From the NCBI GenBank assembly GCA_900168235.1, contig FUZG01000004.1:310001-374000 (forward strand): 64,000 nt of DNA. The letters are read 5' to 3'. Position numbers and translations under genes: made by a program. The notes under the pieces were generated by a model. It did no database searches. It was not told the origin of the DNA and saw nothing but the letters and a program-made list of their open reading frames with translations. This stretch comes from Lachnospiraceae bacterium. GTDB taxonomy: Bacteria > Bacillota > Clostridia > Lachnospirales > Lachnospiraceae. Below are positions 1-64,000 of this stretch, piece by piece (the stretch's first letter is position 1; every line of letters begins with the position of its first letter).

Positions 1-12
1 CTTTTGCCAGAG

Positions 13-23
13 CCTTTCCTCCT
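13..23 (-). promoter_or_regulatory. Ribosome binding site of a gene continuing past the left edge
   Basis: Reading the minus strand, AGGAGG lies five bases after the stop codon of the FlhB-like gene, at about 18-23. It should serve a next gene whose coding part lies almost wholly outside the window. No ATG, GTG or TTG occurs in the remaining bases to position 1, so the start is a rare CTG or lies outside. In many Clostridia the next gene here is yraN, but that cannot be seen. Confidence 0.4.
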
Positions 24-26
24 GTC

Positions 27-359
27 TTACCTTCGATTTGTGCTCTTTCCGTGCTCTCTATTGTAAATATCCATCTTCTGCTTCAGTTTATCCATACGAT
101 CAACAAAAACCAGCACTTCAGCAACTACTTCATAAAGTTCCGGCGGGATCGCATCACCGATATCCAGGGATGACAGCGTATTTGCAAGTTTGCTGTCCTC
201 ATGCACCGGTACGTCGTTTTCCTTCGCCTTCTCGATGATACGCTCAGCAACAACGCCCCTTCCGGATGCTACGACAGTAGGTGCTACGGTAGCCGGATCA
301 TATGCCAGCGCTACGGCTGTTTTCTGTTTATACTTTTTATCTTTATCCTGATCCGCCAT
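27..359 (-). CDS. ylqH: Stand-alone FlhB C-terminal-domain protein (YlqH type)
   Basis: A 110-residue protein matching the cytoplasmic C-terminal domain of the flagellar export switch FlhB: AVALAYDP near residue 16, a central VVAERI helix, the DVPVHED segment, then IPPELYEVVAEVL. The membrane part of FlhB is absent. The NPTH self-cleavage motif is replaced by KYKQKTA, so autocleavage is not expected. Bacillus subtilis YlqH is the same kind of protein in the same place, after rnhB and ylqG. It starts ten bases after the FliK-like gene, so the two are co-transcribed. A role as a partner of the FliK-like neighbour is inference, because FliK acts on FlhB in flagella. Confidence 0.85.
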   Translation of the reverse strand: MADQDKDKKYKQKTAVALAYDPATVAPTVVASGRGVVAERIIEKAKENDVPVHEDSKLANTLSSLDIGDAIPPELYEVVAEVLVFVDRMDKLKQKMDIYNREHGKSTNRR

Positions 360-369
360 AGTCTCACCC

Positions 370-2226
370 TTATGCCCGCACGTCGAATCCTGTTACCTGT
401 ATGAGCTTCTCATTAACGCCTCTGTTAAACATTATATCCGGCACGCTCTTCGCTTCTTTATTGAGCGACACGTCCGAATGGATCTTGTACCCTCTCCTGC
501 GCAGTGCTTCATCCAGCTCCGGCAGATGCTCCCCTATAAAATCAAGCATAGACTCATCCTGAAGAATAAAATGAGTCTGAACTTTTTCTGCCTGATTCAT
601 AGAGACATGGATATCCATCTGTCCCAGGTGCTCCATATCCAGATGCAGGAGCGCCGAGATATTTCCGTCTTTCCTCGCAAGATTCCGCTTATTTGTATAA
701 ACATACAGATCCCCATGCGCTTTTGAATTGTTCATCTTGAGCGGGAGCTGTATGTAGGTCATGACCTGATTCATCTGTTCCATGAAGTTCAGATTAGAGC
801 TCAGACTCTTCATTCCCTGAGCAAGCGGAGTATCACTCTTTCCGAGATCATTCAGCATCTGCGTTGCCTGCTCCGCTTCACCTGCGATCTTTCTGAAATA
901 CTGACGCACAGTTTCCTTATCAGAAACATCCGTAGGCTTTAAGAGGAACTGATCCATTATCCCATTCTTTAATAAAAACTGATATGGCTTACTCTGGATC
1001 ACTTCTCTTGCAGCTGCCTGAATATCTTCACCGTATTTTCCTGACATGGCTTCACTGACCATTGCCCGTGTTAAATGCAATGTTTCAGAAGAGCTTAATT
1101 CACCCTGCAAAATTTTGTCAGTGAGTTCCGGCGGAACTCCCATCTTTGAGAGAGAATTTGTTAATGCCTGAAGATTTTCCCGGCTCAGGAGCTCAGTAAT
1201 ATTATTTGTCACATGCCCTGTAATGTCCTGCGCCAGTGCAGTATCTTCCTTACCCACTTCTGCGTTTCTGACACCACCCTCAGGAGTCTTGTCATCCGTA
1301 TGACTGCGGTCAGTAAGGCTTATATTTGCCTTCATATTGTCCTGATCCTGTCTGGAGTTATCTTCTGACCCTGTCTCATCCCCTTCCGCAGAATCAGGAT
1401 GAACAGACGGATCCACCGCCTGAACGGGCTGGTTCACTTCAGGTGTGACCACCGCAGCAGTTTCTATTCCAAAAGCCGACAAAAGGGCTGTGGGATCACC
1501 CTGTACCGCCTGAGCTGCTGCGGAAGCTACAGCTACATTCTGCGCGCCAAAGAAAATGTTCGTAACATTTTCATGCATACCAACATTTTCTCCCGCAAGC
1601 TCCGCAAAGCCCTTTGACAGACCGTCAACGCTCTCTGCAATCTGATACTGGCTGGACTTATACATCTCAAATTCAGCTATGTTTTCCTCTGTAAGAGGGA
1701 TTCCAAGCTGTGTCATCTGCACCACCGTCGTTGCAGATGCCGAAGGGTGTGCCGCCACCATATCTGCCATTCCGTTCAGGGAAAGAGCATTTATAGGAAG
1801 TCCCCGCCCCATCATGGAACTTACCATCTCACCGTTTCTGTCCGTGAGAGGTAATCCTGCCTGAGCCAAAGCCCTGCCTATCTCACTATTACCGTCCAGA
1901 TTTGCATAGAGCGGCGTTATTGTAATTTTGGAACTTGATGCACCGCTCACCTGAAAGGAAAGGGTCTGCCCCATTGAAAGGGGTATGTTCTGATTCAGCT
2001 TTGCGCTGATAGTAGAATTATTTGCAAGCAGGAGCTGGACAGTGCCGTCTTTATTCATTCCAACGACCTGCCCTGAAAATGTATCTCCGCTCTTTACGTA
2101 TATGGCTTTGTCCGAATCGACCATTTCGGTCGCGGGACTCTGTGTCACATCAGTAATACTGACATTACGGTTCACTCCTGAACCTGTATCATAAAGACCT
2201 GTATTGGGATTTACCTGAATATTCAT
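370..2226 (-). CDS. FliK-like protein with flagellar hook-length control C-terminal domain (YlqG position)
   Basis: A 618-residue cytoplasmic protein with no signal peptide or membrane span. The middle (about 270-340) is acidic and low in complexity. From about residue 500 it resembles the C-terminal domain of hook-length control protein FliK: a strand-rich segment with LYVYTNKR, a HLDMEHLGQMDIHV strand pair, then a helical segment with LPELDEALRRRGY. In B. subtilis ylqG occupies this slot between rnhB and ylqH. No flagellar structural genes lie nearby, so a role in hook length is not shown. The pairing with an FlhB-C-like neighbour mirrors the FliK-FlhB pair of export switching. Its weakly conserved long N-terminal half is typical of FliK proteins. 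Confidence 0.7.
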   Translation of the reverse strand: MNIQVNPNTGLYDTGSGVNRNVSITDVTQSPATEMVDSDKAIYVKSGDTFSGQVVGMNKDGTVQLLLANNSTISAKLNQNIPLSMGQTLSFQVSGASSSKITITPLYANLDGNSEIGRALAQAGLPLTDRNGEMVSSMMGRGLPINALSLNGMADMVAAHPSASATTVVQMTQLGIPLTEENIAEFEMYKSSQYQIAESVDGLSKGFAELAGENVGMHENVTNIFFGAQNVAVASAAAQAVQGDPTALLSAFGIETAAVVTPEVNQPVQAVDPSVHPDSAEGDETGSEDNSRQDQDNMKANISLTDRSHTDDKTPEGGVRNAEVGKEDTALAQDITGHVTNNITELLSRENLQALTNSLSKMGVPPELTDKILQGELSSSETLHLTRAMVSEAMSGKYGEDIQAAAREVIQSKPYQFLLKNGIMDQFLLKPTDVSDKETVRQYFRKIAGEAEQATQMLNDLGKSDTPLAQGMKSLSSNLNFMEQMNQVMTYIQLPLKMNNSKAHGDLYVYTNKRNLARKDGNISALLHLDMEHLGQMDIHVSMNQAEKVQTHFILQDESMLDFIGEHLPELDEALRRRGYKIHSDVSLNKEAKSVPDIMFNRGVNEKLIQVTGFDVRA

Positions 2227-2256
2227 ATATTCCCTCCTTCCTACAAGTCAAAACGG

Positions 2257-3021
2257 TCAGACTTCGACAAAATTTCCTATGAAACTCCGTCTGTGGATAG
2301 GACAAGGACCCAGTTTTTTTAGCGCCTCAATGTGCGCAGAACTGCCATAGCCCTTGTTTCCGGCAAAATCATACCCCGGATACTCTTTATCGTAATCCAC
2401 CATCACATGGTCCCTTGCGACCTTTGCGATGATGCTCGCTGCAGCGATGGATGCGCTCTTTGCGTCACCCTTTATGATCTTTATCTGAGGGATCTGAACC
2501 TCAGGGATTATAACTGCATCGTTCAATAATATATCGGGTTTTACAGATAGATTCTGAATAGCCTGCCTCATGGCTTCATATGTAGCCTGAAGGATGTTTA
2601 TCTCGTCGATACGCTCAGGTTCTGCACGTCCGATAGCCCATGCAACAGCATTCTTCTTTATCTCTTCAGCAAGGACCTCGCGCTTTTCCGGCGAAAGCTT
2701 TTTGGAATCATTGAGATACAGGAGATCACAGTCCTTCGGAAGGATAACTGCTCCTGTCATGACAGGCCCTGCGAGAGGACCTCTTCCGACTTCATCAATT
2801 CCGCATATAAATTCACGGTCACCATATTCTCTCTCAAAGGAAAACATCTCGTACATCCTAGCCTTTTCCTTTTCAAGAGCGTCTATTTTTTTCTGTGCGC
2901 TTTTTACGAGCGCTGTGACTCCACTCCGTTCATCAACAGAGTAAAGTTCTATGAGTCCGCGCAGTTTAGATATCTCTGCGTTCTGAAACTTTTCGCGGAT
3001 TTCCTTAATAGTTTCTGCCAT
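2257..3021 (-). CDS. rnhB: Ribonuclease HII
   Basis: It cuts the RNA strand of RNA-DNA hybrids and removes misincorporated ribonucleotides. The 254 residues have the roughly 70-residue N-terminal extension also found in B. subtilis RNase HII (255 residues). The catalytic signature GIDEVGRGPLAGP starts at residue 74, with D76 and E77 as metal ligands. LLYLNDSKKLS and a later LLNDA segment supply the other conserved acids, and GDAKSASIAAASIIAKV is the family block near residue 190. It lies between lepB and the ylqG-like gene, the standard Firmicutes order, with a 14-base gap to lepB. Confidence 0.97.
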   Translation of the reverse strand: MAETIKEIREKFQNAEISKLRGLIELYSVDERSGVTALVKSAQKKIDALEKEKARMYEMFSFEREYGDREFICGIDEVGRGPLAGPVMTGAVILPKDCDLLYLNDSKKLSPEKREVLAEEIKKNAVAWAIGRAEPERIDEINILQATYEAMRQAIQNLSVKPDILLNDAVIIPEVQIPQIKIIKGDAKSASIAAASIIAKVARDHVMVDYDKEYPGYDFAGNKGYGSSAHIEALKKLGPCPIHRRSFIGNFVEV

Positions 3022-3035
3022 GACTATACTGCCTC

Positions 3036-3572
3036 TTACTTGATCATTCCAAATTTATTTATCGGGCTGAGTCTGAGCCAGACTTTGCCCATAATGTCAC
3101 TTTTCCTGATGTTACCCACTTCCGGTGAACGGGAATCGACACTGTCATTCCTGTTATCACCGAGCACAAAATATTCATCAGCTCCAAGGCTCACTGCACT
3201 TGACGCAAGTCCTGCATCATTTATGAGCGAATTGCCGTAGTGATCACCTTTAAGTTTATCGCCGTTAATGTAGACCACACCATCCTTTATCTCGACAGTC
3301 TCTCCGGGAAGACCGATTATACGCTTGATATAAACTGAGCCTGCATCCGTTGGACAGGGAAAATCCACTATATCAAATCGCCTCGGAGAACTGAATCTGT
3401 ACGTAAATTTGTCAAGAAGCACAGATTCCCCGTTTGAAAGAGTCATTTCCATGGAGTTTCCATCAATCTGATTCCTCTGACCGACGAATGTTATAAATAA
3501 AAATGTCAGAACCAGCGCCATCAGGATGGTAATACTTGCAGAAAGTATTTTGTCAGTGGTCTTTTTTTTCAT
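3036..3572 (-). CDS. lepB: Signal peptidase I (first of two)
   Basis: A membrane-bound leader peptidase that cleaves signal peptides of Sec and Tat substrates on the outer face of the membrane. It has 178 residues, with one N-terminal transmembrane helix at about 12-31. The serine of the Ser-Lys dyad is S40 in GNSME and the lysine is K83 in YIKRIIGLPGE. The LGDNRNDSVDSR box near residue 138 is conserved. Length and single span fit Gram-positive SipS-like enzymes. It lies ten bases after rbgA and is followed by rnhB, in one operon. A second signal peptidase lies on the other side of rbgA, with only moderate similarity, so the pair is an older duplication. Confidence 0.96.
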   Translation of the reverse strand: MKKKTTDKILSASITILMALVLTFLFITFVGQRNQIDGNSMEMTLSNGESVLLDKFTYRFSSPRRFDIVDFPCPTDAGSVYIKRIIGLPGETVEIKDGVVYINGDKLKGDHYGNSLINDAGLASSAVSLGADEYFVLGDNRNDSVDSRSPEVGNIRKSDIMGKVWLRLSPINKFGMIK

Positions 3573-3581
3573 CTATTCCCC

Positions 3582-4427
3582 TCAGGAAGGTCTGTGGTCC
3601 AGTGTTATCTTTCCGATACGTCCGCTTCTGAAATCATCCAAAATAAACTGAACTGCGCGGTCTGTATCAGGTACTCCGCCGGATCTCAGCGCATTTCGCT
3701 TAAGTGCCGCACTTTCAAGAGCATCTGCAAAACTCATCTCATCCGTGATGTTATACATAGAATTGATCATGTCCGGATGCTCAGCATGCATCTTCTCGAT
3801 AAATCTCTGCACCAGATCATCACGGTTCAGAGCATCATCATTCATTGAACCAAGAAGTGCCAGATGGAATCCTGCCTCGTCATCGTCGATCTTCGGCCAG
3901 AGAATACCCGGTGTATCAAGGAGCTCCAGGTTCTTACCGAGACGCACCCACTGCTTACCCTTTGTGACACCCGGCTTATTTCCGGTCTTTGCCACGGTCT
4001 TTTTCGCGTAAGAGTTGATAAATGTGGATTTACCTACGTTCGGGATTCCTACGACCATTGCACGCATAGGGCGGTTAAGGATTCCCTTCTTTTTATTTCG
4101 CTCGATCTTTTCTTTGCAGGCAATCTGCACTGCGCCGTCAATCTTTCTCAGATTCTTTCCGTTTCTGGAGTCAAGGGCAATAGCAGTTATTCCCTGCGCT
4201 TCAAACCACTCGATCCAGGACTTTGTCTCGTTTTCCTCTGCAAGATCCGCCTTATTTAACAGAACGAGTCGGCCTTTTCCCTGTCCCAGTGTATCAATAT
4301 CCGGATTTCTGGTAGAAAGCGGTGCTCTGGCATCGAGAAGCTCGATCAGCAGATCGATGAGCTTTATATCTTCCTGCATGGCACGCTTTGCCTTCATCAT
4401 ATGTCCGGGGTACCAGTTATATGCCAT
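3582..4427 (-). CDS. rbgA: Ribosome biogenesis GTPase RbgA (YlqF)
   Basis: A circularly permuted GTPase needed for late 50S subunit assembly. The permuted G-motif order is visible: NKAD (G4) at 58-61 comes before the P-loop GIPNVGKS at 127-134 and DTPG (G3) at 171-174. The N-terminal NWYPGHMMKA is characteristic of the family. The 281 residues match B. subtilis RbgA (282). The C-terminal part forms the helical RNA-binding domain. It sits between two signal peptidase genes in the rplS-rnhB block, its standard Firmicutes neighbourhood. Confidence 0.97.
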   Translation of the reverse strand: MAYNWYPGHMMKAKRAMQEDIKLIDLLIELLDARAPLSTRNPDIDTLGQGKGRLVLLNKADLAEENETKSWIEWFEAQGITAIALDSRNGKNLRKIDGAVQIACKEKIERNKKKGILNRPMRAMVVGIPNVGKSTFINSYAKKTVAKTGNKPGVTKGKQWVRLGKNLELLDTPGILWPKIDDDEAGFHLALLGSMNDDALNRDDLVQRFIEKMHAEHPDMINSMYNITDEMSFADALESAALKRNALRSGGVPDTDRAVQFILDDFRSGRIGKITLDHRPS

Positions 4428-4444
4428 ATTTAATATATCCTCTC

Positions 4445-5050
4445 TTAATTTACACGTCCGATTCCCTTATCTCCGCCTGCCATGTGAAGCCAGACTTTTC
4501 CAACTATATAGTCTTTCTTCACATTTCCGAGATTAACGGAACGGCTGTCCTCTGAACTATTACAGTTGTCACCCATGACAAAATATTCATCTTCTTCCAG
4601 TGTTATCAGATCATCCGCAACACCGGCATCGGCAATGAGATCGTCAAACATATCATCCTGACGCTCTCCATTCAGATAAAGAACTCCGTCAAGTATCTGC
4701 ACCTTGTCGCCGGGAACTGCAACAACACGCTTCACTGAGTAATGCGCATTTACATTTCCATTGGGACGAAATGCAATGACGTCGCCTCGTGACGGCTGTA
4801 ATATATTGTAGACAACTCTATTCAGGAAAACCACCTGACCATTATAAAGTGCAGGCTCCATCGAAGTTCCGATGACAGTTGTCCTCATTCCCATTGTGAA
4901 AACAAGAAAAAACGCCAGCAGTATCGCCACTGCGACTATGAAGATCCAGGACATTGCCTCTGAAATCTTTTCACCTGAAATCAGTTTCTTCCTCTGATAA
5001 AAGGAAAGTCCATTATATCTTCTAACCAATTTTGTCCATTCTCCAATCAC
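4445..5050 (-). CDS. lepB: Signal peptidase I (second of two)
   Basis: A second type I signal peptidase, 201 residues. It has a longer cytoplasmic N-terminus than its neighbour (about 33 residues, basic), one membrane span at about 34-54, the catalytic serine S63 in GTSMEP and the lysine K107 in YSVKRVVAVPGD. The MGDNCNSSEDSR box is the conserved C-terminal motif. It follows rplS after a terminator-like hairpin and precedes rbgA by 17 bases. Two signal peptidases in one operon suit an organism with heavy secretion, such as the two subtilases nearby, but different specificity cannot be judged from sequence. Confidence 0.95.
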   Translation of the reverse strand: MIGEWTKLVRRYNGLSFYQRKKLISGEKISEAMSWIFIVAVAILLAFFLVFTMGMRTTVIGTSMEPALYNGQVVFLNRVVYNILQPSRGDVIAFRPNGNVNAHYSVKRVVAVPGDKVQILDGVLYLNGERQDDMFDDLIADAGVADDLITLEEDEYFVMGDNCNSSEDSRSVNLGNVKKDYIVGKVWLHMAGGDKGIGRVN

Positions 5051-5100
5051 ACAATATGTTTCATTGTATCATAAACAGAAGAAATCTGTCCTATGCATAG

Positions 5101-5132
5101 CAAAAGCCACCGCAGGTAAAACTGCGATGGCT
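5101..5132 (-). terminator. Rho-independent terminator after rplS
   Basis: Arms at 5105-5115 and 5122-5132 form an 11-bp stem with one G-U pair and a six-base loop. On the minus strand the stem is followed by only TTTT, so it is probably a leaky terminator that lowers expression of the downstream lepB-rbgA-lepB-rnhB genes relative to rplS. Confidence 0.65.
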
Positions 5133-5155
5133 CTTTCTCGTGTAATAAAATACGA

Positions 5156-5506
5156 TCAGTCAACGATCTCCTTAAGCTTAGCCTTCTTACCGTTGAGCTT
5201 TCTAAGATAGAACAGCTTAGCTCTTCTAGCCTTACCGGAACGAACAACCTCAACCTTCTCTACGTTAGGAGAGTGGATCGGCCATGTCTTCTCAACGCCT
5301 ACGCCGTTAGACTGCTTACGAACAGTGAAAGTAGCACGGTTGCTTCCGCCCTGCTTTTTGATGATAGTACCCTCGAAGATCTGGATTCTGGACTTATCGC
5401 CCTCTGTGATACGGTTGTGTACACGTACAGTATCACCAACTCTGATCTCAGGTGCCTGCTGCTTCAGCTGCTCTGCTTCGATTTCCTTAATTACTGTGAT
5501 GTTCAT
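5156..5506 (-). CDS. rplS: Ribosomal protein L19
   Basis: A 50S subunit protein at the 30S-50S interface, 116 residues, the usual length. Recognisable blocks are the RVGDTVRVH strand, [32 protein letters not shown] and the C-terminal basic [26 protein letters not shown] site lies ten bases before the ATG. In most Firmicutes rplS directly follows trmD. Here two subtilase genes and a strong terminator separate them, so rplS has its own promoter region. Confidence 0.98.
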
Positions 5507-5668
5507 TTATAAAACCTCCATTGTACCCTTCCCCGCGTTGTCACTTACGTACTCTACGAGCTCAGGCAATTTGACGTTCTTAACACATTCATCCTATGGC
5601 ATCCAAAGTGCCGCGTGTCAGAGGACCATCTCCTAAAGACATGCGCTATGCAAGTCTCACAAGCAAAT

Positions 5669-5697
5669 ATGTTACCACCGGGCGTGACCAAAATCAA
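5669..5697 (-). promoter_or_regulatory. Candidate sigma-A promoter of rplS with long leader
   Basis: On the minus strand TTGATT (5697-5692) and TAACAT (5674-5669) are separated by exactly 17 bp. It lies just past the terminator of the upstream subtilase gene. It would give an rplS leader of about 155 nt, long enough to hold an autoregulatory structure. Several short self-complementary stretches exist in 5520-5660, but no known L19 leader fold could be assigned by eye. Confidence 0.45.
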
Positions 5698-5721
5698 GGT
5701 TTTTTTACCCGTATTTACTTG

Positions 5722-5766
5722 AAAAGACCGTTGTTCGCCAAAATATGCAACGAACAACGGTCTTTT
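5722..5766 (-). terminator. Strong terminator after first subtilase gene
   Basis: Perfect 16-bp arms at 5722-5737 and 5751-5766 with a 13-base loop; the outer four base pairs are A-T. It lies just past the stop of the subtilase gene ending at 5798. The A/T flanks would let it work in both directions. It separates the subtilases from rplS. Confidence 0.85.
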
Positions 5767-5797
5767 ATTTTTCACGACTTAATGATCAACGATTTTT

Positions 5798-7975
5798 TTA
5801 CTTAACAGTGATCTTAAGCTTGAATGTCTTATTAGAGCCGTCGAGAAGCTTATACTTTACAGTATAATTACCGGGCTTTGTGAATGCAACTACTCTGGGA
5901 TCGCCGTTACGTGTCTGAGAACCAAGAACGCAGTTCTTGAGCTGACCCTTAGGAATAGTGATGTCATACTTATATCCACCGGAAGCAAGGTAGTATCCAG
6001 GGATAGTATTCTTTGTCTTGTTGAATGTCAGGAAGATTCTTCCACCTGTAAGTGAGTACGGATCTGTAAGATCGTAGTATGTGGAAGAAGAAGCTGCTAC
6101 TGAATAGCTGCTCTTGTATGAGAATACATAGCCCTTTGCATTTCTCTTATAACGGATAGGTCCGAAGTTCTGTACCTTCTCTGCGATAGTGAATGCATAG
6201 CTTACTGTCTCATTTCCGATAGTTGCTGTAACGTATCCCTTTGAACCAGCAACAGCACCCTTACTGCACTTTACAACACCATTCTTAACTGTAACTGCAG
6301 GATCACTGGATGTCCATGTAGCACTCTTTGTAACACCCTTTACACCCTTTGTGTTACCTGTTGCATCACCGATAGCGAGCTTCAGAGTACCGCCCTTAGC
6401 AAGCTTACCGTACATGTATACACCGTAGTCGCCTGAAGGATCAACGATTGTGTAAGTTGTGCTTCCTGTGAAGTTCTTAGCTGCGTTTACAGCTGCATCA
6501 GCCTGTACAAGACCTGTTACAGAGTGGTCTTCAAAAGTGTAAGTCTGATTATTTGTTGTCTCAAGAAGAATTGATGCAACGGATCTTGAAGTATCAATAG
6601 TCTTTGTTGTAAGGAACTTATCGTTTGCAGAATAAACAAGTGCTGCAACTGCTGCAACCTGGGGTGTAGCCTGTGAAGTACCGGACATTCTGGATGTTGC
6701 TGTTGATACACCATATCCGACAGAACAAATAGGATCCTTATACTTTCTTAAGTCATAGTCTACCTCACCGCCCGGTGCTGCGATATCAACCCAGCTTCCG
6801 AAGTTGGAGAATGATGAAAGGCCATCCTGTCTGTTAGTAGCAGCTACAGAAATAACGTTGTTATATCCTGCAGGATAAGAAACAGTATCTGTTGCATCGT
6901 TACCTGCTGCCGCGATAAGTGTGATACCCTTGTCAGCAGCCTGATTACAAAGTTCCTGCATCTCTGCGCTGTATCCGGGACCACCAAAACTCATGCTGAC
7001 AACATTTACGCCCTTTTCGATAGCCATCTTCATAGCTTCTACTTCATCAGATCCATAAATGGAACCTGTAGCGGAAATCTGTACAGAATAGATATTTACA
7101 TCAGGCGCAACACCCATACCCATTGTACCATTGTTCTTTGCTGCACCAATAACACCGGAACAGTTTGAGCCATGGCCCTGTCTGTCAATACCCATATAGG
7201 ACTTATATCTTGTTGTGTAGTCAGCCTCGATATTTCCCTTAAAATCAACTGAACTTGTGTTGATACCTGTATCAAGAACCGCTACTGTTACTCCCTTACC
7301 TGTAGCAACTTCATGTGCTTTAAGCGAATGGATCTTGCTGTGGAACCACTGGTAGTAAGTTTTATAAGCATCCTCATCAGACGCTTTAAGCCAGGGATCA
7401 TTTGTAGTCAGCTCTTCGTCATCAATTTTTGATGCATTCTTGTCACCTGTTACAACATCAGCAGAATCTTTTGCTGTCACTGTATTTACTGCTGCATCAG
7501 CAACTGCTGACTGAAGATCTTCCTCATTAATATCATCAATGTGATAAATGTAGTTCGGCTCTACTACTGTAGATGTGATCTGTGCATCTGCTGTCTCTGT
7601 AAGAGCATCTGCGATATCACGGTTAAAGTCAAGAACTGCTACACCATGTGAATAGCTCTGAAGCTCAGCGCCGTACTCTTTTGCAACTTTCTTTGCGTCT
7701 TCTTCACTGTCTGCAACGAAGAAACCTTCTTCTGCTGCATAATCCACACCTGCAGTAAGGGTCTTAAGATCATTTACCTCTGCCTTAAGTGTGTTTGCTG
7801 TACTAATTACAGCATCTGTGACCTCGGCGTCATTTGCATCTTCTGTAAATGCGGTTGTCTCTGCACTCTGCACTTCATCGGCAACAACTTCTGACGCATA
7901 TGATACAGCTGTTGAGCTGATAGTCATTGTTGCTGCGAGGAACAGTGCTGCCAGTTTTGTAAATCTGTTCTTCAT
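5798..7975 (-). CDS. Secreted subtilisin-like serine protease (S8) with C-terminal Ig-like region
   Basis: A 725-residue preproprotein. A signal peptide covers about 1-28. Residues about 80-145 look like the inhibitor_I9 propeptide, with YSHGVAVLDF and VVEPNYIYHI. The S8 catalytic domain follows at about 205-500, with D235 in VLDTG, H268 in GHGSNCSG, oxyanion N359 in AAAGND and S434 in SGTSQATP. The C-terminal 200 residues are strand-rich and resemble bacterial Ig-like modules. There is no LPXTG or surface-layer anchor, so release to the medium is likely. It is a paralogue of the next protease; together they interrupt the trmD-rplS order. A role in protein feeding is inference. Confidence 0.93.
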   Translation of the reverse strand: MKNRFTKLAALFLAATMTISSTAVSYASEVVADEVQSAETTAFTEDANDAEVTDAVISTANTLKAEVNDLKTLTAGVDYAAEEGFFVADSEEDAKKVAKEYGAELQSYSHGVAVLDFNRDIADALTETADAQITSTVVEPNYIYHIDDINEEDLQSAVADAAVNTVTAKDSADVVTGDKNASKIDDEELTTNDPWLKASDEDAYKTYYQWFHSKIHSLKAHEVATGKGVTVAVLDTGINTSSVDFKGNIEADYTTRYKSYMGIDRQGHGSNCSGVIGAAKNNGTMGMGVAPDVNIYSVQISATGSIYGSDEVEAMKMAIEKGVNVVSMSFGGPGYSAEMQELCNQAADKGITLIAAAGNDATDTVSYPAGYNNVISVAATNRQDGLSSFSNFGSWVDIAAPGGEVDYDLRKYKDPICSVGYGVSTATSRMSGTSQATPQVAAVAALVYSANDKFLTTKTIDTSRSVASILLETTNNQTYTFEDHSVTGLVQADAAVNAAKNFTGSTTYTIVDPSGDYGVYMYGKLAKGGTLKLAIGDATGNTKGVKGVTKSATWTSSDPAVTVKNGVVKCSKGAVAGSKGYVTATIGNETVSYAFTIAEKVQNFGPIRYKRNAKGYVFSYKSSYSVAASSSTYYDLTDPYSLTGGRIFLTFNKTKNTIPGYYLASGGYKYDITIPKGQLKNCVLGSQTRNGDPRVVAFTKPGNYTVKYKLLDGSNKTFKLKITVK

Positions 7976-8092
7976 TTTTCCTCCAAATTAACTCCTTGAA
8001 TAATCCCTCTTTTCTGCTCCCCCATCCGTGGCAAAGACAAAAAAGAACGCCGTAGGTATCGGTACGCCGACCAAATACCCGACAACGGTCAT

Positions 8093-8121
8093 ATTTTATC
8101 ATTGTATTTATTTGTGAACAA
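8093..8121 (-). promoter_or_regulatory. Candidate promoter of the first subtilase gene
   Basis: Minus-strand TTGTTC (8121-8116), 17-bp spacer, TAAAAT (8098-8093). It lies about 120 bp before the ATG at 7975, which is preceded by a GGAGG site. The 363-bp gap 7976-8338 otherwise holds an A/T palindrome, a short dispersed repeat copy and the terminator of the upstream gene. No further ORF there is credible. Confidence 0.4.
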
Positions 8122-8137
8122 GATAGTTTGCGCCTCA

Positions 8138-8169
8138 AATTGTATAAAAATTGTATTTTTTATACAATT
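8138..8169. repeat. A/T-rich perfect palindrome upstream of subtilase promoter
   Basis: Thirteen-base arms (8138-8150 and 8157-8169, AATTGTATAAAAA and its complement) around a short loop. The arms sit 17 bp upstream of the candidate -35 box. It could be an operator for a dimeric regulator or a weak terminator; the sequence alone does not decide. Confidence 0.4.
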
Positions 8170-8258
8170 CTTAAGATTCCCTTTATTTTAAGCTCAATTT
8201 ATGAAGTTTTAATTAAGAAAGAACGATTTATTTTTTATTTCTCCCGGTGTTTATAAGA

Positions 8259-8277
8259 CAAGTTACTCCAGGCTCGA
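8259..8277 (+). repeat. Short dispersed repeat, copy A
   Basis: Nineteen bases starting CAAGTTAC and ending GGCTCGA. They match 37276-37294 at 17 of 19 positions. Both copies lie next to a terminator hairpin in intergenic DNA. Confidence 0.5.
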
Positions 8278-8288
8278 TAATTGCGCCA

Positions 8289-8327
8289 CAAAAAACCTGC
8301 TCCGGCGGTGTTGATTCCGGAGCAGGT
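8289..8327 (-). terminator. Rho-independent terminator after second subtilase gene
   Basis: Ten-base perfect GC-rich arms at 8296-8305 and 8317-8326. On the minus strand they are followed by a run of six T. It ends the transcript of the gene stopping at 8339. Confidence 0.9.
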
Positions 8328-8338
8328 CCATAGATCAT

Positions 8339-10564
8339 TTATTTTACGCCTACCTTTAAAGTGTAACTAAAGGTTTTATTTGAGCCGTCTATGACTTTAT
8401 ACTTAAATGTATACTTTCCCGGCGCTTTGATGGTGACATATTCAATATTACCACCCTTTCCTGTTTCTACAGTACATTTCTTCGCCTGCGATTTTGACAT
8501 CTTGATAACATACTTAAAATTAGTGTTCGCCTTATAACCGGTATATGCACCTGTTTTCTTATTCATCTCGAAAAAGAGCAGCACATTTTTTCTTGACATA
8601 TAATACGGATTCCGCAAATTATACCTTGCGCCTAAAGAACCGTAAGCTATACGTTTTGGCTGGAATTTATATTTATATCCTCTGTGAGAGATCTTAACTA
8701 AACACTGCCCAAACATCAGTGTTTTATGCGTTACCGTTAAAGAGCATTGAATTTTTTCAGATCCGATCGTTGCTGTTATAAGGACTGTTGAACCAACCGG
8801 TGCTGCTTTATTGCACTTTACTTTTCCCTTTTTAACAGTTGCTACAGTCGCATTATCACTTGTCCATACTGCAGTTTTTGCTGCCGCCTTTGCTGCCTTG
8901 ATATTTCCTGTCTTGTCAGCGATATCAAACTTAAGCTTTCCACCCTGGCAGATTTTTCCTTTTAGATATGCGCTATAGTCGCCCGACTGATCAACCATCG
9001 TATAGTTGTATGAGTATGTTTTTGCCATCTCGGCAGCCGCATCCGCCTGCACAAGTCCGGTCACTGAATGTCCCTCATAGGAATACTCTTTTCCATCTGT
9101 CGTGGAAAGCAGGATATTTTTTACTATCTCCGGCGCATCAGAATTATTAGACTTTGTCAAATCAGAATTAGACGCATATATCAGTGCTGCAACCGCTGCA
9201 ACGTTCGGACATGCCTGCGAAGTACCCTGCATGCCGTTCTCACCATATAAATAATGATTATTATTTTCAAAGTGCTCTGATGGTTCAACACACTCAGGCT
9301 CATAAAGGAGATTGTATTCACCGGTCTTTTGACCCTTTCCTCCTCCGGGCGCTACTATATCAACCCAATTGCCATAATTCGAAAAATATGAGAGTTTTCC
9401 ATCTTTATTAGCAGCAGCTACAGCAATAACGCTATCAAATGCAGCCGGATAACTCTCCAGGTCAGTTGTCTCATTTCCGGCTGCGGCAACCAGCGTTATA
9501 CCCTTTTCTAAAGCCTTATGGCACACTTCCTCCATTGCCTCATCCGGATAAGTTCCGCCAAAGCTCATGCTAATTACCTGCACACCTTTTTCTATAGCCA
9601 TTTTAACTGCTTCGACTTCATCTGAGCCATAGATACTTCCGTCGTACGAGATCTGAACAGAATAAATATCAACTTCCGGCGCTACTCCATATCCATAGTA
9701 GCCATTATTCTTAAGTGCTCCGATTATTCCGGCACAGTTTGTCCCGTGACCATGATAATCAACACCTTTATAATCTTCATAGCGCACAACATAATCCTGT
9801 TCTGTACTGGAAGCAAATTCTGTGTATTTTGATTTTAAATTAATTCCTGTATCCAGAACTGCAACTTTTACACCTTTACCCTCCGTGAGTTCATGCGCTT
9901 TAAGGGTATTTATCATATCATGAAACCACTGATAGTGCTCATCAGTTTCATTAGCCCATGCATCATTCGGCGCATCCGATGCCGCATCAATAGCCGTCAC
10001 GCCTGCCATATTGACCACAGCATCATTATCATTTCCGTTTTGCCCGAATGTCTCATCCTGTAAAGTTTCTGCTACATCATCTGTATATCCAAAGATATGA
10101 TCAATATGATTAGGTTCTACAACTGTAGTTGTCGTAAGCGCATCAGCTGCAGAAATAAGTGCATCGCCAACATTTTCTTCAAACTCCAATACAGCTACAC
10201 CGTGTGAATAACTTTTTAACGCTGCTTTATACTCTTTTGCGACTTTTTCTGCTTCTTCCTGCGTTTCAGCTAAAAAGTATCCTTCATGTTCAAGATAATC
10301 TTTTCCCGGAGTCAGAGATTTCAAGGCTTCCGCTTTTTCTCTGATCTTCACAGCTGTTGTCATTGCTGCAGTAACTCCGTTTTCTGCACTGGAGTCAGTA
10401 TCTGATCCCTCTTCCGAAGGATCCTCGATCGCGTCCTCTGACAAAGCTGTGTCAAGCGGTACTATATTGTCACTTAGTTCAGAAGCATACACTCCCCCTG
10501 TCATCCATACCGTCATGGATACAGCAAGCAAAAGCGCCAACAGTTTCTTCATTCGTTTTTTCAT
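8339..10564 (-). CDS. Secreted subtilisin-like serine protease (S8), paralogue of the preceding one
   Basis: A 741-residue preproprotein with signal peptide at about 1-28 and an acidic, Ser/Asp-rich stretch at 40-62. An I9-like propeptide lies at about 90-155, with SYSHGVAVLEFEE and VVEPNHIDHI. The S8 domain has D238 in VLDTG, H273 in HGHGTNCAG, N364 in AAAGN and S449 in QGTSQACP. It shares long blocks with the protease at 5798-7975, such as ISMSFGG and VEAVKMAIEKGV, and the same Ig-like C-terminal half ending in SNKTFSYTLKVGVK. This is a tandem duplication with clear divergence. Each copy has its own terminator, so they can be expressed separately. No wall anchor is visible. Confidence 0.93.
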   Translation of the reverse strand: MKKRMKKLLALLLAVSMTVWMTGGVYASELSDNIVPLDTALSEDAIEDPSEEGSDTDSSAENGVTAAMTTAVKIREKAEALKSLTPGKDYLEHEGYFLAETQEEAEKVAKEYKAALKSYSHGVAVLEFEENVGDALISAADALTTTTVVEPNHIDHIFGYTDDVAETLQDETFGQNGNDNDAVVNMAGVTAIDAASDAPNDAWANETDEHYQWFHDMINTLKAHELTEGKGVKVAVLDTGINLKSKYTEFASSTEQDYVVRYEDYKGVDYHGHGTNCAGIIGALKNNGYYGYGVAPEVDIYSVQISYDGSIYGSDEVEAVKMAIEKGVQVISMSFGGTYPDEAMEEVCHKALEKGITLVAAAGNETTDLESYPAAFDSVIAVAAANKDGKLSYFSNYGNWVDIVAPGGGKGQKTGEYNLLYEPECVEPSEHFENNNHYLYGENGMQGTSQACPNVAAVAALIYASNSDLTKSNNSDAPEIVKNILLSTTDGKEYSYEGHSVTGLVQADAAAEMAKTYSYNYTMVDQSGDYSAYLKGKICQGGKLKFDIADKTGNIKAAKAAAKTAVWTSDNATVATVKKGKVKCNKAAPVGSTVLITATIGSEKIQCSLTVTHKTLMFGQCLVKISHRGYKYKFQPKRIAYGSLGARYNLRNPYYMSRKNVLLFFEMNKKTGAYTGYKANTNFKYVIKMSKSQAKKCTVETGKGGNIEYVTIKAPGKYTFKYKVIDGSNKTFSYTLKVGVK

Positions 10565-10666
10565 CTGCCCCTCCTGTAAACCCTCAAAAACAATTTAGGA
10601 AACTCTTAATTTTTTTATCGGCACTTTTAAACAGATATGTTAATAAAACTGCAATTTTATGCACGT

Positions 10667-10699
10667 AAAAAAACTGCCGAAATAAAATCGACAGTTTTT
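10667..10699 (-). terminator. Terminator after trmD
   Basis: Arms at 10669-10679 and 10689-10699 (AAAAACTGCCG with CGACAGTTTTT, one wobble pair). On the minus strand it is followed by a T run. It closes the rpsP-trmD operon seven bases after the trmD stop. Confidence 0.8.
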
Positions 10700-10705
10700 A
10701 TAAAT

Positions 10706-11437
10706 TCAATATATTCCTCTTGTGCGAAGCCACTCTGCATAGAGATCCGGACGACGCTCTGCGGTCCTGTGGATAGACTGCTGCATACGCCAGCGGTCAA
10801 CTTTTTTGTGATCACCTGAGAGGATGATGTCAGGGACTTTCTTTCCCTTCCATTCCGACGGTCTGGTGTACTGAGGATATTCCAGCAGACCATTTCCAAA
10901 GGACTCTGTCTCAGCAGACACATCATTATGAAGTACTCCGGGCACAAAACGTGAAATAGCATCCATCATTACGAGTGCCGGAAGCTCACCGCCTGTAAGT
11001 ACATAGTCTCCGATAGATATTTCGTCTGTAACGATCTCACGAAGAATACGCTCATCAACGCCCTCGTAATGACCGCAGAGAAATACCAGATCATCAGCTG
11101 TACTGAGTTCCTTTGCCAGATCATTAGAGAAGACTTTTCCTCCGGGAGACGTATATATCACCCGTGTCTTACGGGAAGATGTATCATCTCCTGCACGCTG
11201 TGCAATGTTCTCCATGGCTTTCTGGTACGCCTGCCATACAGGTTCGCACTGGATCAGCATACCGGCTCCGCCGCCGTAAGGATAATCGTCAACAGAACCG
11301 TAACGGTTCTGCGAGAAATCTTTTAAGTTTATGGTATCGAGAGATACCATTCCGGTTCCGACTGCGCGGCCCATGATACTGGTTCCCATTGCATTTCGGA
11401 TCATATCCGGGAATAAAGTGATTACCTGAAAATACAT
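10706..11437 (-). CDS. trmD: tRNA (guanine-37 N1)-methyltransferase
   Basis: It methylates G37 next to the anticodon using S-adenosylmethionine and so prevents frameshifting. The 243 residues begin with FQVITLFPDM. Family blocks are DYPYGGGAGML, VIYTSPGGKVF, LVFLCGHYEGVDERI, EISIGDYVLTGGELPALV (the knotted SAM site), LLEYPQYTRP and LSGDHKKVDRWR. It starts three bases after rimM. It is the last gene of the rpsP operon here, because rplS has been moved away by the subtilase insertion. Confidence 0.98.
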   Translation of the reverse strand: MYFQVITLFPDMIRNAMGTSIMGRAVGTGMVSLDTINLKDFSQNRYGSVDDYPYGGGAGMLIQCEPVWQAYQKAMENIAQRAGDDTSSRKTRVIYTSPGGKVFSNDLAKELSTADDLVFLCGHYEGVDERILREIVTDEISIGDYVLTGGELPALVMMDAISRFVPGVLHNDVSAETESFGNGLLEYPQYTRPSEWKGKKVPDIILSGDHKKVDRWRMQQSIHRTAERRPDLYAEWLRTRGIY

Positions 11438-11440
11438 TAC

Positions 11441-11953
11441 TTATTCCATTCCATTCAAGAGATGAACCTTCATGATACCGTTCTCAAGATCCACATCAAG
11501 AATACACTGCTGTATAGCCGGTATCAGGATTTCTTTACCTGATTCACCCTTTACAGTGTATACGTCATTTGCACCTGTATGCAGGATTTCTGTGATCTTT
11601 CCGATTTCTCTGTCATCATCTGTTATAACCCTGAGACCGAGGATATCAACCTCAAAGTACTGACCTTCCTGAAGATCAGCCGCATCCTCACGTGTAACGA
11701 GGATATTCCATCTGCGGTACTTCATCACATCATTGATATCATCAATACCACGGAACTTTACGATAACGAGATTCTTGAAATACTTTACCTTTTCGATCTC
11801 AGCTTCCACTTCTGTTTTTCCATTAGACAGCAGCACTTTCCCGAAAGATGAAAAGCGGTCAGGGTCATCCACCGTAGGATAAACCTTGACCTCTCCTCTT
11901 ATTCCGTGGGTGGAAGTAATTGTGCCTGCTGACACATATCCATCACTGAACAA
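11441..11953 (-). CDS. rimM: Ribosome maturation factor RimM
   Basis: A 30S assembly factor that binds S19 near the 16S 3' domain. The 170 residues have the N-terminal RimM barrel (GTITSTHGIRGEVKV, VKFRGIDDINDV) and a C-terminal PRC-barrel (YFEVDILGLRVITDD, EILHTGANDVYTVKG, LIPAIQQCILDVDLENG). Its first 11 bases overlap the end of the KH-domain gene, indicating translational coupling. Confidence 0.97.
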   Translation of the reverse strand: MFSDGYVSAGTITSTHGIRGEVKVYPTVDDPDRFSSFGKVLLSNGKTEVEAEIEKVKYFKNLVIVKFRGIDDINDVMKYRRWNILVTREDAADLQEGQYFEVDILGLRVITDDDREIGKITEILHTGANDVYTVKGESGKEILIPAIQQCILDVDLENGIMKVHLLNGME

Positions 11954-12173
11954 TTTCTACATTCACCTTTTTGTTTTCTCTTGAAGAAGCAGCTTTGACA
12001 ACAGAACGGATAGCCTTGGCAATTCTGCCCTGCTTTCCAATTACCTTCCCCATGTCTCCGGCTGCGACTCTGAGCTCTACATCGATGGTTCTGTCATTCT
12101 CGGTTTCGGTAACCTGTACCTCTTCCGGATGATCTACAAGCGCTTTGGCGATAACCTCTACAACTTCCTTCAT
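11943..12173 (-). CDS. khpA: KH-domain RNA-binding protein KhpA (YlqC)
   Basis: A 76-residue single KH domain protein with the GXXG loop visible in MGKVIGKQGRIAKAIRSVV. It is the small RNA-binding partner of KhpB in Firmicutes and affects cell division and RNA levels. It lies in its usual place between rpsP and rimM and overlaps the latter. An AGGAGG site precedes the ATG. Confidence 0.96.
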   Translation of the reverse strand: MKEVVEVIAKALVDHPEEVQVTETENDRTIDVELRVAAGDMGKVIGKQGRIAKAIRSVVKAASSRENKKVNVEIVQ

Positions 12174-12264
12174 CGTATACCTCCTCCATACTGCTGCGAT
12201 TCACGCGCCTTAGAAAGGGCGCCCGGCAATATGATGCGCACGGGTTCCCCTCACGAAGCAGGAA

Positions 12265-12513
12265 TTAAGCGAGGATGCCAGCCTTCTTGAAAAGTCTTGC
12301 TACAGTCTCTGTAGGCTGAGCACCGTTAGCGAGCCACTTCTTAGCAGCCTCTTCGTCTACCTTGAATGCTGCAGGCTCCTGAAGGGGATCGTATGTACCG
12401 ATCTCGTCAACTGCCTTTGCACAGCTTACAGATACACGTGAATCTGCAACTACTACTCTGTAGAACGGAGCCTTCTTCTTACCAATTCTCTTTAATCTGA
12501 TCTTTACTGCCAT
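12265..12513 (-). CDS. rpsP: Ribosomal protein S16
   Basis: A 30S assembly protein of 82 residues with [19 protein letters not shown] at the start, VVADSRV, and IGTYDPL in the middle. It is the first ribosomal gene after ffh. The 87-bp gap before it is A/T-rich and could hold a secondary promoter, but no clear -35/-10 pair was seen. Confidence 0.98.
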
Positions 12514-12599
12514 TTTTGTTTCTCCTTAACTTAATAAATAAAATTAGTTTTTCTTTATTATATATTTCAAATGCAATTCCTGCATACTGAAACCATTTA

Positions 12600-13967
12600 T
12601 CAGCGCATACCGCGCATCAGGTTCTGAAGATTTCCGAGACCACCGAAGCCGCCTCTCTTTCTTCCCTTCATCATTCCGGGCATCTTCTTCATCATCTTCT
12701 GCATTTCCTTGAACTGTTTTACCAGTCTGTTTACATACATGATGTCCACACCTGAGCCCTTTGCTATTCTGAGCTTTCTCTGTGGTGTGAGGATATCCGG
12801 ATTTGCTCTCTCAGCCTTTGTCATGGAATGGATTATAGCTTCATTCCTGTGGAGAGCTGTTTCATCCACCATACCGCTGATGTCTTTACCACCGGTAAGT
12901 CCCGGTAACATTCCGAGGATGGATGTGAGTCCGCCCATCTTACGCATCTGATCCATACTGGTCAGATAGTCGTCAAAGTCGAACTTTCCTTTTCTGACCT
13001 TGTCCTGCATCCCCTTGGCTGCATCCACATCGACGGTTTCTGCCGCTTTCTCAATAAGGGAAAGGACATCGCCCATTCCAAGGATTCTGGAAGCCATACG
13101 ATCAGGATAGAACTGCTCCAGATCTGAAAGCTTCTCACCCATACCTACAAACAGTATAGGCTTTCCGGTAACTGATCTAATTGAAAGAGCAGCACCGCCT
13201 CGTGCATCACCGTCCATCTTGGAGAGGATGACGCCATCGATGCCAACCTTTTCATCAAAGCCCTTGGCAACATCAACTGCCGCCTGACCTGTGCTGGCAT
13301 CTGCCACAAGGATGGTATCGAGAACTTCCACATGCTCCTTGATACGCTTAAGTTCATCCATCAGCTCTTCATCAATCTGCTGACGACCTGCTGTATCGAG
13401 GATTACTACTGTATGTCCGTTCTTTTTGGCATGCTCAACAGCTGCCTCAGCGATCCCGACAGGATCTTTCGATCCCTCGACCGCAAATACTTCAACGCCC
13501 TGCTTTTCACCGTTTATCTGCAGCTGCTTTACAGCGGCGGGACGATAAACGTCACAGGCAACGAGAAGACTCTTCTTTCCTTTTGTCTTGAGCTTTCCTG
13601 CAAGCTTTGCGGTGGTAGTTGTTTTACCTGCACCGTTCAGACCGCACATCATGATAACGGTCACGCTCTTGCCCGGGGCAAAGGTAAGCTCAGTCGTATC
13701 AGAACCCAGAAGACTTATCATCTCTTCGTTTACGATCTTGATGACTGTCTGTCCCGGATTCAATCCGTTCAGGACTTCTTCGCCTACTGCACGTTCCTGT
13801 ACAGACTTAACGAACTGCTTTACGACCTTGAAGTTTACGTCAGCCTCTAAGAGAGCCATCTTAACTTCTTTCATGGATGTCTGAACATCCTTCTCGGTCA
13901 GCTTTCCTTTGGAACGAAGTCCCTTAAAAACATTCTGTAGTTTTTCGGTAAGGCTTTCAAATGCCAC
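12600..13967 (-). CDS. ffh: Signal recognition particle protein Ffh (SRP54)
   Basis: A GTPase that binds signal peptides and 4.5S/6S RNA and hands nascent membrane and secreted proteins to FtsY. The 455 residues hold an N helical bundle (1-90), the G domain with P-loop GLNGAGKT at 109-116, DTAGR in VILDTAGRQQ, and TKMDG-type SKMDGDARGG. The methionine-rich M domain runs from about 300 and ends in a basic KKMPGMMKGRKRGG tail. The start is GTG at 13967, sharing one base with the ylxM stop, so the two are translationally coupled. Confidence 0.98.
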   Translation of the reverse strand: MAFESLTEKLQNVFKGLRSKGKLTEKDVQTSMKEVKMALLEADVNFKVVKQFVKSVQERAVGEEVLNGLNPGQTVIKIVNEEMISLLGSDTTELTFAPGKSVTVIMMCGLNGAGKTTTTAKLAGKLKTKGKKSLLVACDVYRPAAVKQLQINGEKQGVEVFAVEGSKDPVGIAEAAVEHAKKNGHTVVILDTAGRQQIDEELMDELKRIKEHVEVLDTILVADASTGQAAVDVAKGFDEKVGIDGVILSKMDGDARGGAALSIRSVTGKPILFVGMGEKLSDLEQFYPDRMASRILGMGDVLSLIEKAAETVDVDAAKGMQDKVRKGKFDFDDYLTSMDQMRKMGGLTSILGMLPGLTGGKDISGMVDETALHRNEAIIHSMTKAERANPDILTPQRKLRIAKGSGVDIMYVNRLVKQFKEMQKMMKKMPGMMKGRKRGGFGGLGNLQNLMRGMR

Positions 13968-14299
13968 TATAGATCACCCAATATCCTGTCCGCGAGTTCC
14001 ATTATCTTTTCTGCTTCCGGTCCGTCCATCTTTCCGGAAAGCTCCCTGATCTCGCAGGCGAAGGATTTCATATCTTCAAATTTTTTTACAAGCTGCAGCC
14101 TGTCTTCATAATTCTTCAGAGCTTTTCTGCAGCGTGCCACCATGGTCGATACCGCCTGACGGCTTATACCGTACTGCTCTGCAATCTCCGCCAGTGACAG
14201 ATCTTCCATCGTATATGCATCATATACTTCACGCTGACGGTCATTCAGAAGTTCTCCGTAAAAATCATAGAGCAGCGCTTCTTTTGCAAACTCTTCCAT
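13967..14299 (-). CDS. ylxM: YlxM/p13-like helix-turn-helix protein of the SRP operon
   Basis: A DNA- or RNA-binding accessory protein found upstream of ffh throughout Firmicutes. Of the possible starts, the ATG at 14299 is chosen: GGAGG lies eight bases before it and the resulting 110-residue protein starts MEEFAKEALLYDFYGELL, the usual family start. Extending upstream adds only 19 unconserved residues. The helix-turn-helix is in YTMEDLSLAEIAEQYGISRQAV (about 34-55), like sigma-factor region 4. It overlaps ffh by one base. Confidence 0.95.
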   Translation of the reverse strand: MEEFAKEALLYDFYGELLNDRQREVYDAYTMEDLSLAEIAEQYGISRQAVSTMVARCRKALKNYEDRLQLVKKFEDMKSFACEIRELSGKMDGPEAEKIMELADRILGDL

Positions 14300-14339
14300 C
14301 GCAGAGACCTCCACAACATCCGAAATGATAACACACAGA

Positions 14340-14380
14340 ATGCCGAGTGTCAACACGAAATATTAACACCCGGCATTTTT
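14340..14380 (+). terminator. Hairpin between ilvA and ylxM with T-run on the plus side
   Basis: Eleven-base arms at 14340-14350 and 14366-14376 with one wobble pair and a 15-base loop. The T-run follows on the plus strand (14376-14380), whereas both flanking genes run on the minus strand. It may block antisense transcription, or act as an imperfect minus-strand terminator for ilvA despite the lack of a T tract there. Confidence 0.45.
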
Positions 14381-14404
14381 AATCATTTTTTTAGTACCAT
14401 TTTA

Positions 14405-15634
14405 TCAAAGTACCGCTCTGACCTGCTTCGGACGGAAGCCCTGCTTGTCGAGAGCCGCGAGGATACGCTCCTTATGCTCTGTTCCGAAAGCTTCCATTGT
14501 GATGCGGAGCTCAACCGCTGCGGATCTGTTGATGGTTATAAACTGGTTATGCTCAAGCTTGATGACATTTCCGTTCTGCTTTGCGATGACTCCTGCCACA
14601 CGCTCAAGTTCACCCGGCTTATCCGGAAGAAGCACGGATACTGTGAAGATCCTGTCTCTAAGGATCAGTCCCTGCTGTACTACGGATGACATTGTGATGA
14701 CATCCATATTTCCGCCTGAAAGGATAGCTACGACCTTTTTATTCTTACAGGTAAGCTGCTTTAATGCTGCAACTGTGAGGAGTCCTGAGTTCTCCACTAC
14801 CATCTTGTGGTTCTCTACCATATCAAGGAATGCTGTTACGAGATCAGAATCCGGTACGGTGATAACATCATCAAGATTTTTCTGGAGATACGGGAAAATA
14901 TGTGATCCCGGAGTCTTTACAGCAGTACCGTCTGCGATGGTAGATGCAGAAGGAAGTGTTGTAACCTTGCTGTTTCTGAAGGATTCACTGAGGCATGCAG
15001 CTCCCTCAGGCTCTACACCGATGACCTTTACATTGGGATGCATGAGCTTTGCAAGTGTGGAAACACCTGTTGCAAGTCCGCCGCCTCCTACCGGTACGAG
15101 GATGTAATCAACAAGCGGAAGTTCCTTAAAGATCTCCATTGCGATGGATCCCTGACCTGTAGCAACACCCAGATCATCGAAAGGATGAACGAATGTGTAG
15201 CCATGCTCCTTTGCCAGACGAAGTGCTTCTTCGGCAGCGTCATCATAAACATCACCGTGAAGAACTACTTCTGCACCAAGAGCCTTTGTGCGGTTCACCT
15301 TGATAAGAGGAGTTGTTGTAGGCATTACAACGACCGCCTTGCATCCGTAAGCCTGTGCCGCATATGCAACACCCTGTGCGTGGTTTCCGGCAGATGCTGT
15401 GATAACACCCTTTGCTCTCTCAGCGTCTGTAAGCTTGCTTATCCTGTAATATGCACCGCGGATCTTATATGCACCTGTTCTCTGCATATTTTCAGGTTTC
15501 AGGTAAACATTATTTCCTGATATCTTCGAAAAAAAGTCACTCTGTACGAGTTTTGTCTCGAGTGTAACTTCTTTAACCTTCTCGGATGCCTCTTCAAATG
15601 CCGGCAGTGTCAAAAACTTTGTGTTGTCGCTCAT
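14405..15634 (-). CDS. ilvA: Threonine ammonia-lyase with ACT domain
   Basis: A PLP enzyme converting threonine to 2-oxobutyrate and ammonia, for isoleucine synthesis or threonine breakdown. In the 409 residues the PLP lysine is K57 in RTGAYKIRGA, the glycine loop is VGGGGLATG near residue 187, and SAGNHAQGVAY is the substrate loop near 101. A single ACT domain covers about 330-405 (FTVSVLLPDKPGELERV). This size matches the medium-length form with one ACT domain, not the two-ACT IlvA of E. coli. It is inserted between ftsY and ylxM-ffh, an unusual place, with gaps on both sides, so it is probably its own transcript. Confidence 0.93.
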   Translation of the reverse strand: MSDNTKFLTLPAFEEASEKVKEVTLETKLVQSDFFSKISGNNVYLKPENMQRTGAYKIRGAYYRISKLTDAERAKGVITASAGNHAQGVAYAAQAYGCKAVVVMPTTTPLIKVNRTKALGAEVVLHGDVYDDAAEEALRLAKEHGYTFVHPFDDLGVATGQGSIAMEIFKELPLVDYILVPVGGGGLATGVSTLAKLMHPNVKVIGVEPEGAACLSESFRNSKVTTLPSASTIADGTAVKTPGSHIFPYLQKNLDDVITVPDSDLVTAFLDMVENHKMVVENSGLLTVAALKQLTCKNKKVVAILSGGNMDVITMSSVVQQGLILRDRIFTVSVLLPDKPGELERVAGVIAKQNGNVIKLEHNQFITINRSAAVELRITMEAFGTEHKERILAALDKQGFRPKQVRAVL

Positions 15635-15763
15635 GATCTCTCCTTTTTGTCAGCCGCAAGATAAGCAGGATTCATGTAAAAATTCTGTCTGTTTTTTTAC
15701 ATGTTTGCGTCGACGTATTAAAGCGTTAATTCTTAAAAGAACTTGAGCTATATAATCTACCTT

Positions 15764-16642
15764 TTATTCGGATTTGTCAAACAGGGAGTTTACAAATTTA
15801 TCAGGATCGAACCTTTCGAGGTCGGTCACTTTCTCTCCGAGACCGATATATTTGACCGGGATATGGAGCTCATTCTGGATCGCAATGGCTATACCGCCCT
15901 TTGCGCTTCCGTCGAGTTTTGTGAGCACGAGTCCTGTAACATCGGTAACTTCCATGAACTGCTTTGCCTGAGAAAGAGCATTCTGACCTGTAGTACCGTC
16001 AACTACTACAAGTGTCTCGCGGTTAGCGTCGGCATACTCGCTCTTGATAATTGTATTTATCTTATTGAGCTCGTTCATGAGATTCTTTTTATTGTGAAGA
16101 CGACCGGCCGTATCGCAGAGCAGGATATCGGTATTTCTGGCTTTTGACGCCTGAATGGAGTCAAATATAACAGACCCCGGATCTCCGCCTTCTACGCCCT
16201 TTACGATGTCCACATCAGTCCTCTGAGCCCAGATATCGAGCTGGTCGATAGCCGCTGCACGGAAAGTGTCTGCCGCAGAGAGAAGGACTTTCTTTCCTTC
16301 ACTCTTATACATGGCAGCGAGCTTACCTACGGTAGTTGTCTTTCCAACGCCGTTTACGCCGACTACCAGCACTACAGACTTATTTCTCTCAAATGCATAA
16401 GGGTCGTCACTTCCGGTCTCCCTTAAAGCTTCCTTCATGTTTTCCATGAGGAGCTCACGGCATGCTGAGGGCTCGGAGATGCGCTTTTCACGCACCTGAA
16501 CCTTCAGTTTTTCGATAAGCTGTTCTGTTGTAGCAATACCTACATCACCCATTACGAGATTTTCTTCAAGTTCCTCATAGAACTCTTCGTCAATCTCCTT
16601 ATATCCTGTAAAAAAGCTCGTCAGTTTTGAAAAAAATCCCAT
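15764..16642 (-). CDS. ftsY: Signal recognition particle receptor FtsY
   Basis: A membrane-associated GTPase that docks SRP. The 292 residues are the bare NG domain, preceded only by MGFFSKLTSFFTGYKEID; the long acidic A domain of proteobacterial FtsY is absent, as is usual in Firmicutes. P-loop GVNGVGKT lies at 95-102, DTAGR in LLCDTAGRLHNK, TKLDGSAKGG near 253, and the closing LGEKVTDLERFDP motif. It follows smc by 20 bases. Confidence 0.98.
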   Translation of the reverse strand: MGFFSKLTSFFTGYKEIDEEFYEELEENLVMGDVGIATTEQLIEKLKVQVREKRISEPSACRELLMENMKEALRETGSDDPYAFERNKSVVLVVGVNGVGKTTTVGKLAAMYKSEGKKVLLSAADTFRAAAIDQLDIWAQRTDVDIVKGVEGGDPGSVIFDSIQASKARNTDILLCDTAGRLHNKKNLMNELNKINTIIKSEYADANRETLVVVDGTTGQNALSQAKQFMEVTDVTGLVLTKLDGSAKGGIAIAIQNELHIPVKYIGLGEKVTDLERFDPDKFVNSLFDKSE

Positions 16643-16662
16643 ACGTACTCCTATGAAAATAC

Positions 16663-19600
16663 TTATTTATACTCATCGCTTGTAAGGTCTACATTTACCT
16701 GCGTTGATACGCCCTTTTCCTGCATCGTCACACCATAGAGACGATCGGATTTCATCATGGTACCACGTCTGTGTGTGATAACTATGAACTGCGTATGCTC
16801 GGTAAGCTTTGTAAGATAATTTGCGAATCTGTCTACATTTGCTTCATCAAGCGCAGCCTCGATCTCGTCAAGAAGACAGAAAGGTGACGGCTTAAGCGCC
16901 TGGATCGCAAAGAGCAGCGAAATCGCACTGAGCGCTTTCTCTCCGCCGGAGAGCTGCATCATGTTCTGAAGCTTCTTTCCCGGTGGCTGGGCGATGATCC
17001 TGATGTCTGTTTCCAGAAGGTTCTCCGGATCCACAAGCTCAAGCGTACCCTTACCGCCGCCAAAGAGTTCCTTAAATACTACATCGTATTCTTTCGCGAT
17101 CTCCGTAAACTTTTCCGCAAACTGCTTCTTCATGCTCTCATCAAGCTCAGCAATGATGTTATTCAGGTCTTCTTCTGCCTTTACGAGATCATTACGCTGT
17201 TCATTCATGAAGGAATAGCGGTCATCGAGGTTCTTGAACTCCTCAATGGCATTTACATTTACGTTGCCGAGGTTACGGATAGCGCTCTTAACAGATTCCG
17301 TCTCCCTCTTCATTTTTGAGAGATCGGTCATCTCAGGATTTTTCAGTTCTTCTGCGGCACTGCGTGTCAGCTGATACTCATCCCACATATAACCGGAGAG
17401 GTAATCCTGACGCGCTTCACTCTTTTCCTTCTGACCATTCAGACGCTCTATCTCGCGCTCGATACCGCTCTTCTTCTCAGCAAGCTTTTCTCTTGAGGAA
17501 ACGATCTCTTCACGGCTCTTTGAGAGCTCATCCTTTTTCTGGATAAGCTCCTGAAGCTCCTTATGACGGGCATCATTATTATCCCCGAAGGATTCGATCT
17601 TTGCCTCAAGCTCCTTTATCTCATTCTGCTTTGCCTCAACTTCTTTTGCATCTTCATCAAGATTTTTCTGATTCTGCTTAAGTTCAGACTTTGCACGGGT
17701 AAGAGAGTCCTCAAGACGTTTTACTTCCAGCTCTGCAAATCCCTGCTTCTGAAGGAGTGACGCATTACTGAGATCTGCTTCACTGAGCTTTTTCCTGAGG
17801 GCAGAAGCCTCACCTGTCTTCTTCTCATGAGCCACTGTCAGCTCTTCATTCTTAGCAACAAGAGCCTTTTCATTTTCCTCAGACTCTGTGAGCTGTCCTT
17901 CTATCTCTTCCTGACGCTCTTTAAGCTGACGGATATATTCAGCGATTTCCTCATTCTGACGGACAACACCACCGTTTCCTTCAGAAATCTCTTTCTTTTT
18001 ATCCTCAAGGTTCTTAAGGTTCAGCGCACAGGTATTACGACGGAGCTCTGCTTCCTTCTGCTTATTCTGGGTCTCTTCACGAAGCTTATTATTCTCGCGG
18101 ACTGAATCCTGCACGTCCTCCATCTTAGCAAGACACTCGTCGATCTGCTTCAGCGCATCCTTGATCTCTTTCTGGAAGTTCTCGATCTCACGGCTTCTTC
18201 CCAGGAGGCCGCCCTTATTCTTAAATGAACCACCGGAAATTGAACCACCGGGATTCAGTGCTTCTCCGGAAAGAGTAACGATACGGGTCTTATACTTAAA
18301 TTTTCTCGCGATGGCAAGAGCATTATCAACCGTATCTACTACAAGATAGTTTCCAAGAAGGCTGGATGCCACCTTTTCATACTGCTTGTCAAAAGTCACA
18401 AGAGTATCGGCGGCACCGATAGCACCCGGCATGTCAAGTGCCTCAGGATAGCCAAGCTCACGCTCCTGTATGGCATTTAAGGGCAGGAATGTGGCACGTC
18501 CCGCATGTTCATCCTTAAGATAACGGATCATCCTCTTTGCGGTTTCTTCATCCTTTGTAACGATGTTCTGAAGATTACCGCCGAGTGCTGTTTCGATGGC
18601 TGTTTCATACTTTGCATCTACGTGGATAAGGTCCGCAACGACACCGCAGAGTCCGCGTTCTTTGGACTTCTGCTCCATTGTCTTTTTAACGGCGTTTCCG
18701 TAACCTTCATAACGCTCCGCAAGGTTCTTTAAGGATTCCAGACGGGATTTCTTTTCGTGATAAGTGATCTCCAGCGAACGATGCTTTGAATCGATCTTTT
18801 CTCTCTCTTCACGAAGAACCCCTGCTTTTTCCTCTATCTTAGCCAGTTCTTCGTCATTTTTCCTGATCTCTTCATTTACTTCATCGAGAGCTGCTACACC
18901 CTTCTGGATGTCTTCCTCGATCTCAGCTTCATCAGACTTACTGCGAAGAAGCTGTGCAGAAAGCTCAGCCCTTTTCAGATTTGCCTGCTCAAGCCTTGTT
19001 CCATAGGTCGCTTTATCCTTGTTTATATCCGAACGGCGATTCAGGAGGTCGATCACTGTCCTTCTGTTTTCTTCGATCTGACTCTCAAGCTCAAATGCTT
19101 CTTTATCAAGTTTCGTCAGTTCGTCCCTGTCAGAATCAAGTCCCTTTGTACCTTCATCAACCTGCGCATCTATCTCTTTCTTTGATTCTCTGACTTTTTC
19201 CAGTTCTGCTGTACAGCGTTCCTGCTCTTTTTTCAGGTCCTCAATACGATTTATAAAATGCTCATCGCTGACTTTAAGGGTATTGATCTGTTCCTTAAGA
19301 ACGTTGATCTTTCCTTCTATCTGTCCCTTAAATAAAGTGGAGTCTGAGATCTCGTTTCTCTTTGCCTCGATCTCATGATCAAGCTCCTCAATCTCCGTTC
19401 CGCCCTTTTCGTATACGTGTCTGCTCTCTTCCAGACTGTCTGTGACTTCTTTCAGATCGTTCTGAGCGATGTTTCCTTTTTTCTCGATATCAGCCAGCAT
19501 TTCATCGAGTCTGTCTGTCTCGAGGAGGAACACATTGACATCAAGCTCTTTCAGCTCTTCCTTCTTTTTCAGGTAGACTCTCGCTGTATCTGCCTGCTTT

Positions 19601-20217
19601 GAAAGAGGCTCGATCTGCTTTTCAAGCTCAGACAGGATATCGTTTACACGGACAAGATTATTTTTCTCGTCTGCAAGCTTCTTCTGAGCGGCACTTTTTC
19701 TTCGTTTGAACTTTACGATACCTGCTGCTTCGTCAAAAAGTTCCCTTCGCTCATCCATTTTTCCAGAAAGGATCTTATCGATCTGACCCTGTCCGATGAT
19801 GGAATAGCCTTCCTGACCGATACCTGTATCATAAAAAAGCTCCTGAACATCACGAAGACGGCAGTTATTGCCGTTCATCAGATACTCACTCTCACCTGAT
19901 CTGTAGACACGACGCGCCACTGTGACCTCATCATATTCTACATTCAGCGCGTGATCTGAATTATCAAGTGTTATCGCTACATATGCGTATCCCATCGGTT
20001 TACGGGTCTCTGTACCCGAAAAGATGACATCCTGCATAGAAGCACCTCGGAGCTCTCTTGCGCTCTGCTCTCCAAGTACCCAGCGCACGGCGTCCGCAAC
20101 ATTACTTTTTCCCGATCCATTCGGTCCAACAATACCTGTTATTCCTCCCTTGAAGGAAAACTCGATCTTGTTCGCGAATGATTTAAACCCCTGAATTTCA
20201 ATACTCTTTAAGTACAC
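16663..20217 (-). CDS. smc: Chromosome segregation protein SMC
   Basis: An ATPase of the SMC-ScpAB condensin that organises and separates chromosomes. At 1184 residues it has the normal length (B. subtilis 1186). The N-terminal head has FKSFANK and Walker A GPNGSGKS at about 32-39. Two long coiled coils flank a hinge at about 500-660, with VVADLIHV and the ISGGSFKNKGG loop. The C-terminal head has signature LSGGEKAL from 1089 and Walker B CLLDEIEAALDE. It lies between rnc and ftsY in the canonical Firmicutes order. Confidence 0.98.
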   Translation of the reverse strand: MYLKSIEIQGFKSFANKIEFSFKGGITGIVGPNGSGKSNVADAVRWVLGEQSARELRGASMQDVIFSGTETRKPMGYAYVAITLDNSDHALNVEYDEVTVARRVYRSGESEYLMNGNNCRLRDVQELFYDTGIGQEGYSIIGQGQIDKILSGKMDERRELFDEAAGIVKFKRRKSAAQKKLADEKNNLVRVNDILSELEKQIEPLSKQADTARVYLKKKEELKELDVNVFLLETDRLDEMLADIEKKGNIAQNDLKEVTDSLEESRHVYEKGGTEIEELDHEIEAKRNEISDSTLFKGQIEGKINVLKEQINTLKVSDEHFINRIEDLKKEQERCTAELEKVRESKKEIDAQVDEGTKGLDSDRDELTKLDKEAFELESQIEENRRTVIDLLNRRSDINKDKATYGTRLEQANLKRAELSAQLLRSKSDEAEIEEDIQKGVAALDEVNEEIRKNDEELAKIEEKAGVLREEREKIDSKHRSLEITYHEKKSRLESLKNLAERYEGYGNAVKKTMEQKSKERGLCGVVADLIHVDAKYETAIETALGGNLQNIVTKDEETAKRMIRYLKDEHAGRATFLPLNAIQERELGYPEALDMPGAIGAADTLVTFDKQYEKVASSLLGNYLVVDTVDNALAIARKFKYKTRIVTLSGEALNPGGSISGGSFKNKGGLLGRSREIENFQKEIKDALKQIDECLAKMEDVQDSVRENNKLREETQNKQKEAELRRNTCALNLKNLEDKKKEISEGNGGVVRQNEEIAEYIRQLKERQEEIEGQLTESEENEKALVAKNEELTVAHEKKTGEASALRKKLSEADLSNASLLQKQGFAELEVKRLEDSLTRAKSELKQNQKNLDEDAKEVEAKQNEIKELEAKIESFGDNNDARHKELQELIQKKDELSKSREEIVSSREKLAEKKSGIEREIERLNGQKEKSEARQDYLSGYMWDEYQLTRSAAEELKNPEMTDLSKMKRETESVKSAIRNLGNVNVNAIEEFKNLDDRYSFMNEQRNDLVKAEEDLNNIIAELDESMKKQFAEKFTEIAKEYDVVFKELFGGGKGTLELVDPENLLETDIRIIAQPPGKKLQNMMQLSGGEKALSAISLLFAIQALKPSPFCLLDEIEAALDEANVDRFANYLTKLTEHTQFIVITHRRGTMMKSDRLYGVTMQEKGVSTQVNVDLTSDEYK

Positions 20218-20240
20218 TAGCTACCTCATCCCGTCCGCCT

Positions 20241-20939
20241 TTAATTGCCGGACACATTTTCTCCTTCTTTTATCAGAGCCTCATATGCTGCATGCTGCTC
20301 AGCACTCTTTTTAGAGCTTCCTGTTCCTTCCGCAACTCTTTCCCCATTGATGATAGCCGCAACGGTAAAGGACTTGCGATGGTCCGGACCGCTCTCATCA
20401 ATAAGCTCATATGACAGTGTTCCTGACCGCTTCTGTATAAGTATCTGCAGTCTGGACTTTGAGTCATGGAATAACTGCTTGTGCTCTATATCAGTGAGCA
20501 CATACTTCTTTATATGGGCTGCAGCAGGTTCCATACCGCCGTCGATATAAATTGCACCGATGATGGCTTCAAATATATCAGAAACGATGGAATCTCTGTA
20601 ACGGCTGCCCTGATTCTCCTCACCCTTACCGAGCAGGATAAAATCGCTCAGCGAAAATGCTCTTGCACAGAAAGCAAGTGTAGGCTCACAAACAAGCGAT
20701 GAACGGACCTTTGTCATTTCTCCTTCCGGCATTTCCGGATGATTCTTGTACAAAAAATCGCTCACTGTTACTTCCAACACCGCATCTCCCAGAAACTCAA
20801 GACGCTGGTAATCAGCGATACGGTTTATCTTCATTTCATTTGTATAGGAACTGTGCGCAAGGGCTGACCTTAATAATGAGCGGTCCTTGAATTTATATCC
20901 GATCCGTTCTTCCAGTCCCTCCGGATTAAAATTCTGCAT
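20241..20939 (-). CDS. rnc: Ribonuclease III
   Basis: A double-strand-specific endoribonuclease for rRNA and mRNA processing. The 232 residues carry an N-terminal RNase III domain with signature QRLEFLGDAVLE (E48 and D52 are metal ligands) and a second acidic cluster in VSDIFEAIIGAIYID. The C-terminal dsRNA-binding domain covers about 155-228 (KSRLQILIQKRSG, GSSKKSAEQHAAYEAL). The first position of the signature is Q45 where most family members have Glu. It precedes smc by 23 bases. Confidence 0.97.
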   Translation of the reverse strand: MQNFNPEGLEERIGYKFKDRSLLRSALAHSSYTNEMKINRIADYQRLEFLGDAVLEVTVSDFLYKNHPEMPEGEMTKVRSSLVCEPTLAFCARAFSLSDFILLGKGEENQGSRYRDSIVSDIFEAIIGAIYIDGGMEPAAAHIKKYVLTDIEHKQLFHDSKSRLQILIQKRSGTLSYELIDESGPDHRKSFTVAAIINGERVAEGTGSSKKSAEQHAAYEALIKEGENVSGN

Positions 20940-21005
20940 AAACAGTAATCCTTTCTATTTCTCCCTCTCAAAAAATCCATTTGACCTTTGGCATAAATCT
21001 AAATA

Positions 21006-21035
21006 GCCCCTTTTCTGTACCGGCAGAAAAGGGGC
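21006..21035 (-). terminator. Terminator after acpP
   Basis: Perfect 12-base arms (21006-21017 and 21024-21035) with a six-base loop, 18 bases past the acpP stop. On the minus strand only TATTT follows, so some read-through into rnc-smc-ftsY is likely. Confidence 0.75.
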
Positions 21036-21053
21036 GCAAAAGGTTCATAAGAT

Positions 21054-21293
21054 TTAGTTCTGAGATTCTGCAGCTTCCTTGATCTTCTGAACAGCGTCGC
21101 CTACTGTAACGATCTTTTCAACTTCTTCTGTTTCGATATTGATGTCAAATTCCTGCTCAATACCCATGATGATCTGGAAAACGTCAAGAGAATCCGCTCC
21201 AAGGTCATCTGCAAAAGTTGACTCCATAGTGATCTCGTCTTTATCTACATTAAGTACGTCTGCGATAATATTCTGTAACTTTTCAAATTCCAT
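21054..21293 (-). CDS. acpP: Acyl carrier protein
   Basis: The 79-residue acidic carrier of fatty-acid synthesis. The 4'-phosphopantetheine site is S35 in DDLGADSLDVFQII. It follows plsX by 29 bases and precedes rnc, as in B. subtilis. Confidence 0.98.
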   Translation of the reverse strand: MEFEKLQNIIADVLNVDKDEITMESTFADDLGADSLDVFQIIMGIEQEFDINIETEEVEKIVTVGDAVQKIKEAAESQN

Positions 21294-21322
21294 TTTTTAA
21301 TTCCTTTCAGATCTCTATAACA

Positions 21323-22333
21323 TCAATCTTTCAGTGTGATACGATCGCGTATCTTGTCGCTGATCTTTGCCTCTTTGAATGATGCACACTGAATGATAGA
21401 AGTTGTCACTTCTTTATGTGTTGCACTTCCGTGAGTCTTTACTACAAGACCTCTGAGACCGAGAAGCGGTGCTCCGCCATACTCTGATGCAACATATTTT
21501 TTCATTGTCTTCTTGAGAACCGGCTTTATGATAAGTCCGCCGATCTTTCCTCGAAATGATGACATGAGTCCGTTTTTCAGTTCGGAAAGAAGTACTTTTC
21601 CAACGCCCTCATACATCTTTAATGCCACATTTCCTGCAAATGCCTCACAAACGATGACATCAGCCGCTCCTGATGCGATCTCTCTCGCTTCGATGCTTCC
21701 GGTAAAGTTGATATCCGGACAGTTTTTAAGGAGCGGGAATGTTTCCTTTACAAGAGCATTTCCCTTATCTTCCTCGGCACCGATATTCAGGATCGCAACT
21801 CTGGGATTTTTCACGCCAAGTACATGCTCCATATAAATGGATCCCATCTTTGCAAACTGAACAAGGTGATTCGGTCTTGCGTCAACATTTGCTCCACAGT
21901 CTATAAGGAGTGATGCCCCTTTTGCAGTGGGGATCACCGGTGCGAGCGGAGCTCTTTCTACGCCCTTGATACGTCCTACGATAAACGTACCGCCAACAAG
22001 CACGGCTCCTGAGCTTCCCGCAGATACAAATGCATCACAGGATCCATTTTTTACCAGGTTAAGACCAACCACGATCGAAGAATCCTTCTTTTTCCTGATC
22101 GCCATAACCGGCGGCTCTGCTGTCTCAATGACTTCCGTAGCCGGAACCGCAACGATCCTGTCCTTAGGATAGGAGTACTTTGCAAGTTCTGTATCAAGCG
22201 CTTCCTGTGTACCTACGAGATAAACTATGATGTTATCTCTGAGATTTACCGCATCTACTGCACCTTTTACTATTTCTACCGGCGCATTGTCGCCGCCCAT
22301 GGCGTCAACCGCTACCTTTACAAATTCTGACAT
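21323..22333 (-). CDS. plsX: Phosphate acyltransferase PlsX
   Basis: It makes acyl-phosphate from acyl-ACP as the first step of phospholipid synthesis with PlsY. The start is set at ATG 22333, which has GGAGG five bases before it and gives a 336-residue protein beginning MSEFVKVAVDAMGGDNAP. An ATG seven codons upstream has no ribosome site. Conserved blocks include VAVDAMGGDNAP, SAGSSGAVLVGG, DCGANVDARP, EGNIEAR-type GSIEAREIASG and GGAPLLGLRG near the end. Confidence 0.96.
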   Translation of the reverse strand: MSEFVKVAVDAMGGDNAPVEIVKGAVDAVNLRDNIIVYLVGTQEALDTELAKYSYPKDRIVAVPATEVIETAEPPVMAIRKKKDSSIVVGLNLVKNGSCDAFVSAGSSGAVLVGGTFIVGRIKGVERAPLAPVIPTAKGASLLIDCGANVDARPNHLVQFAKMGSIYMEHVLGVKNPRVAILNIGAEEDKGNALVKETFPLLKNCPDINFTGSIEAREIASGAADVIVCEAFAGNVALKMYEGVGKVLLSELKNGLMSSFRGKIGGLIIKPVLKKTMKKYVASEYGGAPLLGLRGLVVKTHGSATHKEVTTSIIQCASFKEAKISDKIRDRITLKD

Positions 22334-22402
22334 AACCGCCTCCGGATGTGACATACTGCCTGATTAACTATACAAGACTGATATATAAAAATCAAGAGCT
22401 CG

Positions 22403-22432
22403 AAAAAACGCCACCGGTTTTACCGATGGCGT
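22403..22432 (-). terminator. Terminator after rpmF
   Basis: Eleven-base arms at 22408-22418 and 22422-22432 with a T6 run on the minus strand. It sits between rpmF and plsX, so plsX depends on read-through or on its own promoter in the 70 bp that follow. Confidence 0.88.
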
Positions 22433-22455
22433 CACAATTCATCTGAAGATAACAC

Positions 22456-22635
22456 TCAGTCCTGAGCGATGACTTCTTTCTTATTGTAAGTACCGCAGCT
22501 CTTGCATGCTCTGTGTGAAAGCATAAGCTCGCCGCACTTCGGGCACTTTACCAGGTTTACAGCCTTCATCTTCCAGTTAGCTCTTCTCTGGTCTCTGTGG
22601 CCTTTAGATGATTTATTCTTCGGGCAGATAGACAT
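22456..22635 (-). CDS. rpmF: Ribosomal protein L32
   Basis: A 59-residue 50S protein read directly from the sequence: it starts MSICPKNKSSKGHRDQRRAN and ends KKEVIAQD. It is of the zinc-binding type, with CPKCG at 31-35 and CKSCG at 44-48. An AGGAGG site precedes the ATG by eight bases. The usual upstream neighbour yceD (DUF177) is absent; the region upstream is a repeat-rich gap. Confidence 0.95.
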   Translation of the reverse strand: MSICPKNKSSKGHRDQRRANWKMKAVNLVKCPKCGELMLSHRACKSCGTYNKKEVIAQD

Positions 22636-22699
22636 CTTCTACACCTCCTTGATCCGATTTTTACGTTTTCGTAGTACTCGTGAAAACTCATACTGTTTG

Positions 22700-22728
22700 A
22701 TTATAATCATGCACCTTTTGAATGTCAA
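22700..22728 (-). promoter_or_regulatory. Consensus sigma-A promoter of rpmF
   Basis: A perfect TTGACA (22728-22723), a 17-bp spacer, and a perfect TATAAT (22705-22700) on the minus strand, about 65 bp before the rpmF start. It is the strongest promoter in the window by eye. Confidence 0.85.
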
Positions 22729-22767
22729 CATAAAATTTTGACAGATGCGAAATGATTTTTACATATC

Positions 22768-22914
22768 GTTACTGTTCACTCGCTTACAGCTCGCGACATT
22801 AACAGGTTTTGCCAATTAAATCGCCTTCGGCGATGAGCAGAACCTATATGGCTATTTATATTTGTTGGTCACAAACTCCGCAGCAAAGTGCTCCGTTTGC
22901 GTGTGAACTGTAAC
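22768..22914. repeat. MITE-like element with imperfect terminal inverted repeats
   Basis: A 147-bp stretch opens with GTTACTGTTCAC and closes with GTGAACTGTAAC, an inverted repeat matching at 11 of 12 positions and continuing more weakly inward to about 26 bases. The first 27 bases recur at 23212 with one mismatch. The inner part holds a small hairpin at TCGCCTTCGGCGA. No transposase is present. The motif AGTGCTCCG near the right end recurs at 37308 and 40984. Confidence 0.5.
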
Positions 22915-23096
22915 TACATATCCTCAGGCAGAAGGAAATAACGTGTACATCCACAGTTTGCTTTATACACTTTCTGCCATACTTTCCAGATATACTTACT
23001 GGAGATATATGAACGTCGGATTTTTGACGTATCCATAAGCGCTGACACTTCCATATACAGTTCTTTAGCGAAATCTGATTCGAATTTCATATCCAT
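22914..23096 (-). CDS. Doubtful 60-residue hypothetical protein
   Basis: An open frame of 60 codons starting MDMKFESDFAKELYMEV, rich in Lys and Tyr with a CGC motif near the end. The stop codon falls on the edge of the MITE-like repeat. The ribosome site is weak (AAGGA about 15 bases upstream). I recognise no family. It could be a small gene carried with the repeats or chance coding in a gap; codon usage does not clearly exclude it. Confidence 0.3.
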   Translation of the reverse strand: MDMKFESDFAKELYMEVSALMDTSKIRRSYISSKYIWKVWQKVYKANCGCTRYFLLPEDM

Positions 23097-23166
23097 AATA
23101 CTATCTCTGATCCTTATTTTTCACTCGTCTATGAACAGTGATATGTTAATCCATACATTGAGATAA

Positions 23167-23195
23167 TTCAACCTCTTTTTATATGGTACTATATA
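23167..23195 (+). promoter_or_regulatory. Candidate promoter of tmcAL
   Basis: TTCAAC (23167-23172), 17-bp spacer, TATATA (23190-23195). It would place the second repeat copy within a 5' leader of about 145 nt. The rest of the gap 22636-23346 holds the rpmF promoter, the repeats and the doubtful small ORF. Confidence 0.3.
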
Positions 23196-23211
23196 TCTTA
23201 AATATATATTT

Positions 23212-23248
23212 GTTACTGTTCACTCGCTTTCAGCTCGCTCACGTAACA
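23212..23248 (+). repeat. Second copy of the GTTACTGTTCAC repeat
   Basis: The first 27 bases match 22768-22794 at 26 positions. This copy is short and itself bounded by GTTAC and GTAAC, so it looks like a solo palindromic unit, in the REP/BIME style. Confidence 0.5.
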
Positions 23249-23346
23249 GATAGCACAGGCAACGTCAGCGTTCCGCCGCCTGTTTCGAGTATGTCAGGAG
23301 GCGTAGCAAAACAAAAAACAACATGCCAAAAGGAAGAACACTGTAT

Positions 23347-24630
23347 ATGAAGACTGCCGGGATAATCGCTGAATTTAATCCGTTTCATAAGGGGCACCTT
23401 TATCTCATCGAGAAAGCGCGTGAGAAGGGTGCTGACCGCATCATCGTTGTGATGAGCGGTGATTTTGTTCAGCGGGGGGAGCCTGCTGTCTGTGATATGC
23501 ATGTGCGTGCTGAGATGGCGCTTCGTTCCGGTGCTGACCTTGTACTGGAGCTTCCTGTGCGTTTCGCGGCGGCGAGTGCGGAAAAATTTGCCTTCGGCAG
23601 TGTTTCCATACTGGATTCACTCGGTGTGACGGACAGCCTGATCTTTGGAAGCGAATCGGGAAATATTGATAAGTTAGATGAGATCGCAGACCTGCTCTGC
23701 CGTGAGCCCGATGAATACCGTTCAGCGCTGAAAAATGCGCTCTCTCAGGGACTCTCTTTTCCTGCTGCCCGCGAAAAAGCCGTTGCATCCGCAATGAATT
23801 ATCCCGTTGAAGAACTGCACGAACTTATGAGCGGTTCAAACAATATACTTGCCCTGGAATATCTAAAAGCATTAAAGGCACTTGATTCAAAGATAACCCC
23901 CGAGACCGTGAGCCGTGTTGGGGAAGGATATCACGGAAACGCCAAAACATCGGATAAAAAAACACCCTTTATCTCAGCAGAAAGTATCAGGCGTAAATTA
24001 CTCCAAGATGCTGTTGCAAACGGTACGGACACCTGTGACTCTGTCCTTGAATACGTTCCCGGGTGCATCCATGAACTGATAACTGAAAGCGGATGCTTTG
24101 ACACTCCTGTAGGTCCATCCGACCTTTCGATGATATTGCAGTACCTCCTGCATACTCTGCCGGAGCAGGATATTTATGACTCTCTCGGTATATCAGGCGA
24201 TCTCGCAGACAGGATCATAAAGAATAAAAATAAATTTACAGACTTCACACAGTTCGCGCGTGATACAGCCACCAGAAGTATCCCTTATTCCGCTGTATGC
24301 CGTGCTCTTCTCTGCATAGTCCTCAGATTAAAAAAGGAGCCTGCGGACGAGAACAGCGTAAAGATAAGCGAAAGCACCTATTCCAGACCCGAATATGCCC
24401 GTATCCTTGGATTTAGAAAAGAATCCTCATCTATTTTAAGAGATATAAGCGACCACTCCTCTATACCGCTCATATCAAAAGCCTCTGACATCAAAAAATA
24501 TTTGTCAGGAAATGCGTACTCTCACTTTATGGAGGACATCCGCTCTGCCGAGATTTATGAAGGTATTCTTTCTAATAAAAAAGGAAGAGCCTTCCGCCCC
24601 GAATTATCACGGCAGATAATTCGGGTATGA
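23347..24630 (+). CDS. tmcAL: tRNA(Met) cytidine acetate ligase TmcAL (YlbM)
   Basis: A nucleotidyltransferase-fold enzyme that forms N4-acetylcytidine at the wobble base of elongator tRNA-Met from acetate and ATP. The start chosen at 23347 begins MKTAGIIAEFNPFHKGH, the family start, with an AGGAAG site about ten bases before; an ATG eight codons earlier has none. HxxH-type FHKGH lies at 13-17, MSGDFVQRGEPAVCD near 38, and ADLVLELP near 65. With 427 residues it has the usual length. The last codons form half of a bidirectional terminator. Confidence 0.92.
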   Translation: MKTAGIIAEFNPFHKGHLYLIEKAREKGADRIIVVMSGDFVQRGEPAVCDMHVRAEMALRSGADLVLELPVRFAAASAEKFAFGSVSILDSLGVTDSLIFGSESGNIDKLDEIADLLCREPDEYRSALKNALSQGLSFPAAREKAVASAMNYPVEELHELMSGSNNILALEYLKALKALDSKITPETVSRVGEGYHGNAKTSDKKTPFISAESIRRKLLQDAVANGTDTCDSVLEYVPGCIHELITESGCFDTPVGPSDLSMILQYLLHTLPEQDIYDSLGISGDLADRIIKNKNKFTDFTQFARDTATRSIPYSAVCRALLCIVLRLKKEPADENSVKISESTYSRPEYARILGFRKESSSILRDISDHSSIPLISKASDIKKYLSGNAYSHFMEDIRSAEIYEGILSNKKGRAFRPELSRQIIRV

Positions 24631-24639
24631 GCTCTTCCT
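24582..24639. terminator. Nested bidirectional terminator at the convergent tmcAL/UPF0210 ends
   Basis: Outer arms AGGAAGAGC (24582-24590) and GCTCTTCCT (24631-24639), and inner arms at 24599-24608 and 24614-24623, form a long interrupted stem. On the minus strand a T7 run follows directly. On the plus strand T-rich sequence follows after a 20-base gap. The left arms lie inside the tmcAL coding sequence. Confidence 0.8.
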
Positions 24640-24664
24640 GATTCATATATGTACGTTTTTTTGT

Positions 24665-26035
24665 TTAGTTCTTGAAGCTGTGGATTGGTGCAGGGATTCT
24701 TCCGCCGCGGTTCACGAAATTCTCACAACCGAACTGATTAATAGGCATTACAGGTGCATGTCCGAGAAGTCCGCCAAATTCAACGGTGTCTCCTACTTTC
24801 TTTCCGATAACAGGGATGATACGTACAGCCGTTGTCTTCTGGTTTACCATACCGAGTGCCATTTCATCAGCAATGAGACCGGAAATAGTAGTATTCGGTG
24901 TCTCACCCGGGATAGCGATCATATCAAGACCAACAGAACATACACAGGTCATTGCCTCAAGCTTTTCGAGAGTAAGCGCTCCTGCTTCAACTGCGTTAAT
25001 CATTCCCTGATCCTCGCTGACAGGAATAAATGCACCGGACAGACCGCCGACATAGCTTGATGCCATTACGCCGCCCTTCTTTACCTGATCGTTAAGAAGT
25101 GCGAGGGCTGCTGTAGTTCCGGGTGCACCCGCATACTCAACACCGATCTCCTCAAGGATATCTGCAACAGAATCGCCGATAGCCGGAGTAGGTGCAAGAG
25201 ACAGGTCAACGATACCAAACGGAACGCCAAGGCGCTTTGATGCCTCTCCTGCAACGAGCTGACCTACACGTGTAACCTTAAATGCTGTCTTCTTGATAGT
25301 CTCGCAGAGAACCTCAAAGTTCTCGCCGCGAACTTTTGAAAGCGCTGTCTTTACTACGCCCGGTCCGCTGACACCTACGTTAATGATGGTGTCTGCTTCT
25401 GTAACACCGTGGAAAGCGCCCGCCATGAACGGGTTGTCATCAGGAGCATTGCAGAGGATAACGAGCTTTGCACAGCCGAGAGAATCGGTATCCTTTGTCT
25501 TCTCTGCAGTTTCCTTTACGATATCGCCAAGGAGACGTACTGCATCCATATTGATACCTGTCTTTGTGGAACCCACAACTACGGAAGAGCAGATAAGATC
25601 AGTCTCTGCCATTGCCTGGGGAATGGACAGGATAAGATTTTTCTCGGCAGGTGTCATTCCCTTTGCAACAAGAGCTGTATAACCTCCGATAAAGTTTACG
25701 CCAACGATCTTTGCGATCTCATCAAGGTTCTTCGCGATAGATACGAAATCCTCAGGGGTCTTGCATGCTGCAGCACCCACAAGTCCTATAGGTGTGATGG
25801 ATATACGCTTATTTACGATAGGAATACCAAATTCCCTCTCGATGTCCTTACCTGTGGAGACCAGATCCTTTGCGACTCTCAAGATCTTTTCACGGATCTT
25901 CTCATTCAGACGGTCGAGGTCAGAATCTATACAATCAAGGAGACTGATGCCGAGAGTGATGGTACGGACATCAAGATTCTCCTTTTCGATCATGTCATTT
26001 GTTTCTTTTACTTCACTTAAGCTTAAATTGATCAT
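24665..26035 (-). CDS. UPF0210 (DUF711, PFL-family) protein
   Basis: A 456-residue protein of the UPF0210 family, fold-related to the glycyl-radical pyruvate formate-lyase barrel but lacking a radical site. Family blocks: [15 protein letters not shown] at the start, [13 protein letters not shown] near 133, [18 protein letters not shown] near 168, [11 protein letters not shown], and [22 protein letters not shown] near 376. Its biochemical role is unknown. It is almost always paired with the ACT-domain UPF0237 protein, as here, 55 bp downstream of it. Confidence 0.92.
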
Positions 26036-26090
26036 TGCTTCCCTTTCCGGTAATCGCGTTATTTACGGTAATTTCTGGTATCACGGATCC

Positions 26091-26363
26091 TCAGATTCTG
26101 TGCATTGAGTCAAAAATATCTTCTCTCTGGCACTTTACCTGAACTCCGATCTCATTACCGATCTGGGAAAGTTCATTTGAAACATCCTCGAAAGCTTTTG
26201 TTGTCTTCTGCAGATCAGCTATCATCATCATGTTGAAATAGCCGCTTACGATAGTCTGGGAAATATCCAGGATATTGATGTCGTTATTCGCAAGGTATGT
26301 GCAGACCTTTGCGATGATTCCTACTGTGTCCTTACCAACTACTGTAATGATCGTTCTCTTCAT
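26091..26363 (-). CDS. UPF0237 ACT-domain protein
   Basis: A 90-residue single ACT domain, probably binding an amino acid or other small ligand. The start at 26363 (MKRTIITVVGKDTVGII) is chosen because GGAG lies five bases before it and this is the family start; ten further upstream codons are unconserved. It lies in the usual pair with UPF0210, and regulation of that partner is a plausible inference. Confidence 0.92.
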   Translation of the reverse strand: MKRTIITVVGKDTVGIIAKVCTYLANNDINILDISQTIVSGYFNMMMIADLQKTTKAFEDVSNELSQIGNEIGVQVKCQREDIFDSMHRI

Positions 26364-26494
26364 TTTTTCTCCATTCCCGACTGTTTTCAGCACTACGTGA
26401 AATTACTCATGAACCCCAGCACTTCACTCTGCTAAAGCTCATTGTCAAAAATTTTACTTCATATAATGCATATTATCAAGTCTATAATCGCATA

Positions 26495-26529
26495 AAAAAC
26501 AGGCACCAAAAACCACAATGCCTGTTTTT
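26495..26529 (-). terminator. Terminator after the beta-lactamase-fold gene
   Basis: Eleven-base perfect arms (26495-26505 and 26519-26529), A-rich on one side so it has T-runs on both strands. It lies 23 bases past the stop at 26553. Confidence 0.85.
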
Positions 26530-26552
26530 ATGTACAAAATATTTACCTTTTA

Positions 26553-27407
26553 TCAGCTGACCTTTATCAGCTGACTGCATCTGTCCCTTAATGCGACTTC
26601 CATGGAAAACTTTCTGTCAGAAAGTTCAGGATGCCTCATTAAAAGCTCCTGCTTTACGGTTTCATATGCGAGCTCCGTAAAATTATTCTCATGGCTTAAG
26701 TGTCCGAGAAGCACTGCTTTCATGCTGTCTGTAATGACCTTTGAAAGCAGCTCTCCCGCGGTTTCATTGCTCAAGTGCCCTTTTTCACCAAGGATACGCT
26801 GTTTTAAGTAATACGGATATGGTCCGACTTCCAGCATGTTCACGTCGTGATTTGATTCAAGGAGCAGGATAGACACTCCTCTTAAATGCTCCATGATGTA
26901 GTCATCATATTTTCCGAGATCCGTGCAGACCGCGGCGCTCACCCGCTCCTCTTTATCGATAACTGCCGGAGCATCTCCTGATAAACCGGACTCGCATACC
27001 TTTTCCGTGAGTCTGTAAGCCACAGGTTCTGCCGCATCATGGGAGATACGGAAGGGTCCCACCTCGATATCCTTCAGCATAAAATTGCGGTCAGCGGATA
27101 TCTCATGAAAAAGCGCCGGATCTATCTTTCCGCATGTACCGGAGCTCATTATAGCTTCGATAGTTCCGGCTGTTGCGTAAATAGGCAGATGATACCGTCT
27201 CGAGATCACACCGAGTCCCTGGATATGATCTGAATGTTCATGAGTTACCAGCACTCCGTCCATATCAGCAGTGCTGAGACCGATCTCTTTCAGACCATTC
27301 TCAATCTTCTTTCCGGAAAGACCGGCATCTATGATGAGATGTGTATTTCCACTTCCCGCATAGATGCAGTTACCGGAACTTCCCGATGCAATACTCATTA
27401 AACGCAT
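26553..27407 (-). CDS. Metallo-beta-lactamase-fold hydrolase (YycJ/WalJ type)
   Basis: The start at 27407 (MRLMSIASGSSGNC) is set by GGAGAG nine bases before it, inside the end of the FtsA-like gene; this gives 284 residues. The metal-binding motif HEHSDHIQG lies near residue 54, preceded by LIIDAGLS and GVLVTHEHSDH. SNHDVNML near 190 and GHLSHENN near 235 supply further ligands. Close relatives (YycJ, WalJ) are linked to DNA repair and cell-wall control. Here the gene follows an FtsA-like ATPase instead of walRK, with a four-base gap, so it belongs to the polA-coaE-ftsA-like operon. Confidence 0.88.
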   Translation of the reverse strand: MRLMSIASGSSGNCIYAGSGNTHLIIDAGLSGKKIENGLKEIGLSTADMDGVLVTHEHSDHIQGLGVISRRYHLPIYATAGTIEAIMSSGTCGKIDPALFHEISADRNFMLKDIEVGPFRISHDAAEPVAYRLTEKVCESGLSGDAPAVIDKEERVSAAVCTDLGKYDDYIMEHLRGVSILLLESNHDVNMLEVGPYPYYLKQRILGEKGHLSNETAGELLSKVITDSMKAVLLGHLSHENNFTELAYETVKQELLMRHPELSDRKFSMEVALRDRCSQLIKVS

Positions 27408-27411
27408 AAAA

Positions 27412-30054
27412 TTACTCTCTCCAATAGATACTGATGACATCCCCGTCATGAAGGGGTTCTGTAAACTGAGCCTTTCGTCCGTTAATCTCAGTAGCCACAC
27501 TGCTTCCGTGCGGTGTCTTCAGATCAAAATCAATAAAATCAAAAATATCAACATACATATAAACAGGCTTTCCTGTCATACGTATAAGCTGTCCGTTTGC
27601 AATGACTTCCATTGTGACAGGTTCTTTCGGCTCTTCAACAGGCTTTTCCTCAGGAACAGGAGCTCCTATTCCGATAGAACGGTTCACGGGAGTCGTCTTC
27701 TTTGCAGCTTCGACAACACTCTTTTCTATGGCATTTTTCGGAACAGAAGTTGTCGTTGTCTGGAATCCGCGGACGTTGGTTATGGTATGAGTCTCATTTG
27801 AGATCTGGGCAATATGATCGAGGATCTTTTTCGCGCCATACTCAGACTGCATACCTGTAAAGTCAACTTCTTTCGGAGCTTCCGGCACATCCGGTTCTTC
27901 CTTTCTGGGAGAAAGCTCGGCTGCGATATCAGGCAGTGTTTCTGAAATATTACCCTGCCGTTTTTCCTCTGAAATATCCGTTTTCTCGTACTGTTCCAGA
28001 TTTACGGGACTTGGCTGATTTTCAAAAGAATCCGGTGTTTCAGAAACTTCAGGATGATCTGCAGAGATTCCCATGCTCGCTTCTGCCGCACGTTCTGCGA
28101 GATCGATCACTTCCTGACGCTTACGCATCTCTTCCTGTTTTCTTTCTTCCTCAGCCCTTTGAGCCTCTTCAGCCTTTGCCGCCTCTTCCTCTAAGCGTGC
28201 CTTCTCTTCGGCTTCTTTTCGGAGCTGTTCTTCAAGCGCTTTCTGCTTTTCTTCCGCTTCTTTCTTCACAGCTTCCATGTCGACCGGAGGATTATCTTCT
28301 TCGACAGTCCACTCCAACGAGAAATTATCATATACCTGTGTCTCCGGAAGTGCAATCTCATGATTGACCAAAATATCCTTGCCCTTTACAGGAGTCACAT
28401 CCATAAAATCGATGATCTGCTGAACGGTATAATACCTCAGCATTTCAATATCGTCGCCGTCTTTAATCTCATAGTACGCGCTCTTAAGTTCACCGTTAAC
28501 AGCCGCACACTTCGGGAATGATACGGGCTTTCCGTTTACCATCACCGTGATATTATCAGAAAATTCAGGCAGTTTTCCAAGAGGTACTACTGCCGGGCTT
28601 CCAACAGTTGACGGCTTGACTACGATATTATCACCGGACTTTATCTTCTCACCGATAGAAACATTTTTTCCGTTAAGAATGATTTCCGCTGCTTCTCCGA
28701 CTTCACCCCTGCGGACCTGCTTACGGCCGTTTATGGTAAAGGATATCTCAGGTCCTCTCTTCGGGAAGAGATCCTCATTCGGGAACTCTGCCTGCATAGC
28801 CGCGTCGGAGATACGGAGAGTCGAGTTATCGTAAAGCTTTATCTGCTTGCCGTTAAAGCTGATAAATACAAAGTTATTTTTTGAACTGTAAAAATTAAGG
28901 CAAATTCCAACAGGCGTTACGAGAAGAGAATCCACGTCAATATTCTTAACCTGAAAATCTACGTCCTTTAAGACCTCTTCTCCGCGGATAGCCACACGGG
29001 ATTCCTGTATTCCCTGCTCTTTTGCGAGGCACTTTGTGAATCCGGTAGCTTTTCCACCGCCGCCTACTACAAAAATCGCGCTCACAGGTCTGTCGCCGTT
29101 CAATTTTTTGATCTGCTCGGATATCTCATGAGTCATAATTTCGATCACAGGTTCCATTATCCTCTGCACTTCTGCAGGATCAATTTTTTGATCAATGCCC
29201 ATGATATCCTTGTACTTGATCCCGGCTTTCTGTTTTGCAGAGCGCTTGATCTCCTCAGCGGTAGCAAAATCCGTGAGGCACGCCTTTGCTATGGCTTCTG
29301 TGAGCTCGTCACCTGCGCTCGGGATCATTCCGTATGCAACGATCGCTTCGTCACGGGTTATGCAGATATCACTCGTGCCTGCTCCCACGTCAACAAGAGC
29401 TATATTCAGCATCCGATAAGACTTCGGGATGGCAACTTCCATTGCGGCGATAGGCTCGAGCGTAAGGTTAGCCACCTTTAAGTCTGCCATTTCAACAGCT
29501 TTATACAGACCGTCCACCACCTCGTCCGGCAGGAATGTAGTTATGAGATCCGCGCCGATCAAGTGACCCTTGTGATTCGAAAGACTTCCCATCTGATATC
29601 TGTTCAGATAGTAACGCTCAACAGTATAGCCTACGCAGAAAAAGTGTATCCGAAGGTCATTGTCGCGGATAAACTCTTCATAGGCTTTCTGCGCGCCCTG
29701 CATTTCGAGCGCATAGACCTGTTCCTCAGTGATGTCCTGATCTTCACCGAGGTCCTGCTCCACATGAGTCGTCACCGTACGGAGAACACGTCCGGCTGCT
29801 GCGATGCACACTTCTGTAAGAGGCTGACCAATGTCATCCTCCAGCATTTTTTTGACCTCACGTATCTCCGTTGCTACCCCGGCGATATCGTGGATCTGTC
29901 CATCTAGCATCACTCTTTCTGTGTGCTCGATAGAGCGCAGCGCGATAACGTGAAACTGCTGGGCTTTATAATAACCTACAGTTCCGACGATCGAACGGGT
30001 CCCGATATCCAGTCCGAAAACCAGCGGCTCGTTTGTCTTCTTAACGTTCTGCAT
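27412..30054 (-). CDS. Large FtsA-like ATPase with repeated beta-grasp-like modules
   Basis: An 880-residue cytoplasmic protein. Residues about 11-385 match the actin-like FtsA/PilM fold: phosphate-1 GLDIGTRS (14-21), phosphate-2 LVDVGAGTSD (220-229) and adenosine VVGGGGKATGF (329-339). Two modules at about 435-480 and 500-540 each pair NGK or NGKP with a closing GDxI strand (SGDNIVV, DGDDIEML). A charged Ala/Glu coiled coil covers 593-655. A Pro/Glu-rich linker follows, and a last module at 814-880 again has INGRK and DGDVISIYW. No membrane anchor or amphipathic tip like that of true FtsA is seen. It lies 21 bases after coaE. Function unknown; a division or envelope scaffold role is inference. 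Confidence 0.8.
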   Translation of the reverse strand: MQNVKKTNEPLVFGLDIGTRSIVGTVGYYKAQQFHVIALRSIEHTERVMLDGQIHDIAGVATEIREVKKMLEDDIGQPLTEVCIAAAGRVLRTVTTHVEQDLGEDQDITEEQVYALEMQGAQKAYEEFIRDNDLRIHFFCVGYTVERYYLNRYQMGSLSNHKGHLIGADLITTFLPDEVVDGLYKAVEMADLKVANLTLEPIAAMEVAIPKSYRMLNIALVDVGAGTSDICITRDEAIVAYGMIPSAGDELTEAIAKACLTDFATAEEIKRSAKQKAGIKYKDIMGIDQKIDPAEVQRIMEPVIEIMTHEISEQIKKLNGDRPVSAIFVVGGGGKATGFTKCLAKEQGIQESRVAIRGEEVLKDVDFQVKNIDVDSLLVTPVGICLNFYSSKNNFVFISFNGKQIKLYDNSTLRISDAAMQAEFPNEDLFPKRGPEISFTINGRKQVRRGEVGEAAEIILNGKNVSIGEKIKSGDNIVVKPSTVGSPAVVPLGKLPEFSDNITVMVNGKPVSFPKCAAVNGELKSAYYEIKDGDDIEMLRYYTVQQIIDFMDVTPVKGKDILVNHEIALPETQVYDNFSLEWTVEEDNPPVDMEAVKKEAEEKQKALEEQLRKEAEEKARLEEEAAKAEEAQRAEEERKQEEMRKRQEVIDLAERAAEASMGISADHPEVSETPDSFENQPSPVNLEQYEKTDISEEKRQGNISETLPDIAAELSPRKEEPDVPEAPKEVDFTGMQSEYGAKKILDHIAQISNETHTITNVRGFQTTTTSVPKNAIEKSVVEAAKKTTPVNRSIGIGAPVPEEKPVEEPKEPVTMEVIANGQLIRMTGKPVYMYVDIFDFIDFDLKTPHGSSVATEINGRKAQFTEPLHDGDVISIYWRE

Positions 30055-30075
30055 AACTCCCCTTCCCCCAAAAAC

Positions 30076-30669
30076 TCAATACGATTTCAGCAATTCTTCC
30101 AACTGAGCGATACTTTTCTCTTTGTCACCTGAATTGTCTATCACATGAGCACAATACTTTCGGAATACACTGTCATCTGCCTGAGATGCCATTATGGAAT
30201 CTATCTTTTCATCAGTGTATCCTCTGGATGAACGAAGCCTTTCCCTTCTTACCTCGTCATCCGCATATATGTACCAGAGTTCATCGCAGATCTTGTCATA
30301 GCCTTCTTCTATGAGAAGCGCTGCTTCAAGGAAATACCACTCATATACCCCTTCTGTTCTTTCCTTATCAATGTCATCAAGTACAAATTTTTTAACGGCA
30401 GGATGTATCAGATCATTTACGACACTTAATAATGCCTTATCTGAAAAAATCTTTGCCGCCATCTTTTTTCTGTCTATAGTACCGTCTCCCGAAAGGATGT
30501 CCTTTGTCAGGATATCCAAAAGAGGCTCAAAACAGCTTCCGCCGGGCTCACACAGATCATGCGCCGTTTCGTCCGTGCGGACCACCTTCATTGCCGGATT
30601 TTTTTCGAGATACGACAGGATCGTTGACTTTCCGGCTCCAACCCCGCCTGTGATGCCTATTACTCTCAT
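30076..30669 (-). CDS. coaE: Dephospho-CoA kinase
   Basis: The last step of coenzyme A synthesis. It has 197 residues with Walker A GGVGAGKST at 8-16. Other marks are DLIHPAVKKFV, LEAALLIEEGY and YADDEVRRERL. Its ATG shares one base with the polA stop (TGATG), so the two are translationally coupled. The polA-coaE pair is common in Firmicutes. Confidence 0.97.
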   Translation of the reverse strand: MRVIGITGGVGAGKSTILSYLEKNPAMKVVRTDETAHDLCEPGGSCFEPLLDILTKDILSGDGTIDRKKMAAKIFSDKALLSVVNDLIHPAVKKFVLDDIDKERTEGVYEWYFLEAALLIEEGYDKICDELWYIYADDEVRRERLRSSRGYTDEKIDSIMASQADDSVFRKYCAHVIDNSGDKEKSIAQLEELLKSY

Positions 30670-33305
30670 CAGTGTGCCTCAAACCAGTTCATTCCGGTCT
30701 TAACATCCGCAACAAGCGGAACTGCCATATCTGCGGCGCCCATCATCTCGCGCTTCAGTATCTCAGCAACCTTTTCCTCTTCACCGATCTTTGTCTCTAT
30801 CAGGAGTTCATCGTGCACCTGAAGGATAAGTCTTGACTCAAGTCCTTCATCCTTTAACGCCTTTGCGACACGGACCATGGCGATCTTTATGATATCTGCC
30901 GCAGTTCCCTGAATAGGTGCGTTCATAGCCACACGTTCTCCAAAGGATCTCTGCATGAAGTTTGAGCTCTTAAGCTCCGGCATAGGTCTCCTGCGGTGGA
31001 AATATGTCTCCGCATAGCCCTTTTCCTTTGCTGATGAAACAAGCCCGTCGAGATATTTCTTTACACCGGGATATGTTTCAAAATATCTGTCTATATATTC
31101 CTTTGCTTCGGATCTTGTGATGGAAAGTCCCTGTGACAGTCCAAAAGAGCTTATTCCATACACGATACCGAAGTTTACAGCCTTTGCATTACGTCTGATC
31201 TCAGGTGTGACTTCTGAAAGCGGAAGGTGGAATACCTGAGATGCCGTGATCGCGTGAATATCCTCATCCTGCTTATAGGCATCGATAAGTTTTTCATCTC
31301 CTGACATAGAAGCAAGTATCCTGAGCTCGATCTGAGAGTAATCCGCATCTGTAAAGCAGAATCCGTCTCTCGGGATAAATACTTTTCTAAACTCGCGTCC
31401 AAGCTCAGTGCGGACCGGTATATTCTGCAGGTTCGGATCAGCAGAACTGATACGGCCTGTAGCAGTGATGGTCTGATTAAAAGTGGAATGAATCCTGTCC
31501 TCCGCACCGATGTATGCTGTGAGACCATCTGCATAGGTAGCCTTGAGCTTTGCAAGCTGTCTGTAATCTAAAACCTTCTGCACAAAAGGAACTTCCGGTG
31601 CAAGCTTTTCAAGCACTGCTGCAGAGGTTGAATATCCGGTCTTTGTCTTCTTTCCGCCCGGAAGCTGCATTTTTCCGAAAAGGATCTCTCCGAGCTGTTT
31701 AGGAGAATTTACGTTAAATTCATCTCCTGCGCCCTCGTAGATCTCTTTCTCGAGCTGAGCCATTTTTTCGCCGAGATCTGTACTGAATCTCTTAAGCTCC
31801 TCGGGCATCACGCGGATACCACTGCACTCCATGTCAGAAAGCACACGTGTGAGAGGAAGCTCAATATCTTTTAAGAGAGCTGTCATCCCCTGCTTTTCTA
31901 TCTCATCCTTAAATGCAGGACCTTTTTCAAAAGCAAGCAGAGCGCCGCTTTTTGCATCTACAGGTGTACCGTAATCATTTCTGAGCGGATCTAAAAGATA
32001 ATCCGCAACTTCCAGATCGATCACCTCAGCCGATGCGTTGAAAGGCACTTTCTTTAAGATATTCTTCAGATCTGTCACATAAACTGTTCCCTTGGACTTT
32101 TCCATAAGGGATGCGATATGTGCCATGAGATACATGGGAGACACAAAACCGTTTCTCGGGATGTACCATGCGTGATCTGCTGTCACGATCGCAACTCCGA
32201 GTATAACTGCATCCCCGGCATCTCCATGCATAAGCGCTGCATGTGCCTCAGCTATCTTCTTTTCATCTGTAGGTTTTTCCACCGCATTGACTGCGGATGC
32301 CTGCTCCTCTGACTCGAAATCAACAGCCAGACCTAAAACCTCAGCCTTTGCAGCCTCAGCAAAACAGCTCTCTACTTCGCCGAGATCCAGAACTTCCTCA
32401 AACTGGCGTATCCTCTTCTCCTCAGCGGCACTTGCAACATCGCCAAATCTTTTAAGAAGAGATTTAAGCTCCAGAGAGCGGATAAGCTGATATGCTTCCT
32501 CAGTGAAGAGATCATGCATCTCTGCATCAGCTTCATTGAGCTCGATATCAGCATCAGTATTGATGGTCGCAAGCTTACGGCTGAGCTCTGCAAGTTCAAA
32601 ATTTTGCTCAAGAGATTCACGGATGCTCTTCTTTGTAACTTCCGGAATATGCTCTTTCAAAACATCGATATTGCCGTATTTCTTTAAGAGTTCTGTAGCG
32701 GTCTTCGGACCGATCTTCGGAACTCCGGGGATATTGTCAGAAGTATCGCCCATAAGAGCCTTAAGCTCGATAATGCCCTTTGGCGGGACTTCATACTCTC
32801 TTAAAACATCGTCTGCGTAGTAAGGTGTAACAGTTGTCTGTCCCTTTACAGTTCTGGGAAGCAGTACCTTTGTATGATCAGTTACCAGCTGGAGAAGATC
32901 ACGGTCTCCTGACAGGATAGTAACTTCATATCCATTTTTTTCAAAACGTGCAGCGGTAGTACCGAGGATATCGTCCGCCTCGAGTCCCGGCTTTGATAAT
33001 ACCGGAACGCCCATTGCTCCAAGCACCTTCTTCATAAGAGGAACCTGCTGATGAAGCTCCTCCGGCATGGGCTTTCTCGTTCCTTTATATTCCGCATATA
33101 TCTCGTGCCGGAATGTGGGTGCACTCTCATCAAATGCAACCGCAAAAAAACCGGGGTTCTCGTCTTCCAGCACTTTAAGCATGATGTTCACAAAACCGTA
33201 TACCGCACCGGTATGAGTACCATCCGAACTTGTAAGATCCGGAACGCCGTAAAAGGCGCGGTTAAGCATACTATGTCCATCGATCAGCAATAACTTTTTA
33301 TTCAT
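30669..33305 (-). CDS. polA: DNA polymerase I
   Basis: Repair and Okazaki-fragment polymerase, 878 residues. The 5'-3' exonuclease domain (1-290) has LLIDGHSMLNRAF, GLEADDILGT, SGDRDLLQLV and MGDTSDNIPGVPKIGPKTA. The middle domain (about 310-480) resembles the proofreading fold but has lost clear motifs: Exo II (N-x-K-x-D) and the Exo III Tyr/Asp motif are not found, so proofreading is probably inactive, as in some Bacillus enzymes. The polymerase domain has motif A DADYSQIELR, motif B RRNAKAVNFGIVYG and motif C QVHDELL. It is followed directly by coaE. Confidence 0.97.
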   Translation of the reverse strand: MNKKLLLIDGHSMLNRAFYGVPDLTSSDGTHTGAVYGFVNIMLKVLEDENPGFFAVAFDESAPTFRHEIYAEYKGTRKPMPEELHQQVPLMKKVLGAMGVPVLSKPGLEADDILGTTAARFEKNGYEVTILSGDRDLLQLVTDHTKVLLPRTVKGQTTVTPYYADDVLREYEVPPKGIIELKALMGDTSDNIPGVPKIGPKTATELLKKYGNIDVLKEHIPEVTKKSIRESLEQNFELAELSRKLATINTDADIELNEADAEMHDLFTEEAYQLIRSLELKSLLKRFGDVASAAEEKRIRQFEEVLDLGEVESCFAEAAKAEVLGLAVDFESEEQASAVNAVEKPTDEKKIAEAHAALMHGDAGDAVILGVAIVTADHAWYIPRNGFVSPMYLMAHIASLMEKSKGTVYVTDLKNILKKVPFNASAEVIDLEVADYLLDPLRNDYGTPVDAKSGALLAFEKGPAFKDEIEKQGMTALLKDIELPLTRVLSDMECSGIRVMPEELKRFSTDLGEKMAQLEKEIYEGAGDEFNVNSPKQLGEILFGKMQLPGGKKTKTGYSTSAAVLEKLAPEVPFVQKVLDYRQLAKLKATYADGLTAYIGAEDRIHSTFNQTITATGRISSADPNLQNIPVRTELGREFRKVFIPRDGFCFTDADYSQIELRILASMSGDEKLIDAYKQDEDIHAITASQVFHLPLSEVTPEIRRNAKAVNFGIVYGISSFGLSQGLSITRSEAKEYIDRYFETYPGVKKYLDGLVSSAKEKGYAETYFHRRRPMPELKSSNFMQRSFGERVAMNAPIQGTAADIIKIAMVRVAKALKDEGLESRLILQVHDELLIETKIGEEEKVAEILKREMMGAADMAVPLVADVKTGMNWFEAH

Positions 33306-33644
33306 TTAATGCTCCACTAAAAATAAGATCAGATTTACGAGAAGCAGAAAGCACGCTGCGCCCTCCACAAGGAATATCACAGCTCTTGCCCGCTCCACAA
33401 AAAGAATCCTCTGCCTTGAATGCCAGATCCTGTCATCCAGCTCTTTTTTCAGATCAAGGGTTTCACCGTTTTCGAGTCTTTTTAACCCTTCCATCAAAAG
33501 ATAGCGGATTTCCAGCTCATCTCCACATTCACTGCAGACAGAGATATGATTCAGAAGAATTTCCGTTTCTTCGATATTAAGTTTATTCTCAAGATAAGGC
33601 TGCAAAAGATTTTCTACATCCTTACATGTAACCTTGTTTTCCAT
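33306..33644 (-). CDS. Small zinc-finger membrane protein (anti-sigma-like, zf-HC2 type)
   Basis: A 112-residue protein. The N-terminal part has C7 and a HxxxCxxC motif (H33, C37, C40), as in zinc-binding anti-sigma factors. A single C-terminal membrane span covers about 88-109 with almost nothing beyond it, so the zinc finger is cytosolic. No sigma factor gene is adjacent. It ends one base before the polA start. It may be an orphan anti-sigma or a membrane sensor; the partner is unknown. Confidence 0.7.
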   Translation of the reverse strand: MENKVTCKDVENLLQPYLENKLNIEETEILLNHISVCSECGDELEIRYLLMEGLKRLENGETLDLKKELDDRIWHSRQRILFVERARAVIFLVEGAACFLLLVNLILFLVEH

Positions 33645-33734
33645 CCCGGCAGACTATCTCCACTTTGATAAACTAATACAAATTAATTTTAGCACACGCA
33701 CATTATTTTTAACAGGAAAACTCCCCCTGAATTA

Positions 33735-33743
33735 TGGTATAAT
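33735..33743 (+). promoter_or_regulatory. Extended -10 promoter of ade
   Basis: TGG followed by TATAAT (33738-33743) is an extended -10 element, with no good -35. It gives a leader of about 100 nt before the ATG at 33849. No purine riboswitch fold was recognised in that leader. Confidence 0.6.
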
Positions 33744-33848
33744 CAAAGCCAAATCAACGAATGTTCCATATCTTCAAGCTTAGCACTGTCTACGTATTCA
33801 AAAAAATGCACTCTGTTTTATCAAAAATCATGAAAGCGAGTCAAAAAT

Positions 33849-35579
33849 ATGAACAAAGACGAGCTCAATACACTCATTTCAGTTTCAAACGGCACTAAAA
33901 AAGCTGACCTTGTTATCCGCAATGCTCAGATCGTGGATGTCTACTCAGGCAGGATCATATCAGGCGATATCGCTGTTGTCGGAGACAGAATCGCAGGCAT
34001 CGGAAGATACGAAGGCGTCACCACTATAGATGCCTCAGGCCGCTTTGCCGCGCCCGGATTTATCGACAGCCACATCCACATCGAGTCCTCCTATCTGACT
34101 CCCGAAACCTTTGGAGCAATGGTGGTTCCTCACGGCACATCCTGCATCGTCGCAGACCCTCACGAGATCACAAATGTATGCGGTATCACAGGTTTTGACT
34201 ACATGGTCAATGCCTCTAAAAATACGGCACTCGACGTCCGTTTCATGGTTCCGTCCTGTGTTCCCGCCACACCATTTGAACATTCCGGTGCACGGCTTGA
34301 CGCCGATGACATAGAAGAACCTCTGAGCCGTCCCGAAACTCTGGGTCTTGCAGAGTTCATGAACGCAGTTGGTGTCATCAATATGGATGATAATGTGCTG
34401 TCAAAGCTTTCTGTTGCCGAAAAGCTTCATAAACCTATCGACGGCCACAGCCCGGGAATCTCAGGAAATAGGCTTAACGCGTATATAGGCGCAGGTATTT
34501 CGACGGATCACGAGTGCTCTACCATCGAAGAAATGAATGAGCGGATATCCCGCGGTATGTATGTGCTGCTCCGCCACGGTTCTGCGTGCCACGATCTGGA
34601 AAATCTTCTGCCGGGCGTCACCCCGTCAAATTCCAGAAGATGTCTGCTCTGTTCTGATGACAGACACATCCGGACGATTTTTGAAGAGGGTCACATTGAT
34701 TCCCTCTTACGATACTGCGTAGCTGCCGGCATAGATCCTGTGGACGCTGTCCGTATGGCTACACTCAATCCCGCAGAGTGCTATGGACTTCACGATCAGG
34801 GCGGCATCGCCCCCGGAAAACGCGCTGACATAGTGCTCCTCGATAATCTGGTGAATTTCGGTGTTACTGATGTCTGGATTGCAGGACAGAAATGTGCCGA
34901 GAACGGAAAGTATCTCCTTCCCGTGAACAGATATGATATTTCAAGCGTCTCTTCTTCCGTTAATGTACAAAATTTTTCCGAAGAAAGACTGAAACTCCGC
35001 CTTTCCTCAGACCATGTAAAAACAATAGATATAAAACCCGGCGGAGTGCTTACAGGAATAGGAGACGCATATATTAAGCGTGATGACACGGGAGATTTTA
35101 TATACGATCCGTCTCAGGATATCGTAAAGGTCGCTGTCGTAGAGCGTCACCACAACACCGGTAATGTTGCAGTAGGACTCCTTCACGGATACGGGATAAA
35201 AAACGGCGCTGTAGCGCTCTCAATCGCTCATGACTCCCACAATATCATTGTGACGGGAACTTCTGATAAAGACATGGCGGCAGCCGTTGAAGAGATCATA
35301 AGGATGAGAGGCGGTATCGCCCTTGTGCAGGACGGAAAACCGATCCACTCCATACCTCTTCCCGTTGCCGGTCTCATGACAGATGCTGACCCCATGAATC
35401 TAGACCGCATGCTCATGGACGCTCACCGCATCGCTTTTCAGCAGCTCGGTGTCAGCAAAGAAACAGAGCCCCTTATGACTCTGTGCTTCATGTCGCTTCC
35501 GGTCATCCCGGATATAAAGATCACAGATATGGGGCTCTTTGATGTAACAAAATTTGAGTTTACTTCTGTTGAAGTATAA
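33849..35579 (+). CDS. ade: Adenine deaminase
   Basis: An amidohydrolase converting adenine to hypoxanthine for purine salvage. The 576 residues compare with 577 in B. subtilis AdeC. Metal-binding PGFIDSHIHIESSYLTP lies near residue 72, VADPHEITNVCG near 106, DGHSPG near 197, TDHECS near 220, and CSDDRH near 268. The C-terminal adenine deaminase domain has VAVVERHHNTGN and HDSHN. It stands alone on the plus strand, away from other purine genes. Confidence 0.96.
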   Translation: MNKDELNTLISVSNGTKKADLVIRNAQIVDVYSGRIISGDIAVVGDRIAGIGRYEGVTTIDASGRFAAPGFIDSHIHIESSYLTPETFGAMVVPHGTSCIVADPHEITNVCGITGFDYMVNASKNTALDVRFMVPSCVPATPFEHSGARLDADDIEEPLSRPETLGLAEFMNAVGVINMDDNVLSKLSVAEKLHKPIDGHSPGISGNRLNAYIGAGISTDHECSTIEEMNERISRGMYVLLRHGSACHDLENLLPGVTPSNSRRCLLCSDDRHIRTIFEEGHIDSLLRYCVAAGIDPVDAVRMATLNPAECYGLHDQGGIAPGKRADIVLLDNLVNFGVTDVWIAGQKCAENGKYLLPVNRYDISSVSSSVNVQNFSEERLKLRLSSDHVKTIDIKPGGVLTGIGDAYIKRDDTGDFIYDPSQDIVKVAVVERHHNTGNVAVGLLHGYGIKNGAVALSIAHDSHNIIVTGTSDKDMAAAVEEIIRMRGGIALVQDGKPIHSIPLPVAGLMTDADPMNLDRMLMDAHRIAFQQLGVSKETEPLMTLCFMSLPVIPDIKITDMGLFDVTKFEFTSVEV

Positions 35580-35609
35580 AGATCCGCTCGTAAAACTTAA
35601 GCGCCGGAT

Positions 35610-36116
35610 TTAAAACTCCTGCCACTTCTGAGCAATATCTACCACTATTTTTTCAGCATTCCAGCCGTCTTCTGAAACGGTGATATCTGCATACTTTTCA
35701 TAAAGAGGGACACGCTCTTCGTAGAGATCATGGAGAGTCTGTCCTTCTTTTAATACTACTCCGCGTCCCTTGATATCGCTTAAACGGCTGTCCAGCTCAT
35801 CAAACGGAACTTCCAGATAGACAACTGTTCCGATCTCCTTAAAGTGCTCCATCTCTTCTTTACCGTAAACAGCACTTCCTCCGGTCGCGATAACTGTATT
35901 TTCTGCCTCTATACCGGCATTGATCCTGTTTTCAGTATCGATAAATCCCTGAACGCCCTCTTCTTCGATAATGTCAGCGAGACGCTTTCCTGTTTTTTTC
36001 TGGATCACGATGTCAGCGTCGATAAAATCCATTCCAAGGACCTTTGCAAGGATGACACCTGCCGTACTCTTTCCTGATGCCGGCATACCGATAAGGACGA
36101 TGTTTGATTTTTTCAT
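35610..36116 (-). CDS. aroK: Shikimate kinase
   Basis: It phosphorylates shikimate in aromatic amino-acid synthesis. The start at 36116 (MKKSNIVLIGMPASGKST) has GAGGAG seven bases before it and gives a normal 168-residue protein; the frame is open further upstream, but that part is unconserved. P-loop GMPASGKST lies at 10-18, DADIVIQKKTG near 32, and IATGGSAVY near 75. No other aro genes are nearby, and it is convergent with ade. Confidence 0.9.
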   Translation of the reverse strand: MKKSNIVLIGMPASGKSTAGVILAKVLGMDFIDADIVIQKKTGKRLADIIEEEGVQGFIDTENRINAGIEAENTVIATGGSAVYGKEEMEHFKEIGTVVYLEVPFDELDSRLSDIKGRGVVLKEGQTLHDLYEERVPLYEKYADITVSEDGWNAEKIVVDIAQKWQEF

Positions 36117-36283
36117 GATAATGCTCCTCAAATGCTGTAAGACTTTTGTATTCGATAATACAATAAATCCCTTTTCTATAAAATAGACATTTTTAATTTT
36201 CTTAGATTTATACCCCCTCATCATGTTATACTTACGATGCTGTCATTTCAGCAGAGATTTATTTTATAAAAAGGGTATTAGTT

Positions 36284-37273
36284 ATGAATGTTAAAACTCA
36301 AAAGATCACTTTCGGCGCAATGATCGTTGCAATATTTGCGATCATGCTGTTATTAAACCGTCAGACCGGAGATATGCTCCAATCTATCTTCTTTTTCGTA
36401 TATCCGATCCCCATGGTGGCTTTTTCTGCAAAATACGGTCTTCGGGACAGCCTTGCAGTATTTATATGTACATTAATATGCACTATATTCTTCGGAACCG
36501 TTCTCACCGCTTTTTACGCAGTAACTCAGGCTTTAGTAGGCATAGTATACGGAACCTGCCTTTATCACAAAAAGGATCCCGCAAAGACCATTCTGCTTGT
36601 AATGGTGCTCTGCGCTGTATTTAGTCTGGCAAGTTTGTGGGTCGATGCAGCTATTTCAGGAATCCAGATTTCTCAGACTGCCACAGAATTAAAAAATATT
36701 TTCGAAAGCAGTCTAAATAAAGCAATGGAACAAACTGTCGCTTCCGGCAACTATGATGAAGCATCTCTTGCACAGATGAAGGAAGGTATGGCAAAAATCC
36801 TTTCCATGGATTTCCTTACAAGGATCGTGTTTATTTCAATGGCACTTACAGGCGTTTTTCAGGGAATTGTGATCTACATCCTTAGTACCGCGATCCTCGT
36901 AAGACTCCGCTTTCCTATCCAGAAAGCCAAGCCGATCACCAGCTTCTATCCTCCTGAATGGTCCGGAATACTCGCATTGGCGCTAAACTACTTTATGCAG
37001 TATGCCTTTGCGAAGCCCTTCAGCAACACACTGCTTCAAAGCACGATAGAAACTCTTGGTTTTTGCAGTTCCATCTACCTCTGGACCTTCGGAGTCATGG
37101 CAGCTGCAATGTTCCTGCACAGAAAAGCACACTGGAACAAGATGATGGCTATTCTTCTTCCGTCGGTTCTCCTGCTCACTATCCTTCAGGGCGTCGCACT
37201 GATCCTGGGATGTGCGTATATATCCCTCGGACTGCACCGCTGGCTTGAAACAGAACCGCAGGTTCAATATTAA
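36284..37273 (+). CDS. DUF2232 (YybS-like) multi-span membrane protein
   Basis: A 329-residue integral membrane protein with about seven to eight hydrophobic spans, two closely spaced ones at the N-terminus, and a cytosolic or external helical loop at about 130-175. It resembles the DUF2232/YybS family, which is related in shape to the substrate-binding S components of ECF transporters. The substrate is unknown. It is alone on the plus strand and ends in a strong bidirectional terminator. Confidence 0.75.
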   Translation: MNVKTQKITFGAMIVAIFAIMLLLNRQTGDMLQSIFFFVYPIPMVAFSAKYGLRDSLAVFICTLICTIFFGTVLTAFYAVTQALVGIVYGTCLYHKKDPAKTILLVMVLCAVFSLASLWVDAAISGIQISQTATELKNIFESSLNKAMEQTVASGNYDEASLAQMKEGMAKILSMDFLTRIVFISMALTGVFQGIVIYILSTAILVRLRFPIQKAKPITSFYPPEWSGILALALNYFMQYAFAKPFSNTLLQSTIETLGFCSSIYLWTFGVMAAAMFLHRKAHWNKMMAILLPSVLLLTILQGVALILGCAYISLGLHRWLETEPQVQY

Positions 37274-37275
37274 AA

Positions 37276-37316
37276 CAAGTTACGCTAGGCTCGAAAATAC
37301 CTCGCTAAGTGCTCCG
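37276..37316 (+). repeat. Short dispersed repeat, copy B, with AGTGCTCCG tail
   Basis: The first 19 bases match 8259-8277 at 17 positions. The end (37304-37316) GCTAAGTGCTCCG matches GCAAAGTGCTCCG at the right side of the MITE-like element (22883-22895) with one mismatch. It lies between the DUF2232 stop and a terminator. Confidence 0.45.
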
Positions 37317-37323
37317 AAAACAT

Positions 37324-37361
37324 AAAGCGATCAGGCTGCACACTAACAGCCTGATCGCTTT
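37324..37361. terminator. Bidirectional terminator between DUF2232 and GGDEF genes
   Basis: Fifteen-base perfect arms (37324-37338 and 37347-37361) with an eight-base loop and a T-run on the plus strand. It serves the convergent ends at 37273 (+) and 37363 (-). Confidence 0.9.
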
Positions 37362-37362
37362 T

Positions 37363-38775
37363 TTAATTTCTTTGATTTTTTTCGGGATTACTTTTATAAA
37401 ACGCCTTTTTATCCTGATACATGCGTTCATCAGCCGTCTTTACAATATAATTAATATCATATTCTCCGGTGCTGAAGACGCTTCCGACAGCAAAGCTTAC
37501 ATCTGATGTAGCCTCTGCCATCTTTTTTAACTGTAATACTTTCTCGTCTGCTTCCTCTTCCGTCGTATCCGGACAAAAAATCACAAATTCATCTCCGCCT
37601 GCACGAAAGATATGATCCTCGCTGTATACGGCTCTTATGATCGAAGACGCACGTATCAGTAAATTATCACCTGCACTGTGCCCTTCTTTGTCATTTATCT
37701 TTTTTAATCCGTTCAGATCTATAAACACGACACCGAGATTTTTCAAACGTTCAGTATGCCCGTTCTCAATTTCCAGAATATACTCAGCCATCGCATTGCG
37801 GTTACCGATCTGTGTAAGTGAATCCACCGTGCTCTTTATTTCAAGCTTTGAAAGAAGCTGATGATTTGCGATCACGGCAGCAAGGAGAAACGTTGTGAGT
37901 TCCAGCGTTTCCTTTATCTGTTCTCTCCGGCTCACATCATAATTTGCGCCCCAGATAAAACCGACAAGAGTCTGATTATGACGGATTGCATAGAGCACGA
38001 TATTATGAATATTATGCTGCCTCATAGACTGATACCACACCGGATCACGTTCCTCTATCACACTGAGGTCATCCAGTATGAGTCCGTCCGACAGAGCCAG
38101 ATCTTTCTCCCATTCTTCTGCGATCTCGATCGGAGTACGTCCCATTTCCATCGACAGATTATTCTTTATCTGATCCTGAACTCCGTCCCTGTTGATAAAA
38201 GTGCACTCCTGAGCCGCTTTATCTACGGTATAAATAGAGCACATTTCCGCACCGCAAAACTCCATGATAGTTGCGACCACGTCCCCCATTGACTGGTAGA
38301 AATCCTTTGACTCATGCAGTTTGATACCAATATCCAGCACTGCATTGGTCACTTCGATAGGTCGATGGGTCATAGACTCTGTCTTTGCCTGCATTGTAAA
38401 GTGAACTACATACAGGCAGTAAAACGTGCGCGTTCCCTCCGGTTTTGGTTCATGAGGTTCTTCATCCCAGATATCGGAAATAGGGATATAAAATCCCTTA
38501 AGCCACACGCCCCGTGCATTTACATAGGAGTATAGTGGCTCCAATGTTTCCGCACATTTATATACAAAGCTTTCAAAATTCAGATCCATCCAATAAACCC
38601 TGTACGGGATGCCGGGATAAAACATCGGCGCATCAGGATTCATCAGCACCATTCCCTCGCTTTCGCGATTCACAGCCATCAGACGGATCTCACTATATTT
38701 TCCATCAGGCAATATGTCAAAGGAATACAAGCTTGCCTTGCCATTTATCCCCTCTATCCAAGATTGGTAATTCAT
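37363..38775 (-). CDS. Diguanylate cyclase with GAF-like sensory region
   Basis: A 470-residue soluble protein. The C-terminal GGDEF domain (about 315-465) has the intact active site GGDEF at 393-397 and IGNRNAMAEY and GHSAGDNLL upstream, so it should make cyclic di-GMP. The RxxD inhibitory site is replaced by YSED, so product inhibition is not expected. A GAF-like region lies at about 145-300 (LHESKDFYQSMGDVVATIMEF, ICSIYTVDK-type strand). The first 120 residues are strand-rich and unassigned. No c-di-GMP phosphodiesterase is in the window. Confidence 0.85.
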   Translation of the reverse strand: MNYQSWIEGINGKASLYSFDILPDGKYSEIRLMAVNRESEGMVLMNPDAPMFYPGIPYRVYWMDLNFESFVYKCAETLEPLYSYVNARGVWLKGFYIPISDIWDEEPHEPKPEGTRTFYCLYVVHFTMQAKTESMTHRPIEVTNAVLDIGIKLHESKDFYQSMGDVVATIMEFCGAEMCSIYTVDKAAQECTFINRDGVQDQIKNNLSMEMGRTPIEIAEEWEKDLALSDGLILDDLSVIEERDPVWYQSMRQHNIHNIVLYAIRHNQTLVGFIWGANYDVSRREQIKETLELTTFLLAAVIANHQLLSKLEIKSTVDSLTQIGNRNAMAEYILEIENGHTERLKNLGVVFIDLNGLKKINDKEGHSAGDNLLIRASSIIRAVYSEDHIFRAGGDEFVIFCPDTTEEEADEKVLQLKKMAEATSDVSFAVGSVFSTGEYDINYIVKTADERMYQDKKAFYKSNPEKNQRN

Positions 38776-38886
38776 ACTTAATCCTCATAACGTTATTGAT
38801 TCTTAAACGATTTCGGCATTTGCCTAATGTCATCCATTATTATAATATCACAACACCCCCTATGTTTTCTCTATTATTTCTAGCAC

Positions 38887-38923
38887 AAAAAAACTCCGAA
38901 AGAAAAATTTCTTTCGGAGTTTT
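38887..38923 (-). terminator. Terminator after the 628-residue secreted protein gene
   Basis: Sixteen-base perfect arms (38890-38905 and 38908-38923) with a T7 run on the minus strand. Confidence 0.9.
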
Positions 38924-38960
38924 CATAGCTTTAATCTAAGCGATCAACTGCTATTTTCTT

Positions 38961-40847
38961 TTATTCATCAAGGCTCTCAACAGTATAGTTGTTCTCATCC
39001 TTGTAATGTCCATACACTACTGTATCATCGCCATGTGCATCTGTCTTAAGTCTCATTGTCATTGCTCCGGTCAGGTCATTCTGTCCCTTAGCAACAGCAA
39101 ATGAAATATCGCCAAATACTGTACCGGTTACAGTCTGTGATGTAAGTACTACATCAGCATTTCCGCCTGCCTTCGGAGATGTCTTAACATATGAATAGTT
39201 AATGTTGCGCTTACCAACAGGAGTACCGCCTCTTGTCTCTGATCCGTCCGGAGTGAAGATAGTCTGAACCGAAGTATCGAGAATAAGCTTTGCGTTGACC
39301 TTATTCTTACCAAACTTCAGATACTTTACATCATCATTTTTTACTACAAGTCTTGTATCTGTAAGATAATCCTGAGAATACTTAGCAAAGTTCTCACTTA
39401 TGATATTTTTATCAACTTCCTTATCTACAAACAGATATGCGTTCTTAAATTTGATGACGCCTTCATAAGTATTTTCTTTGTCTTCTGCCGGCGTAACTTT
39501 TACAGTCTCATAACGAACCATATCTTCTGCATAATAATCTGCAGTTGTATCAGATGCTAAAGGATGCCTCTCCTTGTATGCAGCCTTGAACTTATCGTGA
39601 TATTCCTTACCGATCTTGTCAAATGCAAGCTGTGCGGCAGAAACAGAATCTCCTGTTACCTGAACAGTAAGATTTGTTGTTCCTTTATCATTCTTCCAGT
39701 CACCGATGCAGAGCTGTGCGATCTCAAAATTGAACTTTGCAAGCTTATCCTTGCTGCCTTCCTTTACAGCCTTCTCAGCCTTCTTAACATTCTTTTTATA
39801 CTTCTTTGCATCTCCCTTTACTGCAAATGAAACAGTAAATGAAGGCTGTCCCTTGAAGTTCTTATTCTCGTCCTTTGTAAGCTGAGGCTTGTAATCAGGA
39901 CCAACATACTTGATTCCGGCAAACTCACCGTCCTTGACAGTAAGTTCATAACCGTATTTGTACATAACACCTGATCCAGTTTCACTATCATAGGTGTCTA
40001 CCCTGTCATTCTCATATACTTCAGGAATTGACGCATTCAGATTGTTTGCAAAAGAAACGTTCTTTACAGAAAGTCCTTTCACGAGTGTGTTCTTTCCGTT
40101 TTCACGCTTGATAAGAACTGCATCAACATCGAATTCAGGAATTTCACCCTTCTTCTGGATCAGATTACCCTTCTTATCGTACTGATAATTAACGTTCTTA
40201 CGACCTGAGAAACGCACGATAGGCTCATCACCATTGTATCTGTCGCTGAGTGTTTCTGTGATTCGCTCTTTCTTTTCAGGTGAACTCCAGCGGATAACGT
40301 CGATCTTTCTTCCAAGGCTGCCGCCTTTAACCCTAACCAGTACGAATGTGTCATTTCCTGCGGGAATAACTCTGTAGATCACATTATCAGTAACCTTCTT
40401 TGCGTCCTGATCCTCAGTATTTTCCTTCGGAATAACTACTTCTCCATCCACAAGATGATAGTCTACAGGATTGAAGAAATAGCTGATAGGACTATAAACA
40501 GTCCATGCTGTATAGCTTGAATAACCACATCCGCAATCATCATTTCCGTCATAATAATAATTATTTGAACTTACGATCTTTGTTGAAGTGGACCATGTTG
40601 CAGGGTCACTGTTGATCCCCCAGTTATCGGGAACCTGTGCGTACTGATCCTCATCAATATCATCATTACCGTGACGGTCGCCATCAATAGGCTCATATGC
40701 ATTAATAACTTCATCGGCTGTTGCAGCCTCAATTTTTGCAGTTCCTTCTGCTGTCTCTGCGCCAAATGCCATGGTATTTGAAGCAAACACCATAGAAACG
40801 GCAAGCATAAGAGACATGATCTTTTTTGCTCTCCTCTTCATTTTCAC
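38961..40847 (-). CDS. Large secreted protein of unknown function
   Basis: A 628-residue protein with signal peptide at about 1-31 (basic KMKRRAKK, hydrophobic core, then AFGAETAEG). The mature part is acidic, rich in Asp, Lys, Asn and Tyr, and predicted mostly strand. Distinct stretches are DGNDDCGCGYSSY near 93, a KKNVKKAEKAV helical segment near 350, and a closing strand block with TGTVFGDISFAVAKG. The signal peptide resembles that of the 8339 protease. No catalytic motif, LPXTG, choline-binding or surface-layer repeat is recognised. It is monocistronic, between two strong terminators. Confidence 0.75.
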   Translation of the reverse strand: MKMKRRAKKIMSLMLAVSMVFASNTMAFGAETAEGTAKIEAATADEVINAYEPIDGDRHGNDDIDEDQYAQVPDNWGINSDPATWSTSTKIVSSNNYYYDGNDDCGCGYSSYTAWTVYSPISYFFNPVDYHLVDGEVVIPKENTEDQDAKKVTDNVIYRVIPAGNDTFVLVRVKGGSLGRKIDVIRWSSPEKKERITETLSDRYNGDEPIVRFSGRKNVNYQYDKKGNLIQKKGEIPEFDVDAVLIKRENGKNTLVKGLSVKNVSFANNLNASIPEVYENDRVDTYDSETGSGVMYKYGYELTVKDGEFAGIKYVGPDYKPQLTKDENKNFKGQPSFTVSFAVKGDAKKYKKNVKKAEKAVKEGSKDKLAKFNFEIAQLCIGDWKNDKGTTNLTVQVTGDSVSAAQLAFDKIGKEYHDKFKAAYKERHPLASDTTADYYAEDMVRYETVKVTPAEDKENTYEGVIKFKNAYLFVDKEVDKNIISENFAKYSQDYLTDTRLVVKNDDVKYLKFGKNKVNAKLILDTSVQTIFTPDGSETRGGTPVGKRNINYSYVKTSPKAGGNADVVLTSQTVTGTVFGDISFAVAKGQNDLTGAMTMRLKTDAHGDDTVVYGHYKDENNYTVESLDE

Positions 40848-40970
40848 TCTCCTAAAAAATTTTTATAGATTATTTTCCTTCTAAAATGTATAAAAAGAAA
40901 AACAATCTTTTATTAGAATACCATAAATTTGAATACAATGTTCAATTTTAAAAAAATTTTTAAAAATTAA

Positions 40971-40992
40971 TCAAGACGCTCCCAGTGCTCCG
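40971..40992 (+). repeat. Partial copy of the AGTGCTCCG repeat end
   Basis: TCAAGACGCTCCCAGTGCTCCG shares CAGTGCTCCG-type ending with the units at 22883 and 37304 and lies, like them, directly beside a terminator. The match is short and could be chance. Confidence 0.25.
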
Positions 40993-40995
40993 ATG

Positions 40996-41044
40996 AAAAA
41001 ACGCCGGTACTTTTACTGCTGATATGCAGCGAAAGTATCGGCGT
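40996..41044 (-). terminator. Terminator after licT
   Basis: Long stem with arms starting at 41001 and ending at 41044 (ACGCCGGTACTTT with AAAGTATCGGCGT, plus an inner CTGC/GCAG pair). On the minus strand it is followed by TTTTTT. Confidence 0.88.
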
Positions 41045-41067
41045 TAATAGCACCCTGATATGAAATT

Positions 41068-41895
41068 TCAGACAGCAGAACCGCCAACCCGCTCTATATG
41101 CATAGCGAGATAACCGATTTCTGCTTCCTGATAAGCTTTGTGAAAGCTTGTCGACATCTCATCACAGATGCCTTTAGCAATAGCAAATGTTTCCGGAAAT
41201 TTCTCGTTCATGTAATCATTGATATCCAGCTGCAGCTTTTCGCCGGTAGTCATACGGATCAGCATGTAACGGATATGATTCATGAGACGATTGTAACCCA
41301 GTGATGTTGTTTCCAGATCGATATTCGCACGCTTCTTGATAGCAGCGATACATTCGTTTACTGCACGCGCGATCTCCATTGCCTGAGAAACACTCTCATC
41401 CTCTATCGCAGAATGAATATGAAGTGCCAGATAGCCGACTTCATCTTCTGTAATATCAACCCCAAAATTTTCACGGACAACTTTTATAGCGGTTTCTGCA
41501 GTCTTATATTCCGCATGGAAAAGAACCTTTATATCATCAGTCATAGGATTTCGGATCTTTTCGTTTTTCTTCATGCGGTCCATTGCAAACTGCAGATGAT
41601 CTGCCAACGAAAAAAGAATCTTGCGATCAACTTTTCCGAAATTCTTCTCTGCTTCCTTCAGAATCACATCGGCAGTTTCGAGACAGGCAGGATCAACCTG
41701 CTTTACGATAGCCTCTGCCTCCCCTCGTTCTGTCGTACTCTGGAGAGAATAGATAGAGCTCTGTTCGCTGACTTCGATACGCTCAGCGATCTTTCGCCCA
41801 AATCCGATTCCTTTCTCCATGATCAAATATTCTTTTGCATCTTCATCTACTGTGATCACCGCATTGTGATTCAGTACTTTTGTGATTCTGTACAT
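41068..41895 (-). CDS. licT: BglG/LicT/GlcT-family transcription antiterminator
   Basis: A 275-residue RNA-binding antiterminator. The CAT RNA-binding domain is residues 1-56, with VLNHNAVITVDEDAKEYLIMEKGIGFGRK. Two PTS-regulated PRD domains follow, with conserved histidines in FHAEYKTAETAI-flanked PRD1 (HLQFAMDR near 99, LALHIHSA near 156) and PRD2 (NHIRYM near 208, LAMHIERV near 266). It sits downstream of the PTS permease whose leader carries a matching RAT element, so it almost certainly controls that gene. The symbol licT is given for the family; glcT would fit the substrate. Confidence 0.93.
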   Translation of the reverse strand: MYRITKVLNHNAVITVDEDAKEYLIMEKGIGFGRKIAERIEVSEQSSIYSLQSTTERGEAEAIVKQVDPACLETADVILKEAEKNFGKVDRKILFSLADHLQFAMDRMKKNEKIRNPMTDDIKVLFHAEYKTAETAIKVVRENFGVDITEDEVGYLALHIHSAIEDESVSQAMEIARAVNECIAAIKKRANIDLETTSLGYNRLMNHIRYMLIRMTTGEKLQLDINDYMNEKFPETFAIAKGICDEMSTSFHKAYQEAEIGYLAMHIERVGGSAV

Positions 41896-41922
41896 GATTT
41901 TTCCTCATTTTTTCGATAAATA

Positions 41923-41946
41923 CAGGGTCAGGTTATCCTGACCCTG
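41923..41946 (-). terminator. Hairpin after ptsG
   Basis: Ten-base GC-rich arms (41923-41932 and 41937-41946) with a four-base loop. On the minus strand it is followed by TATTTATCG, a weak T tract, so it may let part of the PTS transcript continue into licT. Confidence 0.65.
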
Positions 41947-42002
41947 CACTCTACTTATTTATGTACGTATAATAGCAATTCGAGAAAAGTCACGCAAGCT
42001 TC

Positions 42003-44168
42003 TTATTCATAAAAATCTACTGCGAAAAGCTCATCTCCAGCCTTGATATCACCGGACTTAAGCAGACGTACATCCTGCTTGTCCTCATCAAGCTCAGTAG
42101 CAAGAACAGGGGATACGATAGACGGAGCGTTCTTCTTAAGGAACTCGAGATCAAGCTTAAGGAGCGGATCGCCCTTCTTTACCTTCTGTCCATTCTCAAC
42201 GAGAGCCTCAAATCCCTTACCGTCGAGTTTAACTGTATCGATACCGATGTGGATAAGCATATCAACACCGGAATCTGTTACGAATCCAACTGCATGCTTT
42301 GTATCAAATACGTAAGCAACTTCACCGTCTTCCGGAGCACGAACGATGCTGTCAACCGGAGTAACAGCTGCACCAAGACCCATCATACCCTCAGCAAATG
42401 CCTCATCCGGTGTTGTGGAGAGATCAGCTGCAGTACCTGTGATAGGGCTGGAGATAACTACTGTCTTAACGAGTTTCTTTTCTGTCTTGTCAGCCTTGGA
42501 AGCATCCTCAGCCTTAACTTCTGTTTCACCTGCTGCTTCGTAGAATGTAGCAGGAACCTTCTCAAGGTAATCCTCGAGGTTAGACTTGATAACAGTTACG
42601 TGAGGTCCGTAGATAACCTGAACACCATTACCTCTGTGAACTACTCCGGAAGCACCGGTAGACTTAAGCATAGCGTCGTTAACGCGGTTTGACTCTTTTA
42701 CAGTGATACGAAGTCTTGTTGCGCAGCAGTCAACATCAGAGATGTTTGCCTTACCGCCGAGACCGTTCATGATAGTCTCACTAATTGCATCCTCGGAAGA
42801 AGCTGCTGAAGCGCCTTCCTGTCTTGCTCTGTAATCAGCCTTTGTGAAGAGCTTTGTCTCCTCGTCATCATCCTCACGACCAGGTGTCTTGAGGTCAAGC
42901 TTCTTGATAAGGAAGCTGAAGATGAAGTAGTAAAGTAAGAAGTAAATAATACCAACAGGGATGATGAGCATCCAGCTTGTCTTTGCATTGCCCTGAAGGA
43001 TACCGAACAGGAACAGATCGATGAAACCGCCGGAGAATGTAAGACCTACAGCGATATTCAGCATATGAGCGATCATGTAAGCTGCACCTGCAAGGATAAC
43101 CTGTACAGCGAAAAGGATAGGTGCTACGAACAGGAATGAGAACTCGATAGGCTCTGTGATACCTGTGAACATAGAAGCAAGTGCTGCAGAAAGAAGAAGT
43201 CCGCCTGCTGCCTTTCTCTTTTCAGGTCTTGCTGTACGATACATAGCAAGAGCACCACCCGGAAGACCGAAGATCATGAAGATGAACTCACCGGAGAAGT
43301 ATCTTGTAGCATCAGCACTGAAGTGTGTGATGTTAGCAGAATCAGCAAGCTGTGCAAAGAAGATGTTCTGACCACCTTCTACCATCTGACCTGCAACCTC
43401 TGCTGTTCCACCAACAGCTGTCTGCCAGAAAGGCATGTAGAATACGTGGTGAAGACCGAACGGGATCAGGGATCTCTTAACGATACCGAAGATCAGTGTT
43501 CCGAAGTATCCTGAACCTGTTACAAGTCCGCCGAGTGCGTAGATTCCGTTCTGAACTGACGGCCATACGAAGAACATCAGGATACCAACAAATGTGTAAA
43601 CAAGTGTGGAGATGATCGGTACGAATCTGGAACCGCCGAAGAATGAGATAGCAGCCGGAAGCTGAATCTTGTAGAAGCGGTTGTGCAGAGCGGAAACACC
43701 AAGACCAACGATGATACCGCCGAATACACCCATCTGAAGTGATGTGATACCGCAAACGCCTGTAACTGTTCCTGAAAGAACGCCCTCAGCAACAGAACCG
43801 TCTGCTGTGATCATACCGGAGATGGAAAGCATTGTGTTGATGGAAGCGTGCATAACGAAGTATGCGATGAGAGCTGCAAGAGCTGCAACTTCCTTTTCCT
43901 TCTTCGCCATACCGATTGCACATCCTACAGCGAAGATGAGCGGCAGGTTACCGAAGATGGTATCACTTACGTGGCTGAAGATCAGCATAAGAGAACGCAT
44001 AGCTGTTCCCTGGCCGAAAATAGCCTCAAGGTGATAAGTTGCGATTGTTGTGTCATTTGTGAATGAGCTGCCGAGTCCGAGCAGAAGACCCGCTACCGGC
44101 AGGATTGCGATAGGAAGCATGAAACTTCTTCCTACTCGCTGAAGTACGGCAAAAATTTTGTCCTTCAT
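42003..44168 (-). CDS. ptsG: Glucose-type PTS permease, EIICBA
   Basis: A phosphotransferase permease that imports and phosphorylates a hexose. Its 721 residues run IIC (1-425), IIB (about 460-540) and IIA (about 565-715). IIC has about ten spans and the signature GITEPIEFSFLFVAP at 336-350, plus PFGLHHVFYMPFW (236-248), close to PtsG of glucose. The IIB phospho-cysteine is C482 in DCCATRLR. The IIA phospho-histidine is H640 in DMLIHIGIDTV, with H625 as partner. Sugar specificity (glucose rather than GlcNAc) is inferred from family resemblance. A RAT-terminator leader and consensus promoter lie upstream. Confidence 0.92.
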   Translation of the reverse strand: MKDKIFAVLQRVGRSFMLPIAILPVAGLLLGLGSSFTNDTTIATYHLEAIFGQGTAMRSLMLIFSHVSDTIFGNLPLIFAVGCAIGMAKKEKEVAALAALIAYFVMHASINTMLSISGMITADGSVAEGVLSGTVTGVCGITSLQMGVFGGIIVGLGVSALHNRFYKIQLPAAISFFGGSRFVPIISTLVYTFVGILMFFVWPSVQNGIYALGGLVTGSGYFGTLIFGIVKRSLIPFGLHHVFYMPFWQTAVGGTAEVAGQMVEGGQNIFFAQLADSANITHFSADATRYFSGEFIFMIFGLPGGALAMYRTARPEKRKAAGGLLLSAALASMFTGITEPIEFSFLFVAPILFAVQVILAGAAYMIAHMLNIAVGLTFSGGFIDLFLFGILQGNAKTSWMLIIPVGIIYFLLYYFIFSFLIKKLDLKTPGREDDDEETKLFTKADYRARQEGASAASSEDAISETIMNGLGGKANISDVDCCATRLRITVKESNRVNDAMLKSTGASGVVHRGNGVQVIYGPHVTVIKSNLEDYLEKVPATFYEAAGETEVKAEDASKADKTEKKLVKTVVISSPITGTAADLSTTPDEAFAEGMMGLGAAVTPVDSIVRAPEDGEVAYVFDTKHAVGFVTDSGVDMLIHIGIDTVKLDGKGFEALVENGQKVKKGDPLLKLDLEFLKKNAPSIVSPVLATELDEDKQDVRLLKSGDIKAGDELFAVDFYE

Positions 44169-44232
44169 TAGAGTTACCTCCCTTTCGTAGATAATATCGG
44201 GAGTTTACATCTTTTTAGCAAGCTTATTTTTA

Positions 44233-44302
44233 AATAAAAAGCAGGCATCAACGATATAAACTTATCCCAGTGGTTAAGTGTTATATCAGTTAATGCCTGC
44301 TT
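44233..44302 (-). terminator. Antitermination-controlled leader terminator of ptsG
   Basis: Arms at 44281-44302 and 44239-44259 (AAGCAGGCAT… paired with ATGCCTGCTT, one small bulge) with T-rich sequence after, 65 bp before the ptsG start. The 5' arm overlaps the RAT element, the classic mutually exclusive design of BglG/LicT systems. Confidence 0.9.
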
Positions 44303-44316
44303 AGAGTTACATACTG
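44287..44316 (-). promoter_or_regulatory. RAT (ribonucleic antiterminator) element of ptsG
   Basis: On the minus strand the 30-base element runs CAGTATGTAACT…AGCAGGCA…ACTG. The invariant AGCAGGCA and TGTxACT core match known RAT sequences of the sac/lic class. The lower stem CAGT/ACTG pairs. The antiterminator at 41068-41895 is the expected binding protein. Confidence 0.85.
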
Positions 44317-44325
44317 ACAGAGGGT

Positions 44326-44354
44326 AGATTATCATAGCACAAACCCTATGTCAA
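44326..44354 (-). promoter_or_regulatory. Sigma-A promoter of ptsG
   Basis: A perfect TTGACA (44354-44349), 17-bp spacer and TAATCT (44331-44326). Just upstream, at about 44362-44376, the sequence ACGAAAACGTTTA resembles the core of a CcpA cre box, but the outer bases do not match well. Confidence 0.8.
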
Positions 44355-44406
44355 CAGTTATTTAAACGTTTTCGTAAAAAATTTTGAATTTTTCCTTAAA
44401 TACGTT

Positions 44407-45681
44407 TCAGATTGCCTTAAGAGCCTGATCAAGGTCTTCTATGATGTCGTTTACATTCTCGATACCAACGGACAGTCTTACAAGGTCAGGTCTTACTCCT
44501 CCTGCGAGAAGTTCCTCGTCTGTCATCTGACGGTGTGTAGATGATGCAGGGTGAAGGACGCAGGTATGAGCATCTGCTACGTGTGTTGCGATGATAGCGA
44601 GCTTTAAGTGCTTCATGAACTCTTCTGCTGCACTTCTGCCTCCCTTTACGCCGAATGAGATGACACCGCATGTGCCGTTCGGCATGTACTTCTGTGCTCT
44701 CTCATAATACTTGTCGCCCTTAAGTCCCGGATATGTAACATATTCAACGCTGGGATGAGCCTCAAGGAACTCTGCAACCTTCTGCGCGTTCTCGCAGTGA
44801 CGCTGGATACGTACGGCAAGTGACTCCAGACCAAGGTTCAGCATATAACAGCTCATAGGTGAAGGAATTGATCCCAGATCTCTCATAAGCTGTGCTGTAG
44901 CTTTTGTGATGTATGCCTTTTCTTTTCCGAACTTCTCTGCATAAGTGATTCCGTGATAGGATTCATCCGGTGTGCAGAGTCCCGGGAACTTATCTGCATG
45001 AGCCATCCAGTCAAAGTTTCCGGAATCAACGATAACGCCGCCTACAGTAGCATCATGTCCATCCATGTACTTTGTAGTAGAGTGAGTCACGATATCGGCT
45101 CCCCACTCAAAAGGACGGCAGTTGATAGGAGTCGCAAATGTATTGTCGATGATGAGAGGCACTCCGTGAGCGTGTGCAGCCTTTGCAAAACGCTCGATAT
45201 CAAATACGATGAGCGCAGGATTTGCGATGGTCTCACCGAATACAGCCTTTGTATTAGGCTTAAATGCAGCCTCAAGCTCCTCGTCACTGCACTCAGGATC
45301 AACAAATGTGAAGTCGATTCCCATTCTTCTCATTGTTACGTTAAAAAGGTTAAAGCTTCCGCCGTAGATGCTTGTGGAAACAACTACGTGGTCTCCTGCT
45401 CCCGCAAGGTTAAATACTGAATAGAAAGTAGCAGCCTGTCCGGAAGATGTGAGCATTGCAGCTGTACCGCCCTCAAGAGCTGCGATCTTTGCTGCTACGA
45501 AATCATTCGTAGGATTCTGGAGACGGGTATAGAAATATCCCTCTGCCTCGAGGTCAAAAAGCTTACCCATATCTGCGCTGGTATCATATTTGAAAGTCGT
45601 GCTCTGAACGATAGGGATCATTCTCGGCTCGCCGTTTTTCGGTGTGTAGCCTGCTTCGATACATTTTGTTTCAGGTCTCAT
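44407..45681 (-). CDS. metY: O-acetylhomoserine sulfhydrylase (aminocarboxypropyltransferase)
   Basis: A PLP enzyme that makes homocysteine from O-acetylhomoserine and sulfide. The 424 residues have PLP lysine K204 in THSTTKYMDGHD, D179 in LIIDNTFATP, and the tyrosine in GYFYTRLQNPT near 48. Length and the ATHVADAHTCVLHPASSTHRQ segment near 360 match this enzyme rather than cystathionine gamma-synthase. No SAM-I riboswitch was found in the 240-bp leader. It is a single gene. Confidence 0.93.
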   Translation of the reverse strand: MRPETKCIEAGYTPKNGEPRMIPIVQSTTFKYDTSADMGKLFDLEAEGYFYTRLQNPTNDFVAAKIAALEGGTAAMLTSSGQAATFYSVFNLAGAGDHVVVSTSIYGGSFNLFNVTMRRMGIDFTFVDPECSDEELEAAFKPNTKAVFGETIANPALIVFDIERFAKAAHAHGVPLIIDNTFATPINCRPFEWGADIVTHSTTKYMDGHDATVGGVIVDSGNFDWMAHADKFPGLCTPDESYHGITYAEKFGKEKAYITKATAQLMRDLGSIPSPMSCYMLNLGLESLAVRIQRHCENAQKVAEFLEAHPSVEYVTYPGLKGDKYYERAQKYMPNGTCGVISFGVKGGRSAAEEFMKHLKLAIIATHVADAHTCVLHPASSTHRQMTDEELLAGGVRPDLVRLSVGIENVNDIIEDLDQALKAI

Positions 45682-45862
45682 ATTGGTTTATCCTCCAACC
45701 AAATTTCTATTGTGCTGCCTGTAAAACAGCCGTTTCATCAATACTTACTTCCGTCCGCATATCAGCTTAAACGAAAGCCTTCACTATAATACCACTTTAA
45801 CGCATTAATTTTCCACATTCCCCGTAGGAAATTATCAAAATATTTATATATTTATAAAAGAA

Positions 45863-45900
45863 AAAGCCGAAAAACAGTCTTTACACTGCTTTCCGGCTTT
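45863..45900 (-). terminator. Terminator after the TRAP transporter genes
   Basis: Arms at 45863-45877 and 45886-45900 (AAAGCCGAAAAACAG with CTGCTTTCCGGCTTT) with an eight-base loop. TTCTTTT follows on the minus strand, 22 bases past the fused gene. Confidence 0.82.
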
Positions 45901-45922
45901 CTTCATATAGCTTAAAATCTAT

Positions 45923-48346
45923 TTACTTTTTAACCATGAAATCAGCAACGAATGCCTTTGCCTCTTCCTCAGTCATTCCCTTTGAGTTCACGAGCTGGTC
46001 CTCATACCACTGGTATGCAGGCTCAGCCGCAGACTTAAAGGATTCAGAATCCATTTCATCCCTGTCTGTAACTTCCAGAACACCGCTCTGCTTCCACTTA
46101 TTGATGAGCTCATCAACCTTTGCTCTGTTTACAGCCTTCTGATACTCTGCTGCCTTTCTCGCATTTTCATCGATGACAGCCTTCTGCTCGTCAGTGAACT
46201 TATCATATGCCTTCTTATTGATGCAAAGGAAGATGCAGTCATAGTAACCGTTCCATGCAGACAGATACTTCTGAACATCCTGAACAGATGCAGAATCGAT
46301 GGATGTCTCCGGATTTTCCTGTCCATCCATTGTGCCCTGCTGGAGCGCTGTATAGGTCTCAGCCCAGTTCATGGCAGATGCATCACATCCCCAGAGGCTG
46401 TAAACCTGCGCACAGAGGTCATTTGAACAGATTCGCATCTTGATATCTTTCAGGTCGGATACAGTCTTGATCGGATGCTTGGAATTAGTGATCTGACGGA
46501 AACCGTTGTCACCGATACCCTCACATACAACACCGTACTCATCGAGGATGGACTTCAAATCCTCTCCGCCTGCTCCATTCATAACTGTGTCGATATCATC
46601 GTAATCCTCGAAAAGATACGGCAGTGAAACTACGTTAAATCTGGGATCAAAGTTTGCGTAGATAAGGTTTGAATGGAATGAAACCTGCAGTGTATCACCG
46701 TCCATAAGAGCCTGGATACCTGCAACCTGATCTCCGTTTGTGAGCTGCTCACCCGGATAAACGTCAACCTTTACCTTACCGCCTGTGGACTGCTGCATAA
46801 GAGCGTTAAAGTAATAACCTGCCTGAGCCCAGGTACTTGCTTCTCCTGTTGAGCAGTCAAAATTCCATGTTGTATCCTGCCACTCATCGTTTCCTGTATA
46901 AATAGCTGCGTTCAGCATAGCGTCATACTCATCTGAGTGGTCATAATCGTGATAAGTAAGACCGCCTTCGGACAACATCTGTGCTGCTTCGCCCTTGTAC
47001 TCCTCTGCCTTTACAAAAACAAGACTGGTCTTCGGAACATAGGTAATAAGAAGAAGTACTGCAAGACACGCTGCGATCATAGGCATAACTGCCTTTGAGA
47101 TCATAGGAAGTGTCACGCGGATATACTGCTTTGCACCGCCGAGTGCTTTCTTTGCAGTATCCTCGATCTTGAGTCCCATAGCAACGAACAGGTTTACACC
47201 TACAGGAGGAGTTACCTGACCGATAGCGAGGTTTACTGTAGCAACCACACCAAATGCAACCAGATTGTAGCCAAGGCTCTGTGCTACAGGTGCCATGATG
47301 GGGATAAAAATGTACATTGCTGAGTTAGCATCGATAAAGAATCCTGCAATGAGAAGGATGATATTTACAACCAACAGGAATACTATCTTATTTGAACCAA
47401 TGGCTGTGAGAAGCGCCTGTGCAGCTTCTGAAATACCAAAAAGTGTACAGCAGTATGAAAACAGTGATGCTGAAGCAACGATCAGCATGATACCGCCGGA
47501 TGTCTTTGCCGAATCAACAAAAATATGGAAGAGATCCTTAAGTGTAACATCACGATAGATAAATACAGCAACGATGATTCCATAAACTACGGAAACTGCA
47601 GCAGCCTCTGTAGGTGTAAAGATAGCGCCATAGATACCGCCAAGGATGATAACGGGCATCAGCAGTCCCCAGATAGCATCCTTAAAGCTTGCCCAGAGTT
47701 CCTTTGCACTTCTCTTTTCGTGAGCAGGCTCGATACCCTTTTTACGGGCTTCGATATAAACAACCAGACAAAGAACCGCACCCATTAAGATACCGGGAAT
47801 GATACCTGCCATGAAGAGAGCGCCAACGCTCTGTCCAACGATGGATGCATATACAACGAATGCGATGGACGGCGGGATAACGATGGCAATGGAGCTGGAA
47901 GCAGCCATGAGCGCCTCAGCAAACGCAGGTGAGAAACCTGACGCGATCATTGCGGGGATAAGAACCGCACCGAGCGCTGCAACTGTTGCCGGACCTGAAC
48001 CGGAGATAGCTCCGAAGAAGCAGGAAACGATTACACATACGATAGCCATTCCGCCTCTTGTGTGTCCTACAAGGTCATCTATAAAACGAACCAGTCTGTC
48101 CGAGATACCTGCCTTCGCCATGATATTTCCGGAAAGAACAAAGAACGGGATCGCGAGGAGCAGGAACTTTGCGATTCCTGTGTATGTATTTGTCGCGATC
48201 ATTGAAAGTGTCAGTGTAGAAAACTGCGGATCAAACATGGATGCGTAAAGGATCGCAAGTGCACTGCTTGCACCGAGACAGATAGCGATCGGCACTCCGA
48301 TGATCAGCATTATGAAAAATGAAACGAAAAGGATTGCTGTTATCAT
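45923..48346 (-). CDS. dctM: TRAP transporter large membrane subunit fused to its solute-binding protein (DctM-DctP)
   Basis: One uninterrupted 807-residue frame. Residues 1-442 are DctM: 12 or so spans, with the family loops AIPFFVLSGNIM (65-76), SGSGPATVAA (115-124), MAASSSIAIVIPPSI (147-161) and GQVTPPVGVNLFVAMG (376-391). The last span (420-436) is followed by an acidic linker (about 443-490). From 490 the sequence is a DctP-type binding protein: YFNALMQQSTGGKV, DGDTLQVSFHS, LPYLFEDY, the carboxylate-binding arginine region DIKMRIC (R638), and YTALQQGTMDGQENP. It has no signal peptide of its own, so the last DctM span anchors it outside. It overlaps dctQ by four bases. The substrate, probably an organic acid, is unknown. 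Confidence 0.92.
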   Translation of the reverse strand: MITAILFVSFFIMLIIGVPIAICLGASSALAILYASMFDPQFSTLTLSMIATNTYTGIAKFLLLAIPFFVLSGNIMAKAGISDRLVRFIDDLVGHTRGGMAIVCVIVSCFFGAISGSGPATVAALGAVLIPAMIASGFSPAFAEALMAASSSIAIVIPPSIAFVVYASIVGQSVGALFMAGIIPGILMGAVLCLVVYIEARKKGIEPAHEKRSAKELWASFKDAIWGLLMPVIILGGIYGAIFTPTEAAAVSVVYGIIVAVFIYRDVTLKDLFHIFVDSAKTSGGIMLIVASASLFSYCCTLFGISEAAQALLTAIGSNKIVFLLVVNIILLIAGFFIDANSAMYIFIPIMAPVAQSLGYNLVAFGVVATVNLAIGQVTPPVGVNLFVAMGLKIEDTAKKALGGAKQYIRVTLPMISKAVMPMIAACLAVLLLITYVPKTSLVFVKAEEYKGEAAQMLSEGGLTYHDYDHSDEYDAMLNAAIYTGNDEWQDTTWNFDCSTGEASTWAQAGYYFNALMQQSTGGKVKVDVYPGEQLTNGDQVAGIQALMDGDTLQVSFHSNLIYANFDPRFNVVSLPYLFEDYDDIDTVMNGAGGEDLKSILDEYGVVCEGIGDNGFRQITNSKHPIKTVSDLKDIKMRICSNDLCAQVYSLWGCDASAMNWAETYTALQQGTMDGQENPETSIDSASVQDVQKYLSAWNGYYDCIFLCINKKAYDKFTDEQKAVIDENARKAAEYQKAVNRAKVDELINKWKQSGVLEVTDRDEMDSESFKSAAEPAYQWYEDQLVNSKGMTEEEAKAFVADFMVKK

Positions 48347-48852
48347 GCTGCTTCACCCTCCCCTTCATTTATTTCTTCTGTGACTTCGCGAAAATTATGC
48401 TCTACAAAATTTTCAACGAAATGAAGTGCGAGGGAAATGCCTCCCACTACGATAAATGCCCAGAAAATTGACTTTGCGATGTGAAGGATAGGGCTGTATG
48501 TTCCGTCTGTGAACATTCTGCCTGCTCCCTGATATACCAGCACGAGACTGTATACCACTCCAACCAGCATCTGCAGGAAATGAAGAACCTTCTTACCTTT
48601 TTCTCCCATAGCATCCTGCAGGATACTAAGCTGTACGAGTTCTCCATTTCTCGCAGCAGCGCCTGCCGCCAGCATTGAAATCAGTACAAACACTGCCACG
48701 GTGATCTCTTCTGTGAAACCCCATGAATGGTGAAAAATCTTTCTCGCAATAACATTACCGAAGGTCAATACAAGAACCAACAGCATAGAAAGCGCAAGAA
48801 CAACATTTTCAATCCGTACTACAATTTGCATGATCTTTTTGTATGCTTTCAT
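48343..48852 (-). CDS. dctQ: TRAP transporter small membrane subunit DctQ
   Basis: A 169-residue protein with four membrane spans and the family segment FHHSWGFTEEITVAVFVLISMLAAG-like (about 38-60), an amphipathic RNGELVQLSIL, and a charged acidic C-terminus. Its stop overlaps the start of the DctM-DctP gene (ATGA), so the three functions come from two translationally coupled genes. Confidence 0.9.
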   Translation of the reverse strand: MKAYKKIMQIVVRIENVVLALSMLLVLVLTFGNVIARKIFHHSWGFTEEITVAVFVLISMLAAGAAARNGELVQLSILQDAMGEKGKKVLHFLQMLVGVVYSLVLVYQGAGRMFTDGTYSPILHIAKSIFWAFIVVGGISLALHFVENFVEHNFREVTEEINEGEGEAA

Positions 48853-49013
48853 AATACCCTCCCTTGGATTTTATATACTTCGACATTTTATCACGTTAAA
48901 GCAAAATAGACAGGGAGTATTTTATCCTCTTGAGATTAAAATTGATCAATTTTGAAAAATGTTGTATTGTATGCAAAATTAACAAGTATCACCGTCTGTT
49001 CGCAGAACACACG

Positions 49014-49048
49014 CAAAAGGCAGATCGTCCATATTATGAACGACCTGC
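49014..49048 (-). terminator. Terminator after the chemoreceptor gene
   Basis: Arms 49020-49030 and 49038-49048 (minus-strand GCAGGTCGTTC with GGACGATCTGC, wobble pairs included), followed by CTTTTGC. It lies about 60 bases past the stop. Confidence 0.65.
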
Positions 49049-49106
49049 CCGTGTTTCTTTACTTTATATCAATTTTTATCTCATACGTTTAATGACTTCA
49101 TTTAAT

Positions 49107-51146
49107 TTATTTGAAGAACTTCATTTCTTCATTAAGTTCTACCGCAATGTCGCTGAGGCTTGATGCGGATTCTGCAAGGTTAGTAACTGTTGCAGAAAGT
49201 TCTTCCATGGAAGCTCCGGTTTCTTCTGAAGAAGCCGCATTTTCTTCAGAAATAGCTGAAAGTGCGCTCATTGTGTCGACAACAGCACCCTTAGAGGAAT
49301 CACATGTTTCTGCGCCATCTGCGATGAGCTTAACTCCTTCAACCGTATTTCCAATATCTTCCAGCATACCGTCTACAGATTCAAGCGTCTCACCCAGAGC
49401 TGTCTGCTGGTCGCTGTTGCCCTGTCTTACATCCTCTGCCGCAACAACCGCAGCCTTCGCCTGTGCAAGAAGGACATTCATTTCCTTCCTGATATCATCA
49501 GCCATCTGCTTGGAATTTTCTGCAAGCGTTCCGATCTCTTCTGCAACTACTGCAAATCCACGGCCTGTCTCTCCGGCTCTCGCCGCCTCTATGCTGGCAT
49601 TGAGTGAAAGGAGATTTGTCTGAGTAGCAATAGATGTAATGCCCTCAACCTTTTCACTGATATTATTAACTGCAGTCTGTGTAGCCTGTATAGTCTTTGA
49701 GATTTCGTCGATCTTTGCAGTCATCTCAGAGGAAGAATCCTGGAGCGATGAAAGCGAACGGCTTGAGCTTTCTGACGCATTCTTCATCTTGTCTGCAATA
49801 CCCGACAGATCATCCGTTGATGTCTTAACATTGCCGATAGCATCGCCGATCTTTTCAACATTTTCTGTCGCCTGCTGTATCTCATCAGCCTGCTGTGTCG
49901 CACCGGATGCGATTTCCTGAACTGCACGAGAGACATCCTCTGTGGTCCTGGAAATCTGATTTGCCATCTCAGAAAGCTCCTCAGCCGACGAACCAACATT
50001 ATGTGCAGAATTTTTAATCTTTCCTACGATAGCACCCAGTGTCTCTATCAGGGAATTCGTAGCCTTGGACATTTGTCCAAACTCATCCTTTCGTACATCG
50101 TATTTTTCAACTTTTTCGAATCTGCCGTCTGCAAGTGCTGCAAGAGAAACGCTGACAGCCTTAATAGGATCTGCAAAGCTCTTTGCCATTACTATAGAAA
50201 CAACGTCGGCAATTATCAGCAGTACTATGCCAATGATTACAATTGTAAGAGCTGAGCGTCTCGCACTCGCCATGATATCACTGTTTTTCTTTGAAACAGC
50301 AACATAATATCCGGTTGTAGGCTCTTTTATCCAACAGGTATATTTAAGCTGACCATTTTCTACAGTCTGGAATATGCCGCTTTCTGCGCTTGACGTCATG
50401 TACTCAGCGTCACTATGCACTTCCGGTTCATCCTCTGCTGTGATCTCATGCGTTGCATGCGCAGCTACTGTACCTGTTCTATCTGCTATGTATCCATCTT
50501 CTATATATTCAGCCAGGAACTCATGTAATCTGATAAGGTCAAAACTACGCTGTGCAGTTGCAATAACTTCTCCGGTCTCGTCATCTATAACAGGGACAAC
50601 GATCAGCGTGATCCTGTTTCCTGCAGATCTGCTCACAACAATGTCTGATGCAACCATACCTTTGGATGAAACGCAGTTCTGGAAATAGTCTCTGTCAGAG
50701 TTATTTACAAGCTCTTTCCTGTCTGTTCTCAAGAGCTGATCACCATTTACCCGCGTTAAAATGACGTTCTTATTTCCATCATTTATATCTTCATTGATCT
50801 TATCCATATGAGCCATAATGAGCTCATCTGAAATCTCCGGATTCGGAGTATCTGCCTCTTTCACGTACTTTATCGTGCTGGGAGACGTGGCAAATGTCTC
50901 AAGCGCGATAACATTCTCCTGAACAACATTAAGGAACTGGGTTTCTGCAAAACGCGCATCTGAATTCAGTATGGAGAGCGCATCTGTTTTGTCCTTATTT
51001 GTAGAGCTGAGATAGCTGATTCCAACTGCAATTATAAGCGGTACTGCAGCGACAAGCATCATAACAAGTATCATCTTCGTCTTGATACTGTCCTTAAAGC
51101 TCACCTCATCCTTCGTTTTTAACCTTTTTTCCTCATTCGCACTCAT
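49107..51146 (-). CDS. Methyl-accepting chemotaxis protein with extracellular Cache-type sensor
   Basis: A 679-residue transmembrane receptor. TM1 is about 24-47. An external domain at 48-298 is of dCache shape ([43 protein letters not shown]). TM2 is 299-321, then a HAMP domain (322-375) and the cytoplasmic signalling domain with tip [33 protein letters not shown]-type hairpin. It ends in a short tail without a CheR pentapeptide. The amino-acid-binding dCache motif is not clear, so the ligand is unknown. A sigma-D-like -10 lies upstream, as for chemotaxis genes of motile Clostridia. Confidence 0.93.
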
Positions 51147-51215
51147 AAATATTACACACCTCCTCTATAAACGCCAGATTGGATCTAACGTTATAAACAC
51201 CCTTCACTAAAGCAT

Positions 51216-51242
51216 TTATCGGCTTTTGGAAACATATTCGCT
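51216..51242 (-). promoter_or_regulatory. Candidate sigma-D (sigma-28) promoter of the chemoreceptor
   Basis: Minus-strand GCCGATAA (51223-51216) matches the sigma-D -10 consensus GCCGATAT in seven of eight bases. A TAAA -35 at the ideal 15-bp spacing is not present; TATA occurs 18 bp upstream. It lies 70 bp before the start codon, which has AGGAGG. Confidence 0.5.
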
Positions 51243-51282
51243 ATAAAAAATACAATCACCTCAATATTTTTGAGGTACGTAT

Positions 51283-51322
51283 GCAAAAAAATACACGTTC
51301 CCTCAGTTATGAGAAAACGTGT
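51283..51322 (-). terminator. Terminator after RNase HI / pilus-like operon
   Basis: Thirteen-base arms at 51293-51305 and 51310-51322 with two wobble pairs and a four-base loop. On the minus strand it is followed by ATTTTTTT. It closes the transcript that begins with the PilC-like gene. Confidence 0.88.
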
Positions 51323-51342
51323 ATCACTTTCATGTTCATTTT

Positions 51343-52293
51343 TTAGTTCACCTGAACATTATCACCATTTTGGTCTACCACAAAACCATGTCCGTCAGAA
51401 TCGAGATCCTTCACAAAAAGGGCTGACTGATGAACCTGCTTTCCATCCACTATCAGAGCCACATGTCCTTCAATTCCCTTCTCTGCATCATCCTCTCCAA
51501 AATTTGCCAGAGCATCGCAGATCTTATTATAGGGATTTTTCCATTTGCCGTTTGCATCGGGCTTGTCACCGTGGGCTATGGACAGATATTTGCCCCTGTT
51601 ATTTGCATGCATCTCATAATCTCTCGGGATGCACTCCAGATCATGGTTCTTTCCAAGCTCATAGATTTCCATGATCTTTTCTATATTCTCAGGAGTCTTA
51701 TTGCTTGCATTTTTCCAGCCGTTAGCTTCCCATTTTTTATATCTGGGCTCATCAGGGAAATTATTTGCAAATCCGCTGTAGACGTAGACACTATCTGTCA
51801 TGAAGTACACTTTTTTGCCGTCAGGAACCCTTTTAAGTCCCTCGATGGCGCCCTGAAGCTCCATCTGATTATTTGTAGCGCCGACAGCTGATCCGTAGCC
51901 TTCCGCTACTATATTATGGTCACGATCTACGATCACATAGCCGTAACCGCTCATCTTACCCTTCTTACTCTGATTTCCTCTGGCACCTCCGTCAGAATGA
52001 ACTTCGTAATACTCACCGTCAAAATCAGGCTTAAAGTCCTTATGCACGATGCTCTCCGCTTTCTTTGCAGCTGCTGCGGCAACAGAAGACTTTGCATCAT
52101 ACACCTCATTTGACGACTTGTATCGGGCAGCATAACCTGCATCCTGCTTTGCAAAAGCCTCTTCTGCCTCTGCCATGGAACTGTATCCGCGAAAAACAGG
52201 TCCCGAAAATCCATCCACCTGAGCCTTGCACTCTGCCCATGTTTTATAGATTCCGGGCTTTCTGCCCTTAAAAACAACATATGCTTTTTTCAT
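51343..52293 (-). CDS. rnhA: Ribonuclease HI with N-terminal viroplasmin (hybrid-binding) domain
   Basis: It cleaves RNA in RNA-DNA hybrids. The N-terminal 45 residues (AYVVFKGRKPGIYKTWAEC) are the caulimovirus viroplasmin-type hybrid-binding domain. The catalytic domain has D101 in HSDGGARGN, E145 in NNQMELQGAI, D167 in MTDSVYVYSG and D260 in NKICDALANFG, so the DEDD set is complete. The stretch between the active-site histidine region and D260 is longer than usual, and a 45-residue C-terminal extension (GHVALIVDGKQVH) is unassigned. It follows pilT by eight bases, so it is probably co-transcribed with the pilus-like operon. Confidence 0.93.
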   Translation of the reverse strand: MKKAYVVFKGRKPGIYKTWAECKAQVDGFSGPVFRGYSSMAEAEEAFAKQDAGYAARYKSSNEVYDAKSSVAAAAAKKAESIVHKDFKPDFDGEYYEVHSDGGARGNQSKKGKMSGYGYVIVDRDHNIVAEGYGSAVGATNNQMELQGAIEGLKRVPDGKKVYFMTDSVYVYSGFANNFPDEPRYKKWEANGWKNASNKTPENIEKIMEIYELGKNHDLECIPRDYEMHANNRGKYLSIAHGDKPDANGKWKNPYNKICDALANFGEDDAEKGIEGHVALIVDGKQVHQSALFVKDLDSDGHGFVVDQNGDNVQVN

Positions 52294-52301
52294 GTAAATA
52301 A

Positions 52302-53351
52302 TTATCTCCTAAGTCTCAGTCTCTCAGGATGTACAGCAAAGCGCTGGGCAGTTTCCTCAGTGATCCTGCCTTCTTCAAGAAGCTTTACAATACTTTCATC
52401 CATAGAAACCATATTTTCGTCAGGACTGGAATAAATAACACCATCCAGCTGATGAACCTTTCCGTCACGGATCATATTTCTGATAGCGGGATTCATGGTC
52501 ATTATCTCAAATGCCGGGATCACGCCTCCGTCCGTGGACGGTAAGAGCTGCTGTGAAACAACAGCGTTAAGGACCGATGACAGCTGTACAGCAACCTGTC
52601 TCTGCTGATTTGCAGGATATACGTCAATGATACGGTTGATGGTATTTGCCGCACCCATAGTATGCAGAGTCGACAGGAGCAGATGTCCTGTTTCTGCTGC
52701 TGTCATAGCAACGGATATAGTCTCAAAATCACGCATCTCACCTAAGAGAATGACCTGCGGACACTGACGGAGCGCAGCTCGAAGACCCGTAACATAACTA
52801 TCGGTATCTACACGGATCTCTCTCTGGCTCACGATACTCTTATTGTGACGGTGCAGGTATTCGATAGGGTCCTCAAGAGTGATAACATGTGATTCTTTTG
52901 TACGGTTAATGTGATCGATCATGCAGGCAAGTGTTGATGATTTACCTGATCCTGCAGGACCTGTAACAAGGACCATTCCGTTTGGCTGCTCACATAGCTT
53001 AACGATCTTTTCCGGGATATTATACGTCTCCGGGTCAGGAAGCGCAAAGGAAATAACTCGGAGAACCGCAGACATAGAGCCTCTCTGCTTGTATCCGCTC
53101 ACACGAAATCTTGAAAGTCCGCCTACTGACAGGGAGAAATCGTCATCACCTCTGCTTGTAAGGATAGAGATATCTCTTCCCGCAAGCTCATAGATCTCCT
53201 TTACATTCTGCTCGACTTCCGCAGGTGACAGACCTTTTTCACCTTCTCTGATGATCACTCCGTTTTTATAAAAAGAAACAGGCCGTCCTGCAACGATGAA
53301 AATATCAGCTGCATTTTTTTCAACTGCAAGTTTTAATATGTCCTTAACCAT
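52302..53351 (-). CDS. pilT: PilT-type retraction ATPase
   Basis: A hexameric secretion ATPase of the type IV pilus superfamily, 349 residues. N-terminal PAS-like domain 1-110. Walker A GPAGSGKSS at 131-139, Asp box TLEDPIEY at 158-165, Walker B VILLGEMRD at 200-208, His box HLLLSTLH at 223-230. AIRNMIRD at 289-296 is the PilT-specific AIRNLIRE-type motif needed for retraction, so it is a PilT rather than a PilB/GspE. Only this ATPase is in the operon. It follows the last small pilin-like gene by five bases. Confidence 0.94.
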   Translation of the reverse strand: MVKDILKLAVEKNAADIFIVAGRPVSFYKNGVIIREGEKGLSPAEVEQNVKEIYELAGRDISILTSRGDDDFSLSVGGLSRFRVSGYKQRGSMSAVLRVISFALPDPETYNIPEKIVKLCEQPNGMVLVTGPAGSGKSSTLACMIDHINRTKESHVITLEDPIEYLHRHNKSIVSQREIRVDTDSYVTGLRAALRQCPQVILLGEMRDFETISVAMTAAETGHLLLSTLHTMGAANTINRIIDVYPANQQRQVAVQLSSVLNAVVSQQLLPSTDGGVIPAFEIMTMNPAIRNMIRDGKVHQLDGVIYSSPDENMVSMDESIVKLLEEGRITEETAQRFAVHPERLRLRR

Positions 53352-53356
53352 TCCCT

Positions 53357-53782
53357 TTATTCTCCTCCAGGTGCAACAGGTCCCTGCGGACCTGCCATAC
53401 TATCTCCCTCTGACAGGTCTGCCCCTTCTGACAGCGAATCCGGTGCTTCCCAGCCCGAAGTCTCTGCGACCTGCCATCTGATGATCCTGTATCCTTTTCC
53501 TGTTTCGTCAGGTTCTATCGTGACTTCCAGATTTTCCATCGCAACACCAAAAGGAACCGATATAGTAGTCTGCCCCTCAGGTATTTCCTCCAGCGCTGCC
53601 AGCTCTTCCTCCGCCTGATTACAGGCGTTCTGATAATCAAGTACCCTCTTTTCTACCTGATCACTGACCTTCAGACTGCTCCGCGCGATGGAGTAAGAGA
53701 TACCGCTGAATGAAAATAAGCAGATACTCATGAAAACAACCACTAGCATAGGAAGTCCGATGGATGCCGGTGTCTTACCCAT
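53357..53782 (-). CDS. Small single-span protein of the pilus-like operon, Pro/Gly-rich tail
   Basis: A 141-residue protein with one N-terminal span (about 9-29), a heptad-like helix (residues 33-65, VEKRVLDYQNACNQAEEELAAL) and a strand region (VPFGVAMENLEVTIEPDE). The last 25 residues are acidic then Gly/Pro-rich (AGPQGPVAPGG). Its shape is pilin- or assembly-protein-like, but there is no prepilin cleavage motif. Its start overlaps the preceding gene by eight bases. Family not recognised. Confidence 0.65.
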   Translation of the reverse strand: MGKTPASIGLPMLVVVFMSICLFSFSGISYSIARSSLKVSDQVEKRVLDYQNACNQAEEELAALEEIPEGQTTISVPFGVAMENLEVTIEPDETGKGYRIIRWQVAETSGWEAPDSLSEGADLSEGDSMAGPQGPVAPGGE

Positions 53783-54221
53783 CTCCGGAACCTCCTTTCC
53801 TTAATGCATGCTTTATCACCATTGTAAAGACCGGCTCTGTATCCGGTTCTTTACGTCTTTTTTCTGCAACGTAGCTGTTTATCTCTGCGGAATAAAGCCT
53901 GCCGTTCACCGATGGCGTGATCGTCATGCAGAACTTACCGTTATCATAAATTTTTTCATAACTGCCGTTCTCTTGGAGTTCAAATCCGTTCTCCCGGAGA
54001 AATCCGTCTATCTCTGCCTCATCAGAAACAGATCGTATAACTTCCGAAACTGCATCTGCTTCATGCGCTGCACTGGTCTTCGCCTCCGACTCTGCCGATA
54101 TCTCGTATGCTTTACCGAATATCGACATAGTGACCGCAGCCGAGACGCAGAAAAATGCCACGGCAAATATGAGTTCCAGCAGAAGAAGCTGTCCCGATGA
54201 AAGCCTGCTTTTTTCTCTCAT
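53775..54221 (-). CDS. Small pilin-like protein of the pilus-like operon
   Basis: A 148-residue protein. The N-terminus SSGQLLLLELIFAVAFF resembles a prepilin (short basic leader, Gly, hydrophobic helix with a Glu), but the Glu lies at +6 after the glycine instead of +5, so processing is uncertain. The hydrophobic helix (10-31) is followed by an Ala/Glu helix and a strand-rich soluble domain (FELQENGSYEKIYDNGKFCMTITP). It may be a minor-pilin analogue. It overlaps the next gene by eight bases. Confidence 0.65.
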   Translation of the reverse strand: MREKSRLSSGQLLLLELIFAVAFFCVSAAVTMSIFGKAYEISAESEAKTSAAHEADAVSEVIRSVSDEAEIDGFLRENGFELQENGSYEKIYDNGKFCMTITPSVNGRLYSAEINSYVAEKRRKEPDTEPVFTMVIKHALRKGGSGDG

Positions 54222-54226
54222 TCGAC

Positions 54227-54715
54227 CTATTCCCCTTCACTTTTTACGGAAACAACTGCCTCTGATGTACTATTTTCTGCTCCTGTAAAACGGAACTTTA
54301 TGAGATTATCCGACAGCTTTTCCGCACTCATCTCACTTATCTCCAGTATTTCTGTCCCACTGTCCTCATCGCATAACGAAAGGTCTGACTCCGGTGTATA
54401 GAGCTCTCTCAGATATCCGTCATACACATAGATATATGTCACATACGGCACATTTTTAACTTCTTTATCAAGTCTCACTGCCTCGTGCCCCATGAACTCC
54501 GTCAGTTCTATATGCCCCAGTTCGTCATGGCTTCTGAATTTCTCTACCATATATCTGGCAGCGATATCTGTATCCAGCACACTCTCTGCCTGATCGACTA
54601 CTTTTCTGTAAAGTTTCACGGAAAAGACCACAAAGCACAGTACTGAAAGCGTGAAGACAAGAAATAAGATGACAGGAAAAACATCAGAGATACGTGTTCT
54701 CTTTTTTACCATCAC
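54227..54715 (-). CDS. Small single-span protein of the pilus-like operon (DUF4860-like)
   Basis: A 162-residue protein with a basic start (MMVKKRTRISDVFP), one hydrophobic span at about 11-33 and an external strand-rich domain (VPYVTYIYVYDGYLRELYTPES). It reminds me of DUF4860 proteins found in clostridial pilus-like operons, but I hold this loosely. No prepilin motif. It overlaps the previous gene by four bases and precedes the next by five. Confidence 0.65.
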   Translation of the reverse strand: MMVKKRTRISDVFPVILFLVFTLSVLCFVVFSVKLYRKVVDQAESVLDTDIAARYMVEKFRSHDELGHIELTEFMGHEAVRLDKEVKNVPYVTYIYVYDGYLRELYTPESDLSLCDEDSGTEILEISEMSAEKLSDNLIKFRFTGAENSTSEAVVSVKSEGE

Positions 54716-55029
54716 TCTTCTCCCGTTTGCCTGACTGTCACGATCGGGGGTATCTTGCTTCCCCGAACCTCATAATCGATCGTGAAAACTTCCTCGTCAT
54801 ATGTTAATCCATAAACTCTCTCAATGTAGTCGAGAGTCTTTGGATAACTTCCCGTCGTTGCATAGCAATACGTGATATCCCGCTGTATCGCCCGCTCAAG
54901 GCTTTCTTTCTGCCTTTCGACACTGCCTTTTTTTGTATATTCCACACTGAGCAATAAAATGACCATAAGAAAAGCGAAGAAAAGAAGCGCTCTTCCTATA
55001 CTGACGCTCTTTTTCTTTTTTTCATTCAT
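54712..55029 (-). CDS. Small single-span protein of the pilus-like operon
   Basis: A 105-residue protein with a Lys-rich N-terminus, one span at about 12-28 and a compact external domain (RAIQRDITYCYATTGSYPKTLDYIERVYGL), a pattern like the helix-plus-small-domain of major pilins (TGSYP is frequent in pseudopilin loops). There is no G-xxxx-E cleavage site. It overlaps both neighbours by four bases, so it is tightly coupled to the PilC-like gene. Confidence 0.65.
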   Translation of the reverse strand: MNEKKKKSVSIGRALLFFAFLMVILLLSVEYTKKGSVERQKESLERAIQRDITYCYATTGSYPKTLDYIERVYGLTYDEEVFTIDYEVRGSKIPPIVTVRQTGEE

Positions 55030-56063
55030 ATCGAAGATACTACCCCCAGAAGCGGAAACATTACCGACAGAAGAATGACGCCTATAACAACTGAAAGTAT
55101 CACAACAAGTGCCGGTTCAATGGTTGCCAGAACGTTATTCATGCTGGTCTCAGCTCTTTTCTGACTCATCTCAGAGATTCTCTCCATTACGGCATCCGAT
55201 TCACCCGTGCGTATTCCTATTGTCATCATTCTCGCCTGCACACCTGACAATATTCCTGAATCACGAAGTGCATCATCGAATCTCTCTCCGTCAGCAAGGC
55301 TCTGCCTGCACTTACTTATCTTTTCAGAAAAACCCCGGTCCTCGATTATTCCTGTTACCATCTCCAGACCGAAGTCTGCCGAAAAGCCTGACTTAAGAGC
55401 AAGAGCTACTCCTCCCGCAAAACGGCTTGTGGAAATATCATTCTGTAAATGCTTAAAAAATGGGAATTTATAAAGAAATGCTGTTCCCATCTGCTTTCCT
55501 TTCTCAGTATGAGTGCAGAAAAGCATGAAAAACACGATGATAATGGTGGCTGCTATGAATACCACTGCATACTGCCTGAGCGCAGTACCAACATTATAGA
55601 GAAATCCTGCTATACCCGTCATCTCAGCACCAAGCTGGCGGAAAACCTGACGGAAAACAGGCATGACCTCGATCAGAAGCAGCAAGATAACGACCAGTAT
55701 CATTCCTGCCATTATTGCAGGATACGTAACTGCCTGCTTTATCGCCTGACGTATCTCCTCTTCTCTCGCATAGTGCCTGCTGAGTGAATCCATGACATTA
55801 TCAAGAGTTCCTGTTTCCTCTCCTATCTGAGCCATCTTTACCACGTAGGGCGGAAAAGCCCCTGTTTTTTCCATAGAAGGTGCCAGATAGTCGCCACCCT
55901 CCAGTCCTTTTAATATGCTGTCATAAAGAGCCTTCTCATTTTCAGACGACTCCGGATCATTTTTCAGCATATAAAGACCCTCGATAGATGAAATTCCTGA
56001 CTTCAGGATCATTGCCATCTGGGCGCAAAAATATGACAGCTTGTCATTATCCAATGTTTTCAT
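55026..56063 (-). CDS. pilC: PilC/GspF-family inner-membrane platform protein
   Basis: The membrane platform of type IV pilus or type II secretion machines. The start at 56063 (MKTLDNDKLSYFCAQMA) has AAGGGG eight bases before it, giving 345 residues; an upstream ATG has no ribosome site. Two T2SSF domains: about 5-130 (FCAQMAMILKSGIS, GEETGTLDNVMDSLS) and 210-335 (RFAGGVALALKSGFS, GIRTGESDAVMERIS). Spans at about 113-133, 166-184 and 316-338. It is shorter than typical PilC (about 400) at the N-terminus. It is the first gene of the operon. Confidence 0.9.
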   Translation of the reverse strand: MKTLDNDKLSYFCAQMAMILKSGISSIEGLYMLKNDPESSENEKALYDSILKGLEGGDYLAPSMEKTGAFPPYVVKMAQIGEETGTLDNVMDSLSRHYAREEEIRQAIKQAVTYPAIMAGMILVVILLLLIEVMPVFRQVFRQLGAEMTGIAGFLYNVGTALRQYAVVFIAATIIIVFFMLFCTHTEKGKQMGTAFLYKFPFFKHLQNDISTSRFAGGVALALKSGFSADFGLEMVTGIIEDRGFSEKISKCRQSLADGERFDDALRDSGILSGVQARMMTIGIRTGESDAVMERISEMSQKRAETSMNNVLATIEPALVVILSVVIGVILLSVMFPLLGVVSSI

Positions 56064-56267
56064 TTTGGGATCCCCTTCATATAAGACGTGACAAAACTTT
56101 CCCCTTTCCCTCATGTCTTTATTTCGTCAACTGTGCCACAAAATATTAGTACTATCTCCTGTTATTTATAAAAAAATTTAACGGCACTGCTATTTTCATC
56201 AAATAATTTATATGTGTCTATTTCTTTGCATAAATATGCTCAATTTATGAATATTTGAATCTTTTTC

Positions 56268-56296
56268 TTGTATAAATTAGATCAAGAGTGTATAGT
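56268..56296 (+). promoter_or_regulatory. Candidate promoter of the yjiH-like gene
   Basis: TTGTAT (56268-56273), 17-bp spacer, TATAGT (56291-56296), about 60 bp before the ATG at 56355. The AGGAAGG ribosome site at 56334-56340 is 14 bases from the ATG, longer than usual. Confidence 0.55.
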
Positions 56297-56354
56297 GTAA
56301 AGGTTCTGTCAAAAAATAACCTTATTATTAATCAGGAAGGTTCAATATATTGTC

Positions 56355-57701
56355 ATGAGTAATACGACTAAAAAAACATTGTTTATCGTGCCGTCATTTA
56401 TCGGCATCCTGCTTTTTATGATCCCTGTAAAGTTTGGCGGAAGCTGGACGGTCATCGTAAAGATCATCGCTGACATGATCTCCGGCGCTGTGGGCAGTTT
56501 CCTGCCGATCCTGTGCCTTGGGATCCTTTCTGTTTCTGCGGTAATGTCGATCCTTGCACAGACCCGCATCAATATTTTCTGGCACAACAAGATCCTGCGC
56601 GAAACATTCCTCACAAGCCCGTTCTGGACCATCGTCCGTGTGGCTGGATGCATCCTCGCATGGATCACATACCTGGACCGTGATACAGGCAGGTACCCTG
56701 TGATCTCAGGCGCAGATCAGGGAAGCTTTATCCTGAATGACCTTCTCTGCACACTCGTTATCATATTTGCTATCGCAGGTCTTCTCCTGCCTCTGCTTTT
56801 AGATTTCGGTCTGCTGGAATTTATCGGTGCCATCACTACAAAATACATGCGCCCGCTCTTTACCGTCCCCGGCCGTGCGGCAGTTGACTGCATCACTTCC
56901 TGGATCGGTGACGGAACACTCGGCGTCATGCTCACATGCAACCAGTTTGAGAGCGGATACTATTCCGAGCGTGAAGCCGCAGTCATCGCTACTACTTTTT
57001 CTGCGGTTTCCATCACATTCAGCCTCGTAGTTCTCGATCAGGTCGGACTCGTGGAAATGTTTGGTATCTACTATCTGATAATCGTGCTCGTCGGTATCGT
57101 CTGCGCCCTTATCTGCCCGAGGATACCACCTCTTAGCCGTAAAAAAGACCGTTACTTCGTTGAAGGAAAACACATGCCGGAAAACATCCCCGAGGAATAC
57201 AGCAGTTCCGCAAAGTACGGAATGAAGCTCGCTATGGACAGAGTTTCCGAACACAAGGGAATCGGTGAATTTCTGACAAACGGCCTCATAAACTCTGCAA
57301 AAATGTGGTTCGGAGTGCTCCCGACTGTTATGTGCATCGGTACGATAGCTCTTGTTATCGCAAATTACACTCCGGTTTTTGAATGGATGGGCATACCTTT
57401 CAGACCGCTCATGTATCTCCTGCAGGTGCCTGATGCAAATGCCGCAGCTTCCACAATTATCGTTGGTTTTGTAGATATGTTCACGCCATCGATCCTTATA
57501 GCAGGTGCAGGCGCATCCGCCATGACGCGTTTCATCATCGCGGTCGTGTCAGTGACACAGGTACTTTATATCTCAGAAATAGGAGGACTTATCCTCGCAT
57601 CAAAGCTCCCGGTAAGTCTCCTTGAAATGTTCCTTATATTCCTTGAAAGGACTGTGATTTCACTCGTTATCGTATGTCCGATAGCGCATCTTTTGTTTTG
57701 A
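56355..57701 (+). CDS. YjiH-family (nucleoside-recognition/Gate domain) membrane protein
   Basis: A 448-residue membrane protein with about ten spans. It fits the YjiH family: FIVPSFIGILLFMIPVKFGG at the N-terminus, then Gate-domain blocks with SWIGDGTLGVMLTCNQFESGYYSEREA (about 180-205) and PDANAAASTIIVGFVDMFTPSIL (about 358-380). The transported molecule is unknown; related Gate proteins include nucleoside carriers and spore maturation proteins. It is monocistronic. Confidence 0.85.
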   Translation: MSNTTKKTLFIVPSFIGILLFMIPVKFGGSWTVIVKIIADMISGAVGSFLPILCLGILSVSAVMSILAQTRINIFWHNKILRETFLTSPFWTIVRVAGCILAWITYLDRDTGRYPVISGADQGSFILNDLLCTLVIIFAIAGLLLPLLLDFGLLEFIGAITTKYMRPLFTVPGRAAVDCITSWIGDGTLGVMLTCNQFESGYYSEREAAVIATTFSAVSITFSLVVLDQVGLVEMFGIYYLIIVLVGIVCALICPRIPPLSRKKDRYFVEGKHMPENIPEEYSSSAKYGMKLAMDRVSEHKGIGEFLTNGLINSAKMWFGVLPTVMCIGTIALVIANYTPVFEWMGIPFRPLMYLLQVPDANAAASTIIVGFVDMFTPSILIAGAGASAMTRFIIAVVSVTQVLYISEIGGLILASKLPVSLLEMFLIFLERTVISLVIVCPIAHLLF

Positions 57702-57728
57702 CACAAAGTACAAAAATATGTATATTTT

Positions 57729-57765
57729 AACCAGAGTATGACTTACGCCGTACTCTGGTTTTTTT
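57729..57765 (+). terminator. Terminator after the yjiH-like gene
   Basis: Ten-base arms at 57729-57738 and 57751-57760 followed by a T-run on the plus strand. Confidence 0.88.
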
Positions 57766-57879
57766 CTTAATCTATCCCACACACCGCATTTTGCAGGAGA
57801 ACTCTATGGACAACAAAAACATAATTATACTCCTTGGAATTAACTCCAGAGCAATACATTTTTTTGCACTTTTAGATGA

Positions 57880-58617
57880 TCAATCCATGTTTTTCCTGTA
57901 TTCAGAGGGCTTGAGTCCCGTGTATTTTCTAAAGGCTTTTGAAAAATAATTTGTGTCCGTAAAACCTACTCTGAGAGCTATGTCCTGCACCTGGATATCC
58001 GTATTTTTCAGCAGTTCCTTCGCGCGCTCCATACGTATCCGTGACAGATCCTCATATATCCCCAGACCATACTTTGTCTTGTAGAGCTTTGACAGATACT
58101 CCCGTGAAAAGAAATACTTTTCCGAAAAATCGCTTATCCTGATATTCTCGCTATATTTCGTTTCAACAGCTTCGTGTATGAGCTCCAGCACCTCTTCTAC
58201 GTTCACAGAGGTTTCTGCATCTTCCGTATCAAAGCTCTCGTCAGGAGAAATGTGCAGGATGGCTTTTTCGATAGCCCTGTTCAGCTCTGCCGAATCCACA
58301 GGCTTAAGTAAATACTCCATCGCACCACACCGGATCGCGCTTTGTGCATAGGAAAAATCATCATAACCGCTTATAACTATAAAAGCCGTATTCGTGAATT
58401 CCTTTGAAGCCTTTTCAAGAAAAGTCACACCATTCATCACCGGCATGTGCATGTCTACAAAGACTATGTCCGGCTTTATCTCTCTCATGGAATTAATAGC
58501 TTCTTTTCCGTTCTCCGCCTGCTGTACCTCTGAAATATTATATTTCTTCCAGTTTCCGAGCTTGCTAATCGCAATCCGTACAGGCTTTTCATCATCAACT
58601 ATCAGTGCCTTGTGCAT
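57880..58617 (-). CDS. AraC-type response regulator (YesN-like)
   Basis: A 245-residue two-component regulator. Start at 58617 (MHKALIVDDEKP) has GAGGG eight bases before it; earlier ATGs have no properly spaced site. Receiver domain 1-120 with phospho-acceptor D55 in FVDMHMP and K in YLLKPVD. An AraC helix-turn-helix pair covers about 145-245 (IRISDFSEKYFFSREYLSKLYK, DTNYFSKAFRKYTGLKPSEYR). It overlaps the sensor kinase gene by 23 bases, so they form one unit. It probably controls the sugar locus upstream. Confidence 0.94.
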   Translation of the reverse strand: MHKALIVDDEKPVRIAISKLGNWKKYNISEVQQAENGKEAINSMREIKPDIVFVDMHMPVMNGVTFLEKASKEFTNTAFIVISGYDDFSYAQSAIRCGAMEYLLKPVDSAELNRAIEKAILHISPDESFDTEDAETSVNVEEVLELIHEAVETKYSENIRISDFSEKYFFSREYLSKLYKTKYGLGIYEDLSRIRMERAKELLKNTDIQVQDIALRVGFTDTNYFSKAFRKYTGLKPSEYRKNMD

Positions 58618-60397
58618 AGAAACATCCCTCATCCTCTCCAATAGGAAGTATCATAGAAACTGATGTGTATGTAGGTTCTGTTACAGAAGAATCTATAATG
58701 AGCTCTGCATCATCCTTGTACATAATTTTGATCCTGTTATAAAGATTCACTATACCGATCTTTATATTCGAATCCGTAAGCGTCTGTTCGTGTAAACTCT
58801 CTCTGATCTCGCGAAGTTCACTATCCGCGATTCCCACCCCGTCATCAAGCACCTTGATCATGAGCCTGTCTCCATCCCGCATGACTTCTATAGTTATGGC
58901 AATAGAGTGCTTTACTCCGCTTATGCCGTGCTTTATGGAGTTCTCCACAAGAGGCTGTATGGAAATCTTCGGAACTTTTACATTTAACAGGCTGTCATCT
59001 ATCTTCCTCGTGACCTTTAGCTTGTCGCCCATCCTGACCTGCTGGAGCATGATATAGTTGTCCGTGTACTTTATCTCATCGCACAGAGATACTTCATTTG
59101 GCGCTTTTATCGAATATCTGAGATTCGACGCGAGAGACACCAGCATGGTATAAATTTTGTCCTCATCATTCATCAGGGCTTCCGTACCGATAGCCTGAAG
59201 CGTGTTGTATAAAAAATGAGGATTTATCTGCGCTTCGAGAGCTGTGAGCTTAGCCGTTTTTTCATTAAGCTCTGCCGCATAGTTTTTCTCGATGAGCTCC
59301 TGTATCTGATCTATCATGTAGTTATAGGAGTTACTGAGATTAGCATTTTCAAGGCATCCGCCGATGTCTATACGGCTGAAATCTCCCGAACCGACTCTGC
59401 TGTGCATAGCTGCCAGCGTTCCGAGAGGTCTTGAAAGATATCTGATGAACTTATATGCAAAGAAAAATGACAAGAGCAGACTCAATATTCCAGTCATTAT
59501 CCCTATCACCTGTGATTTTTTTATCTGAGAAGTCAATGTATCCTCCGGGATCAACGACACCAAACAAAGACCTGAATCCCCCTTAAAATGAATTGAAAGA
59601 TACGTTTTATCGTTAAGGATCAATCTCGCATCCTTCTTCGCCCTCGCATAAATGCCTTCCGTGTCAGTTATTCCTTCTGTTTTAAGACTGGTATACAAGA
59701 GACGCCCGTTATCATCAAAAAGGCATATTTCTTCATCATTTTTATTATCACTCAAAAAGACAAGTGCATCTTTTTTTACATCAAATTCCGTGAGTGCAAC
59801 TATTTCCCTGTCCGGCAGGCGTATCATGGCATGCCCGTAACGAAATACCGCATCCTTTGATCCTGCGGGAAGCACTGCACAATAAAATGCACTCTCTTTA
59901 CATTTTCTATATAATTCACCAGAACGTATATCACCGGTAGTTTCGTATCTATTGAAGAACTTCTGACCGTTGGATCGTCCGATAGTTTTATTCTGATTCA
60001 AAAGGTGCAGCTTATAGGACAGCAGATCATTCCTCGTGTAGTAATATGTCCGCACTTCATTCTGAATATTCTTAAGCGACGTGTCGCTTAGTCTCTGCTG
60101 TGACTGAAGATACGAATAAATCGCGCCATCATAGACCGGAAGAAGGCTGAACGACGCCAGATCATCAAGATATGCTTCCAGATTTGCCATCTTTAGTCCG
60201 AGAATCTCTTCGGACGTTCTTTTTTGATTCACGATGGTCATGGATCGGTTCCGTATGTAGTAAGTCACCGACATGACTGTAGTGGTTGCCACAAGAACAA
60301 GGGCGATAAAAAGCGACAGCTCGATCCAGAATGGAGTAATGTCCATCCTTGCTTTCAGTCTTTCCTTTAATTTAGGAAAAAAGCGTCCGATCTTCAT
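58595..60397 (-). CDS. YesM-type sensor histidine kinase
   Basis: A 600-residue membrane kinase. TM1 is about 25-47, an external sensor domain covers about 50-295, TM2 is about 296-316 and a HAMP linker follows. The His_kinase domain has phospho-acceptor H394 in NPHFLYNTLQ. The ATPase domain has VENSIKHGISG (N box) and DDGVGI (G1 box). This is the LytS/YesM class, which usually pairs with AraC-type regulators in carbohydrate loci, as here. Confidence 0.94.
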   Translation of the reverse strand: MKIGRFFPKLKERLKARMDITPFWIELSLFIALVLVATTTVMSVTYYIRNRSMTIVNQKRTSEEILGLKMANLEAYLDDLASFSLLPVYDGAIYSYLQSQQRLSDTSLKNIQNEVRTYYYTRNDLLSYKLHLLNQNKTIGRSNGQKFFNRYETTGDIRSGELYRKCKESAFYCAVLPAGSKDAVFRYGHAMIRLPDREIVALTEFDVKKDALVFLSDNKNDEEICLFDDNGRLLYTSLKTEGITDTEGIYARAKKDARLILNDKTYLSIHFKGDSGLCLVSLIPEDTLTSQIKKSQVIGIMTGILSLLLSFFFAYKFIRYLSRPLGTLAAMHSRVGSGDFSRIDIGGCLENANLSNSYNYMIDQIQELIEKNYAAELNEKTAKLTALEAQINPHFLYNTLQAIGTEALMNDEDKIYTMLVSLASNLRYSIKAPNEVSLCDEIKYTDNYIMLQQVRMGDKLKVTRKIDDSLLNVKVPKISIQPLVENSIKHGISGVKHSIAITIEVMRDGDRLMIKVLDDGVGIADSELREIRESLHEQTLTDSNIKIGIVNLYNRIKIMYKDDAELIIDSSVTEPTYTSVSMILPIGEDEGCFYAQGTDS

Positions 60398-60456
60398 GCC
60401 ACTATTTTATCACCCTTTATAACTCTAATTTTGTTCTTTTTGCAAAAATACGTACA

Positions 60457-62772
60457 TTAAAAGTTAATAATAACCTCTGTTCCGTTAAGTTTTGCTTTAA
60501 TTATTTTCCCGTCATTTGTGTGGAATTCTATCTCTGCCTCCGCAGGTGCAGACGAAGTGACCTTTACAGCATCACCCTTTAAGGATGCCCTGAATGTCAT
60601 GACCGTCTTTCCCGTGAGATCAGGGATCTCACATACACTTTCCTGTCCCTCGATAGGAAGATAATACTTAAGCGTAAGACCTTTCAGATAGTCGTAGTCC
60701 GGCACTTCCGTATTTCCGCCTACAGGGAGCAGTGTGTTCTCACGAACAAATAACGGCATATGCATGTAGTCATATTTTTGTACATACCATCTCCCACCCT
60801 CAAGTATCTCATCATCAAGAAGATTCTTCCATGTACCATTCGGCAGATAAAACTCTGCTCTGGAATCCTCATTAAATATCGGAGCAACAAGCAGGCTTTC
60901 TCCGAACATATACTGGAGATCCAGATATCTGCATCCCGGGTCACTCGGAAATTCAAAAGGCATAGGTCTCATGACCGGAGTGCCCTTCTCATGAGCAATG
61001 ACCGCCATGCGGAAAATGTACGGCATCAGCGAGCACTTCAGATTGACAAATTTTCGCACAACATCATTTGATTCCTCGTCAAAGATCCAGGGCACTCGAT
61101 AGGTGTCAGATCCATGGAGCCTGCTGTGAGATGACAGCAGTCCGAACTGCGCCCATCTCTTGTAGAGGTCAGGCGTTGCAGTTGACTCAAAACCGGAAAT
61201 ATCATGACTCCAGAACGAAAATCCACTCATTGCAAAGGAAAGTCCCGCTCTAAGCGTCTCTGCCATAGAAGGGTACGTCGCACTGCAGTCACCGCCCCAA
61301 TGCGCAGGGAACTGCTGTCCGCCTGCAGTCGCACTCCTTGCAAAAAGAACCGCTTCGCCCTTACCACGCTTTTCCTCTATCGCCCGAAATACAACTTCGT
61401 TGTAAATCTGCGTATAGTAATTGTGCATGTTCACAGGGTCACTTCCGTCAAAGTACTTTACATCTATCGGTATACGTTCGCCAAAGTCAGTTTTTATGGC
61501 ATCGATCCCAAGATCCAGGAGATCCTTTATCTTTCCTGCAAACCACTCCCTGGCATCAGGATTTGTAAAGTCCATAACTGCCAGCCCCGGCTGCCAGTTA
61601 TCAACCTGCTTCACGCCTCTGCCGTCCTCGCGCATGAGAAAATAGCCTTTTTCCGCAAGCTCATCAAAAGTTTCGCCGTACTGGCTCACATAAGGATTTA
61701 TCCATGTGCAGCACTTTAATCCCTTTTCGTGATACCGCTCTATCATCTCACGGACATTTCCAAACTGGTCACTGTCCCAGACAAAATCGCACCAGTGGAG
61801 CGCTCTCATCCAGTAACAGTCAAAGTGAAATACCCTCACTGGGATATTCCGCTCTTTCATACCTGCAATGAGCTTACTCGTGGTTTCTTCGCTGTAATCA
61901 GGCTTAAAAGAAGTAGATAGCCACAGGCCGAAGCTCCATGCCGGAGGAAGTGCCGGCTTTCCTGTAAGAGTCGTATAAACATCCAAAATATCAGCGGGAG
62001 TCCTGCCGTAGATCAGGTGGAATCTAAGCTGTTCACCGGGAATCGAGAAACCCACATACTCTACCTTTGCCGTTGCGACTTCAAACTCCACAGGACCTGT
62101 GTGATCTACAAATACGCCATAACCTTCACTTGTCATATAGAAAGGTGCATGCTTATAGGAAACATCGCTTGACGTACCGCCGTCTTCAGTCCATGTCTTA
62201 ACTGTCTGCCCGTTCTTCACAAATGCAGTAAATTTCTCGCCAAAGCCATAAACTGTTTCGTTTGCTTTCAGACTGAGCTCATTCATGATATATGGCTCAT
62301 AGGTCTGACGCATATAATCCTTGTCCGGCAGCACCGTTGACGGCTTCTTATCCCACCTCATGTATCCAAGGTTTCTGAATCCTGAGCTCGTGAGCACACG
62401 GCCCTCTGCCTCGAATTGATACATCCAATTTTTTCTGAAAACCCTGACTGTGATATCTCCGGCTTTCATCACAGCTTCATCTTCACTTATTGATACTTCA
62501 ACCGGATCCGGTTTCCTGTTAAGCTTAAATCTCGGTTCTTTCGGATCATAAGCTTTGTAATGGGTTATGACTGTCTCTACATCGTTATGACCTGCAGATA
62601 CAAAATCAATCTGAAGAACTGTTATATCCAACGCATCTGCTCTGGACAAGATTGGCTTTTCAGGCGCCAGTATCCTCATTCCGTTTTCTATCTCGTATAC
62701 CTTAAAAGCCTGTGTTGCGTATGACGGCTGGACCTTTTCGCTTGCCAGCCAGTATCCTTCCATGAATCTCAT
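60457..62772 (-). CDS. yicI: GH31 alpha-xylosidase (YicI type)
   Basis: A glycoside hydrolase that removes alpha-linked xylose from isoprimeverose-type xyloglucan oligosaccharides. The start at 62772 (MRFMEGYWLASEKV) has GAAGAGG six bases before it, giving 771 residues; E. coli YicI has 772. Catalytic nucleophile D429 in IKTDFGERIP and acid/base D495 in HWGGDCSA lie 66 residues apart, exactly as in YicI (D416/D482). FHFDCYWM and the lysine two residues before the nucleophile also match the xylosidase. No signal peptide, so it is cytoplasmic and acts on imported oligosaccharides. Confidence 0.92.
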   Translation of the reverse strand: MRFMEGYWLASEKVQPSYATQAFKVYEIENGMRILAPEKPILSRADALDITVLQIDFVSAGHNDVETVITHYKAYDPKEPRFKLNRKPDPVEVSISEDEAVMKAGDITVRVFRKNWMYQFEAEGRVLTSSGFRNLGYMRWDKKPSTVLPDKDYMRQTYEPYIMNELSLKANETVYGFGEKFTAFVKNGQTVKTWTEDGGTSSDVSYKHAPFYMTSEGYGVFVDHTGPVEFEVATAKVEYVGFSIPGEQLRFHLIYGRTPADILDVYTTLTGKPALPPAWSFGLWLSTSFKPDYSEETTSKLIAGMKERNIPVRVFHFDCYWMRALHWCDFVWDSDQFGNVREMIERYHEKGLKCCTWINPYVSQYGETFDELAEKGYFLMREDGRGVKQVDNWQPGLAVMDFTNPDAREWFAGKIKDLLDLGIDAIKTDFGERIPIDVKYFDGSDPVNMHNYYTQIYNEVVFRAIEEKRGKGEAVLFARSATAGGQQFPAHWGGDCSATYPSMAETLRAGLSFAMSGFSFWSHDISGFESTATPDLYKRWAQFGLLSSHSRLHGSDTYRVPWIFDEESNDVVRKFVNLKCSLMPYIFRMAVIAHEKGTPVMRPMPFEFPSDPGCRYLDLQYMFGESLLVAPIFNEDSRAEFYLPNGTWKNLLDDEILEGGRWYVQKYDYMHMPLFVRENTLLPVGGNTEVPDYDYLKGLTLKYYLPIEGQESVCEIPDLTGKTVMTFRASLKGDAVKVTSSAPAEAEIEFHTNDGKIIKAKLNGTEVIINF

Positions 62773-62790
62773 GCTCAACCTCTTCACTTA

Positions 62791-62829
62791 AAACTACCGC
62801 CCTTTTTCGTGATCGAAATCGGGCGGCAG
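62791..62829 (-). terminator. Hairpin between sugar-binding protein and alpha-xylosidase genes
   Basis: Arms 62796-62809 and 62814-62827 (GCCGCCC core paired with GGGCGGT, A-rich inner part). On the minus strand TAGTTTTAAG follows, a weak T tract, so it probably attenuates rather than stops transcription into the alpha-xylosidase gene. Confidence 0.65.
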
Positions 62830-62850
62830 CTCTCACATTGTTACTTATTT

Positions 62851-64000
62851 TTACTTTGCACCGTCAATAGCAGCCCACTGCTCTTCGATCTGAGCACATG
62901 CCGCATCCTTGTCGATCTCTCCTGCCAGATAAGACTGAAGGATCTGGCCGCATACCTGATGCCAGCTGTCTGTTGAGTAGCAGATAGCGAGTGCGCCTGC
63001 ACCATCCTTCTCAGCAAGTGCTGAACCCTGCTTGATAACTTCAAACTCTGACTCAGCATCGGAAATGATAGGCGGAACAACTCCGGCTACATCATTAAAC
63101 CATGCCTTTCCATAATCAGATGTGTACCACCAGTTTACGAAATCAAGTGTTGCCTGGAGATTCGGAGAATCCTTTGATACATGAAGCGCCTGATCGGAAC
63201 CTGAGATAACCTTGCTCTCTGCCGGATCTTCTGTTGTAGGATAGCCCACAAAACCTATCTTCAGATCAGGATTGATAGCGAGGCAGTCTGCTTCGATCCA
63301 TGCGCCCTGTCCAAGAGTGATGGCAACTTCACCTGTTGCAAATGCTGCCTCTTCTGCTGCGAGGTCAGTTTCAAGAGGCTTGTCATCGCCATACTTTACA
63401 GCGAGATCAAGGAACTCAAAGAAATTGTCATAAAGTTCAGGATAATCAGAAACCTTTGCTTCGCCCTTTTCAAATTTTTGTACAAGCTCTGCTGTGCTGA
63501 TGCCTGCTCCATCTGCTGCTGCATTTACAAAGCTCTGATAGCAGTGCTTAAATACCCACCACTCTGCAAAACCTGTTGTGAAAGGCTTATGTCCTGCAGC
63601 CTGCAGCTTCTCACATGTTTCCTTGAGACCTGACAGAGTCTTCGGAAATTCCTTTATTCCGACTTCATCAAAGATTTCCTTGTTATAAAGGATACCGAAA
63701 TAATTACCCTTGATAGCGATACCGTAGCATCCCTTGCCGCCTTGCTCTGTGGAGCTCATTGCTGCAGCTACCGCAGGATCGATGGTCTCCATCAGCGGTT
63801 CATTGCTCAGGTCATATGAATACTCAAGGTAAGTGTCGATTTCTTTTCCTGATGTAGATGAGAAAATATCAGGAACCTCGCCGGAATTGAGCTTTGCCTT
63901 GAGAAGTGTCGGATAATCGTTCTGAGTGGTCTCATAATTAATGGTAACGTCCGGTGCAACTTCCTTATATGCATCAATGAGCTCATTTATCGCATCTGCA
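62851..64000 (-). CDS. ABC sugar-transporter solute-binding protein (5' end outside window)
   Basis: An extracellular binding protein of the sugar (family 1) ABC class. The frame is open to the window edge; about 383 C-terminal residues are present and the signal peptide is missing. The internal ATG at 63792 is not the start, because in-frame coding with family features continues upstream (NELIDAYKEVAPDVTINYET, LNSGEVPDIFSSTSG). Other features: GIAIKGNYFGILYNKEIFDEVGIKEFP-like segment, TGEVAITLGQGAWIEAD, and NWWYTSDYGKAWFNDVAGVVPP. Permease genes are not downstream; they are expected beyond the right edge. Likely to bind xylo-oligosaccharides, by context only. Confidence 0.9.
   Translation of the reverse strand, partial: ADAINELIDAYKEVAPDVTINYETTQNDYPTLLKAKLNSGEVPDIFSSTSGKEIDTYLEYSYDLSNEPLMETIDPAVAAAMSSTEQGGKGCYGIAIKGNYFGILYNKEIFDEVGIKEFPKTLSGLKETCEKLQAAGHKPFTTGFAEWWVFKHCYQSFVNAAADGAGISTAELVQKFEKGEAKVSDYPELYDNFFEFLDLAVKYGDDKPLETDLAAEEAAFATGEVAITLGQGAWIEADCLAINPDLKIGFVGYPTTEDPAESKVISGSDQALHVSKDSPNLQATLDFVNWWYTSDYGKAWFNDVAGVVPPIISDAESEFEVIKQGSALAEKDGAGALAICYSTDSWHQVCGQILQSYLAGEIDKDAACAQIEEQWAAIDGAK

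Follow-up and report, generated by a model that had tools for sequence, protein, structure and literature searches.

Several described systems resemble the six-gene cassette reported here. The Com pilus encoded by the comG operon of Bacillus and Streptococcus is likewise minimal, with a short platform, pilin-class proteins, one short ATPase and no MNO genes. The cassette differs from it in a PilT-type motor, in the gene order PilC-s1-s2-s3-s4-PilT, in a host genome without an A24_N-type peptidase and, in most relatives, in the addition of a transglutaminase-like partner. As in the type II secretion pseudopilus (GspGHIJK, with GspF and GspE), one small protein (s2) has a predicted GspJ-like fold and two others (s3 and s4) have N-termini that follow the GspI and GspK patterns, but the cassette has no secretin and no GspE-class ATPase was found. 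PilC and a bona fide PilT are common to the cassette and the type IVa pilus (PilB/PilT/PilD), whereas genes for PilB, a PilD-type peptidase and an N_methyl pilin (G|FTLIE signal) were not found in the host genome. The Tad pilus also uses one ATPase per machine, CpaF, which is reported to be bifunctional (PMC12019362); CpaF and TadB/C belong to other families and are encoded at a separate locus in the host genome.

No description of such a cassette, also among papers that mention a missing PilB, was found in the openly licensed PMC literature among the titles and abstract starts listed, and titles on Lachnospiraceae type IV pili with PilT and PilB were off-topic. Openly licensed PMC papers yielded no mention of DUF4860 and nothing that links a transglutaminase to a type IV pilus, PilT or PilC operon. 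Within those sources, the PilT-only variant was not found described before.

The cassette and its host genome

The window is a stretch of 64,000 nucleotides from a Lachnospiraceae bacterium (contig FUZG01000004.1, positions 310,001 to 374,000). On its minus strand, positions 52302-56063 contain six genes, for PilC, four single-helix proteins (s1-s4) and PilT, which are joined in that order by a 4-base overlap, a 1-base overlap, a 5-base gap, an 8-base overlap and a 5-base gap. With junctions of 1-8 bases, the compact operon of the original prediction is borne out, as is its claim that the locus has no PilB, prepilin peptidase, PilM-N-O or major pilin; its start at 51343 was wrong, given that it includes a gene for RNase HI. 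The overlap of s1 and s2 grows to 4 bases if s2 begins at the GTG at 54715.

PilC (55026..56063, minus strand) is a short form, of about 345 aa, of the GspF/PilC-type platform protein that is expected of the type IV filament superfamily (Pfam T2SSF, 1.1e-37). Its NCBIfam matches, including GspF (TIGR02120, 1.1e-55) and ComGB (1.7e-34), all fall under the curated cut-offs. A longer start is possible at 56114; by eye, the ribosome site ahead of the ATG at 56063 looks good. The RNase HI, with a Cauli_VI domain (51343..52293, minus strand; RNase_H 6.5e-14), is encoded 8 bases downstream of PilT and is possibly co-transcribed with the cassette. It was rejected as a seventh part of the machine because it has no match at 40 related loci.

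The host genome (3.79 Mb, 99.93% complete) was searched for other filament genes. Family searches found no PilB (PF00437, MshEN) and no PilD-type peptidase (A24_N), and N_methyl pilins gave 0 matches at E<=1, with the control positive in 10 of 14 genomes. There are only three T2SSE genes. Two encode the cassette PilT and the CpaF of a Tad locus; the third, a degenerate paralogue of PilT, adjoins comM, followed by a gene that we take, by eye, to be dprA. Besides CpaF, the cassette PilT is the only intact PilT/PilB-class ATPase found. The remaining filament genes found make up a separate Tad-type locus with CpaF and two short A24 peptidases, and this CpaF is the only candidate found in the genome for an extension ATPase of the PilB/GspE/ComGA/TadA class.

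The small proteins and the PilT-type ATPase

The four small proteins include subunits with a predicted type IV pilin fold, as expected of the superfamily. s1 (105 aa, 54712..55029, minus strand) is pilin-like and s2 (161 aa, 54227..54712, minus strand) is a DUF4860 protein and a candidate GspJ-like pseudopilin; alignments of 108 s1 and 109 s2 sequences show no recognisable site of cleavage in either. Structure models predict pilin-class folds for both, with matches obtained by VIA re-alignment; Foldseek alone gave no match below E 0.001 for either model. The N-terminus of s3 (148 aa, 53775..54221, minus strand) is GspI/PilV-like. All 103 aligned relatives keep Glu at +5, and position -1 is G, S or A in 76; the other 27 have one of R, N, H, K, W, Q, D and F there, and the window has Q. 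s4 (141 aa, 53357..53782, minus strand) has Gly at -1 in 106 of 106 aligned sequences without Glu5, which we take to be the GspK/PilX pattern. The original prediction that no small protein has a correct prepilin site stands for the letters of the window, but in relatives s3 and s4 keep parts of the signal.

Against the PDB, type IV pilins account for three of the four rows for the s3 profile, at a weak E of 0.89-1.5, and the s1 and s4 profiles have no relevant match among solved chains. No consistent Pfam match was found across 41, 35 and 36 members of s1, s3 and s4, and no family match by sequence was found for s4; single PilX_N and TadE matches at 0.026 among the 36 s4 members were not taken as evidence. 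Taken together, s1-s4 resemble a set of GspG/H-, GspJ-, GspI- and GspK-type proteins, such as would form a pseudopilus tip or a very short pseudopilus.

The ATPase (52302..53351, minus strand) belongs to the PilT family, with 399.9 bits against TIGR01420 (cut-off 319.1). It scores far lower with the models for ComGA (NF041000, 131 bits, cut-off 300), PilB (120 bits, cut-off 676) and GspE (TIGR02533, 126 bits, cut-off 630), and the genome has no other GspE candidate. The closest solved chain is a PilT, at 305 bits, compared to 80-96 bits for PilB chains. All 32 cassette PilTs have intact Walker A and B patterns, and that of the window, one of the 32, also contains PAIRNMIRD, in agreement with the predicted AIRNMIRD retraction motif; strict patterns for AIRNMIR and for the His box are each matched in 27 of the 32. 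In a tree without a ComGA row, the cassette PilTs fall into a single clade, on the side of PilT, with support of 100/99. The tree label for pilus-locus PilTs was assigned by exclusion, and the comM label is carried by 14 rows, one of which (L110, genome G196) has different neighbours. PilTs outside the cassette often adjoin comM, and in nine genomes canonical PilTs near hemW, HD-GYP or comM seem to replace the cassette PilT. The retained retraction motif and this apparent substitution speak against a rebuilt motor and for a PilT that acts in the usual way.

Distribution in the family and the transglutaminase-like partner

A census covered 250 family genomes, about one per genus, with DUF4860 (s2) as the marker for the cassette; given that these genomes are still related, the Fisher values overstate independence. 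The cassette is present in 86. The PilB N-domain occurs in 35 of these 86 and in 71 of the 164 others (odds ratio 0.90, p 0.79), whereas the N-domains of PilB and PilD co-occur with an odds ratio of 84. Among the 51 cassette genomes without the PilB N-domain (MshEN), several of them incomplete, PilT is present in 50 and lies inside the cassette in 41, and exactly one PilT-family match at E<=1e-25 was found in 45. At this limit 49 of the 51 (39 of 40 at high quality), the host genome counted, are PilT-only. The exceptions are G048, with a PilB-like match of 158 bits, and G137 (81% complete), without any match. The search is sensitive to PilB, in that TIGR01420 matches at 3.6e-46 to 1.7e-54 in six genomes that have MshEN but no strong PilT; a degenerate PilB could slip past the limit, as in G062, where an MshEN match under the family cut-off has an internal stop and TIGR01420 reaches only 1.4e-19. 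Among the related loci retrieved, the cassette retains PilT in 15 of 17 PilB-positive genomes.

Given that the order PilC-s1-s2-s3-s4-PilT recurs across the family, the cassette is not a chance arrangement. The DUF4860 alignment is too diverse for scanning named genomes, and 80 named loci were picked via the transglutaminase, such that they test gene order and not the transglutaminase association. Of these, 58 are complete, in keeping with conservation of the six-gene order in Lachnospiraceae, 15 lack PilT only and seven end at contig edges.

The transglutaminase-like gene is found in 83 of 86 cassette genomes but in 3 of 164 others, a count in which 27 cassette loci also fed the query alignment and at most eight candidates were scored per genome. 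In most relatives the gene lies just upstream of the cassette, and its product mostly has a lipoprotein-like signal, reminiscent of pullulanase. The genus of the window is without this partner. The host genome has four PF01841 genes elsewhere than at the cassette, and none of the candidates scored (8 of 53) matched the cassette-type alignment at E 1e-10. The original prediction had missed the partner in most relatives, the prepilin remnants of s3 and s4, and how widespread the cassette is.

Proposed mechanism and alternative readings

On balance, the cassette is probably a PilT-only variant of a compact type IV filament superfamily machine. PilC would be the membrane platform, s1-s4 would be membrane-anchored pilin-like subunits that form the tip of a pseudopilus or one that is very short, and a PilT-type hexamer would be the sole dedicated motor. 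ATP-driven cycles of PilT would turn PilC, such that the pseudopilin complex is raised and then pulled back and one motor serves both strokes, comparable to CpaF in Tad pili. MSHA extension is reported to require PilT (PMC9815625). At least s1 and s2 would function uncleaved, and the cargo or partner in most relatives would be the transglutaminase-like protein, which the genus of the window may have dropped or replaced; both motor direction and cargo are what we infer. The proposal of one PilT-like ATPase with largely non-processed subunits fits the single PilT-family match in most PilB-less cassette genomes and the siteless s1 and s2; action of PilT in both directions would go a step further.

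The original prediction also allowed for a split type IV pilus, with the cassette paired to a distant PilB-PilD-pilin locus. Some cassette genomes do carry the PilB N-domain, but the lack of PilB, PilD-type and N_methyl pilin genes in the host genome, barring assembly gaps, the statistical independence of cassette and PilB, and the 49 PilT-only genomes leave this scarcely credible, and for the host genome it is refuted. Because an A24 peptidase of some kind occurs in 84 of the 86 cassette genomes and a CpaF-class ATPase seems to occur in nearly all of them, as suggested by weak TIGR01420 matches in 249 of 250 genomes, the Tad machine may help the cassette. A stronger version, that PilT only retracts, that CpaF extends through PilC and that TadV processes s3 and s4, could draw on the Tad-type locus of the host genome, on the occurrence of A24 peptidases across the family (247 of 250 genomes) and on the small residues at -1 in most s3 and all s4 sequences. 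CpaF works with the TadB/TadC pair, however, and more than a quarter of s3 sequences have other residues at -1. Position -1 of s3 does not track PilD (G, S or A in 12 of 15 PilD-positive versus 15 of 20 PilD-negative cases), and G215 (94% complete) carries the cassette with no A24 match, all of which makes this version quite unlikely.

An extension stroke might be lacking altogether, with PilT only pulling or rotating a static, tip-like s1-s4 complex. The result would be a piston, or a device for disassembly, and not a filament. The resemblance to tip-type pseudopilins, the absence of a recognisable prepilin signal in s1 and s2, the retained retraction motif and the apparent ability of canonical PilTs to stand in all agree with such a device; a motor that pulls without re-extension needs a reset step, none of which was identified, and we regard the device as unlikely. 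The cassette might instead serve these clostridia as their DNA-uptake (Com) pilus, with PilT taking the role of ComGA, as the comG-like minimal set with one ATPase lacking a long N-domain and the frequent position of other PilTs at comM, including the degenerate paralogue beside comM with dprA next, would suggest. Yet canonical PilTs lie at comM even in genomes without DUF4860 (G120, G156, G235), and we know of no role for a transglutaminase-like protein in DNA uptake, so a Com function is improbable.

To our knowledge, every type IV filament machine is taken to include an assembly motor, and the conserved cassette with PilT alone breaks this rule in 49 sampled genomes. It occurs in many gut clostridia, and its presence in named commensals, among them Faecalicatena contorta and Coprococcus comes, whose PilB status lies outside that count, opens it to study. 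DUF4860 and the transglutaminase-like protein are now tied to a defined machine, and the standing question of whether motor direction is set by the ATPase or by the platform becomes testable. More tentatively, and with some doubt, the cassette may represent a separate machine class. Its motor, from the PilT clade, would power both strokes on a small set of mostly uncleaved pseudopilins, and in most members the machine would serve to place or work a transglutaminase-like enzyme, anchored by a lipid, across the wall of the cell. If so, this class would be a monoderm equivalent of lipoprotein secretion by the type II system.

The cassette and its single ATPase

All six genes of the cassette lie on the minus strand of the window, in the order PilC (55026-56063), s1 (54712-55029), s2 (54227-54712), s3 (53775-54221), s4 (53357-53782) and PilT (52302-53351); neighbouring genes overlap or are spaced by 1 to 8 bases. 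The originally predicted operon stands in its tight joins and in these six genes, but not in its start at 51343, given that an RNase HI gene (51343-52293, minus) occupies that end, 8 bases downstream of PilT. The RNase HI has no match at 40 related loci and is therefore left out of the cassette. A nucleoside-recognition (Gate) membrane protein (56355-57701, plus; PF07670, 2.9e-11) diverges from the cassette. The window also encodes a TRAP fusion in a single 807 aa frame (45923-48346, minus; permease DctM at residues 7-439, solute-binding protein DctP at 501-782), adjoined by a small gene that appears DctQ-like by eye (48343-48852).

The window PilT scores 399.9 bits against the PilT model TIGR01420 (cut-off 319.1), and falls far under the cut-offs of the ComGA, PilB and GspE models. 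Its closest solved structure is a PilT chain (305 bits; entry 2gsz, which we take to be Aquifex PilT), compared to 80-96 bits for PilB chains. The TIGR01420 model was used at E<=1e-25 to search the 51 cassette genomes that lack MshEN, the N-terminal domain of PilB. A match is present in 50 of the 51, including 40/40 of high quality, and is the only one in 45. It lies within 6 kb of DUF4860, the family of s2 and marker of the cassette, in 41 genomes and solely elsewhere in nine. Two matches occur in G000, where the second copy is degenerate, in G096 and G203, which have a second PilT, and in G224 (283 bits, under the cut-off) and G048 (158 bits, PilB-like). Where a strong PilT is absent, six MshEN-positive genomes (G019, G064, G151, G172, G211 and G240) give TIGR01420 matches of 3.6e-46 to 1.7e-54, presumably to their PilBs, so the search can detect PilBs. 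The claim that PilT is the sole ATPase of the cassette is borne out by 49 genomes, 39 of high quality, that have PilT and nothing PilB-like at E<=1e-25.

In a tree of 75 ATPases, for which the bootstrap is not fully settled, 32 cassette PilTs form one clade (100/99) and eight PilBs another (100/100). Walker A and B patterns are found in 32/32 cassette PilTs. Strict patterns detect the AIRNLIR-type motif in 27/32 and the His box likewise in 27/32.

Filament genes elsewhere in the genome

The genome that is the source of the window (3.79 Mb, 99.93% complete) was also searched for pilB, pilD and pilA, which the original prediction had found missing from the locus; there is no match to MshEN, to A24_N (PilD-type peptidase) or, at E<=1, to N_methyl pilins. 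Its T2SSF platform genes are the cassette PilC and two Tad proteins, and its two A24 peptidase genes are both short and belong to the Tad-type locus. That locus is on contig 17 (6027-13894 of fetched stretch L011), with one short peptidase gene at each end. Of the three T2SSE genes, one encodes the cassette PilT, one the CpaF of the Tad-type locus and the third, on contig 24 (8709-9770 of stretch L010), a PilT paralogue. The paralogue retains Walker A, lacks the Walker B and His-box patterns and has a very long tree branch (2.18). It is probably inactive as a motor and may be a pseudo-ATPase. Its neighbours are an HD-domain gene and comM, and the local gene order reads hemW - (GGDEF/EAL-like gene) - HD domain - pilT - comM - dprA - topA, where hemW, the GGDEF/EAL gene, dprA and topA were identified by eye.

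The PilTs of the nine genomes with a match solely outside the cassette are placed among other-locus PilTs in the tree. By eye, against the copies in the source genome, six have a comM-like neighbour (L100, L107, L111, L116, L139, L141), two a hemW-like neighbour (L103, L140) and one an HD-GYP-like neighbour (L142). The hemW / HD-GYP / pilT / comM neighbourhood recurs across the family, at the six comM-like loci and, again by eye, in DUF4860-free genomes (L109, L113, L122).

Conservation and a seventh gene

Among 250 family genomes, about one per genus and including the source genome, DUF4860 is found in 86, MshEN in 106 and A24_N in 93. MshEN and A24_N co-occur in 86 genomes (odds ratio 84, p 2e-38), whereas DUF4860 is independent of MshEN, which is present in 35/86 genomes with DUF4860 and 71/164 without it (odds ratio 0.90, p 0.79). 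Both MshEN and A24_N are absent from 49 DUF4860 genomes. Forty loci, drawn from 39 of those 86 DUF4860 genomes, were searched using the window proteins and contain PilC (40/40), s1 (40/40), s2 (39), s3 (34), s4 (37) and PilT (31), and the six-gene order, proposed for checking across Lachnospiraceae, is constant wherever the genes are recognised. The nine loci without PilT comprise a second copy in G149, seven genomes with PilT elsewhere (G037, G041, G080, G190, G207, G208, G221) and G137 (81% complete), in which no PilT was found. The two G149 copies (L090, L091) are about 166 kb apart, with PilT unrecognised in L090. PilT is retained inside the cassette in 15/17 MshEN-positive genomes among the fetched loci.

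At 32/40 loci PilC is preceded, at no more than about 120 bases and on its own strand, by a gene for a GIC-motif protein of about 307-387 aa. Four members tested contain the transglutaminase core PF01841 (2.1e-17 to 3.5e-21), and the Cys, His and Asp invariant in 27 aligned proteins are read as a putative catalytic triad. A simple pattern finds a lipobox-like signal in 21/32. Searching the 250 genomes with an alignment (E<1e-40) finds the protein in 86, of which 83 are cassette genomes (Fisher p 2e-58). The source genome, G079 of the same genus and G052 (84% complete) are the cassette genomes without such a match; G024, G127 and G245 have a match without DUF4860, and at 9e-52 to 1e-59 these score below nearly every other match. 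Upstream of the cassette, 12/40 loci carry members of one cluster of similar genes, sigma-factor-like by eye (e.g. L086 1576-2577); the member tested gives no match in Pfam at 0.01.

When named genomes were scanned with the transglutaminase-like alignment, at least 589 stretches encoding a relative were obtained. The 80 retained include 58 with the order transglutaminase-PilC-s1-s2-s3-s4-PilT, 15 with the same order without PilT (L214 perhaps cut short) and seven that reach contig ends. Record titles among the matches listed include Faecalicatena contorta, Coprococcus comes, Dorea sp., Butyrivibrio hungatei, Acetobacterium tundrae, Christensenella hongkongensis and Faecalibacillus intestinalis; by these titles, the cassette extends past Lachnospiraceae.

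Classification and proposed working

According to one review, every system has pilins, a peptidase, an extension ATPase and a platform (PMC10191384), and a survey takes PilB as its marker because no family can do without assembly (PMC6668835). For monoderm pili, another review states that piliation is possible without PilT (PMC6916266). Among the matches listed in open-licence papers, none describes the cassette by title or start of abstract. One defining feature of the type IV filament superfamily, the extension ATPase, was looked for and not found for the cassette, which therefore fits no named branch as a standard member and is classed as a new variant within the superfamily.

We infer a working in which PilC and PilT would be the core, and s1 to s4 a pseudopilus tip or short pseudopilus. 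Since there is no extension ATPase, PilT would either drive both strokes or act on a complex able to rise unaided by any motor. One PilT motor for both strokes is favoured by analogy, because CpaF is described as powering both strokes in Tad pili (PMC12019362) and extension of the Vibrio MSHA pilus as requiring PilT (PMC9815625). Canonical PilTs appear to replace the cassette PilT in nine genomes, which suggests that either the platform or the subunits determine the direction of the stroke. Type II systems secrete lipoproteins, and by that analogy the transglutaminase-like protein, where present, would be the best candidate for a cargo or tip partner.
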